In this document: positions 1-64,000 of the stretch, piece after piece
How the letters are laid out: each line of letters opens with the position of its first letter
Numbering within the stretch: position 1 is the stretch's first letter
Assembly: GCA_015832175.1 (NCBI GenBank)
Contig: WJXW01000003.1
Coordinates: 2,356,001 to 2,420,000 of the forward strand
Length of the DNA: 64,000 nucleotides
From: Paraphaeosphaeria minitans
Lineage: Eukaryota; Ascomycota; Dothideomycetes; Pleosporales; Didymosphaeriaceae
Reading direction: 5' to 3'
Notes under the pieces: model-generated
Seen by the model: only the letters and a program-made list of their open reading frames with translations
Databases searched by the model: none
What the model was told of the DNA's origin: nothing
Program-made: the position numbers and the translations under genes

Positions 1-130
1 TGCTAAGAGGCTTATTTCTTTTGTATATAGTCTGCCCTTTTAGCATCCTTTCCTACAATTAGCTATTTATATTCTTTATAACTCTGCTCCTAAATATCCT
101 GTAATAGTTCGAGCCCTTTTTACTATAACA
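1..130 (+). repeat. Partial 5' LTR of copia element B
   Basis: The sequence matches the last two thirds of the 195-base LTR at 20791-20985 and ends at the same ...AACA. The LTR's beginning lies upstream of the window. Confidence 0.8.
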
Positions 131-2078
131 GTTATAAGCCTAGCGCTTAGAACATAGGATAATTCTCCCTACCTACTTAGCAACGCTTAAATTATTATAC
201 AACACTCTATTTAAAACCTTTCTATGATACAACCCCTCTATTTTTAATTACAAAAATTATTAAAATAGCAGAAGTACAGCTTATTAATCGCGCTAGCTAG
301 CCCTACTAGTTTGTCTAGCTTTAATTCTAAGTAAACTTAAAAGGAATCTAGAACTAAATTAACCTAGAGGCGATTAACGCTCTAGTAATTAATTACGTAA
401 AGCTAGAACAACCTCTACTCCTATAGAAACTATTACTAATTATAGATACAGCCTCTATAGCGAGTATTTAATTATACAAAGCAGAGCTTACTAAGTATAA
501 AATAGATAAGGAGAGCTTTCCTTTACAAATAGCAGAATACAGAGTAGTAGTTTTAGACTAGCAAGCAGACTATACTAAGATATAGAATCTCTAGACTTAG
601 GTAAACGCTATAGTATCGCCTAATCTGCTTGCTCCTACCATAATTACTCTAGTTAATATACGCTATACTACGCTTTAGTCCCTAATTTAACTCTTAAAGG
701 AAGATCTCGCACTAAATAAAGGAGTTATATAGAATAATGTTTAAGCTTTATACTACGCTTATTTTAAGAAGGCCAAGTAGGTAAGATAAAGTCCTAAGGC
801 CTAGTTTAAAGAGTGGTAGCTCCTCTATTAAAAAGTAAAAACCTACTTAGTTAGCGAAATTAGCAGACTACTTACTACCTAAGATTTCCTAGATGTAATC
901 ACCGCGCGTATAGTACTAGATTAGGCCTAATTAATAAACTAATAGCTAATCTAGGATAAGACGCTAGGACAGAATTAGATTACGCTAGACAATCTAGGGA
1001 AGGTATTTTTAGCGCTTATCTAGGAGTATTTAATATAATCTAGTTCTAATAAAACAAGTAGGGTATTCGCTACTTTTAATAGATTATTAAGACAATCTAC
1101 TAACTCTAATAGTTCTAGTTTATCTAATTAGATAAAGAAATAACTAAACTGTCCCTATAAGCCCTATACTTATAAGTAGAAACTAATAGAGTGCTAAAGA
1201 CTTTAAACCGCGATAGCTAAATTACCCTAGGATAGAATATTATTATTTAATCTTACTAATAAAGAAAAATTAGAGATTCTTAATTAACTTAAGTAGCCTA
1301 AGTAGTTAAACCTTTGTAATGCGATCTCAAAGGCAGAATAGAATAAGAAACAATTCTCCACTAAGACTATTAAGTATCCTAGTAGTATTACTGCTGCTCT
1401 ACTAAACCTATTTAATCTGTCTACAGATAATAGAGCATTAGGTGTCTACTCTACTCTACATTCTAACGCTTATCCTCTGTTAGAATATATAATACTAGAC
1501 AGTGCTGTAGTAGTTTACCTAGTTAATAATTGCAAAAGACTTATTCCTAGAACGTTTTAATTATTAAACAAGAGTATAGAGGTAGGTACACAAAGCCTCC
1601 TAATCTTAGGAATTAGTAATAGACTAATTAAGAACGCTTTGCATAGGAAAAATAAGAAATTTATAGAAGATCTACTGCTTTAAGGAGTAAGAGTAGTAGA
1701 AGGCTTTTATGTAAATATTGTATTAGAAGCTCTTTTAAAGAAAGCAAAGATTTAGTACCTTAGTTTAGATTACACTCTTAGGATTAGAAGCCTAGAATAA
1801 AGTGTTATCTTAGTAGACCTAAGATACGAGTATAACTTTACTTTTCTATAATATAAGCTAATCTACTCTTATCTAACTATTATAAGTGTAACTACTAAAG
1901 GATTATCCTAGGTTAATATTAAGAGATTAGATTCTAAGGACCTCTAGTACCTTTAAGTATGGCATGTAGGAAGTAGAGCCCTATAAGCTCTAGTAACTAC
2001 AGCCTAAGGTGTAAAGATTACTAGAATGTTAAGAAAGGATTGTGAGCACTATACTACTACACACGCAATCTAGGTAAT
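1..2078 (+). mobile_element. Ty1/copia element B, 5' part (RIP-degenerate)
   Basis: This is the left half of a copia element whose right half lies at 18769-20985. It begins inside the 5' LTR (1-130) and continues through a primer-site-like stretch, gag and the start of integrase. It matches the reverse complement of the complete copy at 11516-18768 as far as about base 16632 of that copy. All frames are broken by TAA/TAG, as RIP of CAA/CAG/TGG codons would cause. It stops at 2079, where a gypsy LTR begins. About 2.2 kb of B (rest of integrase and first half of RT) is missing between its two halves. It is not functional. Confidence 0.8.
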
Positions 2079-2492
2079 TGTTAAATCCAAGAGGGTAGCT
2101 AGTCCTAAAGGATTAAGGTTGGTTCTTAGGCAGGAGTACTTATAGAAGGTAGAAGGTCTTGTTAATACAATAGTATCTTGCGAAGTGTAATAAGTTAACA
2201 ATTTAGTCTGCAAGAATCTAAACGATAGATTAATAAACAGATTAAATACAAGTATAGAGAGCCTATCCTTGCGTTCCTATATACTTTAAGCGATTAGTAG
2301 ACTAATCGCTCTAATTAAACTAATTAAGCACTAATTAGTTACTTAGTATATTAAGTGCTTAGTCTAATTAGTTGTCTTGGCGCTCTAATCACACTAATTA
2401 GATTATATAACCTTTTGTGCCGTGTCACTCAAATAATAAATATAAATATATATAAAGATCCTAGGAGGCCTAGCCTTTAGATCTTAACATTA
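2079..2492 (-). repeat. 3' LTR of gypsy copy 1' (414 bases)
   Basis: The outer edge starts TGTTAAATC and the inner edge is TAACATTA next to a pyrimidine run, which is the polypurine tract on the element strand. It has the same length and boundaries as the LTR at 26168-26581. It shares its outer half, but not its inner half (U3), with the LTRs of the gypsy copy at 29781-39513. Confidence 0.8.
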
Positions 2493-2596
2493 TCTCCCTT
2501 CTTGCTAGGATTTATCCTTAAATTATGTAACTATCTTGTGCCTAGTTATAACTAGAGCTTACCCCACGTTATAAGTAGCGTTAGCTTACTTATATT

Positions 2597-3253
2597 ATGC
2601 CCTAATAACCTTCTAAGTCTAGCACTACTTATTACTATTACCTAACTAATTTTATTAACTCCTTTAGCGAAGTTATAGTTAAGAAATACTTAACATATAT
2701 AAAATATAACTGTGTTTATAAAGTTTATATTTAGTCTAGAAGATGTAGAGAATATATTTATTAAAGTTAATATTGCGATGTGCGTGTTTTAGAGTCTAAG
2801 TTTAAGCGTTTATTAGCGGAGAAAGAGAAATTGCGTGTATAGATAAAAAAGTTAAAAGAAACACAGGAGGCTGCGTTTAAGGCCTATAAGGAGGCGTTAG
2901 AGAAATTATAGGTTATATACGTATACAAAGATTAGTTATGTTAGTAACTAGACTTACTAGATAAGCGTGCTAAAGATATAATAGCAGTTAAGGAGAAGAA
3001 TATTAAGGAGGCTAAATCTTATAAAGCTGTTAATCTAGTGGTTAATAAGACTCCTTTAGGTCCCTTCTTATCCCCTGCGACATAGAGCGCTTTTAAGGAT
3101 TTCCTATTAGAATTCTAGAATAATCTAGTGCCTTTACTATCTTAGGTATAAATGTTATTATACTGTATAGGTTATTAGTAGAATTCTTTAATCTTTTATT
3201 AACAGTTTCCTAGGTAGTTCTCTAGTTCCTAGGTGTTTTTACTGTGTAGGTAA
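2597..3253 (+). pseudogene. Antisense frame of gypsy copy 1' (Cys motif plus coiled coil)
   Basis: This frame of 219 codons runs opposite to the gypsy pol. It starts with ATG next to the LTR and ends overlapping the chromodomain region by roughly 80-100 bases. If RIP-type stops are read as Gln or Trp it gives a Ser/Thr/Tyr-rich start, a Cys cluster that begins CVYKV and ends in CD, then a long Lys/Glu-rich heptad region (residues about 70-150) typical of coiled coils. The copy at 26688-27344 has exactly the same length with no frameshift. The architecture resembles multicopy fungal hypothetical proteins; no function is assigned. It is inactivated by stops. Confidence 0.55.
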
Positions 3254-3814
3254 CCTTTCTACTTAATAAGGTATATATTACTATACTAATTATATTCTAG
3301 AATTCTTTTAACCTTAAATTCATTTTCTTCCTTAGTTCTGTGGTAGAAGGCGGTTCCAACTAGTGTATTAGGGTCTACTAGTTCTAGTAGTAATACGTGG
3401 AATACTAGGTGTATCTTTGTATCTAGCAGTAGTTCTAACTTATAGTTTACTAGTAATATTTACTTAGAAATATAAAATAGTCTAACCTTAATATAATCTA
3501 GTTTCTTGTGTTTTTTCTTCTAAGTTTAAAGGTTCTTTGTAAGTAGATATACTTTATCCCCCTTCTTTAGCTAAGGTGCTATTTTTTGTTTTTAATTTTA
3601 GTATAAGATTAATTACTACTAAGCTTTCTTAAGATTCTTTTAGAGTTGTTAGTGTATTTTCTTTATATTTTCTACTATATCTATGGCTTCTTTTGCTTTA
3701 ATTATCGTAGGAAATTATTAGTTAAAGAGATGTGGGTGTCTTCTATAGTTTACATAGAATAGTGTATATCCTAATACTACTAATACTTTGTTATTATAGG
3801 CCAACTATACTATA

Positions 3815-4052
3815 TGTCTGTACAGTTTATTGTATAAGTAGCACTAGGTGAAGTGGGGGCCTACCTACCTATAGGGACCCGCACAAGGACCCACTACTTA
3901 GGTTAGCGCTAAGAGGCAGAGACTTTATAAAGCCCTTAGTGCCCCTTTATACGATAGACTAGACGTAATTAATTAAACCTACTTCTCACCCTTTACACGA
4001 TAGTATACTATTAACCCTTAAATACTTAATTATAGATTAAGCCAAACCAACA
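3815..4052 (+). repeat. 5' LTR of copia C (238 bases)
   Basis: It starts TGTCTGTACAG and ends CCAACA. It differs from its partner at 10771-11008 mostly by C/T and G/A changes, as expected of RIP. Confidence 0.9.
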
Positions 4053-7000
4053 CTAATTAGTAGTTAATTCTAATTAACTATAAACTAGTAAGGTTTAAAG
4101 ACGGAGCGCCCTATAAGCTAGATATGTAGGCTCTGTATTGTTATCTTTACTAGAGATCGAATTTTAGATTATATAATAAGTAGAAACAAAGTGCGCACAT
4201 TTGTAAAGAGTTGTATAATTTAGTCTAAGCTATTCTATAGAAAAGAAAGGAGATAATACCTTTACTAGAGATTAAATTTTAGATTATATAATAAGTAGAA
4301 ATAAAGCGCGCATATCTGTAAAGAGTTACACAATCTAGTCTAAGCTATTCTACAGAAAAGAAAGGAGATAGTAAGCACATTTATAACCCTAAAAAACACG
4401 TCGCACGATTAAACTAGCGATAACTAAACGCAGACACGTTGCATAACTAAGAAAGACAATAATAATATGGCCTTAAGACTAGGAGACTTCCTAGAGGAAC
4501 TATAACCTAAGGACGTCGCGCAATAATTAATACTACCTCCTTAGCAAGAAGATAAAGTAATATAGCTTTAATAAGTAGAGGAAGTAATAAATATTAAGGC
4601 TATTACCTTAAGAGGAGAGATCGCACAAAAGTACTAGATAGACAGAGTAGATCTACACAGCCACCTACACCCTTCTCTAAAATAGCTAAACACTTATACA
4701 GTGTATATAATTGCGTAATATCGCGTAAGTAGCCTTAAAAGTAAAGAAGTAATCTCTTCTTTTACTAAAGATTTTAATAACTAGAAGGAGAAAACCTTTA
4801 ATAAGATTAGTTATGTAGTAAGAAGAGAGCTTATTACTTTTCTTATAAAGGAAGGCTTTATTGCTACTAATTCTATAATAAAGGACACCTATATAAAGAA
4901 ACTCTTTAAACTATTATAGCTTAACTATAAGCTATAGACTCTTCGTATAATAACGCTATAACTACAACCTAAACTGCTTTACACAATCTTAATAATGCAA
5001 CCTACACTATTTATAGGTAATACATATATATATAGAGCACAGCTGGGGCCTATCCCTATACGTGCGAGGACAGAGACACTATATATAGAGCCACACTAGT
5101 AGCAGCAGCCTAAAACCTAGACTGCTTTTGCCTAATAAACTACATTGTACGAAGAGGCTAGACACTCCTAGTCTCCTTAATAACTAGGAGATTATGCTTA
5201 TATCTAGCTAAACAAGATTATTCTCTTTTAGAAGGCTTAGAGTAAAGAGAATAACTATACTAGTAGGCTGTATAATATCTTAGTAGATAAGGTAAAAGTC
5301 TTTAGAGAACTATGCTATAGGCTAGGCATACTATAGAACTAGTATATAAACATCTTCCTAGGAATCCTTTCTAATCGTGCGAGTACCTACTACCTATATA
5401 ATATTAGACTAGGACTTCTATAGGATGAATTATACGACAGACTAAACAGGCACTTTAACACTAGTGTTAATTATAATTAGTACTAAACAGACTAGACCAC
5501 TCTTACCTTTAAACGCTATAAAAGGGATAATCTAGCTACTATATCGCACGAGGCCCTAGAAGTAATAATTAATAAGCTTACCTTAGCCTAAAGAGCTCTT
5601 AGACAAGGCTTTAGTAGTAAATTACAACTATATACTACTATTATATAAGTATACTGCAGCTATTCTAACCTTAAATAAGCTATATTTAATTCTAAAAATA
5701 TAGTAAAAGGCTTACTTAGCGACCTTTATACGTTACTCTAAGTTACTAAAGATAGGAAGAAGTTACAGTTCCTTTAAGATAGTAAAGAGGTGTACTACAC
5801 TAATTAATAATATAATAATCTTAATCGCATAAGAGGATCTAGCCCCTCTAGAGGCAGATTAACCTTTAGACTAAAACAAAGAGGTAACTTTAGAAGTTTA
5901 AGCTCTTATATAAAGTAGAAATACTTTATATACTATAAAGAAGGATACTAGTCTCCTAACTATCTACTAAGGGATACCTAGTAAGCTAGAAAGTAATACA
6001 TGTTATTATACGCTAACTTCTATAAATATAAACCCTCTACTATAGATGTACAAGTATACATCTTTAACTTTAAAGGAGAGCTAGAGGAAGAAGACTATCG
6101 CACGAAAAAGGAGGAAGATAAATAAGACTAATAAAGTAATAAAGAAGAAGTATAGAAGGCTACCTTATACTTTACTTCTACTACTTACCTTTATCGCACA
6201 ACTAGCGAAAACATCTAACATAGCAAGGATAATAAGAATACAGAGGAACCTACATAACTTTTCACTCTAGCTAGTTAGTATTATATAAAGTACTAAGGAG
6301 AACTCTAGAACATAGGCGCTATATAAGTGTCTATAGTAGGAAAGAACTAGCTTACTGCCTACTTACATAAAAACCTAACTACTAAAGTAGACTAGTTACT
6401 AGGATCTACTAATATTAGCTTTAGAGGATAGGGTTCCTAGACATCTCTAGGCACTATATAAATTACTAACTCTATAAGAATAGTAACCTACTATATCCTT
6501 AACTCCCTAATACTATTCCTGCTATCGCTAGCAGATGCTAACAGACTTAGGGCATACTTTAATAATATCCTAGATATTATTATACAAAGGGATAGTATAA
6601 CAGTCCTAGTTATATAAAAGTAGGGTCACTCCTTCTTTAACTTTAGTAATAAGGAATTAGCTCTCTTCTTTATAGAGACAGAACTCTAACGCCTATACTA
6701 CTATTTTAGACACCCCTAGACAGAAAGACTATATAAGCTTCTTACTTAGGTAGGGCATAAAGTAGAGAGCTCTATACTAGAAAAAGTAAGAAAGTTCTAT
6801 TACTACTACTAGTTATATAACTAAGCGCTAAGACGCTTTAAGTTCTCTATCTAAAATAACTTATATTTTAACTATAAGATTATTATTAATATTATATAAA
6901 TTAGTAAAAGAGATGTCCTGTATGTTATTAATATAGACACATCTTTTTAGGCAGCCTAATTCCTAAGATTAATAACTACACAAGACACCTAGGATACCTT

Positions 7001-10000
7001 CATAAGATACTAGATTAATATATACTAAGGCCTACTAGATTATATTATTTATAACCTAGGAACTAATTTTGCTTCTAATAAGTTTTAGAATTGTGCGAAG
7101 ATAGTTAGGGTAGAATATAGGCAAATACTAGTAGAGGCACACTAGGCTATAGGTAAGATTAAAAGAGTATATACACTACTACGCTAAGCGTACAATATCC
7201 TAAGAGCTAAGATTAATAGTTATATAAATAATAAGATAGTGCTATAGATAGTAGTAAAGGCACTAAATAACACAGCTAGGCCTAATAGTATAGTACCTAC
7301 CCTTCTAGTCTTTAGTGCCTACTTAAGAATTAATAAAGACTCTCTACCCTTACTAGAACTAATCGCCTAAGCTAATGCAGTTTAGAAAGTAATAAAAATA
7401 CTTAAAAAAGATAGAGCTAAAGTTAAAGTTACTTATGTAATTAACACTAGGAATAGCCTATTATTACACAGAACCCTTACACTCCCACTAGGCTCTAAAG
7501 TTATAGCCTAGAGAGAAAAGAAGGGATAGTAAAAACTATATAAGATTAAGAGTATTAAAAGAAGAGACATTATCCTAGAGCTTAAAAATAGACCTCTAAA
7601 ACTGCGCTATATATAGGTTAAACTATACTATTACGCAACTAAAGACAGTATATAGGAACTATAGGATATAAATACTCCTGTAGCTGCACGAATTAAAGCT
7701 CCAAAGCTAAGGCTAAGAGGAAGACCTAGAAAGGACCAAACTACTATAGTCGCACGATTAGGTGAAGCTTAACAAAGATTAGGAAGACTAAATACCTAGT
7801 TTATTACCTAAAAAGAAAAGGATAACTTTAAGCTTACACTAAAGCTTTATATAGACAGCGTTATTACTACACCTAGCTAGCCCTTTAAAGAATTAGATAT
7901 AGCAGAAATAAATACTCTTATTACTAATAGCACTTTTAAAATTTTATTATATAACCCTAATAAATAACCTAGCTATATCTTTAACCTACGTCTTGTACAA
8001 GAGATTAAAGGCAAGACAACCTAACTATATAAGAAATTAAGACTTGTCTTTGCTAGCTATTTAGATAAAGAAAAAGAGGAGATTCTTATATAATCCCCTA
8101 CTATCTAGTGTATAAGCTAGAAGTTACTATTAGCTCTTTCTACAACACTAATTTAGTTATACAATATATACATTAAGCTTAGGGACATTACTTAGGCCTA
8201 TATACAGTTTACTAATAAACTTCTTTATATATTATACGCCTAACTACTAGTAGAAATGCGCGATTTCTTCCTACTAAACACAATTCTATAAGTTATACGA
8301 CCTCTATATAGCGTAGTAGAATTAGGTCTCTACTAGTTTAAGACATACCACAACTACTATAAGGAGAAACTAAGGATGCATGTGTTAACGTACGACCTAT
8401 ACCTACTTATTATAGATAAGGGACTTAATATGTTTAGCATTACTAGACTCTAGACTAATGATACCCTTAGTGTGGTCACAGAAAGCTTTATATAATAAGA
8501 AAAAGAGTAGCTCTATGCTGCAAAGTTTTATACAAAGGACAAAAGCGTCTTAATATAAAATAGAGTAATTAAGTTTAATAGAGGTAAAATCCAACTTACT
8601 TAAGGTGTTGTTACCCTAGAATAGAAAGGATAGGCTAAAAGCCTTCGCATAATTAATCCCTAGGATAAAAACGCTACACACTAATATATTATATAATAAG
8701 TAAGAGGTGTATATATCTCTTTAGTTTGCTAACTAGAAGTAATATTTAACCTGTCTATTGCTACGTAAACAATAGTACTAATAGAAGAAGATATTAAGGC
8801 ACTAAATATGCGTTTGAACTAGCAAATTTAGAATATATAAAGAGGACTAAAATTTATTCCACTTAACCTAGGTCGCACGAAGCTATTTATCTTTATAGAT
8901 AGCTCTTTTGCTAATAATAGAGACCTAAGCTTACAGCTTAGCTTTATTATTATACTAGTAGGGGAACATCGCATAACAACTTAGAACTTTAAAATCTATA
9001 GCAACATTATCTACTAGAACTTAGTAAAGTGTAAAAGAGTAACTAGAAGTGTTCTAGTAAGCAAATTATATAGTTTAGTAGGTAGTTTTAATAATATAAT
9101 TACATTAAGCATAACACTCTAATATATTATATAAACACTTTAGATCCCCCTAATTCCTATTGTAGTCTATACTAACTTAAAATCCCTGTATAAATGCCTT
9201 ATACGACTAGGCACTACAAACAAAAAATACCTTATAATTAATATTATGTTAATTAGGGAGTTGTATAAAAAATAAGAAATTATAGAGATTAGGTAGATTA
9301 ATAGCAAAGATAATCCTGCTAATACTTATACAAAGAAAGCACCTAACTAGGCACTCTAAACACTAATTTTAATAAATAAACTACACATTACTATTAAGGC
9401 TTTAGTAGACAGAATTAACAAGGACTACACAATAGAGTAACTACTCTACTGCATAATATTTCTTTTGTTATTTCACTTACTATTTTAAAAAAAAAAAATT
9501 TTTTCTTTTCTTTTATCTAACTTGCTATAACTTCGCACAGACACATTTATTTTTAGGCTATATAAGCCCTACTACTAATTTAACATCATAGTTTTATTAT
9601 AAGAGAGGGAACATATTGTAGGAGATTGTATAAAAATATTAAAGAACATATTTTCTATATTAATAATTTAGATATCTTAAGACTAGGCCTACCTACCCCT
9701 TTGTGCGATAAAGACATTTACCCCCCCCTATGTATAACGCTTACAACGAGCACTATATAACTTCTACACATAGGCACTATATAATCTAGACTTATAATCT
9801 AGGATTGCACAATAATCTAGGAACACCTAATTACTAGTATTAGTAGTGCTGTATAAGTAAGCATAAGACTTATTTTAAACTTAGCTACGCGACTAGATAA
9901 GCACTACTTACTAATATTCCTTACGTTATATAATGTAAGCAGCCCACCGCTAGAGGTTTATACTAACTAGGATTTGCACAATAATGTCCTAGGAGGGCAT

Positions 10001-10770
10001 CTAGGCCACCCTAGCCTCTTCGTCCTACACCTATTAGTATTATATAATAAAAACAAAAATGCTCTAGAGGATTTATTATATATCCACCGCTAGGCTCTGC
10101 ATAAAGGCCCTTATACTAGGCGAACTAGTGGGGAGGTTAACCTAGATACACAATCTAGTCTAGCCTATAATAACTAGCACAAAGACACTAGCAGTAAAGG
10201 CACTAGCGCCTAACAGACTAATAGTATTATTAGCTATTATATAATAGCAAGTGTGTATATATATATATATATTTTATTAAAAATTAGCATTATATAAAAA
10301 AGCTATATATATTTACTAGTAATAGAGCACTAGCTACTAAACACTAGGACACTAAAAAGAATAAGGAAAGAAGGAAGGAAGGTATATATATATTAAAGTA
10401 GAATAAAGGAGAGAGGGTTTAGGGGAGCTAGGAGACATTCTTTTATACCTACTTACTAAGACCTAGCGCTAAGTATTATATTGCTTAACACTCTACCTTC
10501 TGTTTACGCACAAGGTATATGTCTAGAAAGAGCCTTATTATGTAATATAGCTCTACTACTATATAAGGGGGTAAAGTAAAAACTAAGCAGGTTAGCTATT
10601 ACTACTTATTTACACAAGAGTAAGTGTAAATAGAACCTCTACTATATAGTAACACTACACCTACCCTATAACCTATTCTAATAGGGGAAGGCTAACTGTA
10701 TAGATAGAGAAGGATAAGAAAGGGAAGCGTATAATAGACATAGGCTATTACATAAAAGAAAAGTTACTAG

Positions 10771-11008
10771 TGTCTATATAGTTTATTATATAAGTAGCAC
10801 TAAGTAAAGTGGGGGCCTACCTATCTATAGGGACCCGCATAAGGACCCACTACTTAGGTTAGCGCTAAGAGGCAGAGACTTTATAAAGCCCTTAGTGCCC
10901 CTTTATATAATAGACTAGACGTAATTAATTAAACCTACTTCTTACCTTTTGCATAATAGTATACTATTAACCCTTAAATGCTTAATTACAGATTAAGCCA
11001 AACCAATA
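10771..11008 (+). repeat. 3' LTR of copia C (238 bases)
   Basis: It starts TGTCTATATAG and ends CCAATA, the terminal CA having become TA. It is followed by the target duplication CTATA. Confidence 0.9.
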
Positions 11009-11515
11009 CTATAGGTAGTAATAAAACCTAGTTATTCTTCTAACTATTATAGTAGATGCGTAGGTACGTTTCTATAGTTTAGTTTGTACGTTCTATCTGT
11101 CTGTCTGTTTATAGATAGTAAGCTATTAATAGCTTTTATTTCGTTCTAAGTAGTGCTATAAGCGTTATCTAATAGTTTAACGTAAAGAGCTTATCTCTGT
11201 TACTAATAATTATTTTTAGGATTCTATAGTGTCTAACTAGTTAGTCTAGAATAAGAAAAGCGAGTTCCTTTACTATTATTCTTTTAAGATATAGAATAAG
11301 CTTAACATACTTAGTTAGTTAGTAGACTATTACTAATATGCTGTTGTATTTAATTCCTGTTATTAAATTCTTAGAGTTTAGAATTCCTATAACAAAATCT
11401 ATAGCGATGTCTTTCTATAGTGCTGTTAGTATTCTAATTGCTTACATCTCTCTATATTTAAGATATATACTATGTTTATTTCTCTAGCATTCTGCACATT
11501 TGCGGATGTAAGTTA
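11009..11515 (-). mobile_element. Gypsy copy 1', continuation (integrase)
   Basis: This minus-strand integrase sequence is collinear with about 27900-28405 of the related gypsy copy. It continues the gypsy sequence broken at 3814 after the CTATA target duplication. It ends abruptly where the LTR of copia A begins. Confidence 0.75.
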
Positions 11516-11710
11516 TGTTGTGGTAAAAAGGGCTTAAACTATTACAGGATATTTAGGAGCAGAGTTGTAAAGAATACAAAAAGCTAATTATAGGAAAGAA
11601 TGCTAAAAGGGCAGACTATATACAAAAGAAACGAGCCTCTTAGTAAGAATCCTGTGATATGAATTAGTAGATCTAGAAAGAATTACAGAAGTAAGTGTTT
11701 TACTTTAACA
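11516..11710 (-). repeat. 3' LTR of copia A (195 bases)
   Basis: On the plus strand it starts TGTTGTGGTAAA and ends TTTAACA. A C-rich run (the polypurine tract on the element strand) follows inside the element. Confidence 0.88.
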
Positions 11711-14700
11711 CACCCCCTAGGTGATCGCTTAAAGCGAATTACCTATTCTAAGAAGTAATTTGTAATCGTCTAAATCCTTCCTAATCTTAAGAATAGTAAT
11801 TCTATTACCCCCTATTTGTTATAATAGCAAAACAATCGCTGTTTATCTTTTAAATTATAAATCCTATTATAAATTATATCTAGAATCTCTTCTTCTAGTA
11901 GGTTAGGAGCTTATAAGCGTGGCACAAAGGCCTAGAGCGTAAACGCTTCTATTCTACTACTCTTTTTACTTACTTCCTATTAACTGTAAGGTAATTTCCC
12001 CGCTCTTACTAGCTAGCAAGTATAATAGGCAGGCGCGTTTTAATTAGGAAGAAGTAGTAGTAAGAGAAATAAGCAGTAAGAAGAAAGCGTATTTAGCGCT
12101 TAATAATTAGATAGGTAGTAGAGTATATAAGCCTTTTACTAGTGTTTAATCTTCTCTCTTTAATCTTTTACTTTTAACGCTTTAACTTCCTATCTAATTT
12201 AAGCCTACTAGTTTAAGCCTTTAAATTCTACTACTTTATAGTAGGTTATCTTTTTCTAATTATTACCTTACGCTCTTTCTGTTATTTAGAGCTTTGCTAA
12301 CTCTTTTAGATATCTAATAACTTAGCTAAAGCACGCGCAGTAAAGGCTATAAAAGCTACTAAATAAAGCTCTTAATCCTCTCGCTAAGATCTTTCTACTC
12401 TTCCTACTCTACTAGCTTCTCTTACTCTAGCTCTAGGCCCCTAGCAATTACTTAGTGCTCTTAGATAAGTAAGCTGCTTAGGCTGCTTAAAGGGAGCTCT
12501 AGTAGGAAAAAGTAATAGACACTGCTATAATAACGCTTTAAGCTTAGGTAGGCGCTACTATGCCTACTTTACCTACTCTTATACTACTATATATAGGGTT
12601 ATCCTATTACTTTGGCTAATTTTGCTAATTATTTCTGTAGCTAGCTATATATTTAGACTCTAGCTATAGATTTTATCTACTATTAACTATTAGAGGGTGC
12701 TAATATAAGCTTTTAATTTAAAATTCTTTCTAGGTTTAGCTAATACTTTTTATAGGAGAGACTAATTACTAAGCTACGTAAGAGAGTTAAGGTAGCTTTA
12801 TAAGCTTCTTTTCCTACTAGTAGTTAGGAGGAGTAAGCTTAGTATATAGTTACTATTTTACTCTCTCTCTTTTAGCTAATCCTTAGTAGAGGATAGGGTA
12901 ATTACCCTTCTACTTTACCTATTAAAGAGTAGCGCGGTCGCAGCTAATACCCTAATTAAAATAGCTAGATAAGCAGCCTATTAGCTCTAAAGTAGGGTAA
13001 AAGCTAAGTAAGTGCTTCTCCTCCTACTAATTAAAGGAGGGGAGGCTAGAGTAAGCTATTACCTACTACTAATTAAAGGAGAGGTAGAGGAGGTAGATAG
13101 AGTAAGGAATTACCTGCTATAAAGAGGAGGAGAGGAAGAGGATAGGGAGAATCTCCTACTACTAATTATAGGGGAGATTCTTATACCCCTACGATTAAGC
13201 AGAGGAGGAAGAGGGTCTATATACTTATAGATAAGCTTTTTAATCCCCTCTTCTTCTAATTCCTATTCTCTCTCTAATCTTTTCTTTCTTTTTTTTTTCT
13301 TTTCTTATTTCCTAGCTCTAAATTAATAATTCTAGGTAGTTAATAGATTATTTCTCTACTTACCTACTCTTATTCTATAATTATTATGCTTACATCTTAT
13401 AGATTTAATAGCCTTTTAAATCTATTAAACTACTAATAAGTAAGAGCCTTTGTAAGGCTATCTGCTAGCATTTCGCTAGTTAGAAGATATTTTACTTAAA
13501 ACAATTCTTTTATATACTCTTACTATAACTATATATTCTAAATATCTATATAGCGTAGTTAAGTAGTAATTCTTTTGTTCTTTCTAATCACTAAATGAAT
13601 AGTTTAAAGATTGTCGCAATAGACCTTCTATAAAGGTCCTAGATCTAGAGTAAGCTTAGTAAAGAATCTCTTAATCGCTATAGCTTTTTTACTTATATAT
13701 TTAAGCGCTAGAAGCTCTGCTTCTGTTATTAAAGTAGTAATTATGTTCTATTAAGCTGCTTTCTATAGGATAGCTCCTCTAAATAATAGGATAATATATC
13801 TATAGGAAGATTGCTGTAATATTAAATTATTAGCAAAAGAGGCATCTCTACATATTAGCAGATTAGGTCTATTATAGCCACTAAAGACTATAGCCTACTA
13901 TCTAGTTTAATAGAGATAAAGGATCACATAATTAATAGCAGTAAAGTGTTCTTTGCTTAGATTTATTAGAAAGTGTAATAGCTTTAACACTATAAAGGCT
14001 ATATCTAGGTATAGTATAATCGCTGTATAGAGAGCTAATCCCACCTCTTCTTAAAAAAGCTTTATTTGTTAAGGAGTGGCTTTTCCTGTGCTTAGAACAA
14101 GATCTTCTACTAATAGAGGTGTAGGAGGGAAGCTCCTAGAGTTTAAAAGGTTAAACTTTTTTGTGATCTTATTAATATAGGTATTATAGACTAGAGAAAT
14201 CGATCTTGCTTCTCTGTCCCTAATTACTTAAACACCTAGGAACCACTCTACTAGTCCTTTTAATTCAATCTTATATTTGTTCGCAATCTTCTTCTAAAAA
14301 TCTAGGGCTTTTTTCTCTTTACTCTTGTAATAGAGAAGAAGAATGTTGTTAATATAAAATAGAATAATAATACTTTAATTACTGTTAAAGAAAAGGCATA
14401 GCTCTTCTAGCAAAGCTAAAAGTTTATAAGATTAAAGTAATCCTGCAAATTCCTTATACTAAAGAAGTAGTGAATCTCTTAAGCTATATAAAGCTTAATT
14501 TAATCTTATACACTTTCCTAGCTTTTTAAAACTATTAGGTAATTTATAAGTTACTAGATTAGCGGCTGTAATAAGAGTATTTAGAAACGCTCCTACTATA
14601 TTAAATTATAAGATTTCTAGATCGAATTCTGCTGCTAGAGCTATAGCTAATTAAAAAGATCTTACTACTAGGGTAGTAGTATAGGTGGAGTGGAGAGTAT

Positions 14701-17700
14701 TCTTTTTCTAAAAATCTCTTTTTATAATAATTTAAGCTTTGCACTTTTTAAAGTATCTATTTTAATTAAACTTATAGGTAAAGACCTACTTTAAAGGGAG
14801 CAGTTACTCTAACACCTTTAATTATTTAATCTCTATTTAGGTACCTTTATCTTACAAAGTTAAGATCTCCTTATAAGCAGTAAAGAGGAATAGCTTCCTA
14901 TATAGATAATTATAAAGGTGTTTCTATAGGGTTGGCTCTAGTGTAAGCTCGTCTCTATAAGTCTAAGCTGTATAAGACGCTCTAGGCGCCTTTCTAAGCA
15001 TAGAAGCGAATACTATTATATTTAGTATAATATATTTTTCTTACTTAGACTAGGCCTCTACTGCTCCTAGTATAAACATGTGCTCTTATATTATATTAAG
15101 ATTAGTTTAAAGATAATTAGTATTTAGTGTATAAGCACCTAGCTTCTACCTACCCCCTAGCTAATTATCCTAATTATTTTGCTTCCTTAATCTTTGCAAT
15201 AGTAGATAGTAATTTATTAGTTAGTTAATTTCTAGTGCTTTACCACAATTTCGCCTACTTATTCTACTTGCCTCTAGATAGATCTGCCTTCGCCTTTAGT
15301 GCGCTAGTAGGTTATCTACTTTGTCTAGTGTAATTAAGTTATCTGCGCTAGGTTAATTAGCAACCTAATTAGTTTCTACTAATAAATAGGGTATTAAATC
15401 CCTAGATTCTAGCAGGCTAGCTCTCCTAGTAGTATTCTAGTGGCTGCTAGATATCTCTTAATTACTTAACAGATCACCCCTAAGATTATCTAGCTCTAGT
15501 GTCTAATTAGGGGTTATAAGTCCTGTGCTTCCTTTCCCACTTAAGCGAATTCTTAGCTACTAGCTAGCTAAGCCTACAGCTCGCTTAGTAGTAGGTACTT
15601 TAGGTTCCTAATTACTTAGCTAGCCTACTTTGCTTTTAATTACTTAAAGGTTACTTATAGGTCTAGTAGCAGTTCTTATATACTTATTTATTTTAGGAAG
15701 AATATTAAGCGCGTCTTTATACGCTTCTCCTAGATTGTTTAGCTCTCCTTCTTAGAGGCTTTCTACTATTTTTAACACTTTTATCTTAAGAATAGATTGT
15801 TCCTCTAATCCTTTATAGAATAAGGACTTATTAAACCTTACGTTTCGTGTGGTAATTACCTAATTAAGCTAGGGAATCTATGTTTAGTAGATATTAGAAG
15901 CTTTATAGCCTACTAGGTATCTAATATAGCCTCTACGATTTACTTTAAATCCTTTTCTATCTTGCCTAGCTATACGCTTCTAATCCAAAGGGTAAGCTTA
16001 GTAGCTATAGGCGTAGACAGCACTCTAGTTTAGACAAGGATTAGCTATCCTATATTATGTTTTTACTAGTTTAAAATAATAAAAATATTATCTAAACTAA
16101 GCATCTAACGTTTTATTAGGTAATTAATAGCCTAATACTAGGCTAGGAATTATTCCTTAGAGCTAGTATGCCACTTATATAATCTTAAGCTAGAGATTTA
16201 ATAGTAGATTTGCGCTTATTTATATTTTAATTACTTTTATTATAAGCTCCTAGCCTACTCTTTCTACAGCGCTATTAGGCTTATGCGTATAGGGCGGTGG
16301 TCTGCTAATCGTTATCTCTTCCTAATTAGCCCAAAATTTGTACTAGGATTTCCCTTTCTATAGAAGTGTTGCTGTATTATTATCCTAGTAGATTTTTGTG
16401 ATTTAAAGCTTATATTTTGTATTAACAAGAGCTAAGAAATCCTGCCACACTTTTATTATCTCAGAAAGCGTCTTTATTTTAAGATTAAAAACGTAAGGTT
16501 TCTTACTAAAATCTTCTTTAATTAGTAAAACCTAGTTTTCTCTATTTTAAGCAGTAGGCATATTAAATAGATCCTAGGATAATAAGTAAAATGGCCTAAG
16601 TAATCGTTCTCTAGGTCTCTTAGAGATTACCTAGGTTATATATATAGTAGTATAGTGCTTACAATCCTTTCTTAATATTCTAGTAATTTTTACACTTTAG
16701 GCTGTAGTTACTAGAGCTTATAGGGCTCTACTTCCTGTATGCCCTACTTAAAGGTGCTAGAGGTCCTTAGAATCTAATCTCTTAATATTAACTTACGATA
16801 ATCCTTTAGTAGTCACACTTATAACAATTAGATAAGAGCGGATTAGCTTATATTATAGGAAAGTAAGGTTATGCTCGCATTTTAGGTCTGCTAAAATAAC
16901 ACTTTGTTCTAGGCTTTTAATCCTAAGAGTGTAATCTAAACTAAGGTACTAAATCTTTGCTTTTTTTAAAAGAGCTTCTAATACAATATTTATATAAAAG
17001 CCTTCTACTACTCTTACTCCTTAGAGTAGCAGATCTTCTATAAATCTCCTATTTTTCCTATGCAAAGTGTTCTTAATTAGTCTATTACTAATTCCTAAGA
17101 TTAGGAGGCTTTATGTACTTACCTCTACACTCTTATTTAATAATTAAAACGTTCTAGGAATAAGTCTTTTGTAATTATTAACTAGGTAAACTACTATAGC
17201 ACTATCTAGTATTATATATTCTAACAGAGGATGAGCGTTAGAATATAGAGTAGAGTAGACACCTAATGCTTTATTGTCTATAGGTAGATTAAATGGGTTT
17301 AGTAGAGCAGTAGTAATACTACTAGGATACTTAATAGTTTTAGTAGAGGATTGTTTCTTATTCTATTCTACCTTCGTGATCGCATTACGAAGGTTTAACC
17401 ACTTAGGCTACTTAAGTTAATTAAGAATCTCTAATTTTTCTTTATTAGTAAGATTAAATAACAATGTTCTATTCTAGAGTAATTAGGCTATTGTGGTTTA
17501 AAGTCTTTAGCACTCTATTAGTTTCTACCTATAAGTATAGGGCTTATAGGGACAGTTTAGTTATTTCTTTGTCTAATTAGACAAACTAGAACTATTAGAG
17601 TTAGTAGATTGTCTTAATAATCTATTAAAAGTAGTGAATACCCTACTTACTTTATTAGAACTAGATTACATTAAATACTCCTAAATAAGCGCCAAAAATA

Positions 17701-18573
17701 CCTTCCCTAGATTGTCTAGCGTAATTTAATTCTGTCCTAGCGTCTTATCCTAAATTAGCTGTTAGTTCATTAATTAGGCCTAATCCAGTGCTATACGCGC
17801 AGTAATTACATCTGGGAAATCTTAGGTAGTAAGTGGTCCACTAATTTCGCTAATTAAGTAGGTCTTTACTTTTTAATAGAGAAGCTGCCACTCTTTAAAC
17901 TAGGTCTTAGGACTTTATCTTGCCTACTTAGCCTTCTTAAGATAAGCGTAGTACAAAGCTTAAATATTATTCTATATAGCTCCTTTATTTAGTGCGAGAT
18001 CTTCCTTTAAGAGTTAAATTAGAGACTAAAGCGTAGTTTAGCGTGTATTAACTAGAGTAATTATGGTAGGAGTAAGTAGATTAGGCGATACTATAGCGTT
18101 TACCCAAGTCTAGAGATTCTGTATTTTAGTATAGTCTACTTGCTAGTCTGAAACTACTGCTCTGTATTCTACTATTTGTAAAGGAAAGCTCTCCTTATCT
18201 ATTTTATACTTAGTAAGCTCTGCTTTGTATAATTAAATACTTACTATAGAGGCTATATCCGCAATTAGTAATAGTTTCTGTGGGAGCGGAGGTTGTTCTG
18301 GCTTTACGTAATTAATTACTAGAGTGTTAATTACCTCTAGGTTAATTTAGTTCTAGATTCCTTTCAAGTTTACTTAGAATTAAAGCTAGACAAACTAGTA
18401 GGGCTAGCTAGCGCAATTAACGAGCTGTACTTCTGCTATTTTAATAATTTTCGTGATTAGGAATAGAGGGGTTATATTATAGAGAGGTTCTAAATAGAGT
18501 GTTATATAATAATTTAAGCGTTGCTAAGTAGGTAGGGAGAATTATCCTACGTTCTAAGCGCTGGGCTTATAAC

Positions 18574-18768
18574 TGTTGTGGTAAAAAGGGCTCAAACTAT
18601 TATAGGATATTTAGGAGCAGAGTTGTAAAGAATACAAATAGCTAATTGTAGGAAAGGATGCTGAAAGGGCAGACTATATATAAAAGAAACAAGCCTCTTG
18701 GCAAGAATCCCGTGATCTGAATTAGTAGATCCAGAAAGAATCACGGAAGTGAGTGTTTTACTTTAACA
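18574..18768 (-). repeat. 5' LTR of copia A (195 bases)
   Basis: It has the same length and termini as 11516-11710 and is flanked internally by the putative primer-binding stretch (GTTATAAGCCCAGCGC on the element strand). Confidence 0.88.
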
Positions 18769-20985
18769 AAGAGCTATACCTTTTTTTTAATAGTAATTAA
18801 AGTATTATTATTCTATTTTATATTAATAATATTGTTCTTCTCTATTACAAGAGTAAAGAGAAAGAAGCCCTAGATTTTTAGAAAAAGATCGCGAACAAAT
18901 ATAAGATTAAATTAAAAGGACTAGTAGAGTAGTTTCTAGGTGTTTAAGTAATTAGGGACAGAGAAGCAAGATTAATTTCTCTAGTCTATAATACCTACAT
19001 TAATAAGATTATAAAAAAGTTTAACCTTTTAAACTCTAGGAGCTTCCCTCCTACACCTCTATTAGTAGAAGATCTTGTTCTAAGCACAGGAGAAGCTACT
19101 TCTTAATAAATAAAACTCTTTTAAGAAGAGGTAGAGTTAGCTCTTTACACAGCAATTATACTACGCCTAGATATAGCCTTTATAGTGTTAAAGCTATTAC
19201 ACTTTCTAATAAATCTAAGTAAAGAACACTTTGCTGCTATTAATTATGTGATCCTTTACCTCTATTAAACTAGATAGTAGGCTATAGTCTTTAGTGGCTA
19301 TAATAGACCTAATCTGCTAATATATAGAGATGCCTCTTTTACTAATAATCTAATATCACGGCGATCTTCCTATAGATATATTATTTTATTATTTAAAGGA
19401 GCTATCCTATAGAAAGTAGCTTAATAGAACATAATTACTACTTTAATAATAGAAGCAGAGCTTCTAGCGCTTAAATATATAAGTAAAGAAGCTATAGCGA
19501 TTAAGAGATTCTTTACTAAGCTTACTCTAGATCTAGGACCTTTATAGAAGGTCTATTACAACAATCTTTAAACTATTTATTTAGTAATTAGAAAGAACAA
19601 AAGAATTACTACTTAACTGCGCTATATAAATATTTAGAATATGTAGTTACAGTAAAAGTATATAAAAGGATTATTTTAAGTAAAATATCTTCTAACTAGC
19701 GAAATGCTAGTAGATAGCCTTATAAAGGCTTTTACTTATTAGCAGTTTAATAGATTTAAAAGGCTATTAAATCTATAAAATGTAAGCATAATAATTATAG
19801 AATAAGAGTAGGTAAGTAGAGAATTAATCTATTAACTACCTAGAATTATTAATTTAGAGCTAGGAAACAAGAAAAGAAAAAGAAAAAAAAGAAAAGATTA
19901 GAGGGAAAATAGGAATTAGAGGAAGAGGAGATTAAAGAGCTTATCTATAAGCTTATAAACCCTCTTCCTCCTCTACTTAATTATAGGGGTGCGAGAATCT
20001 CCCCTGCAATTAGTAGTAGGAGATTCTCTCTATCCTTCTCCTCTCCTCCTCTCTATAGTAGGTGATTCTTTACCCTATCTACCTCCTCTACCTCTCCTTT
20101 AATTAGCAGGAGGAGAAGTACTTACCTAGCCTCTACCTTACTTTAGAGCTAATAGGCCTCTTATCTAGCTATTTTAATTAGTGTATTAGCTGCGACCGCG
20201 CTGCTCCTTAATAGGTGGGATAGGAGGGTAATTACCCTATCCTCTACTAAGGATTAGCTAGGAGTGAGGTAGTAGGATTTAAAGACTTAAACTAGTAGGC
20301 TTAAATTAGATAAGAGGTTAAAGTGTTAAAAGTAAAGGATTAAAGAGAGAAGATTAAGCGCTAGTAAAGGGCTTATATACTCTACCGCCTATCTAATTAT
20401 TAAGCGCTAAATGCGCTCCCTTTTTACTACTTATTTCTCTTACTACTACTCCTTCCTAATTAAAACGCGCCTGCCTATTATACTTACTAGCTAGTAAGAG
20501 CGGGGAAATTACCTTACAGTTAATAGGAAGTAAGTAAAAAGAGTAGTAGAATAGAAGTGTTTACACTCTAGGCCTTTGTGCCACGCTTATAAGCTCCTAA
20601 CCCACTAGAAGAAGAGATTCTAGACACAATTCACAATAGGATTCGTGATTTAAAAGATAAACAGCGATTGTTTTACTATTATAATAAATAGGGGGTGATA
20701 GAATTGCTGTTCTTAAGATAAGGAGATTTAGACAATTATAGATTACTTCTTAGAATAGGTGATCTGCTTTAAGCAATTACCTAGGGGGTGTGTTAAAGTA
20801 AAACACTTACTTTTGTAATTCTTTCTAGATCCACTAATTTATATTACGGGATTCTTGCTAAGAGGCTCGTTTCTTTTGTATATAGTCTGCCCTTTTAGCA
20901 TCCTTTCCTACAATTAGCTATTTGTATTCTTTACAACTCTGCTCCTAAATATCCTGTGATAGTTCGAGCCCTTTTTACCACAACA
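18769..20985 (+). mobile_element. Ty1/copia element B, 3' part
   Basis: It begins in the middle of RT, at the point equal to about base 14407 of copia A, and continues through RNase H (about 19300-19800), the 3' non-coding part and the 3' LTR at 20791-20985. It completes the copy whose left half is 1-2078. Compared with copia A, the 3' non-coding part lacks about 0.64 kb. RIP has broken every frame. Confidence 0.82.
20791..20985 (+). repeat. 3' LTR of copia B (195 bases)
   Basis: It starts TGTTAAAGTAAAAC after CTAGGGGGTG (polypurine tract) and ends CACAACA. It is followed by the RT of gypsy D. Confidence 0.88.
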
Positions 20986-23687
20986 ATTAGGCCAGTTAGT
21001 ATTTAGGTAATTAGGCCCTAGAACTAGGCTAGTGCGTTAGTAAGGCTAAAGGGCATTATAGTATACTTAAAATAGCTATATCTTATATAGAAAGTAGTTT
21101 TCTACTTATCTCTTTCTGTAATATAAACTTAATAGTACGCTTTTTTTAAGTTAAGCTTTGTAAATATCTTAGCTTATTTTAGTTAGTCTAGAGATTTAGT
21201 AATTAGTAGGAGAGCTCTGCAATTTTTAATTATAATCTTATTAAGACCTTAATAATCCACATATAGGCGTAAGGTGCTATCTTTCTTCTTTATAAAGAGC
21301 ATAGGGGCACTAGCTAAGGATTTTAAATAGCGAATCTACTCTCTAGCTAAATACTCCTTAACGTGCTTCCTTAATATCTCTAACTTAACTATAGAGAGGT
21401 TATATATAGGGTAATATAGAGGTACGCTACCTTCTACTAAATTAATTTACAAATTATAGTTAGTATAAGTAGCAAGGTCTTTATAGTCTTTATTTAAGGC
21501 TATATTAGCAAGATTAGAGTAATAAGATAGTATCTCTACTATTCTATTCCTATCTGCGCTAAATAGTGCTAGTACGTCTATATTAGATACTATACACGCG
21601 TATATAGAGACATAAGGGTCTTATATAGTATAATTAAACTGTTTAGCGTCTTCTGCTGCGATTTTTTAGTAGACTAGTACTTCCCTAGTGTCGCGTTTCT
21701 AAAACAGTACACGTTAGGTTATAATATTTACCTTTAGGTTTACTTAATTAAACTAAAGTAAACCTAGAAGGATATTATAACCTATAAGGTTAGTAACTAT
21801 ATAAGGTACCTTCTATTATTACTTTTGCCTATATAAGTCCTTAAGTTCTATAGGTAGCACTATTATGCTATAAACTTTAATATTAGACCTATTTACTGTT
21901 TAGGTAGGCAATCTTATTAATAGTTTAACATTAACCCCCTACTTTTTTACTTTTTATAGTGAAAGGAGGTTTAACGCTAAAGTAGAATTTACTAAAGCGT
22001 TAATAGTATTTTTTTTAACTCTAGCTAGAAGAATAAGCATTCCCCTTAGCTAGGTATAAAGCTAGTTAAAAGGAGATCCTAACTATCTTACTTTTAGGAC
22101 TTTATTAAGGTGCCTTACAACTTATTAATATATAGGTAGTAAAGGCAGCTACTACTTTTTCTATTCTTTACTTTTTCTTACACCCTATTCCCTATTACGT
22201 ATAGACTAGGCATCTTAAGTCCTAGGTGTAGCTGGCTTATCTAGAGTAGAGTAATTAGGTCTTAAGTAGCCTAGCCTTTTATAATACTAGTAAGAAGTGT
22301 TAGTTACTAGTAGTCTAGTGCTAAATAGCGCTAACTTAGGATTCTTAGTGCTATTACCTGACTTTTTTAGTCTTTTAACTACTTTTTAGGGTTTTTCGTC
22401 CCCTTTAGAATCTAGTTACTCTAGGTGTTAATGTTCCACACCTTTTAAGTGTAGGTTAAGAGTTAAGAATTCTTAATTTAGCTTATCTATCTAATAAATA
22501 ATTAAAGCCTAAAGTTTAATATTTATAACTATAACTTAGAGCCCTAAGAGGATTGCGTATAGCTACTATTAGATAGAAAGTAAGAGCGATCTTACGTATT
22601 CTAGCTTTTATTATTTAAGGTCTATTATTCCTAGCTCCTTTTAGTAACTTTATAGATAATCTAATAGCTCTAATAAGCTCTAATTTAGTCTCTATTAGTA
22701 TCTCTTAAGCTAATTATACGCTAACTAGCGCCTTTCTTTAAAAGATCTTAAAGCTTCTAGCATCTTATCCCTTAGGTTAGCCTAAGTGGGTAACTAGTTA
22801 GGGTCTATTAACAACTAGACTTAAACTTCAGTTCTCTATACTATACGGCAGATATCTAATATATACTAGAGGGCGTAGGTGACTTTAAGGTCCTTATCTA
22901 CAAAGTAGTCCTTTAAGGACTAGAAATAGAGCTTATAGTTATCTCTCTAACAATTAAACTCCTATTAGTCCCTTTAGGTATATTTATGCGGCTACTTTTA
23001 TAAAGATTATAATAAAGATACCTTAGGGGGATCCTACGTTTTAGTAAAATCTCTTATAGGCTTATATAGGGCTTAAGTGTCTTCTACCTCCTATTATTAT
23101 TTTATCTAGTTAATTCTATTAAGTTTAGCTATATTCCTTTTCTTTTTAAGCCATTGTTTGGCTTTCTTAAGCTATTTAAAGATAGTGCTAAAAGAATTAT
23201 CTTTAATGTCTAAAAGTATCCTAACTTAGCCCTCTCTAGCGCGTTTAGGCGTAGACTAACCCTAATATATAGAAAGAGAAGCACACTAGTCCTCTAGCTT
23301 ACTTAGTATAGGAGATAGGCTTAAATATAAAGATTTTCCTCCTATAGGCTCCTAAGTGTTCTAGTATTAGGTACAAGAGCGCGTAGACTGTAAGGTGTCT
23401 ACTATTATAGCCTAGTTATTATAAGTAGAAGCCTTTTAAAACTAAACTACTCGTATATATAATAAGCGATTTAAATATTAGGAGTTAGGTACAAGTAATA
23501 TAGCTTTAACTTTAGATATAAAATAATTGTAGATTATATAGTAGGATGTAGGATAGAGGATAGACAAATTACTGCCAGATTACTTTGTTAGCGATAGAAC
23601 TATATAGCCTTGGATTAGGTGATCTCCACCTGCATCCGGCTGGCCCTTACCATCCTAGCGCCCAGTTAGGTACCCAGGGTTCTGACA
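20986..23687 (-). mobile_element. Ty3/gypsy element D, 5' part (LTR, gag, protease, start of RT)
   Basis: Read on the minus strand, it opens with a typical fungal gypsy LTR start, TGTCAGAACCC (23687 downward). A gag-like region (about 23100-22600) follows, then the protease region, then RT up to a stretch resembling the MPFGLTNAPA motif, read here as MPFSLTNALA (about 21040). It is cut off by the copia B LTR at 20985. It belongs to a different gypsy family from the chromodomain copies. The outermost roughly 75 bases are strikingly little affected by RIP. Confidence 0.75.
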
Positions 23688-25379
23688 CCTACTAATACTT
23701 ATATAAAGAAAGTACCTAACTAGGCACTCTAAATACTAATCTTAATAAATAAACTACACATTACTATTAAGGCTTTAGTAGATAGAATTAATAAGGACTA
23801 TATAATAGAGTAACTACTCTACTATATAACATTTCTTTTGTTATTTTACTTACTATTTAAAAAAAAAAAAAATCTTTTTTCTATCTAACTTACTACAACT
23901 TTGTATAGACATATTTATTTTTAGGCTGTATAAGCCCTACTACTAATTTAATATTATAGTTTTATTATAAGAGAGGGAACACATTGCAGGAGATTATATA
24001 AAGATATTAAAAAATATATTTTCTATATTAATAATTTAGATATCTTAAGACTAGGCCTACCTACCCTTTTATGCGACAAAGACATTTATCCCCCCCCCTT
24101 ATATATAACGCTTACAACGAGCACTATGCAACTTCTATACATAGGCGCTATATAATCTAGACTTATAACCTAGGATTGTATAATAATCTAGGAACACCTA
24201 ATTACTAGTATTAGTAGTGCTGTATAAGTAAGCATAAGGCTTATTTTAAACTTAGCTGCGCGACTAGATAAGTACTACTTACTAATATTCTTTATATTAT
24301 ATAATATAAGTAGCCTACCGCTAGAGATTTGTGCTAACTAGGATTTACATAATAATGTCCTAGGAGGGTATTTAGGCTACCTTAGCCTTTTTATCCTACA
24401 CCTATTAGCATTATACAATAAAAATAAAGATACTCTAGAGGATTTGTTATATATCTACTACTAGGCTCTGTATAAAGGCCCTTATACTAGGCGAACTAGT
24501 AGGGAGGTTAACCTAGATATATAATCTAGTCTAGCCTATAATAACTAGTACAAAGACACTAGTAGTAAGGGCACAAGCGCCTAATAGACTAATAGCGTTA
24601 TTAGCTATTATATAATAGTAAGTGTATATATGTGTATATGTGTCTTATTAAAAATTAGTATTGTACGAAAAAGCTATATATATTTACTAGTAATAGAGCA
24701 CTAGCTACTAGACACTAGAATACTAAAAAGAATAAGGTAAGAAGGGAGGAAAGTATACGTACGTTAAAGTGGGATAAAGGAGAGAGGGTTTAGGAGAGCT
24801 AGGAAATATCCTTTTATACCTACTTACTAAGACCTAGCACTAAGTATTATATTACTTAATACTTTACCTTCTGTTTGCGTATAAGGCACATGCCTAGAAA
24901 GAGCCTTATTATATAATATAGCTCTGCTACTATATAAGGGAGTAAGGTAAAAACTAAGTAGGTTAGCTATTACTGTCTATTTACATAAGAGTAGGTGTAA
25001 ATAGAACTTTTACTATATAGTAACACTACACCTACCCTACAACCTATTCTAATAGGGGAAGGCCAACTATATAAATAGAGAAGGACAGGAAAGGGAAGCG
25101 TATAATAGACATAGGCTATTACACAAAAGAAAAATTACTAGTGTCTATACAGTTTATTGTACAAGTAGCACTAGGTAAAGTAGGGGCCTACCTACCTATA
25201 GGGACCTGCACAAGGACCCACTACTTAGGTTAGCGCTAAGAGGCAGAGACTTTATAAAGCCCTTAGTGCCCCTTTGTATAATAGACTAGACGTAATTAAT
25301 TAAACCTACTTCTCACCCTTTACATAATAGTATACTATTAATCCTTAAATGCTTAATTGTAGATTAAGCCAAACTAACA
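23688..25379 (+). mobile_element. Ty1/copia C-family 3' fragment
   Basis: It is collinear with 9313-11008 of the complete copia C: the end of RNase H, the 1.3-kb untranslated part with its A/T run near 23855, and a 238-base 3' LTR (25142-25379). Its left side is broken by the gypsy D LTR, so D inserted into this copy. Confidence 0.82.
25142..25379 (+). repeat. 3' LTR of the copia C fragment (238 bases)
   Basis: This is the single-unit (undivided) LTR type, as in the complete copia C. Confidence 0.82.
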
Positions 25380-25512
25380 TACTAGGTATAAAGCGCACGT
25401 GTAGCGTAACTAAAGATATAGGCTTAGAGAGGAAACTCTAAATAATTCTTAACTTATAGGCTAATATTAGCCTAATTAGCTAGATTATTACTATTAAAAT
25501 AAATTTAAAGCC
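25380..25512. other. AT-rich linker, unassigned
   Basis: This stretch of 133 bases between two copia LTRs in opposite orientation matches nothing else I could recognise in the window. Confidence 0.4.
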
Positions 25513-25824
25513 TATAGGTTTGGCTTAATCTATAATTAAGTATTTAAGGGTTAATAGTATACTATTATATAAAGGGCAAGAAGTAGGTTTAATTAATTAC
25601 GTTTTATCTATTATATAAAGGGGCACTAAGGACCTTATAAGGTCTCTACCTCTTAGCGCTAACCTAAGTAGTGGGTCCTTGTGTAGGTCCTTATAGGTAG
25701 GCAGGGCCTTATAAAGTCTCTGCCTCTTAGCGCTAACCTAAGTAGTGGGTCCTTATGCGGGTCCCTATAGGTAGGTAGACCCCTATTTTACTTAGTGCTG
25801 TTTATATAATAAACTATATAGATA
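25513..25824 (-). repeat. 312-base LTR with 74-base internal duplication
   Basis: This is the long LTR type of the deletion derivatives. The TTAGCGCTAACCTAAG segment (plus strand) occurs twice, near 25658 and 25729. Confidence 0.8.
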
Positions 25825-26167
25825 CTAGTAACTTTTTTTTTATATAATAGCTTATATCTATTATATACTTTCTTTTTCTATCCTTTTCTATCTATATAGT
25901 TAGCCTTCCCCTATTAAAACAGGTTATAAGGTAGGTGTAGTGTTACTATGTAGTAGAGGTTCTATTTACACCTACTCTTATGTAAATAGGTAGTAATAGC
26001 TAACCTACTTAGTTCTTACCCTACCCCTTTATATAGTAGTAGAGTCGCATTACGTAATAAAGCTCTTTCTAGACATATATCCTATGTGTAAACAGAAGGT
26101 GGAGTGTTAAGTAATATAATACTTAGCGCTAGGTCTTAGTAAGTAGGTATAGAAGGATGTCTCCTAG
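25513..26167 (-). mobile_element. Non-autonomous copia C derivative, 3' fragment
   Basis: On the minus strand it contains the 3' untranslated part and a 312-base LTR (25513-25824) with an internal 74-base duplication. It ends at CTAG (26164-26167), exactly the deletion junction seen in the sister copies at 37061 and 39811. The LTR of the gypsy copy at 26168 follows directly. Confidence 0.75.
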
Positions 26168-26581
26168 TGTTAAATCTAAGAGGGTAGCTAGTCCTAGAGG
26201 GTTAAGGTTGGTTCTTAGGCAGGAGTACTTACAGAAGGTGGAAAGTTTTATTAATATAATAGTATCTTACAAAGTGTAATAAGTTAATAATATAGTCTGC
26301 TAGAATCTAAATAATAGATTAATAAACAAATTTAACATAAGTATAGAGAGCCTATTCTTGCGTTCCTATATACTTTAAGTAATTAGTCTACTAATCGCTC
26401 TAATTAAACTAATTAAGTACTAATTAGTTACTTAGTATATTAAGTGCTTAGTCTAATTAGTTGTCTTAGCGCTCTAATCACACTAATTAGGTTATGTAAC
26501 CTCTTATACTGTGCTGCTTAAATAACGATTATAGATACATATAAAGATCCTAAGAGGCCTAGCCTTTAGATCTTAATATTA
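26168..26581 (-). repeat. 3' LTR of gypsy copy 1 (414 bases)
   Basis: The boundaries are identical to those of 2079-2492 (TGTTAAATC outside, TAATATTA inside). Confidence 0.8.
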
Positions 26582-26687
26582 TCTCCCTTCTTACTAGGAT
26601 TTATCCTTAAATTATATAACTATGTCTTATGCCTAGTTATAACTAGAGCTTACCCTATATTATAAGTAGTGTTAGCTTACTTATATT

Positions 26688-27344
26688 ATGCCTAAACAAC
26701 CTTCTAAGTCTAGCACTACTTATTACTATTACCTAACTAATTTTATTAACTCCTTTAGCAAAGTTATAGTTAAGAAATACTTAATGTGTATAAAATATAA
26801 TTATATTTACAAGATTCATGTTTAGTCTAGAAAATATAGAGAATGTGCTTATTAAGGTTAATATTATAATATACGCGTTTTAGAGTCTAAGTTTAAGCAT
26901 TTATTAGCAAAGAAAGAGAAATTACGTATATAGATAAAAAAGTTAAAAGAAATGTAGGAGGCTGTGTTTAAAGCCTATAAAGAGGTGTTAAAGAAATTAT
27001 AGGTTATATATATATGCAAAGATTAGTTACGTTAGTAAATAGACTTACTAGATAAGCGTGCTAAAGATATAATAGCAGTTAAGGAGAAGAATATTAAAGA
27101 GGCTAAATCTTATAAGGCTATTAATCTAGTAGTTAATAAGACTTCTTTAGGTCCTTTCTTATCCCCTATAACATAGAGCGCTTTTAAGGATTTCCTATTA
27201 GAATTCTAGGATAATCTAGTGCCTTTACTGTCTTAGGTATAAATGTTATTATGCTATATAGATTATTAGTAGAATTCTTTAATCTTTTATTAATAGTTTT
27301 TTAAATAGTTCTCTAGTTCCTAAGTATTTTTACTATATAGGTAA
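26688..27344 (+). pseudogene. Antisense frame of gypsy copy 1 (Cys motif plus coiled coil)
   Basis: This frame of 219 codons has the same length as the one at 2597-3253, with ATG beside the LTR and its end lying opposite the chromodomain end. The reading frame stays in register with the other copy despite many substitutions. The Cys cluster is partly lost here and the Lys/Glu-rich heptad region is clear. In-frame TAA/TAG codons make it a pseudogene. No function is known to me. Confidence 0.55.
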
Positions 27345-29388
27345 CCTTTCTACTTAACAAAGTACGCGTTGCTATACTAATTATATTATAGAATTCTTTT
27401 AACTATAAATTTATTTTCTTCCTTAGTTCTATAGTAGAAGGCGGTTCTAACTAGTGTATTAGGGTCTACTAGTTCTAGTAGTAATACGTGGAATACTAAG
27501 TATATCTTTGCATCTAGCGGTAGTTCTAACTTATAGTTTACTAGTAATATTTGCTTAGAAATGTAAAATAGTCTAACTTTAATATAATCTAGTTTCTTAT
27601 GTTTCTTTTTCTATATTTAAAGGTTCTTTATAAGTAGATATGCTTTATCCCCCTTCTTTAGCTAAGGTGCTGTTTTACATTTTTAATTTTAGTAAGTAAT
27701 AAATTACTATTAAGCTTTCTTAAAATTCTCTTAGAGTTGTTAGTATATTTTCTTTATATTTTCTACTATATTTATAGCTTCTTTTACTTTAATTATCGTA
27801 GGAAATTGTTAATTAAAGAGATGTGGGTGTCTTCTATAGTTTATATAGAATAGTGTATGTCCTAATACTACTAATACTTTATTATTATAGGCTAACTATG
27901 CTATAGGTAGTAATAAAATCTAGTTATTCTTTTAACTATTACAGTAGATGCGTAGGTACGTTTCTGTAGTTTAGTTTATACGTTCTATCTGTCTGTCTAT
28001 TTATAGACAGTAAGCTGTTAATAGCTTTTGTTTCGTTCTAAGTAGGGCTATAAGCGTTATTTAATAATTTAACATAAAGACCTTGTCTCTATTACTAATA
28101 ACTATTTTTAGGATTCTATAGTGTCTAATTAGTTAGTTTAAAATAAGAAAAGTGAGTTCTTTTGCCGTTATTCTTTTAAGATATAGAATGAGCTTAATAT
28201 ACTTAGTTAGTTAGTAGACTCTTACTAGTATACTGTTGTATTTAATTCCTGTTATTAAATCCTTAGAGTTTAGAATTCCTATAATAAAATCTATAGCAAT
28301 ATCTTCCTATAGTGCTGTTAGAATACTAATTGCCTATATCTTACTATATTTAAGATGTATACTGTGTTTATTTTTCTAATATTCTATATATTTGTAGATA
28401 TAAGTTATTATAGCTTCCTTAATTCCTTTAAACGTGTAATTTCTTTAGATAAGTTCTATTGTTTTTGTAATACCTAGGTGTCTATACATAAGGTCATCGT
28501 GGTATTATTAGATAATCTCAGTCTATAGATGTTCTAGAACTTCTTAGTTAATTACTAAAAGTTAATTTAGTTCTACTATTAGTTCTAGAGATCTATCTTT
28601 GGCTTTATAAAGGATTACAAAGAAAGTTTTTACTTTTTCTCCTACTAGATTGCTTTGTTAGCTAAGAGCGTCTACTCTGCTATTTTCTTTCCTAGCTACA
28701 TAGATAATTTTAAACTTATACTGCCTAGTAATCTATAACTATCTTTATTATTATAGCGTAAGTTTTTTATTATCGTGAACCTTAAAAGGTTCTTATAATC
28801 TATATAGATTTCTAGTGTTAAGTAACTAAGCGTATAAATCCTCTAGTGCTTTAAGGCTTTAATAATAGCGTAGAGTTCTTTATTATATATGTTATATTAT
28901 GTTTTGGCGTGATTGAATTTGCATAAGTAATAGGTAATTAGGTGCTATTTACTATTACGTTTTTATTTAGTGTAGGCGCCTAGTGTAACATTACTAGCGT
29001 CTATTTTAAATTATAGTAGTTCGTTACTTCTAAAATAAATAAGAATAGGTTCTATAATATATACTGTCTGAAGGAGTTAGAATAATATTCTATATTTATT
29101 AATCTATTTAAAGGGTACGTCCTTCTTTATAAGATTTATTTAAGGTATTATAACATTTGCGTAATCTTAGATAAATTATTAGTTAAATCTATAAAATTCT
29201 AGGAATTCTTAGATATTCTTAGCTGTCTTTAGTATTAGCTAGTTCTTAATACATTTAATTTTACTTAGTGCTATCTTAATTCCTTTTATAGTAACAATGT
29301 GTCTAAGGAATTTAAGTTATTTAACGTTAAACTTATATTTCTTAAGTTTAATATAAAGGCATGCTTTGTCTAGTGCTTCTAGTACTGT

Positions 29389-29577
29389 CTATACATGCTT
29401 AGTGTGGTCTAATTTGTTTTTAGAAAAGACAAGGATATCGTCTATATACGCGATAATAAATATGTCTAGATATTTATAGAGTACGTTGTTAATAAGTGCT
29501 ATAAAAGTTGCTAGTACGTTTATAAGTCTAAAAAGCATGATTTTATATTTAAATAGTCTATAGCGTAATTTAAACAC
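29389..29577 (-). pseudogene. Surviving open stretch of gypsy reverse transcriptase
   Basis: Sixty-two codons without a stop, from just before the core RT palm motif to just after it. The YIDDILVF motif (catalytic Asp pair) is intact. It is only part of the RT of the gypsy copy at 26168-29780 and not a separate gene. Confidence 0.8.
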
Positions 29578-29780
29578 TATTTTCTATTCTTTACCTTTCT
29601 TAATTTGTATAAGGTAGTAACCGTCTCTTAGATTTATTATTATAAATATTTTAGCTTAAGATAGTTAATCTCGTAACTCTATAATTTTTAGTAGTAGATA
29701 TTAGTTCTTTATTATTATATTATTAAGTTATTAGTAGTTAACGCATAGTCTGTCTAATCTATCCTTTTTCTTAATAAACA

Positions 29781-30193
29781 TAATATTACGTACTAGATAA
29801 TAATGTGGGACTCGGGCGCTTATAAAGGTGTGATGGAACGGCGATAGGGTTACAAACGTAACAAAGAGACGCCAAGTAACTTAGATTAGGTTACGTGATG
29901 TGCTTAGTCGCTTAGTGGCACTAAGTAGTAGAGTAGGTTACGTGATGTGCTTAGTTGCTTAGTAACACTAAGTAATAGAGCAGCCCTATTATATAGGAAC
30001 ATAAGGATAGACCTCTATACTTATGTTTAATCTGTTTATTAATCTATTGTTTAGATTCTAGTAGACTAAATTATTAACTTGTTACACTTTGTAAGATACT
30101 ATTATATTAACAAGACCTTTTACCTTCTGTAAGTACTCCTGCCTAAGAACTAACTTTAACCCTTTAGGACTAGCTACCCTTTTAGATTTAATA
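29781..30193 (+). repeat. 5' LTR of gypsy copy 2 (413 bases)
   Basis: It starts TAATATTACG and ends GATTTAATA. It matches 39101-39513 throughout. Its terminal part, but not its first half, matches the LTRs of the other gypsy copies. Confidence 0.85.
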
Positions 30194-33100
30194 TCTTAAA
30201 CACCCTTAATATAAGTACTTTATAAACTCCTACCTCTTCTACAGCTTTAGGTGCCGCTAAGATTACTCTTATAAAAAATAGTAGTAAGGCGTACAAACCT
30301 AATCTCTACTTTAGCGAACAATTTTAAACTAATGTCTAGATTCTCTAGTTAGACCTCTACTTCTTTAACTTAAACAAACCCTTTAAAGACAAAAAGAAGG
30401 TTATCTTTGTAGTGATATATATGTGAGGAGATGTAGGATTATAGATCTATCTCTACCTTAAAAAGTACCTAGGAATAGACTATAATAATAACAACAATAA
30501 CTACGTAAATAACTATGCTAATGTAGTTAACATTATTAAGGATTATAACAACTTTAAGAAATACCTTAAATAACTCTTTAGGATTACTAATAAGGACTCT
30601 ATTGCAAAAGCAAAGATTTAGACTATAATTTAGAAATAATTAGTAGCTAAGTATATAGCTAAGTTTTGTAGATACGCTGTGTAACTTAACTAGGATAATA
30701 AATCTCTTTAGGATATATATAAATAAGGACTTAAATAGAAACTACGTAAGGAACTCTTACGTAGTAGTGTATAAATTACTAACCTTAAAGAACTGTACAA
30801 AGAAACTATTAGGATTAATAGAGAGTGGTTTTTATTGTAATAAAAGCTCTACTAAAACCCTAGAGTAATAAGCTTTAGATAACTAGTAAAAGTGGTTTAT
30901 AAGAACCCTGTTAGAATTATCTAAAAGTAATAGCTAAGGAACTACTAGAGATACAAACTAATAAAAGATGTCTAGTTTAACTATATAGGCAAAAGAAAAG
31001 GAGGAAGGATAGGCCCTAAGTAGCCTAATAAACGCGTCTCTAATAGAAGTTAATAACTAATAACTAAGACCCGTAAATGCTTTATATATAGCAAACTAGG
31101 CTATATAGCCAGGAACTATAGATTAAAGAATAAAGTCTATTAAACTAAGTTAAATGTACTAACTATTAAGGACTAAGAACCTAATAAGGAATAGGAAGTT
31201 ATTATAACGCTATTTAGTTACTAACGCGTTATACTAGAATAAAGTAAGCGATTAGATTTACCTAACTTATAATTATATAAAGATCTAGAAGACAACTCTA
31301 ACGTATATTATAATATAGAAGACGTAGAAGAGATACTAAGATTTCCTACTCCTTACTTATAAAGTAGGCAGGAAGAAGACAACCCTATGTCACCTAAGTA
31401 TAAACTAAATGTTTAGGACTATATAGAACCCTACTAGGCACTAAAAGGAATGTAATCCTATAAAAATAAAAAGTTAAACTACGTACTAAAGTACTACTTA
31501 GATTACTAAAGTACTACTTAGATTACTAAAGTCCTACACACTAATTCTGTATGTGGACGCATTGCGAAGAACTAATATACACATAATATAAGGTAGAGAA
31601 AGAGGAGAATAAGAAATAACCTAGAAGGAAACTGCGCTGTAGATAGATATAGATAGACTACCTTATTACAGCTTACAATAAACACCTCTAGAATAAATAA
31701 TAAGTAAAATACTTTCCTTACCTTACGCTAAAGGGTAATAAATACTATAATATACTTATTAATAGAAACTGCATATAACTATACTAGTATATATGTCTAA
31801 ACTAAGACTGTAAATACTACTATATAGCTAAATATTTAGACAGCTTTGTAAACTACCCTATATAAGAAGTAATAATAGAGCTACTAATTTAACTAGTACA
31901 TAGGAATAGTAAAGACTGCAGGAGGAAAAATAGAAGAATATCCTTATAGGAAGAAGAAGAAAATAATCTACATAAGCTACGTACTTAAGAATAATAATAG
32001 AAGCAGATGCTTAGAAACGTATACTAGGCACTAGAACTTAACTACAACCTATATAAATAGATGTCTTTTTTAGGCCTAAACTTAGATAAGAAAACGCCTT
32101 TATTAAATTAAATGCTATAGTAAGCATAGCATTAATTAAGCTACTAGTATAGTTTAAAGGAATATAGGCTTAAGCTCTTATAGACTTAAGAGTAGAAAAG
32201 AACTTTATATCTTATTAGATAGTAAGACAAGTAGGACTTATAATATTAGAGAAAGAAGTACCCTATATTGTCTATATTGTGAATAGATCCCTAATGCCTA
32301 AGATACCTTAAATATACTAGGAGGTTACTACCACAATAATAGTCTAAGGACATAGAGAGGAACTTACCTTAGATATCTTACTAGGATCTAAGTATAAGTT
32401 AGTCTTAGGATTACTTTAGTTAATAATACATAACTTATAGATTAACTAGGGTATAAAGAAAATATTATTTAAACACTATAATTATATATTATAAGTAAAG
32501 CCTACGCATTAACTAAAAATAATAGTAGATAAGAGAGTTATTAATAATATAATACCGCGATAGATAGTTAAAAAATAGAAATACACCTTAGTAGACGCTA
32601 GTAGGAACTACTAGGTTAAGAAGTGTAAGAAGGAGAATAACAGCACACCCCTTACCTTACTAAGAGAGTATAGGAAATAAACATATATGTTTATAGAAAA
32701 GGAAGGAAAAGCAAACCTACTAGAATATTAACCCTAGGATTTTATAATAGACCTAAAAGAAGGGAAAATGCCACCCTTTAGACTACTATATAGTAAGATA
32801 GGAGAAGAACTCCTTAAAGAACGTAATTTTATTAAGATAAACCTTAAGAAAGGATATATATAACTATTAAAGTTACTAGTAGTAAGTCCTTTTATGTTTA
32901 TTAAGAAAAAGGATAGATTAGATAGACTATGCGTTAACTACTAATAATTTAATAATATAATAATAAAGAACTAATATCTACTACTAAATATTATAGAGCT
33001 ACGAGATTAACTATCTTAAGCTAAGATATTTATAATAATAGATCTAAGAGACGGTTACCACCTTATGTAAATTAAAAAAGGTAAAGAATGGAAAATAGCG

Positions 33101-34593
33101 TTTTAATTACGCTATAGACTATTTAAATATAAGGTTATGCTTTTTAGACTTACAAACGTACTAGTAGCTTTTATAGCGCTTGTTAATAACGTACTTTATA
33201 AATATCTAGATATATTTGTTATTGCGTATATAGATAATATCCTTGTCTTTTCTAAAAATGAATTAGACCACACTAAGCATGTATAGATAGTACTAGAAGC
33301 ACTAGACAAAGTATACCTTTGTATTAAACTTAAGAAATGTAAGTTTAACGTTAAATAACTTAAATTCCTAGGACATATTATTACTATGGAAGGAATTAAG
33401 ATAGCACTAAGTAAAGTTAAATGTATTAAGAACTAGCTAATACTTAAGATAGCTAAAAACATCTAAGAATTCTTAGAATTCTATAGATTTAATTAATAAT
33501 TTATCTAAAATTACGTAAAGGTTATAATACCTTTAATAAATTTTATAAAGAAGGATGTACCCTTTAAATAGACAGATAAGTGTAGAATGTTATTCTAACT
33601 CCTTAAAACAGCATGTATTATAGAACCTATCCTTATTTATTTTAGAAGTAATAAACTACTACGCTTTGAAATAGACGCTAGCGATCTTGCGCTAGGCGCC
33701 TGCGCTAAATAAGAATATAATAGTAAATAGTACCTAATTGCCTATTACTTATGCAAATTTAATAACGCTAAAACACAATACGACGTATATAATAAGAAAC
33801 TCTATGCTATTGTTAAAGCTTTAAAGCACTAGAGGATTTACGTGCTTAGTTACTTAACGCTAGAAATCTATATAGATTATAAGAACCTTTTAAGGTTTAT
33901 AATAATAAAAGAACTTACGCTATAATAACAAAGATGGTTATAGACTACTAGGTAGTATAAGTTTAAAATTATTTATATAGCTAGAAAAGAAAATGGCAGA
34001 GTAGACGCTCTTAGCTAATAAAGTAATCTAGTAGGAGAAAAGGTAAAAACCTTCTCTGTAATCCTTTGTAAAGCTAAAGATGAATCTCTAGAGCTAATAG
34101 TAGAACTAAATTAACTTTTAGTAATTAACTAAGAAGTTCTAGAATATTTATAGACTAAGATTATCTAATAATACTACGACAACCCTATGTACAGACACCT
34201 AGGTATTACAAAAATAATGGAACTTATCTAAAGGAATTACACCTTTAAAGGAATTAAGGAAGCTGTAATAACTTATATCTATAAATGTGCAGAATGCTAG
34301 AGAAACAAATATAGTATATATCTTAAATATAGAGAGATGTAAGCAATTAGAATACTAATAGCACTATAGGAAGACATTGCTATAAATTTTGTTATAGGAA
34401 TTCTAAACTCTAAGGATCTAATAACAGGAATTAAATACGATAGTATACTAGTAATAGTCTGCTAACTAACTAAGTATGTTAAGCTTATTCTGTGTCTTAA
34501 AAGAATAATAGTAAAGGAACTTACTTTTCTTATTTTAGACTAACTAATTAGACACTATAGAATTCTAAAAATAATTATTAGTAATAGAGATAA
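29781..34593 (+). mobile_element. Ty3/gypsy element (copy 2), 5' LTR to integrase
   Basis: Plus strand. The 5' LTR is 29781-30193, followed by a gag of the Retrotrans_gag type (about 30240-31150) with a decayed CCHC zinc knuckle near 31078, protease (about 32050-32450), RT (about 32850-33580), RNase H (about 33640-34020) and the HHCC part of integrase (about 34195-34345). It is interrupted at 34594 by a copia derivative and resumes at 37717 after the target duplication GATAA. Together the parts make a complete element of about 6.6 kb. RIP stops occur throughout. Confidence 0.88.
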
Positions 34594-34905
34594 TGTCCGT
34601 ACAGTTAATCGTATAAATAGCACTAAGTGAAATAGGGGCCTGCCTACCTATAGGGACCCGCACAAGGACCCACTACTTAGGTTAGCGCTAAGAGGCAGAG
34701 ACTTTATAAAGCCTTGCCTACCTATAAGAACCTGCACAAGGACCCCCTGCTTAGGTTAGCGCTAAGAGGTAGAGACTTTATAAAGCCCTTAGTGCCCCTT
34801 TCTATAATAGACAAGACGTAATTAATTAAACCTACTTCTTACCCTTTACATAATAGTATACTATTAACCCTTAAATGCTTAATTACAGATTAAGCTAAAC
34901 CTACA
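34594..34905 (+). repeat. 5' LTR, long type (312 bases)
   Basis: It carries two tandem copies of a roughly 74-base unit ending TTTATAAAGCC. Copia C has one. Confidence 0.88.
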
Positions 34906-37404
34906 CTAATTAGTAGTTAATTCTAATTAACTGTAAACTAGTAAGGTCTAAAGACAGAGCGCCCTACAAGCTGGATGCATAGGCTCTGTATTATTACCTT
35001 TACTAGAGATTAAATTTCAGATTATATAATAAGCAGAAATAAAGCGTGCACATCTATAAAGAGTCACATGATTTAGTCTAAGCTATTCTATAGAAAAGAA
35101 AGAAGATAATACCTTTACTAGAGATTAAATTTTAGATTATATAATAAGCAGAAACAAAGCGCGTATATCTATAAAGAGTCGCATAATCTAGTCTAAGCTA
35201 TTCTATAGAAAAAAAAGGAGATAGTAAGTATATTTACAACCCTAAAAAACACGTTGTATAATTAAACTAGCGACAACTAAACGCAGACACGTCGCACAAC
35301 TAAGAAAGACAATAATAATATAGCCTTAAAACTAGGAGACTTCTTAGAGGACCTATAACCTAAAAACGTCGCGTAATAATTAATACTGCCTCCTTAGCAG
35401 AAAAACAAAGCCAAAGTAATATAGCTTTAATAAGTAGAGGAAGTAACAAATATTAAGGCTATTACCTTAAGAGGAGAGATCGCACAAAAGTACTAGGTGG
35501 ATAGAGTAGATTTATATAGCCACCTACCCCCTTCTCTAAAATAGCTAAACACTTATATAGTATATATAATTGCGTAATATCGCGCGAGCAGCCTTAAAGG
35601 TAAAGAGGTAATCTCTTCTTTTGCTAAAGATTTTAATAACTAGAAGGAGAGAACCTTTAATAAGATTAGTTGTGTAGTAAGAAGAGAGCTTATTACTTTT
35701 CTTATAAAGGAAGGCTTTATTACTACTAATTCTATAATAAAGGACACCTATATAAAGAAACTCTTTAAACTATTATAGTTTAACTATAAGCTACAGACCC
35801 TTTATACAATAACGCTGCAACTGTAACCTAAACTACTTTGCACGATCCTAATAATGTAACCTACACTATCTATAGGCAATATATATATATATAGAGCACA
35901 GCTAGGGCCTATCCTTATACGTGCGAGGATAGAGACACTATATATAAAGCCACACTAGTAGCAGTAGCCTAAAACCTAGACTACTTTTGCCTAACAAACT
36001 ATATTGTATAAAGAGGCTAGACACTTCTAGTCTCCTTAATAACTAGGAGATTATACTTATATCTAGCTAGACAAGATTATTCTCTTTTAGAAAGCTTAGA
36101 GTAAAAAGAATAACTACACTAGTAGGCTATATAACATCCTAGTAGATAAAGCAAAAGTCTTTAGAGAACTATACTATAGGCTAGGTATACTATAGGACTA
36201 GTATATAAATATCTTCCTAGAAATTCTTTCTAATTGTACGAGTACCTACTACTTATACAATATTAGACTAGGACTTCTATAGGATAAATTGTACAATAGA
36301 CTAAATAGGCACTTTAACACTAGTGTTAATCACAATTAGTACTAGATAGACTAGACCACTCTTACCTTTAAACATTATAAAAGGGATAATCTAGCTACTA
36401 CATTATATAAGGCCCTAGAAGTAATAATTAACAAGCTTACCTTAGCCTAAAGGGCTCTTAGACAAGGCTTTAGTAGTAAACTATAACTACATACTACTAT
36501 TATATAAGTATGCTGCAGCTATCCTAACCTTAAATAAGCTATATTTAACCCTAAAAATATAGTAGAAGGTTTACTTAGTAACCTTTATGCGTTACTCTAA
36601 GTTACTAAAGATAGGAAGAAGTTATAGTTCTTCTAAAATAGTAAAAAAGTGTACTACACTAATTAATAATATAATAATCCTAATCGTACAAGAGGATCTA
36701 GCCCCTCTAGAGGCAGATTAACCTTTAGACTAAAAAGAAGGAGTAACTTTAGAAGTTTAAGCTCTTATATAAAGTAGAAATGCTTTATATACTATAAAGA
36801 AGGATGCTAGTCTACTAATTATCTACTAAGGAATACCTAGTAAGCTAGAAGGCAATACATGTTGTTATACACTAACTTCTATAAATATAAATCCTCTACT
36901 ATAGATATACAAGCATACATCCTTAACTTTAAAGGAGAGCTAGAGAAAGAAGACTATTATATAAAAGAGGAGGAAAATAAACAAGACTAATAGAGTAATA
37001 AAGAAGAAGTATAAAAGGCTACTTTATACCTTACTTCTACTATATACCTTTATTGCATAACTAGGAGCAATCCTTCTATACCTACTTACTAAGACCTAGT
37101 GCTAAGCATCGTATTACTTAACACCCTACTTTCTGTTTACGCACAGGACATATGCCTAGAAAGAGCCTTATTATATAATACAACTCTACTACTATGCAAA
37201 GGGGTAAGGTAAGAACTAAGTAGGTTAGCTATTACTACCTATTTGTATAAAAGTAGGTGTAAACAGAACCTCTACTACACAGTAACACTACACCTACCTT
37301 ATAACCTGTTCTAATAGGGGAAGGCTAACTGTATAGATAGAGAAGAATAAGAAAAAGAAAGCGTATAATAGATATAAGCTATTGTATAAAAGAAAAGTTG
37401 CTAG

Positions 37405-37716
37405 TGTCTATATAGTTTATTATACAAATAGCACTAAGTGAAATAGGGGCCTACCTACCTATAGGGACCCGCACAAGGACCCACTACTTAGGTTAGCGCT
37501 AAGAGGCAGAGACTTTATAAAGCCTTGCCTACCTATAAGGACCTACATAAGGACCCCCTGCTTAGGTCAGCGCTAAGAGGCAGAGACTTTATAAAGCCCT
37601 TAGTGCCCCTTTGTACAATAGACAAGACGTAATTAATTGAACCTACTTCTTACCCTTTACACGATAGTATACTATTAACCCTTAAATGCTTAATTACAGA
37701 TTGAGCCAAACCAACA
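37405..37716 (+). repeat. 3' LTR, long type (312 bases)
   Basis: It has the same tandem duplication as 34594-34905 and is followed by GATAA. Confidence 0.88.
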
Positions 37717-38581
37717 GATAAGCTCTTTACGTTAAATTATTAGATAACGCTTATAGCACTACTTAGAACGAAACAAAAGCTATTAACGGCTTACTATCTA
37801 TAAATAGATAAATAGATAGAACGTACAAACTAAACTATAGAAACGTACCTACGTATCTACTGCAACAGTTAGAAGAATAACTAGGTTTTATTACTACCTA
37901 TAGCACAGTTAGCCTATAATAACAAAGTATTAGTAGTATTAGGACATACACTATTCTATGTAAACTATAAAAGACACCTACATCTCTTTAATTAATAATT
38001 TCCTACGATAATTAAAGCAAAAGAAGCTATAGATATAGTAGAAAATATAAAGAAAATACACTAATAACTCTAAGAGAATCTTAAGAAAGCTTAGTAGCAA
38101 TTAATTTTATATTAAAATAGAAAATAAAAAATGGCACCTTAGCTAAAAAAGGGGGATAAAGTATATCTGCTTACAAAGAACCTTTAAACTTAGAAGAAAA
38201 AACACAAGAAACTAGATTATATTAAGGTTAGACTATTTTACATTTCTAAGCAAATATTACTAGTGAACTATAAGTTAGAACTACTGCTAGATGCAAAGAT
38301 ACACCTAGTATTCCACGTATTACTACTAGAACTAGTAGACCCTAATACACTAGTTAGAACCACCTTCTACTACAGAACTAAGGAAGAAAATAAATTTAAG
38401 GTTAAAAGAATTCTAGAATATAATTAGTATAGCAATATATACCTTATTAAATGGAAAGGATACCTACACAGCGAAAGTACTTAGGAACTAGGAAACTACC
38501 TAGGAAACTATTAATAAAAGATTAAAGAATTCTATTAATAGACTTACCTAACATAGTAATACTAAAGAATTATCCTAGAAC

Positions 38582-39066
38582 TTAGGAGGTAGGTTGTCTA
38601 TCGCTAACTATATAGACGTGCTAAGTTTAGCTAGACTAGTAGGCTAAGTAGGATAAGCTAGATTCTTCTCTAACTCTAGTTTTACTAGAGCAGCACTTTT
38701 TACTATAATAACCTTGCTAGTACACTTCTTATTCTACGCTAACTGTTTTACTAACTAATCCTCTTTTATGTGTGCTATATATAGGGCCTTAAACGCTATA
38801 TTCTGTTTCTTTTGCGCTTTTAATATTTGCGCCTCTAACTTCTTCTTCTTAGTAATTAACTGTAAGAACTTGTTCCTAGTAATAGCTATATTACACTTTA
38901 AGTCTTATTTCTAACACTTACTATACTTCCCTAAGCTAACGTAGACTTTATAAACACAAGAGTGCGACTTATAGAAAGAGCACTTTAACACTATAACTAC
39001 TCTATAGTTTTTAATAGTAAAGATAAGGTTATAACAACGCTTTATAGAACTGTAGTTAGTAGGCAT
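38582..39066 (-). pseudogene. Antisense frame of gypsy copy 2 (Cys motif plus coiled coil)
   Basis: This frame of roughly 160 codons lies opposite to pol, with its ATG at 39066 next to the 3' LTR and its end overlapping the pol 3' end. Ignoring RIP stops, it shows CVYKV followed by a C-x2-C-like pair and a further Cys, then a Lys/Glu/Gln-rich heptad region. The layout is the same as in the frames at 2597-3253 and 26688-27344, but the sequence is clearly different. Function unknown. Confidence 0.5.
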
Positions 39067-39100
39067 AATTCTTTAGGATAAAGAATAGAAAAGGAAGGGA

Positions 39101-39513
39101 TAATATTACGTACTAGATAATAATATAGGACTTAGGCGCTTATAAAGGTGTGATAGAATAGTAATAGGGTTATAAACGTAATAAAGAGACGCTAAGTAAC
39201 TTAGATTAGGTTACGTAATGTGCTTAGTCACTTAGTGGCACTAAGCAGTAGAGTAGGTTACGTAATATACTTAGTTACTTAGTAACACTAAGTAATAGAG
39301 TAGCCCTATTATATAGGAACATAAGGATGGACCTCTATACTTGTGTTTAATCTGTTTATTAATCTATTGTTTAGATTCTAGTAGACTAAATTGTTAACTT
39401 GTTACACTTTATAAGATACTATTATATTAATAAGACCTTCCACCTTCTGTAAGTACTCCTGCCTAAGAACTAACCTTAACCCTTTAGGACTAGCTACCCT
39501 CTTGGATTTAACA
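39101..39513 (+). repeat. 3' LTR of gypsy copy 2 (413 bases)
   Basis: It follows a purine tract, starts TAATATTACG and ends GATTTAACA. It pairs with 29781-30193. Confidence 0.85.
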
Positions 39514-40465
39514 CTTACACAAAGTAGAAATACTTTATATACTATAAAAAAAGATACTAGTCTACTAACTATCTACTAAGGGATACCTAGTAAGCTAGAA
39601 GGTAATATATATTATTATACGCTAACTTCTATAAATATAAACCCTCTACTATAGATGTATAAGCATATATCCTTAACTTCAAAGGAGAGCTAGAGGAAGA
39701 AAACTATTACACAAAAAAAGAGGAAAATAAATAAGACTAATAAAGTAATAAAAAAGAAGTATAGAAGGCTACTTTATACCTTACTTCTACTATATACCTT
39801 TATTATATAACTAGGAGACATCCTTCTATACCTACTTACTAAGACCTAGCGCTAAGTATTATATTAATTAATACCCTACCTTCTATTTACGCATAGAACA
39901 TATGCCTAAAAAGAGCCTTATTACGTAATGCGACTCTACTACTATATAAAAGGGTAAAATAAGAACTAACTAGGTTAGCTATTACTACGTATTTGCATAA
40001 GAGTAGGTATAAATAGAACCTCTACTATATAGTAACACTACACCTACCTTACAACCTATTCTAATAGGGGAAGGCTAACTATATAGATAGAAAAGGATAG
40101 GAAAAAGAAGCGTATAATAGACATAAGCTATTATATAAAAGAAAAGTTACTAGTATCTATATAGTTTATTATATAAATAGCACTAAGTAAAATAGGGGCC
40201 TACCTACCTATAGAGACCTACACAAGGACCCACTACTTAGGTTAGCGCTAAGAGGCAGAGACTTTATAAGGCCCTACCTACCTATAAGGACCCGCACAAG
40301 GACCCACTACTTAGGTTAGCGCTAAGAGGCAAAGACTTTATAAGGTTCTTAGTACCCCTTTGTACAATAGACAAGACGTAATTAATTAAACCTACTTCTT
40401 ACTCTTTGCATAATAGTATACTATTAACCCTTAAATGCTTAATTACAGATTAAGCCAAACCTACA
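39514..40465 (+). mobile_element. Non-autonomous copia C derivative, 3' part
   Basis: The end of gag is joined at CTAG (39811-39814) to the 3' untranslated part, exactly as in the complete derivative at 34594-37716, followed by a 312-base LTR (40154-40465). Its 5' half is missing at the gypsy LTR on its left. Confidence 0.82.
40154..40465 (+). repeat. 3' LTR, long type (312 bases)
   Basis: It starts TATCTATATAG (TG turned to TA) and ends CCTACA. It carries the 74-base internal duplication. Confidence 0.82.
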
Positions 40466-41340
40466 TAAGCACTATATTAATAAGTAATAAAAATCTTACT
40501 TCTAAATAATACTAGAGCTGGTAGGGACAGTAGTTAACCCACTCTGGCCATAACCTTATTAAGGAGGTAATGTTTTAGAGATCTAGTTAAAGAGAAAAGT
40601 CTTACTAAGTATAGTTACTATTCTCGCTCTAATTCCTTATAAATATAAATAACTTAAAACTTACGACTCTTATATACTAAACTAAAGCACACCTCTATAG
40701 TCTAGAGATTATAGTACTTATAAACAGAGCCACTAGTTATTTAACTATAAGACAGCTATATTATACGTAAATATTATAGGGCCTTACACCCTTATATGCG
40801 CTTAAAACGATAGTGTTTACTAGTAGCGCTTAATTAAGCCCACTTACTTAAAGCATAGGCTTAAGAAGTATAAGAACGTAGTAGGCTTAGTTAGATTTTT
40901 ATTCGGCTAATAGAGGAAACCTTAAGGGCCTATTTATTAACTATAATCTCGCTCTTTAATTTTATGTTACTTCCCATATATAGTAACTATATAATAAAAT
41001 TAGGATTGTATTTTCTTTAAGTATAATTTTAATATTATATTAATAGGTGTAATCTACTAATAGTGTCTTAACTAAAATAACTTTTACTTATACTATAAAA
41101 AACCACCTTTATATCTTTTTAAGTCTAAGATTATAATTTTATTTTATAAATAGGTCTAGACCTATTTCTTACTTATTCTTATATTATAGGCTAGTACGCT
41201 TTTACTACCTACTATATATAGTAAGGTTAAAGAGTAAAATTATAGTAACTAAATAGGCTCTTAATCTAGCTATGTTATAGTAAGACGTTAGAAGATTTTA
41301 TATAGCTACACTAAGAAAAAATTCTACGCTAGCAATATAC
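40466..41340. other. Unassigned AT-rich, RIP-like stretch
   Basis: I see no LTR, no open frame and no recognisable domain. Composition and TpA richness match the retrotransposon block, so it is probably older repeat debris. It ends sharply at about 41335-41345, where base composition returns to normal. Confidence 0.5.
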
Positions 41341-41532
41341 TCAGAACGGCCGAGATTACGCCCAGATCACAGATTGAGATCACAGCGACCGAACAGGCCC
41401 TAAGAAAGCGTGTTTAGCGTTTTGCAACGCATTGTTAAACCAGTCCGGAACTGCTAAGGCCAGGGCCTTAGCCCTGCGCAGCTCAACGTAAGATCGCAGC
41501 AACCGGCCTGGCCCAAAGGGTGTTTACAGCAC

Positions 41533-41787
41533 ATGCAGCAGATAATAGACAAGTTCATGGTGCGCGGCAGCCACAGCCCGATGCAGTGGATGTTAGATTT
41601 GTGGACGTGCGGGCTGAAGATCCATTACAATACAACGTCACGCGGCCATGTGGAGTGGGTAGGGCCAGACGAGTTCTTGTACAAGGAGGTGCAGTTCACC
41701 ATGGCCCAGTTCCGCAGCATGGTGTGGTACATTGGGGCGCGTGCGCGAGGTGATGGCGTGCACGAGCCGCCAAGCCACGGTACGTGA
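41533..41787 (+). pseudogene. Fragment of a multicopy fungal protein (possibly helicase-associated)
   Basis: An 84-codon open stretch reads like an internal piece of a larger protein: it contains SPMQWMLDLWTCGLKIHYNT and LYKEVQFTMAQFRSMV. From memory of the family, similar stretches occur in large repeated fungal proteins linked to RecQ-like or telomere-linked helicases; I am not sure of this. There is no start context, the piece is cut at both ends, and it sits 200 bases inside the GC-balanced side of the isochore border. It is most likely a relict. Confidence 0.35.
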
Positions 41788-42219
41788 TACGTTGACGGAG
41801 GGCACTGGAAGAATTAGTAAAGGCAGCTGTAGTAGGCAGAAGTCTTACGTCCTGGGGGTCAGCCTCGAATTCGAAAGTGCGGGATGTGGATGATGCGTAT
41901 GAATCCGGGCTGCTATCACGAGGCGCGTTGCTGGCGGTGCTCGACTCGGAAGGGATCTTGTCAGGTTGTTGTAGTACCGCATGAAGCTGCTGCTGAAGCT
42001 GCTCTCGCGAAGCCGAACGCCTTTTAGCGGGTTTAGCTGGACGCTTATGGATAAGGCCAAAATGCGACGTTTCCTCTCTAATTACTGATACTATCGTGGT
42101 CTCACAAAAGCAAGCTTCTTCCAGTTTTAGAAAGTGGAAAGCAGTTCTTCGAGACTTGATTTGCACTTTCTGGTACTTGAATGTTTAATTTTGCTTAATA
42201 TTCATCAGTTGTGCGATAC
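41788..42219. other. Gap without a supported gene
   Basis: GC-balanced sequence between the relict fragment and the tRNA gene. A minus-strand open frame (42166 to 41696) overlaps the relict and has no recognisable domain. I see no promoter or repeat here. Confidence 0.4.
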
Positions 42220-42348
42220 GCATCGGTGGTTTAGTGGTAAAATTAGCCGTTGCCATCTAATCTCGGCTAGCCCCGGGTTCGATTGTGAGTTCCGCCATCA
42301 GTGTCAAAAAACTAAGCACTTCTAACATAGATCAGCCCGGCCGATGCA
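42220..42348 (+). tRNA. tRNA-Gly (GCC) split by a 51-base GT...AG insertion in the T arm
   Basis: The 5' half fits tRNA-Gly: acceptor strand GCATCGG (42220-42226), A-box-like D arm, anticodon stem AGCCG/CGGCT (42245-42249 with 42264-42268), anticodon GCC at 42252-42254. The anticodon loop has 14 bases, so a roughly 7-base intron at the canonical place is likely. The T stem starts CCGGG (42273-42277) with loop TTCGATT (42278-42284). Then come 51 foreign bases (42285-42335), after which the rest of the T stem CCCGG (42336-42340), acceptor strand CCGATGC (42341-42347) and discriminator A follow. Removing the 51 bases restores perfect T and acceptor stems. A T-run follows at 42362-42368. It is either a gene with an unusual intron or a recently broken copy. 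Confidence 0.75.
42285..42335 (+). other. Spliceosomal-intron-like insertion inside the tRNA gene
   Basis: 51 bases long; it begins GTGAGT (a textbook 5' splice site), has CTAAC (42322-42326, a fungal branch-point sequence) 9 bases before its end, and ends ATCAG. Length and signals match the ordinary mRNA introns of this window (46-110 bases). It sits exactly between T-loop position 60 and T-stem position 61. I see no flanking duplication. Confidence 0.7.
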
Positions 42349-42361
42349 ACCCATCTCTCAA

Positions 42362-42368
42362 TTTTTTT
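42362..42368 (+). terminator. RNA polymerase III terminator (T7)
   Basis: Seven T residues 14 bases after the discriminator base, the usual Pol III stop, suggesting the whole split gene could still be transcribed as one unit. Confidence 0.6.
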
Positions 42369-42720
42369 CCTATCCAAACTTTTGCATCAACAAATCTCAG
42401 GGGTGGCGTCCTAAGAACAGAGAACCAGATTCGATGCTCAGCGCCCTCATACGGAATTTGCGACGTGCATCACCCATCGCTTATCCGTGGAAAATAGATG
42501 GAGCTCGAGTGCAATTAGCTTATGTTATATGGAAATACTGTTTCTGGAATCACCAGGTCGCTGAGATTGAATACTGCAATGAAAACTATAACGTTCGCTC
42601 AAATCATGCCGCTAACGGATCTCCAGATTGTCCTACTACAGTGAATTCGTTCAAGGGTTATCAGAGAGAAATTATCAACATAAAACTGGATATACAAAAT
42701 CCTTCAACTGACAGACGAAC

Positions 42721-43599
42721 TCAAAGAAACTTGATGAACCAATTGATCGCCTGCTCCTTCGCACCATCCGCCGCCGCCGCCCCCACCTCATCTCCAGGCT
42801 TCGCCCTAATCGCAAAGCCATGATCTACGCCCTTGTACGTGGTGATCTGGTAGTTGTATCCATTCTCTCCATCCCCATTGCCCACCTTCTGCCTCAACGT
42901 TGCCTCCGCTGCCTCCGCCGCGGGTGCCTTCAAACCGCCGTCCAACTCTGCACGCGCAACAACAAGCGGCGACTTGAACTTCAACACAGCGTCCACGATT
43001 TGATCAGGCGCGTTCAGGAACGAGGGATGCGCAGCAAACGCTGCATCGACAAGACGTTCGTCTCCACCCTCCTTCGCAGTCTCCGCGCACAGATTGACGC
43101 CGAAGTAGCCACCCCAGCAGAAGCCTGCAACTCCCAGCTTACCCCCGACGGGCAGGTCAGCCTTGACCTTGCGCGTGTACTCGAGGCAAACATTCATTGT
43201 CGCGGGTAGGGTGGGTCTGGCGCGGTACATGAAGGGCACAAAGTGCCTTAAAATGCTGGCGAAACCCGCAATCCTCTTGAACTGGCCGGAGATATCGCAC
43301 AGGTCGACAGGACCCATTGCTGCTTCCATAGTATCGAGAACCCAGACTGGCATCGGACCTCCGGGAATGATATCAGGAACCAGGACACGGATGCCAGTTG
43401 CGGAGGCGTAAGCATCGGCTAGGATCTTGTTGTTGACGAGGTCGAGGCCGAATCCATCAGTGAAAGACACGATCGTTGAAGTCGACGTGGAAGTGCTGGG
43501 GGGTCTGGCGACATAGGTGCGCACACCATAGAGGGTTTCGATCGTGCCTTGGGGCTCACCGGTAGCAACGCCGCCACGAAAGCAATCTGGGCACGCCAT
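42721..43599 (-). CDS. Dienelactone hydrolase family protein
   Basis: A 292-residue, single-exon protein of the alpha/beta-hydrolase fold, DLH family, in the usual size range. The nucleophile elbow GFCWGG places the catalytic Cys at residue 161. Asp220 (in ELDGG) and His260 (in DHGF) complete the expected Cys-Asp-His triad. The N-terminus MACPDCFRGG followed by a GVRTYVARP-type strand is typical of fungal DLH proteins. There is no signal peptide or membrane segment, so it is probably cytosolic. DLH enzymes hydrolyse lactones such as dienelactone or related esters; the true substrate cannot be told from sequence. The start is the first ATG of the frame, directly before the conserved CPDC stretch. 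The upstream neighbour on the same strand is vti1, with no sign of a functional link. Confidence 0.9.
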   Translation of the reverse strand: MACPDCFRGGVATGEPQGTIETLYGVRTYVARPPSTSTSTSTIVSFTDGFGLDLVNNKILADAYASATGIRVLVPDIIPGGPMPVWVLDTMEAAMGPVDLCDISGQFKRIAGFASILRHFVPFMYRARPTLPATMNVCLEYTRKVKADLPVGGKLGVAGFCWGGYFGVNLCAETAKEGGDERLVDAAFAAHPSFLNAPDQIVDAVLKFKSPLVVARAELDGGLKAPAAEAAEATLRQKVGNGDGENGYNYQITTYKGVDHGFAIRAKPGDEVGAAAADGAKEQAINWFIKFL

Positions 43600-44027
43600 T
43601 TTATTTAGGAAGATCTTTAAAGTGTTGTGTGTGGACTTTGTGGTGGGATACAGCCAGCTTTATTGGGATGGATGCCATTGCGTGGTACGTTCAGCTTTCG
43701 GGCCCGAGGAGCGCGCGGAGCTTTCGTTACCTCCGAGTGTAACGGGTTTACGGTGGGCGAGTGCATCTAGGAGCAGAAAAGATTTGCAGCCAGTACTGGA
43801 ACGCGCCTAGGGCAACCAAATGAAAGAGATGCCGATAATAAGCGGGTATCAGGACGGCAAGTGTTTTTTATCAGCATTGGAAGGGTGGAATAGTCTCAAC
43901 TATCCAGTATTACAATATTGTAATATCAAGACAAGCCCACACTTCTACAGACCCCGATCTCCTACGGGCGTACCTCGGACAGTTGAAATGCTCGACGCCT
44001 ATAACTCCTAACATACTACCCAGTCGC
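43600..44027. other. Intergenic region between the DLH gene and vti1
   Basis: 428 bases upstream of the DLH gene and downstream of vti1. I see no further gene; it should hold the DLH promoter and the vti1 3' UTR. Confidence 0.6.
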
Positions 44028-44869
44028 TTAACGGAACTTGCTGTAAATAACTGCGATGATAAGAAGGACAAGTACAGTAATGATGGCAATGGTGATGATT
44101 CTGTTGGTCGCCATTCTGGAATCACAATGTCGTTAGCATTGGGGTCATACAAGGAACCACATCCTAAGCACTCCGCATCAACACGTGCGGCGATGTTGTA
44201 TGTGGAGAGAGATACGTACCTCCTCGCCATGCTCTTCAAAGTCTTGATACTGCGGTCTGTGTAGCCTTCACTCTCCAACAGCCGTTCCCTCGTGCTGACA
44301 ATCTGCTCTCTTTGCCTTGACAGATCGCTCAGCGTACCCGCGCCAATCTCCTCAGTCTCCAATGCCATGCGCTGCGCCGCCGTCAGCCTTCCGGAGGAAC
44401 GCTGCAGTCTATCGGTGCCTGATAGCAACTGCTGGCGCTGCTCGAGCTGCGCATCTGTGTCGGGGTTATCGGTGTAGCGGTCACCGAAGAGCTTGCTGCG
44501 GTCGCTGGAGTAAGACTGGATCTTTCGCTTGGCTTCGTCCAAGTCATGTTCGAGGTTGCGAAATCGGGCGTTGTATTTAGACTTTAGATTCGCGGGGATG
44601 TTGGACTTCTCCAGGCGCATCTGGTCAATCTGTGTACAGTATTAGGCGCCACCTATCACTTGTCGCATGCCCGAGTGGCAGACACAACGTACCAGCTCCT
44701 CTGACTCCTCAAGTGCCCGCTCCGCTTTGCTGATAGCCGCTTTCCGCGGCTCGCCAGTCGACTCCTTAATTACTTCTATCTGCTGGTTCAGGTCGGCTTG
44801 CACGAGCTTCAGGTCGGCTTCGTAGCCGCTGAAGCGCTCCGTGCCTGCATCGGCGTCGACGAGGGACAT
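44028..44869 (-). CDS. vti1: v-SNARE Vti1 (Qb-SNARE)
   Basis: Three exons: 44869-44693, 44629-44220, 44115-44028, giving about 224 residues (yeast Vti1 is similar in length). Introns are 63 and 104 bases with GTACGT donors and CAG acceptors. Residues 1-95 form the N-terminal three-helix SNARE domain (it starts with a Ser/Leu/Val stretch and FSGYEADL). Residues about 135-195 are the coiled-coil SNARE motif with a likely zero-layer Gln at 165 (SRQREQI). Residues about 200-220 are a C-terminal membrane anchor followed by YSKFR. Vti1 acts in Golgi, endosome and vacuole fusion as a Qb-SNARE (family knowledge). An in-frame upstream ATG exists, but the ATG at 44869 gives the usual N-terminus. It is divergent to the gene at 45710. 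Confidence 0.95.
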
Positions 44870-45709
44870 GTTTGCGGTCGTATTTGGGTTGAAGACGGGT
44901 TGTGTATCGGTGGCTAGAGATCTCTGTGCAAAAACAACTAATGGTGTCAAGAAAGGTCTGGGGTGAGAGATCAAGACGGGGGAGTTGCGCCTGGAGGCGT
45001 AGACGAGCTACGCTGCGTAATGCCAAGGAACCCCGTCATAATATCACGTGATATAGTCAGTGGGCACCCAGCCACTGTCAGGTATCTGAAACCGACACAA
45101 CTCCAACCCACTTTGGCTGACACCTAGCTCAATAGACTCGAACATGTTAGACAGCTGAACTCGAAAGTTTTCATGCACTTCAACAACGTGAACACTCCGC
45201 AACGATTCCTCCTGTTCTAGACCACAGTCATTATGCTCGACTCCTTGAAGATATTAAAGTCTAAATGACCTCCATCAATCGCGCCATTTGTACGTCTGAA
45301 CAGTGTTCAATACCGACATGGTTTCGTGTCCTTTCAGAATCATGGCGCACCGAAACCAATCTAGCGCAGATTGTGTAGAAGGACAAGCTGGACAAACAGA
45401 GGACTTCTCGAAGAGAGCTAGCTGCTACCACAGTCTTTCGCGGAATGCGCACGTCTACTGTATACACAGTTCACGTTCAGCGCTAAGCTACGAATCCAGA
45501 AGAACACGAGTCAGTTGCAAGATGAAACGAAGCTCGATTCAGAAATCAATGACCTCAACACTTTGCCCGTGCATTTCACGTCCGTGTTTACCAATTTTTA
45601 GCTCAACATTCTGAGCGACGATCATTACGGTACTCTAACCTCCCCTACGACTATCGTGACCATTTTACAAGTAGCATAACGAGGGGGACCCATACAGCCA
45701 CTTCAAGAG
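44870..45709. other. Divergent intergenic region (vti1 / FAD enzyme)
   Basis: 840 bases between two divergently transcribed genes, so it should carry both promoters. Short frames here (for example 45303-45614, plus) show no domain or codon pattern of a gene. Confidence 0.55.
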
Positions 45710-47331
45710 ATGGAACGCAAGCGCATAGCCATAGTCGGTAGCGGCATCTCCGCCCTCTCCACCCTTTGGACACTGCGCAACACCCACCACGACATCACGC
45801 TCTTCGAAAAAGCAGACCGGCTAGGCGGCCACACGAACACCGCGACATGGACGTCGCCGCTCAATGCCTCGGAAACCACGCCTGTAGACACAGGCTTCAT
45901 TGTCCTCAACGTCGCCACGTATCCCAACTTCATCGCGTTCCTTGGAGAGCTGGGCGTAAAGACCATCGCTTCAGAGATGACCTTTGGCGTCTCGCGCGAC
46001 AACGGCGCATTCGAGTGGTCGGGGACGTCGTTGGGCGCGCTGTTCGCGCAAAGGGGCAACGTCCTGCGACCGTCGTTCTGGCGCATGATCTTCGATATCG
46101 TGCGCTTCAATATGTTTTCTTTGGATCTGCTGTCTAGTCCTGCGGCGCCGTCAAATGAGCTTACCATCGGGGGGTATCTGGAAAGAGAAGGGTATTCTGA
46201 TGCGTTTCGGGACGACTACCTGATTCCGATGACCGCGTGCGTGTGGAGCACGGGTCCGGATAAGTGTGCGTTGGAGTTTCCGGCGTTAACGCTTGTGAGG
46301 TTCATGTGGAATCATCATTTGTTATCCACAGTAGCGGTGAGGCCGCCTTGGTTGACGATTGAGGGAGGCTCGAAGAGGTACATTGATGCTGTGTTGAAAG
46401 AGTGTACGGGAGCGAAGATCAAGTTGAGCACACCGGTGGAGTCACTGAAAAGAGTAAACGGTTGTGTTGAGCTAGTACTAGGCGGCAAAGGAGAAGGGAA
46501 GAAGGAGGTCTTCGATGAAGTCGTGCTGGCCTGCCATGGAGACCAGGCGCGGTGGATTGTGGGCGACGCAGCCACGCTCGAAGAGAGAGACATTCTGAGT
46601 GCTTTCGAAACCACGCCGAACATGGCATATCTCCATTCTGATCTCTCTGTAAGTAGCCCTTTGACAGCCTTTCCCGTGGCACATGATCTAACGAGCACCA
46701 GCTCATGCCCAAACGCCGTGAAGCATGGTCCGCTTGGAACTACATCACCCACTCACAACCACATTCTAAACCCACTGATAACGCCTCCGGCAACCTCCAA
46801 TCCGTCTGCCTCACCTACAACATGAATATCCTGCAGTCGCTCTCAACATCCACATTTGACGACGTTCTGGTCACGCTCAACCCGGTGACACCGCCCGCTC
46901 CTGTCCTCACACAAGCTACGTATGAGTACATGCATCCGCTGTACAACTCTCGCATGGTAGCTGCACAAGACCGTTTGGAGCAGATACAAGGCAAGAAGGG
47001 CGTATGGTATGCAGGCGCTTGGACAGGGTACGGTTTCCACGAAGATGGATTTTCCAGTGGGATGGAAATTGGGTTGAGGTTAGGTGGAAATGTGCCGTGG
47101 GAGGCGAAAAATGCCAAGTTTAGTAGAGGGACAGCTCCCGTATTAGGATGGAAAGACTTTGTCTTGCGCGCACTTATCATGATCGTACAAGTTTACTTGT
47201 CTCTTATAGACCTTGTGGTGGGAGACCGGGGGCGGAAAGCAGGGACTCAAGCTGTGCTACAGCCGATTGGAAACGAGATGACGAATGGGAAGAAGAATGT
47301 ATTGCCGGATGGAAAGAAGAAGGCACAATAA
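45710..47331 (+). CDS. FAD-dependent amine-oxidase-like flavoprotein
   Basis: Two exons (45710-46648 and 46702-47331; 53-base intron with GTAAGT donor) give 522 residues. The N-terminus is a dinucleotide-binding fold: IAIVGSGISALS (residues 6-17), then FEKADRLGGHTNT with the acidic residue that binds the ribose. A second FAD contact lies at the C-terminal end, WYAGAWTGYGFHEDGF (about residues 415-430). A hydrophobic helix at about 465-486 (near RALIMIVQVYLSLIDLVV) could anchor it to a membrane. Such proteins form a conserved group related to amine oxidases and desaturase-like oxidoreductases, often next to cyclopropane-fatty-acid-synthase-like genes; no such neighbour is seen here. The substrate is unknown. 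The start is the first ATG, just before the FAD fold. Confidence 0.9.
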
Positions 47332-47596
47332 GTGGACCGCCGGCGAGGCTGACGCACTTTTTGGAGTGAAAGAATTCTTTAGGCTCTATACCCGCCAACG
47401 GCTATCAAAAAGGCGAGATTGCCACCGTCGAGCCATGCAATCGTGATATCTCAGTAAGAAGATGGAACAGAAACTCAAACCGTCCGCCCGCCGTCGAAGC
47501 GCGCATTTGAGCCGTCCCGGACTCTCTTGCATAGGAGTTGTGCTTGTCGCGTAGTGGCAGATAGAGACCGGGCAGCATGGCGGACTGCATAACCCC
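47332..47596. other. Convergent intergenic region
   Basis: 265 bases between the stops of two converging genes. It should contain both 3' UTRs; nothing else is visible. Confidence 0.55.
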
Positions 47597-48220
47597 TTAG
47601 ATGTCGTCAATGTCGAGATCCTTGCCATCCTTGTCATCGCTGTCGTCGCTGTCGTCACGGTCCTCGTCGAATTCGAAGCCGATGCCCTCGTCGCCCTGGT
47701 CGCCGTACGTGTCGGTCTCGTTGATCTTTGCGTTCTCGGGCAGTTCGCCGTAAGCCTTCAGTGAGCGCGCTTCATCGGCAGAGTACTTAAGTCTGCGCAA
47801 AAGTCAGCCATGCACGCACTAACAAAGGCGGCGGAAAAGAAACTCACATAACGTCGCCTTTCTCGTCCTGGTAGTCACGTAGACTGAGCAGGATAATGTC
47901 ACCCTGGTTTATCCACACCTTCTTCCTGAGCTTGCCGCGAATGTGGCCCAGACGGCGAGTTCCGTCGAAACATTGCGCTTCTAGGCGACCGTTGCCCAAC
48001 ATCTTGATGACCTGTGCGTACTCCTGGCCCTCTTCCTTGAAGGTGAGCTCACGCTTCTCGTTGTCGTTCTCGTTCTTGCCCCTACGTCGATTCTTTCCTC
48101 CCTACACTTTCTGTCAGCATGCGCTCTCGACGATGCCTTGCGGGATGCGGGACGATGGCGGGGGCAGCGTGGCGGGGTAGTGCGCGTGGAGCAACGTACT
48201 TTTCCTTTGTTCTTAGGCAT
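47597..48220 (-). CDS. tif11: Translation initiation factor eIF1A
   Basis: Three exons: 48220-48200 (only 21 bases, MPKNKGK), 48101-47848, 47792-47597; introns of 98 and 55 bases. The 156-residue product has the basic N-terminal tail ([12 protein letters not shown]), the OB fold (about residues 28-95, with [14 protein letters not shown] and [16 protein letters not shown]), the helical part ([19 protein letters not shown]) and the acidic tail ending DLDIDDI. Length and order match eukaryotic eIF1A throughout. It binds the 40S subunit, helps scanning and start-codon choice, and contacts eIF5B through the acidic tail (family knowledge). The tiny first exon is easily missed by gene finders. It shares a short divergent promoter region with the gene at 48507. 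Confidence 0.96.
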
Positions 48221-48506
48221 GGTGGGGTCGGTAGTAGTAGAGTCCGCTGTGTGTGGTGTACTGGAAGTGGCGGCTGCGGGGGTCTTGTGGGAGTGAGGTG
48301 TGCTGCGTGAAGGAGGGCGCAGGTTTCTGTAATGAATGTGTCAAAGCCCGATCCGCAACGGGGCTAGCGCGGCGCGTAGCTCAAAAATTTTGGAGCGTCA
48401 TCACGGTTCGCCAGTCGAAGCGTCGCAATTACCCAAACATTCGCCCGCCTTGGCCCGTGAAACTTTGCTCACAGTCATTACCGGCCGCTGCCGTACACCC
48501 TCACCT
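48221..48506. promoter_or_regulatory. Short divergent promoter region (eIF1A / unknown gene)
   Basis: 286 bases separate the two start codons, so both promoters and 5' UTRs must lie here. I could not pick out a reliable TATA box or binding site. Confidence 0.5.
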
Positions 48507-49277
48507 ATGAAGTCTATCATCAATCGCTTCAGCAGCTTCCAGCCCACGACGTTCAAAATCAGCTACTCTCCTGAGTACAAGACGTACCTCCAGCACCATG
48601 CCGCGAACGACTGGCTGCACCCGCTGCACATCTTGCGCAGGCGCGAGATGGCCAAGCGCAAGAGAGAAGCTCTATGGTGGCATGTCACGACCGGCGTCGA
48701 TCTCTCTAGGTCATCAGTAGTGCGCTCATGGTGCAGGAGGCGCTTGCGCGGTGCCTTCACTGAAGGTCTGAAAGAACGGGGCTTTGACGAGTTCGGGAGG
48801 CTCGTCAACGTCGCTAAGTTGCGCGAGCAGAAGGGCTTCGAGCGCCTATCGGAACGGAATGCGGTCCTGAGCCTGGACGGAAGTGTGCGACTGCACATCA
48901 CTCCGGCGTTGGTGACAGCCAAATACGCGGATGTGCGGAAAGAAACGGCTGATACCATCCATATCTTGCTCGAGGCACTCAAAGATAACATGCAATCGTC
49001 ATACCTTTCCGACCCACGACCGCAAACGCGCCCACGGCGCAAGACATTTCCACAGTCTGAGGCCCCTTCGCGATCGAGAGAAACAGCATCACAGGCGCTA
49101 CCGCACAACCGTTCGCAGGAGGGACAGATGTCACAATTCAACCTACCCTCGAAGGCGCAGTCTCGGCCGATTAGATACGAGTCAAATCCTTCGAACCCTA
49201 ATCCGCCCAGGAGCTTTACGAGACGCAAGACACAACAACCGCATGACAATCCTCGATCGCACGGCCGGAATACATAA
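48507..49277 (+). CDS. Hypothetical protein, basic, 256 residues
   Basis: I do not recognise a family. The frame is open from 48336, but the ATG at 48507 begins a protein-like stretch: a basic N-terminus (MKSIINRFSSFQ), then a Trp/Arg-rich helical part (residues about 30-115, with ANDWLHPLHILRRREM and VVRSWCRRRLRGAF) that looks like a folded domain, and then a Ser/Pro/Arg/Gln-rich disordered tail from about 165 to the end. The basic start could be a mitochondrial presequence; this is only a guess. The shadow frame on the other strand (49360-48563) is also long, but it has no conserved look and would run through the disordered part. No intron is needed. Confidence 0.65.
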   Translation: MKSIINRFSSFQPTTFKISYSPEYKTYLQHHAANDWLHPLHILRRREMAKRKREALWWHVTTGVDLSRSSVVRSWCRRRLRGAFTEGLKERGFDEFGRLVNVAKLREQKGFERLSERNAVLSLDGSVRLHITPALVTAKYADVRKETADTIHILLEALKDNMQSSYLSDPRPQTRPRRKTFPQSEAPSRSRETASQALPHNRSQEGQMSQFNLPSKAQSRPIRYESNPSNPNPPRSFTRRKTQQPHDNPRSHGRNT

Positions 49278-49712
49278 TGAACCCCTGATGAATCGAAGAT
49301 ACTTCGCAAGAGAAACCGTACAACGGAAGTCTGAAAATAAAAGCGTGGCTGGGAGCACATCTGAATGTGTCACAGCATCTCTTGTCGAATGGTAATGTAG
49401 CAACTGCCAGGACAACTGATTTAGACGAGTGGCTTGCCTTTGATGATTGACCGATAGCTAATACGTCACAGCGGCCCCTCAAGAGTACGTAAAATTCTCC
49501 ACTAGGCTCTTGTAGCATTGAAAAGAACCCCTGTTCACTATACTACGGGCTGACTAGGTTTCCCGTCAGTTTGTATGCAATGGGACGACAAATCTCCCAT
49601 TCGGGAGCAGTATAAGACACGCATGTAGAATGAAAATTCATTGAATACGTAGACCTGACAGTCTATTACCAGGAAACCACGCTCATAGTATGCTCTCTCA
49701 TCACAGCTTCCT
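49278..49712. other. Convergent intergenic region
   Basis: 435 bases between converging genes; no gene or repeat is visible. Confidence 0.5.
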
Positions 49713-50711
49713 TCACAGTTCGGACTTGGCCTCCAACGGCCTCCTGGCCCTCGCAAACAAAATCGTCCGCCAAAGCTTCTGCCCACCAAATTCCATGAAA
49801 ACCCTCTTGTCCATCGTCACAACATCCACATCGACCAGACCTGCTACGGTGAAGAACTTCTTTACGCCGTCGACTGTGAAGCTAGGCACGACGATCGAGG
49901 CTGTCATCTTCGCACGATCCCAGCCTGGCTCGTCTTCGAGTTTCACAGGTTCGCGGTGGCGATGGTCGTGCTCTTTCTTGTCATGGCTATGGTCATGCCC
50001 GTGTCCATCTCCGTGTCCATGCCCTTGATGACTGTGACGATGATGCCACGACCCCTCCGTCCCCTCAATCGGCTCACCGTTCTCATCGGCCTTCAAGTCC
50101 CCGCCTTCCAAGAAATCATTGATCATGAGCACTCCGCCCGGCCTAAGCCTCTCCTTCAGACACTTCGCAGCATGTACCACATCCTCAAAGTGATGGAAGG
50201 CGAAGCTCGCAGTCGCAAGATCAAAACCGGCCCACTCAGCACCGGTAGGCGTTGGATGTTCCCTGTCAAACAAGTCGCCAACGACAGCATGGATGGTGGA
50301 TTCAGACAGCCCGGTCGCTCGCGCGCGGGCGTTATAGGCTGCGACCATGTTGGGTGATACATCGATGCCGCGGGTTTCTGTGACGAAGGGGCCGAACACC
50401 TAGGTACGTTAGTGTCTCTCATTGAGTGCGGGGAGAGAAGATGTACCCGCGACATGAGGCCTGTACCGCAGGCGTAGTCCAGCTGCCGCACAGTTTGGGT
50501 GTTGGAGCTGGATTCAGTATTGGCAAAGGGTATGCCAATCCAATCCAGGCGGTTGCGCAGGTCGTCTGTCACTGCTTGGTTGACTTTGGCGAAGAAGGGC
50601 TGAGAATCGTATGTATCTGTGATAGCACTGGAAGATATTAAGGTCTGGGTTTGAGAGTACTTGATCGCGTACTTACTCAAAGTACTGTCGGTTGGCTGCT
50701 GCTGTCGACAT
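49713..50711 (-). CDS. SAM-dependent methyltransferase with a histidine-rich insert
   Basis: Three exons: 50711-50677, 50627-50447, 50399-49713 (introns 49 and 47 bases), 300 residues. Class I methyltransferase fold: motif I LDYACGTGLMS (residues 61-71) directly before the second intron, GIDVSPNMV (83-91), then a post-motif region DLATASFAFHHFED (132-145) and ERLRPGGVLMINDF (154-167). Between about residues 190 and 221 lies an insert with about a dozen His residues alternating with Gly/Asp/Ser, as in metal-binding loops. The C-terminal part (VDVDVVTMDKRVFMEFGGQK) ends the fold. Substrate unknown; it could be a small molecule or protein. The neighbour on the same strand is TYW3, with its own promoter gap. 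Confidence 0.88.
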
Positions 50712-51158
50712 GGTGGGAGGGTTACGACCACACACGAGTTTGTTGCAGGGCTAGAATGCTGGATGAAAGACTTGAAGTGGTTCTTGAAATTGCTTAGAGT
50801 TGTGTGTTAGACGCAGCTGCGTGTCCACGAGGCTATATACAGATGCGCGCCAACTTTGTAGTCGTGCGATGTCGCCGGTGCGTTTGTACCGGAGACTTTA
50901 TTCTGAGCACTCCACCCGCCGAATGGGGCTAGAACTAGTACCTAGCCGAGGAGTGGTCCTCGATGGAGATATCGACCATCTCGGAGACATTGTCTTCGTA
51001 ACAGTGCGTATAGTTCCCACACTGGCACAAGAGCGTACATTTGCGCATTTGACCCATGATGAGTCATGATGTTTGCAGGATTGAACAGAGACATGGTTTG
51101 CGTAGGGATGTTTGGTTTTTCATAGCTTGCACCCAGCGGCTTCAAACGAACATGTTGC
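50712..51158. other. Intergenic region between TYW3 and the methyltransferase
   Basis: 447 bases that should hold the methyltransferase promoter and the TYW3 3' UTR. Overlapping short frames show no domain. Confidence 0.5.
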
Positions 51159-52104
51159 TCAGGCATCTGGAGTTGAAGCGGAAAAAATACTGGCATTGTT
51201 CGACTCCGTTTGGATTTTCAGAGCCTGCTGACGGGCCAGCCCCTCTGCTCTTTTCCGCGCTTTTCTGGCTTCAGGATCCTCCCATTCAGAGATGGCGCCT
51301 CTGGATCTTTCGGTCTGCTGAGGCTGATATTGCTGAAGTACAGCTGCCCTGAATCGTGCAATCCTCTCTGTATTGATTTGGAAACGTTCGTTCGCAATAT
51401 GCACCAGTGTCTGGAGGTAGCTTCCGTCCACAAGCGCTATATTCTGCCCCGAACTGTCATGGTAGCCGATGATTGAATCGAAAGAATAGCCTGTGGACCT
51501 CACAGCCACCATAGAGTTGATTTCTCCACTCTTGGATGGAGCCAAGCTCACTGCACCGCTTTCCCTGAAGCCTGCGCCGAGAGCGGCATTGAGCACGCTC
51601 TGACAGTCTTGTAAGGACGCTGTTAAAATGTGTAGAATCTGTCGTACATCAGCTTAATCTGCCGAAACCGTTCAAGAGTCTTACCATGGGCTCAAACTTC
51701 AAATGAATGTACCTGCATGTTGAATTGACCGACCCCACGCCAGATCCGCCCTTCACCAGGCCAAAGGCCTTCATATAGTCGGGCGATTCATCTGGAGAGG
51801 TCGCAATCGGATCGTGTGATATGTAGAGCCACTGACCTCCGCCTCCTTTGCCCCCAGGACCTGCGGGTGACTCATCTTGAGGAGTGGCCTCGGTGGGATC
51901 AGCTTTACGTCCCTCGAGGAAGACACTTATGCGCCCAGAGCAGCTGCTCGTTGTGACCAGCCCATCAAGGACGTTCAGGTCCCCGATCAAGGCGCGTATT
52001 GGCGCATCTACAGAACCTTTAGGTGACAGGTCTTGGTACTCCTCATCCGGGACGGTTAGCTGCTCCAGAATTTTTTGCTTGCGCGTTTGGAAGCGGTTCA
52101 ACAT
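51159..52104 (-). CDS. tyw3: tRNA wybutosine-synthesizing protein 3 (TYW3)
   Basis: Two exons: 52104-51685 and 51638-51159 (46-base intron), 299 residues. The N-terminus carries the family hallmark: KGSVDAPI followed by TTSSCSGRISVFLEG (residues 51-65), then WLYISHDPI and, near the exon end, CRYIHLKFEPM. The second half continues with ESGAVSL and MVAVRSTG, also typical. TYW3 methylates N4 of the wybutosine precursor at position 37 of tRNA-Phe (family knowledge). The fungal protein is somewhat long because of a Gly/Pro/Asp-rich loop at about 66-90 and a charged C-terminal tail (about 250-299). Divergent to the DUF2461 gene. Confidence 0.93.
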
Positions 52105-52338
52105 AGTCGCTGCAGGAGACTTCGCAGGTGTTCAATTGAATATGCCTCAAGTTTATAGGCAGGGGTCCGGCGCCGCCATTTTGAAAAAAATGCGCCAAGT
52201 GTTGCGGGACGGGGGAACTGAGAACGTCATTTACCTAGGTATTGGTGGCCCGTGCAGAACGCGTCTACCTTCACACGACAAGAACGCGAAGTCATCACAC
52301 CAGCCGTACTGCTACATACAAAGGAGAAAAGTTTCGAT
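52105..52338. promoter_or_regulatory. Divergent promoter region (TYW3 / DUF2461 gene)
   Basis: 234 bases between two start codons. An in-frame upstream ATG for the DUF2461 gene lies at 52252, so its true start could be there. Confidence 0.45.
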
Positions 52339-55300
52339 ATGCCACGATCATCGACTAAACCCACTGAACCTGCGTCCTTCCGTGGTCCCGCGAAGCGTGC
52401 CGCTCCGGCAACACCCAGCCGCCAATCCAAGAGGGCCAAATCCACGACCAAGACGTCTTATGCAGAGCCAGACTCGGATGAACTGGACAAACTGACTGCA
52501 TCGCCATCCGATGAGGATGCAGCAGTGCAATCTGATTACGAACACGAGAGCGTTGCCGATTCACACTTCGAATCCGATCAGCTCGAAGCTGCCAGTGAAG
52601 AAGACAGCGAGATAGCGAAGACTTCGAGAGGGCGTTCCACTAAGCGATCCATACTTCCAATGCATAAGAAGAAAGACGGTGGAGAAGAGTTATGGAAGTC
52701 TGGAGCAAAGCTTGAGCTTGGTATACAAGTGATCATCAAGAAGCCCAAAGCGCGCGAAGCGGGGGATATTCCTTTCACGAACGAGACCATTCACCCCAAC
52801 ACTATGCTATTCCTCAGCGATTTAGCCACTCACAATGACCGCCAATGGCTGAAAGGTGCGTCAGCCGCAGCTTCATGCGCAACAATGCCTTGTGTCCACC
52901 TTAGAACACGCACACGCCTACGAATTGTCGCTGAACTTGACGTAGCACACGACGCCGACTATCGAACCTCGCTTCAGGACTTTACGACATTCCTTGAAAG
53001 TCTTTCGGAGAAAGTGATTGAAGCTGACGAAACCATCCCCGAGCTTCCCATCAAGGATATTGTGAGTCACTCCGTATAAAAGCTCACGCTGAACCGCATA
53101 CTGAGAATCGTAGATCTTTCGCATATATCGCGGTAAGCAACGAAGAGAGTATCGGAGCAAGAGACACTAAATCTCTCAGATGTCCGGTTTTCGAAAAACC
53201 ATACCCCTTACAAGGTCAGAAATGCTCGATGGCAAGAAGAGGTTACCTTGCATGGCTACGTGACACGTCGGATGCACTAACGCACGTTTTAGACACACTT
53301 TTCTGCAGCATGGAGTCGGTAAGTGCGATCCCGAAGAGATCACAAGGACGGCTTAGGTCGTGTTCCTCAACTACAAATATCTTTATTGCCATGTGCACCG
53401 CTTGCTAATGCAGTACCCTTTTGTGTAGCACGGGACGAAAAGGACCATATGCAGCTTACTACGTACACATCCAACCAAACGGTGCGAGCTTTGTTGGTAA
53501 GTGCGACATCTTTTCTTGCATCTTTCAGTAGGACACATCCTCCGTTGTCCATGTGATGGTTCGCAACACGAGCCGTGGTACGACATGGTCGTTACGACGC
53601 TACACTTGTTGTCGACACGAGTGTGACTACCGAAGGACGCATGCAGCAGCTTAGGCATGCCCGGTCCGATACTACGGGCCGCCACACACTCATTGTAACA
53701 ACACTTTTGTTACACACGCCCCTCTCTTTTGGAGCCTGCCTATGTACCAGCCACGTGCTGGACGCGGGACATTTCTGCCATGTCTCGATAAGCGCGCGTC
53801 TAGCCTGGAACATCCAGAGACACAAGTATCATCCGACATACGTTGAGGAAGTGGTCACTGGATGACTGCATTTGTTCATGTTGCCATCAAGTCAGACAAA
53901 CTGAGTCGGTGAACAATACCTTGTGTGCTTCGACATCCAGGCATGAACGTCGTGTCGCCTTTGCCGACCGCGAGCAATTCCACAGTGTATACCCAACCCA
54001 CCCAGACGATGGAAAGACGACACTACGAAGAAGTCTGTCCGGTGTGATGTGCACTCAGTGAGGCTAAGCTCTCTGTCTGTAACAACGGTGCGCTTCATGC
54101 TACACCATTCGACTTACCGTTCGAGATCGATCTATAATGGATATGTACGAGAGACAGGTATGATGAGCTTGGGACTCGTCAATTCAACGACTTCAAGAGC
54201 GTTGGTTTCACCGCAATGAAACCTGGACGAGGACACTATGGTATGCGTATGGTCATCCGCAGCGGACGTTCGGGTCGGCTTGGTCGTTTCCACGAAGCTC
54301 AGCTGTGGCAGCGCTTGCAGAAGACCTCGTTTCGAACACCTGAAGGACCTATGTATGGGCGTATGAGGTCAGCGATGTATCAGAGTCCTGCGTTTAAAGA
54401 TTCTGATCTCACATTGCAACCGCGCGCAAGGATTCCCGGGCCAGCAACGTCTCGAGACACCAGATACAGCATTCCATGGCTTCCATCGCGAGTTGATGAC
54501 AGTAGCCTCATCTTCTCCAGCTGGGATTCTATGTATACTCGCCTGGTAGAATGCCGTGCAGCAGCAGTGGAGTCTTCACAAGGGCCCCCTCTCGCACTTT
54601 CAGGAGGCAACCGGCGACGAAGACGGCGACCCATCTCAAGACCTGTCTATATGCCATACGCTGTACGAATCCTATGAATCCTCCATGAACGTGTCGAGGT
54701 GCGATCGTTAAGGATGGTCTTTGCGAGGGTGCAAATTCGTGCGGAGGTGTGCTCGTTCGGGACTCCTGTCGCCAGTGATCTGCCAGATGCGGCACTCAAG
54801 GCTTCCGCCAAAGCTCGTGCGATGGCACTCTAGATAGAATACATTGCCTAGACCACGAGATGGAGGACCTGCTAACGATCTGTAGGTGGGGGCTTATGGA
54901 TGCCGGATGCTCGATCGCTGAGCGCGCTGCGTCAGGACTTCGACAAGAAGCCGCACAAGATCAAGCGCGTGTTGACAGATGCGGGCATTCGGAAGTCGTT
55001 CTTGGGCGGCATTCCTGAAGATGAGAAGAAAGCCGTGAAGGCATTCACGAACCAGCCTAATAATCAATCGAACGCTCTCAAGAAGCATCCCAAGGTGAGT
55101 CTCTTCCAGCGAGCAAGCAGAGTCAAGACGGGCGCGGCGAGCCATGGGTGACAGCAATCGATCCGTCGCCATGTTTGCAACATCTCGGGAGGCCCGGGAC
55201 GATATCGAAGACAGATCGCCTTTACGAAACTACTATTCGGCGAATTGAGGCGGACGACACTGGATTGATCACTCGCTACCAAGCACCGATACTCGATCCT

Positions 55301-56470
55301 GAAGCCATATCGTGGGACTCCTGACGAAGGAACAAAGGACGGAGCACAATCTCACATGCACAACCCGATGCTGCAGCATGCACGCAACACTGGCATGTCA
55401 TGAACCATGACATCCGGTGAACTGTGCCCTACGTTTACGCCCTACCACCTACTGTGCACCTGCAGACTCGATCCTGAGCTGTCGGCCACTTAGTGTGGGC
55501 GATAGCAGCTCTGCTCCCGGTGCTTTACTTCGGGCCGGGGAAACCCTTCCCCAATGGTGGCGCACAGTCATCTGCAGGCGTCCTGGAGGCGCAGCGATGG
55601 TGGCCAAAGTTGTCCACTTGATCGGTAAAGAAGAGAAACGCCCGACTCAAATCTGCGGATGTCCGCGCCTCCTTGCAGTCCCCGGCGGCTAGGCATGAGA
55701 GACTGCCTTGCGGTTCCATGGTCAGAATGGCCCGCCAACCGTACCAGCATGTCGTCGAAATTTCCACATTCGACGGCGAAACAAGCAGCTCCAAGGGACA
55801 CTCGCTGGCGGCCCCGTCAAGATCTCTCTGCTCGCGTCTCGCCGCTGATCCCACTGCAGGAAATCACGCTGAGAGAGCCCAACGCTAACGATGTTTCGTT
55901 CAGGGATATGACTCTGGTCACAAAGACATCGACCTCCTGAGACTCCGAAACTTCACGCTCGGTACCAAACTCTCCGACAAAGAAGTCCTAGGGGCTAATG
56001 GCCTGGACCGGATCGCTGAACTGATGGGCTGCGTGGCTCCCTTCGTAAGTCATAATTTCACTAGACTCTGTGGCGACCCAGGCGTTTTGAGCAGGCTCAA
56101 TGTGCCGGGCTTCTCACCCTGGAAGATGCAAAATACACGTGCAGCTTCTGTAGCAAGTGGTCGTGGTAAAGCGGACTGGACTCACCCCCTCCGCACTGTA
56201 ACCAGTTCATCCAGAACGAGCACGGTATGCGTTGGCACTGCAGGCTAGTCTACCTAAGCCGGACGGTGGCTGCATGGGCGCGGTCAGCGGTGGGGGAAGG
56301 GCTCGCTAGTTCTGGGTTCCGCCTCTAACGTACGGTTGCAGATTACCTACCTCAACAGCGTCGTCATGCCAGACGAAGAGTCCTCGGACTCGAGCGAGGA
56401 GGACAGCGAGGACGGGGCTAGCGACGTGGACGACGTGGACGACGAGGACGATGCGGACAAGGACGCTTGA
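52339..56470 (+). CDS. DUF2461 domain protein with three oversized introns
   Basis: Nine exons keep one frame of 419 residues: 52339-52855, 52946-53061, 53114-53132, 53180-53214, 53293-53318, 53429-53496, 54886-55094, 55904-56044, 56342-56470. The N-terminal 130 residues are disordered, with basic (PSRQSKRAKSTTK) and acidic stretches. The DUF2461 domain spans about 155-375 (NTMLFLSDLATHNDRQWLK, IFRIYRDVRFSKNHTPYKTH, YYVHIQPNGASFVGGGLWMP, LLRLRNFTLGTKLSDKEVL). The tail is acidic (SSDSSEEDSEDG). The biochemical role of the family is unknown. Introns 1-5 are 47-110 bases, but introns 6-8 are 1389, 809 and 297 bases. All have proper splice ends and GCTAAC or CTAAC branch points where visible. An upstream in-frame ATG at 52252 is possible. 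Confidence 0.9.
53497..54885 (+). other. Giant intron 6 of the DUF2461 gene (1389 bases)
   Basis: Starts GTAAGT and ends GCTAACGATCTGTAG, so both splice signals are good. The exons on both sides join within a Gly codon in a conserved FVGGGLW stretch, which confirms that nothing coding is missing. The interior has normal GC content and no sequence similarity that I recognise. Confidence 0.8.
54216..54677 (+). other. Open frame nested in intron 6 (153 codons), doubtful
   Basis: Begins MKPGRGHYGMRMVIRSGRSG and is Arg/Ser-rich throughout, with a basic run GGNRRRRRRPISRP near the end. I recognise no domain. It could be a chance frame in a GC-rich intron or debris of inserted DNA. Confidence 0.2.
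55095..55903 (+). other. Long intron 7 of the DUF2461 gene (809 bases)
   Basis: GTGAGT donor; GCTAACGATGTTTCGTTCAG at the acceptor side. The flanking exons meet at Lys|Gly in phase 0 and continue the family sequence. The interior is unrecognised. Confidence 0.8.
56045..56341 (+). other. Long intron 8 of the DUF2461 gene (297 bases)
   Basis: GTAAGT donor; CTAACGTACGGTTGCAG acceptor side. Phase 0. No feature is recognised inside. Confidence 0.8.
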
Positions 56471-57410
56471 GGAGGTTGTACGTCCGCTTGCGGCGTGGTC
56501 TAGCAGAAAGCCCCAAGGCGTCAGCGAAGGTTTTCGCTCGCTCAAGGCCGGGAAGTCGTCCAGACAGGGCGGGGATTGGTGGAACGGGAGGGCGGCCAGG
56601 ATGCAGGCGCCAATAGACGGCTGCAGCCAAGGAGAGGCGCATCGGCAGTGGCGCTGAGTGGAAAGCGGAGCGAGGCAATCCAACCAAGTTCTGCATTAGT
56701 CCCGCATGAAGAAATGGTCACGTTATCTGCTAAGGCGCAGTCCAAGGATTGCCCAGGACGCACGGTGGCGCTTTAGGCGCGCCGTCAGGGATGCGCCGTG
56801 ACCGCAAGAACCCCGGCCCTCAGTCCAGCAGGCGGGCCGCGTCCTTTAGCCTGCATCGTTCGCGAGTGGGCGAGCGGCCCTTCTGCGTACGCACCGCAGA
56901 CGGGTGGGCTGATGTCTTTTTCCGCTGCGTCGACGATATCGACATGGCTGGCCGCTAGCTGGGGTTGTCGATGCGATGACATTGCCCGAGGTGCGGAACA
57001 TGGCCTTCAGTCGCCATCAGAGGCCGGCCAGTTCACCCAGACGGAGGCGTCCTGCTCCACCGAACCCTTGTCCTGTAGGTCACAAGCAGCAGGCCGCGAC
57101 GGGCCGGGGCCGCAATTCGTTCGAGGGCATGGGTGTCGCCTCTGGCTCAGCGCGGGCTCCACACACAGCCTACCCGCGTCTGAAGGAAGTCATGATATCA
57201 CGCCGCCGCCTCGTCACCGCGCGGCTGATGCCCCATGTCCCATGTCCCGTGTCGACGTGTTTCACTTGGTGATACAGGGAAGCGAAGAAAAAAGAAGGAA
57301 AGACAGAAGAAAGAAGAAAAAAAGTGGCAGACTTGAGCGCGGCACGACGAGCCAGCAGAGGGAAGAACAAGCGCAGCCTCCAAGATCGGGGTTGCTGCCA
57401 CCATCCCTGG
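56471..57410. other. Gene-poor GC-rich stretch
   Basis: No convincing gene. Open frames (for example 56798-57445, plus) lack domains and end in a purine run (about 57288-57325). It could belong to the 3' flank of the DUF2461 gene. Confidence 0.45.
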
Positions 57411-57458
57411 TAGACTACTATCAGCGTAGACTACTATCAGCGTAGACTACCATCAGCA
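57411..57458 (+). repeat. Tandem repeat, 3 x 16 bases
   Basis: Three consecutive copies of TAGACTACTATCAGCG; the last has two changes. Confidence 0.9.
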
Positions 57459-58837
57459 GATAAAGGCTCTCTCCGTCACGAACGGCGGTGTGTGAGTGTG
57501 TGTGTGGGCGCGGCTTTAATTTTGCGCAAGCCGCGTTTTGACGTCGGTCCCTAGAAGCACACCGATCGCTAGCCGGAGCTGATGGGCCTAGCGAATCACG
57601 CTGGAATGACAGGTCGAATTGTTACGACCTGGCCAATCCTAGCACCACAAGCGCTGGAATTGCAACCATTTGACCCCCATCCCCCTCCCTCGAGAGCATA
57701 CGCCGTCCAGCTTTCCACCTGTGCCGCTTCGAGACGCCTGGTGTTGGGCTTTTGGTCGACGTGGTGCGACGGCGACGGCGACGGCTTGGGGCCATTCTTG
57801 TCAGGAAACCGTCGCCTGCTGCTGACGGAGCGGGGATTCCTGTCGAGGCAGTCAGCACCTTTCGTCCGGTCTCCCTGTGTGCTGTGCCTCTGGTGTCTCG
57901 CGATAGAGTGCGCTACTGCGGGGGATAAAATTCCTTGTCTACAAACAGCAGCGGGTGCTGTCTGCAGCGTCGCGGCGTGCGACTATTGACATCTATATGC
58001 GCGACGACGAGACGGCATGCAAAGGTCCATCCACGGGTCAGTTGATGCGCTTCAACCAGTTACACGCGCCTCCTTAGCGCGGTGTCCATGGACGGTTGCG
58101 TCGAGGACCATTTCAGGTCGCTCGTCCGCAGGTTGGTGGTGGCACAGTTCCCGGGCTTCGACGGCGCAAGTCGTGTCGGCTTCTGGATGCCGTGCAGGAC
58201 ATTTTCCGTGCTCGATGGAAGCTGCTGCGTCTTTTGAGCAGTTGCAAGTTGGATTGGGCCCCATGCATAGGGACGGCCGACCCCAGTCTTCCCGTTGGCT
58301 GCGTGGCACAAAACTGTCGTTAATCGGACTGCTGCTGCGGAGACGACGCTGGCAAGCTCGTACATGCAACGCCCGATGGATTGTCTGACCCCTCGTGCCG
58401 GCCCGTGATCTCGTGCCACCGCTGGCGGCCCTGTTTCAGGACGACTTTGTTTTGATCGGGGAACATGTTGGGGTTGGATGCCGCCCGTCCCGCCGGCAGC
58501 GATGACGCTGGCATCCACCGGGCTGGTAGGAGACAGCAATGGCGGAGGCGGCTTCCGCGCTTGGAACGGCGCGCTGGAACGTTCAACTGCCCTTCTCGTC
58601 CCGACAGACGCGGTCGGATGGGCAGCCTCGTGGGTACGCGTACCGGCGGACATGCACACGACGGGCTAGCGGGAGGCGGCTGACAGGTGGTTACTTGCTC
58701 GTTGCGGAAGCGGCGTCCGGCGAAGATTGATTGCTCGCCCGTCCGTCTCGCAGGGCAGGGCTGCTTCGTTGCAAAAGCTGTCCCATGTGCCATCCTCCAG
58801 ATTTCTACCGTATCCGCACATCCCTATGTGCCATGTT
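57459..58837. other. Gene-poor GC-rich stretch
   Basis: A GT run near 57490 and several overlapping frames on both strands, none with a recognisable domain or splice pattern. I see no gene. Confidence 0.45.
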
Positions 58838-59048
58838 CTTGTCCCCTGTTTCTTGTCCCCTGTTCATGTCCCTTGTTCATGTCCCATGTTCATGTCCCAT
58901 GTTCCTGTCCCATATCCTGTCCCATGTTCCTGTCCCATATCCTGTCCCATGTCCTGCCCTGTCCTGTCCCATGTCCCATATCCCTTGTCCCTTGACCCAT
59001 ATCCCTTGTCCCTTGACCCATATCCCTTGTCCCTTGTCCCTCGTCCCC
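58838..59048 (+). repeat. Minisatellite of TGTCCC(A/T)T-type units
   Basis: Irregular tandem units such as TTCATGTCCCATG, CCTGTCCCATAT and, at the end, three units of CCATATCCCTTGTCCCTTGA. Units vary in length, so it is a decaying minisatellite. Confidence 0.85.
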
Positions 59049-59719
59049 ACCAGGCAGATGCAGTCGGGGCGCCAGGCTCGTGATGGGGCGTACTGCGGTG
59101 TGGCAGTCAATAACGTCTGCTCGGCCTTGCTTTGCACCAACTAGCAAGCTGGCTGCGGGCTACAATTCGTGAGCAGAGCAGGAACACGAGGCCTGACCGG
59201 TGGCACGTCTCATGACCTCCTGACCAAGCAGGTTCTGCTGCTGTTCCGGCGAGGGCTCTTCTGAGGATTTATCCGCGGTCCAGCACGGCTCATGCAAGGA
59301 ACACGTCGCACACCGACTCGGTGCACAAACAAATCGGCGTCGCGAGCACCCACGCTTCACCGAGCGGTCGACTATCGATTCAGTCGAGCATGCAGGGCGG
59401 GCGTCATTGGGCGCGGCTCGTGGCCGTCTGTACGGCTGCACACCAGGTCAATCAGCGGGCCGTCAGCGTGCATGGGCTTGGGGGGGCTTGGGGGCATCGT
59501 CCTGCTAGCTAGCGCATGGCACTTGTTCGAGCACGCAGACTCGCAACCAAGCTGGGTCGTCTCGCCGGCGGTGGGAGGAGGTGTAGGAGACCAACGGCTG
59601 GGGGGTTTCATCACATCTGCTGCGTCCCCGCCGATCCCCGCCGATCCCCGCTAGCTGAACCTTCTTCTGGGATCCGAGCTTAGCACTGCTAGCCTACCGC
59701 AAACCGTCAACGGCGATGT
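59049..59719. other. Gene-poor GC-rich stretch
   Basis: No supported gene; short runs of G and small direct repeats (CCGCCGATCC twice near 59630-59650). Confidence 0.4.
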
Positions 59720-59742
59720 GAGGCGAGGCGAGGCGAGGCGAG
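59720..59742 (+). repeat. GAGGC pentanucleotide repeat
   Basis: Just over four units of GAGGC in a row. Confidence 0.85.
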
Positions 59743-59852
59743 ACCAGACAACAGCGACAACAGCATGCAGCATGTGCCTCGCCGTCCATGACTAGGTACC
59801 GTCGCCGCCTCGATCCGCCTTGTGCCTAGGGCATTTCTAAATGCGTCGCAAC

Positions 59853-59865
59853 GGGGGGGGGGGGG
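59853..59865 (+). repeat. Poly-G run (13 G)
   Basis: Thirteen consecutive G followed by AGAGGAG; a possible site of structure formation or length variation. Confidence 0.85.
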
Positions 59866-59931
59866 AGAGGAGCAGGTTTTCACCGCGTACCTACCGTGGA
59901 GGGGGGCGTTGCCTACGCCGGCGCCGGCACG

Positions 59932-59970
59932 AGCACCAGCACCAGCACCAACACCAGCACCAGCACCAGC
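59932..59970 (+). repeat. (CACCAG)n repeat
   Basis: About six hexamer units, one with A instead of G. Confidence 0.85.
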
Positions 59971-60268
59971 GCCAGGACGCGTCGTGTGGGCGGCGGATGC
60001 CAGACTTGTCGCACTGATTCGAGCGGACGGCGCCAGCAGAAGCGCACGACGGCGCGCAGGTTTTGCAAACAGCACGGCTGGCGAGCATGGAACAGGGCTG
60101 CATGGTTGGAGCGGCCCCCCTGAGGTGTGGGAGGGGTGGGAGGTGTGGGCATGTTAGTCTGGGTGTTGGTCTAGCTCGCCGTGCTGCGACAGGCGGAGTG
60201 CGGCCAGCTGCTGTTGCTTCCTTCACGCCCGCTTACCTTTGGGGCTCTTGGTGGCAGTCGAACCGAGT

Positions 60269-60312
60269 CACGCAGCACGCAGCACGCAGCACGCAGCACG
60301 CAGCACGCAGCG
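60269..60312 (+). repeat. (CACGCAG)n repeat
   Basis: About six heptamer units in tandem. Confidence 0.85.
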
Positions 60313-60334
60313 GAGCTCCCAGACGGACGCTCAC

Positions 60335-60380
60335 GTCAGTGGTCAGTGGCCAGTGGTCAGGGGTCAGTGGTCAGTGGCCC
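60335..60380 (+). repeat. (GTCAGTG)n repeat
   Basis: Tandem GGTCAGTGGCCAGT-like units with small changes. Confidence 0.8.
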
Positions 60381-60577
60381 GCGTCGCACACCAACTGGCA
60401 GCAGGAAATGACGGCCTGTGCAGCCCTACTTGCCATGCGGCCATGGGTACCCGCCGCCCAGGGAACGGGATGCAGCTGGTCGGACTCGGAGGCGTCGCGC
60501 GTCCTCACCTCGAGTGGGATGCGCGTGCGCAACGGGGCGAGCGGAGACGGGAGTCAGTAGATATTGGCAGAATCGAT

Positions 60578-60710
60578 GAGGCAGCCAGGCAGCCAGGCAG
60601 CCAGGCAGACGAGCAGGCAGCGTGCGAGGTAGGGCAGAAGGATGGCGGCCGGGCAGCAGGGCAGCAGGGCAGCAGGGCAGCAGGGCGGCAGGGCGGCAGG
60701 GAGGGAGCGG
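60578..60710 (+). repeat. Two short arrays: (GGCAGCCA)n and (GGGCAGCA)n
   Basis: Four units of CAGCCAGG at about 60580-60610, then about seven units of GGGCAGCA/GGGCGGCA at about 60650-60710. Confidence 0.8.
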
Positions 60711-60959
60711 GCGGCGGGTGTGGGCCCTGGGCGGTGCGGGTGCGGTGCGCACACACTTCAGAGGGAACGGGTGAGGGGTGGAGCAGCAACGTGGAAAGCG
60801 GGCATGGTGCGCGGCGGCGGCGAATGGTCCCAGCAGTAGTAGCAGTAGTAGACATGGTGGTGGTGGTAGTGGTGGCCGGCGAGCCCGCAGGCCGAGGGGC
60901 AGCAGCAAAGAAGTGCTCATCCGCTGACGTCCGCTGTCGACGTGTGGCGGGTGGGCCGT

Positions 60960-61255
60960 GGGCGGTGGGTGCTGGCGGGGTGCTGGGTGCTGGGTGCTGG
61001 GTGCTGGGTGCTGGACGGTGGGTGCTGGCTGCTGGCTGCTGGCTGCTGGCTGCTGGGCGGTGGGTGCTGGCGGGGTGCTGGCTGCTGGGCGGTGGCTGCT
61101 GGCTGCTGGCTGCTGGGCGGTGGCTGCTGGCTGCTGGCTGCTGGACGGTGGGTGCTGGCTGCTGGCTGCCGGCTGCTGGGCGGTGGGTGCTGGCGGGGTG
61201 CTGGCTGCTGGCTGCTGGCTGCTGGCTGCTGGCTGCTGGCTGCTGGCTGCTCTGG
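60960..61255 (+). repeat. GCTGCTGG minisatellite, about 300 bases
   Basis: Composed of GCTGCTGG, GGTGCTGG and GGCGGTGG units with higher-order periods (for example the block GGCGGTGGGTGCTGGC recurs). Each unit is close to the recombination-associated GCTGGTGG core. The repeat makes long spurious frames on both strands. Confidence 0.9.
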
Positions 61256-61458
61256 CGGTGGGCTGCTGGCGTAGGCGTTTTGGTGCAGCGAGGCTAGGCA
61301 GATCGTGCAGGCCTCTCGCGTGCATGCATGTTGCAAGGGGCGGCGGCGACTCCCGCATCAAAAGTGTCTTCCCGGACAGCTTGGCTCGCTCGGCCCGCAC
61401 AAGACGCCATTCGAACGCCATTCGAGCTGTGGAGTGTTGGCTGGTGGACTGACGGGCT

Positions 61459-61513
61459 GGCGGAGTGCTGGCTGCTGGCTGCTGGCTGCTGGCTGCTGGC
61501 TGCTGGCTGCTGG
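61459..61513 (+). repeat. Second GCTGCTGG array
   Basis: Seven clean units of CTGCTGG-type after a 200-base spacer from the larger array. Confidence 0.9.
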
Positions 61514-61731
61514 TTGTGCCCATGCCGCACCCCAGCCCGAAGCAGAGCGCTGCAGCCGCTGCGACGCTGCACACAGGCTCCTCGTGCCGACCCACGTTTT
61601 GCTGCCCGCGGCTGTTTTGTCGTGCTGCGGCTGTTCGTCGTGCTGCATCTGCCCTGTGTCCCTCCACCGTCCAGCCTGCCGCCCTCGCTCCCTCGCTCGC
61701 CGCTCGCTGCACCTCTCCACAGTAAATCTAG

Positions 61732-61890
61732 TCACCCTCACCCTCGCCTTCGCCTTCGCCCTCACCCTCACCCTCACCCTGCCTTGCCCTCCTGCCCTGC
61801 CCTGCCCTGCCCTGCCCTGCCCTTGCGCGCTAGAGCACGGCTGGCTCGCTCCCTCCCTCCCTCCCTCCCTCCCTCCCTCCCTCCCTGCCT
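61732..61890 (+). repeat. C-rich arrays: (CACCCT)n, (CCTGC)n, (CTCC)n
   Basis: Three successive simple repeats: CACCCTCGCC/CACCCT units (about 61735-61780), CCCTGC pentamers (about 61790-61822), and about ten CTCC/CCCT units (about 61848-61887). Confidence 0.88.
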
Positions 61891-62118
61891 CTGCCCAGCG
61901 CGGCCCCAGCAGAGCAGCCACAAATCCCAGTCCGTGCACCGCTTTGGGAGTTCGGGCGCGGAATAGGTGGTCTAGTGGTCTAATAGCAAAGTAATCGCCC
62001 TCCCGCCGCAACCCTCTCCTCCCTTTCGTTTCCAATCCTCTGGGTCTCCCATCCGCGCCTCTTTCTCCACGCCCAATCTTTCTCCACGCGCCTTCGAGAA
62101 GCTTCAGACTGAGAGCGC

Positions 62119-62180
62119 CGCACCGCACCGCACCGCACCGCACCGCACCGCACCGCACCGCATCGCACTGCACTGCACTG
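62119..62180 (+). repeat. (CACCG)n repeat
   Basis: About nine perfect CACCG pentamers decaying into CATCG/CACTG units. Confidence 0.9.
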
Positions 62181-62219
62181 TACCGCATCTGCTGTCCTTC
62201 GACGCCCCCCCCCCAAGCA

Positions 62220-62375
62220 TCGCATCGCATCCCATCCCATATCATCCCATACCATATACCATCCCATCCTATCTCATCCTATCCCTTGGCCTGCCTGCCT
62301 GCCGCAACCCTCGCCTCTGCACCGCACCGCACCGCCCTGCACCGCCCTGCCTGCCTGCCTGCCTGCCTGCTTTTC
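62220..62375 (+). repeat. (CATCC)n-like and (CTGC)n-like arrays
   Basis: CATCCCATCC/CCATAT units at about 62220-62285, then CCTGCCTGC tetramers and CACCGC units to about 62371. These lie within about 200-350 bases of the downstream start codon, so they may be part of its promoter or 5' leader. Confidence 0.85.
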
Positions 62376-62573
62376 TGACTTGCAGCCGTCGTCGCGGCCC
62401 GCTACAACCTGTACGACCGCGTCCTCCGCGCCAGACAATCTCCCGCACCACCATCACACCTTCCCAACCAACGATACCCCAAGCTCGCCTCCCCTGGTTC
62501 ATGGTCTGCGTGACGGCCACCACCCCGCAAGGCTACCTTTAAAACCACCACCGCCCTCTCCGCCGCCGTCGCC

Positions 62574-63919
62574 ATGTTCCCTCACCAGGGTGGCCAAGGT
62601 CAACTCCCCACGCACTGGCAGCCCCCGACCTCGCAGCAGCCTGCCCACGGCTCCTACCCTCCGCCTCCTCATGTAAGTCGAGAGTCATGTGCCCACCACC
62701 TGACCCTAACACCCACCCCTCCGAACCTTCATCTACTGACCGCCCCCGCCAACAGATGAATGCACCTCTGCCCCCTCCCCCAGCACAGGCACCACGAGAT
62801 CCTCGCCCGGACATGGCGGCGCACCACCACCAGCCTCAGCAACCCTACCGTCTTCCAGGGCCAGGGGAATGGAACCAGGCTCCCCCTCCGCCCGACCCAT
62901 ACCGGGCGCAACCGCCTCCGCCAGGCTACATGAACCAGCATCACCAGCCGCCGGCTCCGCGCCAGCGAACTGCCATTGCCTGCCGCTACTGCAGAAGACG
63001 CAAGGTAACTTTTGCAAATGCTCCATGCCAACCATGTTCTCACCCAGTCTAGATCCGCTGCTCGGGATTCGAAGCCACCGACGACGGCCGCTGCTCCAAC
63101 TGCATGCGCTTCAACCAGGACTGTATCTTCACCCCTGTGTCGGCCCAGACACAGGCTTTCGTGCCTGCCCATACCGTTTGGCGCGGTGTGGGACAGCCTC
63201 CGCCCATGTACGGTGCGTACGGGCAACCACTGCCGCCCTCGCAGCACGGCGAGACATATGCCCAGCCGCCACGCCAGCAGCAAAGTGCCCCGCCGCCACC
63301 GTCCAACTATCTGCCCAGTCCCACAGCTCCCCCCTCAGGTCCGTACCAAGCTCATTCTGCGTATGGTCCCCCTGCCCCACACGATGACGCGAGCCGTGAT
63401 GCGCTGAATGGCAGAAAGAGGCTCAACCCTGAGCCTCATACGCCAACCTTGCCTCCCCCGAGGCCGGGTTCAGCTGCTTCACAGCCCGCTCATCGCGGCG
63501 CTGGGCCGGACTATCCCTATCCAGAACCTCCTAACGCCGCGTCTCCAGCGACCTCGTCTGCCTCTTATTCCAGCGCTCCGCCTCAGCATGGTCAGCAGCC
63601 GTATTACGCACCTCAACAACCTCCCCGGCGCACATCTCCACCCGGCGCATATCCTTATGAAGCAGGCCGCGCATCCTCTTCGCCGCACGCGTCCCAGGCT
63701 CCCACGACTCCGGGCGGCTCCACCTACTATCCCCCTCCGCAAACAAACGGCAACCTGCAGCCGCCACCTCCTCGGAGTGACGGCACCACCCCTCCGCCCA
63801 ACTCGCAGCCCGCCAACCGGCCCGGCATGCGCATCAACGATCTTGTCAGCGACAGCGGAAACGGACGCAGCTCGACCGACTCGAACATGCTGAACATGCT
63901 CAACCGCCGCCCCATGTAG
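62574..63919 (+). CDS. Zn(II)2Cys6 transcription factor
   Basis: Three exons: 62574-62672, 62756-63004, 63053-63919 (introns 83 and 48 bases), 404 residues. The binuclear zinc cluster lies at residues 109-140 with Cys109, 112, 119, 130, 133 and 140 (spacing 2-6-10-2-6), split by the second intron right after CRYCRRRK. This is the standard fungal GAL4-type DNA-binding domain, acting in the nucleus. The N-terminus and everything after residue 145 are rich in Pro, Gln, Ser, Ala and Tyr; there is no recognisable middle-homology regulatory domain, so it belongs to the shorter class of such proteins. The C-terminus MLNMLNRRPM may be a short conserved end. The target genes cannot be told. The start ATG follows an AC/CT-rich leader with GCC in front. 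Confidence 0.93.
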
Positions 63920-64000
63920 TCGGTCTAACCAGCATCGAATACGGCTCCGGAACTGGCTTCTGTGCGAGCCGATTCTGCCAGCATAGCGTCTTTCTTTCGA
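63920..64000. other. 3' flank of the transcription factor gene
   Basis: 81 bases up to the window end, too short to hold more than a 3' UTR. Confidence 0.5.

Follow-up and report, generated by a model that had tools for sequence, protein, structure and literature searches.

Probable spliceosomal introns in twelve tRNA genes of the fungus Paraphaeosphaeria minitans

The tRNA-Gly(GCC) gene of the window and its copies

The window analyzed here is a stretch of 64,000 nucleotides of the Paraphaeosphaeria minitans genome (contig WJXW01000003.1, 2,356,001-2,420,000). It contains, at 42220..42348 on the + strand, a tRNA-Gly(GCC) gene whose T arm is interrupted between positions 60 and 61 (Table 1). 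Three exons of 36, 22 and 13 nt are separated by a 7-nt intron at 37/38 and a 51-nt intron at 60/61. Excision of 42285-42335 leaves a perfect T stem (CCGGG/CCCGG), the loop TTCGATT and the acceptor stem GCATCGG/CCGATGC. An earlier sequence-only reading had described the 51-mer with this repair of T stem and acceptor; both its coordinates and the repair are exact. The GTGAGT start, the CTAAC near the 3' end and the CAG end that it reported are all present, and its remark that the size equals that of nearby mRNA introns agrees with the 46-74 nt spanned by 13 mRNA-like introns identified ab initio genome-wide. The 7-nt intron TCTAATC, because of which the anticodon loop is 14 nt long, is an addition, having been overlooked in that reading.

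In the unspliced window, neither ARAGORN without its intron option nor Rfam at gathering scores gave any match. With introns allowed, ARAGORN reported nothing for the unspliced gene and a tRNA-Gly(gcc) once the 51-mer was excised. By their match to the consensus sequences, TGGTTTAGTGG is the presumed A box and GGTTCGATT the presumed B box core. The upstream element TTCTGGTACTT is probably part of the promoter.

Table 1. Features of the interrupted tRNA-Gly(GCC) gene in window coordinates
Feature	Position	Strand	Remarks
Upstream element TTCTGGTACTT	42168..42178	+	Small variants in most tRNA-Gly(GCC) copies
tRNA-Gly(GCC) exon 1	42220..42255	+	Acceptor 5' strand, D arm, anticodon stem and loop to position 37
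A box TGGTTTAGTGG (presumed)	42227..42237	+	Match to consensus
Canonical tRNA intron at 37/38, 7 nt	42256..42262	+	TCTAATC; tRNA endonuclease type
tRNA-Gly exon 2	42263..42284	+	Anticodon stem 3' strand, variable loop, T stem 5' strand, T loop
B box core GGTTCGATT (presumed)	42276..42284	+	Final CC falls past the intron; match to consensus
Spliceosome-type intron at 60/61, 51 nt	42285..42335	+	GTGAGT...CTAAC...CAG
Branch-point motif CTAAC	42322..42326	+	Branch A 10 nt from intron 3' end
tRNA-Gly exon 3	42336..42348	+	T stem and acceptor 3' strands, A73
T7 run	42362..42368	+	Likely Pol III terminator

The surroundings of the gene were also described. Positions 1-41300 of the window form an AT-rich block (GC about 0.31), and the gene sits about 1 kb outside its border. 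Up to 40 kb this block has TpA/ApT of 1.7-2.0 and (CpA+TpG)/(ApC+GpT) of about 0.4-0.5, ratios that mark repeat-induced point mutation. A dienelactone hydrolase adjoins the tRNA-Gly gene and is 79% identical to one of Paraphaeosphaeria sporulosa and 75% to one of Karstenula rhodostoma, which places the fungus in the Pleosporales, close to Didymosphaeriaceae. Further along, 60981-61251 holds an array of 39.6 copies of the 7-base unit TGCTGGC.

The genome examined, that of this one fungus, comprises 47.45 Mb in 30 contigs. Two DNA searches found tRNA-Gly(GCC) genes at the same seven places, and an exon pattern of 25 letters, at most 3 mismatches being allowed, matched exactly these seven loci (control 0), so that no degraded further copy is present genome-wide at that threshold. 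The 60/61 insert is found in five of the seven genes: the window gene (L001), L002, L003, L005 and L006, with lengths of 51-54 nt. The two others, L004 and L007, lack it, and both match the Rfam tRNA model with a 28-nt canonical intron; in L004-L007 the 37/38 intron measures 28-29 nt. All five inserts begin with GTGAGT and finish with CAG or TAG, and the branch A of their CTAAC lies 10-13 nt before the end. The 51-mer is beyond chance, since four more tRNA-Gly genes have an insert with the same signals at the identical base. The sequence GTTCGATTGTGAGT occurs genome-wide only at the five interrupted tRNA-Gly genes, which account for 5 of the 12 matches of a looser pattern; the other seven are not tRNA by eye, and two of them (L040 and L047) resemble mRNA 5' splice sites. 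Very short introns, about 6-8 nt long and lying at the canonical site or close to it, were seen in L001-L003 and also in L012, L013 and L035; the genes concerned are Thr(AGT), Gly(GCC) and another tRNA.

The exons of the five interrupted copies are intact, with 105 of 105 stem cells paired (100%). Their sole difference is in the acceptor stem of L002, where C5:G68 is replaced by a compensated U:A, so that its 5' end reads GCATTGG; the two sides of this changed pair flank the insert. The further exon damage that the sequence-only reading proposed to look for is absent from all five copies. Among the ten pairs of insert bodies, L001-L002 (P 0.001) and L001-L006 (P 0.017) stand out from shuffles and the other eight do not (P>0.05). 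The bodies are thus mostly at shuffle level while GTGAGT, CTAAC and YAG are kept in 5/5. An introner origin, one of the two routes suggested in that reading, found no support: the 51-mer and the inserts of L002, L005 and L006 match genome-wide only tRNA-Gly loci or themselves, in a search covering these four of the five Gly inserts. Reverse splicing, the other route, may account for the insertion.

The flanks of the copies tell of their history. From -85 to -1, six of the seven are 61-88% alike, the lowest pair lying at the top of its shuffles, and the 5' flank of L006 is unlike the others; most 3' flanks are at shuffle level. L004 and L007 are 95.5% alike across 3.07 kb. L001 and L004 are 88% alike from -170 into the anticodon loop. 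L005 and L007 are 82% alike in a 1.42-kb segment that runs from the 5' flank into the gene and breaks off at the T-arm 5' splice site, right before the insert; past this point they are unlike. L007, L004, L005 and L001 look chimeric, with 5' flanks common up to 1.3 kb and different 3' flanks. Presence and absence of the intron thus appear to have been shuffled by duplication and recombination within tRNA genes. Upstream of the tRNA-Gly gene of L003, a long hairpin or inverted repeat (L003:1054-1241) has a sub-cut-off match to miRNA models and is perhaps a small transposon.

Interrupted genes in other tRNA families

Fifty further tRNA loci, out of 52 matches (L007 and one more being left out), were scanned for GTRNGT...YTRAY...YAG. 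The single match was an initiator tRNA-Met gene, L095, with a 53-nt intron at 38/39. An exon pattern for this tRNA then identified 3 genes genome-wide (control 0), the two others, L096 and L097, having 52-nt introns at 46/47; all three genes found are interrupted, and no uninterrupted copy occurs among the exon-pattern matches. After excision the three are identical across 72 nt. The restored tRNA has A1:U72, A54, A60 and three G:C anticodon-stem pairs, as read by eye, which are features of a functional initiator tRNA-Met. In L095 and in the tRNA-Gly T arm alike the intron stands at the loop 3' end of a hairpin CCGGG-N7|intron|CCCGG, which could be chance or a target preference.

Two tRNA-Trp(CCA) genes, L102 and L103, have introns of 53 and 57 nt at 23/24. 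The lead came from an A-box pattern (50 matches, control 27), of which six stretches were fetched; both Trp genes found are interrupted, and among the pattern matches looked at no uninterrupted form of the Trp A box was seen. As the tRNA census scored 62 of 1307 candidates, "all found" for initiator Met and Trp holds within the genes found, and intron-less genes of another sequence may exist for both. Both Trp copies carry an A31.C39 mismatch.

A general scan was made on 227 kb drawn from 77 sources, after 27 loci that overlapped or were public had been set aside; the ten interrupted genes already known were included. GT-branch-AG segments were excised and the products submitted to ARAGORN. 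A tRNA across the junction resulted from 12 of 317 excisions, namely the ten known genes, a tRNA-Leu(CAG) gene (L088) with an intron at 10/11 and one tRNA-Pro(AGG) gene with an intron at 21/22, whose D stem is imperfect. Decoy excisions gave 0/146, 2/133 and 0/178 (total 2/457), both positives lying inside the interrupted Trp gene L103. In silico, excision thus restores an ARAGORN tRNA in 12/12 interrupted genes; excised L005 is called Thr, with a wrong anticodon, because the program misplaces its 37/38 intron. Before excision, and with introns allowed, ARAGORN overlooked 6 of 10 interrupted genes and assembled another 3 incorrectly. Two other loci were noted in passing: L098, a tandem tRNA-Thr(AGT) pair 109 bases apart within a repeated unit, and L099, a truncated tRNA-like 5' half followed by a T run, with no GT intron by eye, which is probably a pseudogene.

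Judged from sequence, 12 tRNA genes of five families are interrupted at six positions, and the genome holds at least that many. The positions (10/11, 21/22, 23/24, 38/39, 46/47 and 60/61) follow the standard tRNA numbering. Eight of the twelve genes (Gly, Trp and Pro) have a second intron at the canonical 37/38.

Signals and composition of the introns

The 12 introns start with GTGAGT (5), GTAAGT (5) or GTACGT (2) and end with CAG (9) or TAG (3). The branch motif is CTAAC in 11 and CTAAT in one. Its branch A precedes the 3' end by 10-13 nt in 10 genes and, by eye, by 10 and 11 nt in Leu and Pro. Their lengths are 49-57 nt. In size, GT-AG ends, branch site and in silico restoration of the product all agree with U2-type spliceosomal introns, and none is at the canonical 37/38. 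L095 and the Leu and Pro genes were found by the intron signals themselves; L096, L097, L102 and L103 were found by exon pattern alone, yet all four have GTRNGT, CTAAY and CAG. No mRNA-like consensus letters at the exon ends are common to the 12 introns.

For comparison we used the 13 mRNA-like introns, a small, unverified set (reversed-sequence control 1) in which three members starting with GTGTGT are doubtful. It replaced a first ab initio scan of 25 candidates (control 2), which contained simple repeats and the window insert. Compared with this set, the tRNA introns contain more A (0.36 vs 0.21) and less G (0.11 vs 0.26), and they fold more weakly (P about 1e-4 or below for each). CTAAY is present in 12/12 of them vs 6/13 mRNA-like introns (Fisher P 0.005). 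A run of at least four T follows the gene 3' in 12/12 cases. None of the 12 introns contains TTTT; shuffles give the same in 23% of trials (P 0.23), and this was dropped as evidence for Pol III.

Of the 66 pairs of intron bodies, 2 reach P<=0.01. A kinship across families between the introns of L097 (initiator Met) and L102 (Trp), with P 0.004, was rejected in view of the 66 pairs tested. The introns of L097 and L088 (Leu) have the same first 14 letters, GTAAGTTCAATCAA, in different tRNAs and at different positions.

Origin, excision and comparison with known systems

The tRNA-Gly(GCC) gene of the window is very probably a functional nuclear gene and its 51-mer a true spliceosomal intron of U2 type; at least 12 tRNA genes of this fungus would carry such introns. 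This reading, based on sequence, follows from the exact repair of the exons, the kept splice and branch sites, the recurrence in five families at six positions and the interruption of every initiator Met and Trp gene found. An mRNA-type intron in a Pol III gene, one of the alternatives of the sequence-only reading, is thereby strongly supported from sequence.

Its other alternative was a fresh pseudogene. According to a passage of Yoshihisa 2014 (PMC4090602), insertions in the D or T arm of eukaryotic tRNA genes mostly affect a single member of a large synonymous set, which is then supposed to be a pseudogene; two tRNA-Gly copies do lack the insert. The inserts, mRNA introns or junk, would then never be excised from dead copies. 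We hold this to be extremely improbable: of the genes found, 5/7 Gly, 3/3 initiator Met and 2/2 Trp carry an insert between intact exons, the Gly exons differing by one compensated pair only, and a cell without these tRNAs could not translate. Neither the fully paired Gly stems nor the Met exons, identical in 3/3, show pseudogene decay, and recurrence in four more families contradicts a fresh event as well. Nor do we give more than the slightest credence to the idea that the introns belong to overlapping Pol II transcripts, the tRNA likeness being incidental. The ab initio scan for introns between open frames did catch the window insert; against this, the Gly exons and insertion site recur amid unrelated 3' flanks (in L006 amid an unrelated 5' flank too), and exon conservation tracks the tRNA exactly.

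Two further explanations concern how the insert is removed. Cyanidioschyzon merolae and nucleomorphs have ectopic tRNA introns, also in the T arm, as described in parts of PMC4090602 and PMC9602550, and the tRNA splicing endonuclease could likewise cut a bulge-helix-bulge (BHB) fold at the insert sites. The 37/38 intron present besides in 8/12 genes would suit such a pathway. We regard it as very unlikely, since the 4-bp central helix was found in strict register in 0/12 genes and, over nine relaxed registers, in 1/12 (L103), and since BHB splicing would have no need of GTRNGT, CTAAY and YAG. Of the BHB geometry, the test covered the central helix. Excision by an Ire1-like or other nuclease with a ligase, the GT-AG likeness reflecting mRNA-intron origin only, could draw on the tRNA ligase pathway, which a part of PMC4090602 describes as widespread in fungi. 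It is most implausible: branch and splice motifs are fixed in bodies diverged to shuffle level, and origin alone would not preserve them.

Under the spliceosomal reading, Pol III, directed by the A box, the B box and elements upstream, would transcribe the genes as far as the T run, and the spliceosome would excise the GT-AG intron before the tRNA folds and is trimmed. In the 8/12 genes with a second intron (Gly, Trp and Pro), tRNA endonuclease and ligase would remove it. The Gly intron separates the B box from its final two letters and the Leu intron severs the A box, so that Pol III use may be impaired; in Leu the CAG end of the intron partly rebuilds the A box (TGGC becoming CAGC). The introns, G-poor, A-rich and weakly folded, would leave the tRNA fold undisturbed. 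They may have been gained several times and, in Gly, spread or been lost via duplication and recombination among tRNA copies.

These features suggest that the spliceosome is required for making the interrupted tRNAs. We think it likely that it is an essential tRNA-maturation machine in this fungus, on which all initiator tRNA-Met and tRNA-Trp would depend, that two unrelated splicing systems act on many pre-tRNAs, and that spliceosomal intron gain has a lasting target in tRNA genes (six positions or more, two of them within one three-gene family). tRNA splicing and mRNA splicing are regarded as separate systems. If the reading is true, essential tRNAs needing the spliceosome would couple translation to mRNA splicing and would show Pol III transcripts to be capable of serving as routine spliceosome substrates. 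Interrupted tRNAs would also be a clean system for intron gain, because the tRNA exon marks the exact landing site. As ARAGORN misses or misbuilds most unspliced interrupted genes, unseen cases may exist in other fungal genomes. A gapped pattern of T loop and intron gave 1 and 2 matches in viral_contigs and genome_contigs, in which ARAGORN found no tRNA; T-loop variants with C/G at 59 gave 4 matches vs 18 in the control, none of them tRNA by eye.

Canonical nuclear tRNA introns, at 37/38, are cut out by the Sen endonuclease. They share the RNA class with the GT-AG introns and are present in 8 of the 12 genes, whereas the GT-AG introns lie at other positions, have a branch site and measure 49-57 nt. 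Ectopic BHB introns of C. merolae, nucleomorphs and archaea also interrupt D, anticodon and T arms, several per gene (parts of PMC4090602 and PMC9602550); those of P. minitans lack a strict-register BHB and have GT-branch-AG signals instead. The introner-like elements of Dothideomycetes are likewise gained spliceosomal introns, in the same fungal class, but they are near-identical copies, as set out in a part of PMC4457414, whereas the tRNA inserts have differing bodies and the four Gly inserts searched gave no genomic copies. Among the open-access matches listed, none described tRNA genes with spliceosomal introns. A precedent for such an intron in a short Pol III-made RNA is found in Schizosaccharomyces pombe, whose U6 snRNA gene has an mRNA-type intron thought to have arrived by reverse splicing (Tani and Ohshima, as cited in a passage of PMC10484740); the U6 of P. 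minitans, one match in an Rfam search, is uninterrupted. In P. minitans it is tRNA genes that are interrupted, five families of them at six positions. Spliceosomal introns of Pol III RNAs are already known; tRNA hosts are very surprising for tRNA biology.
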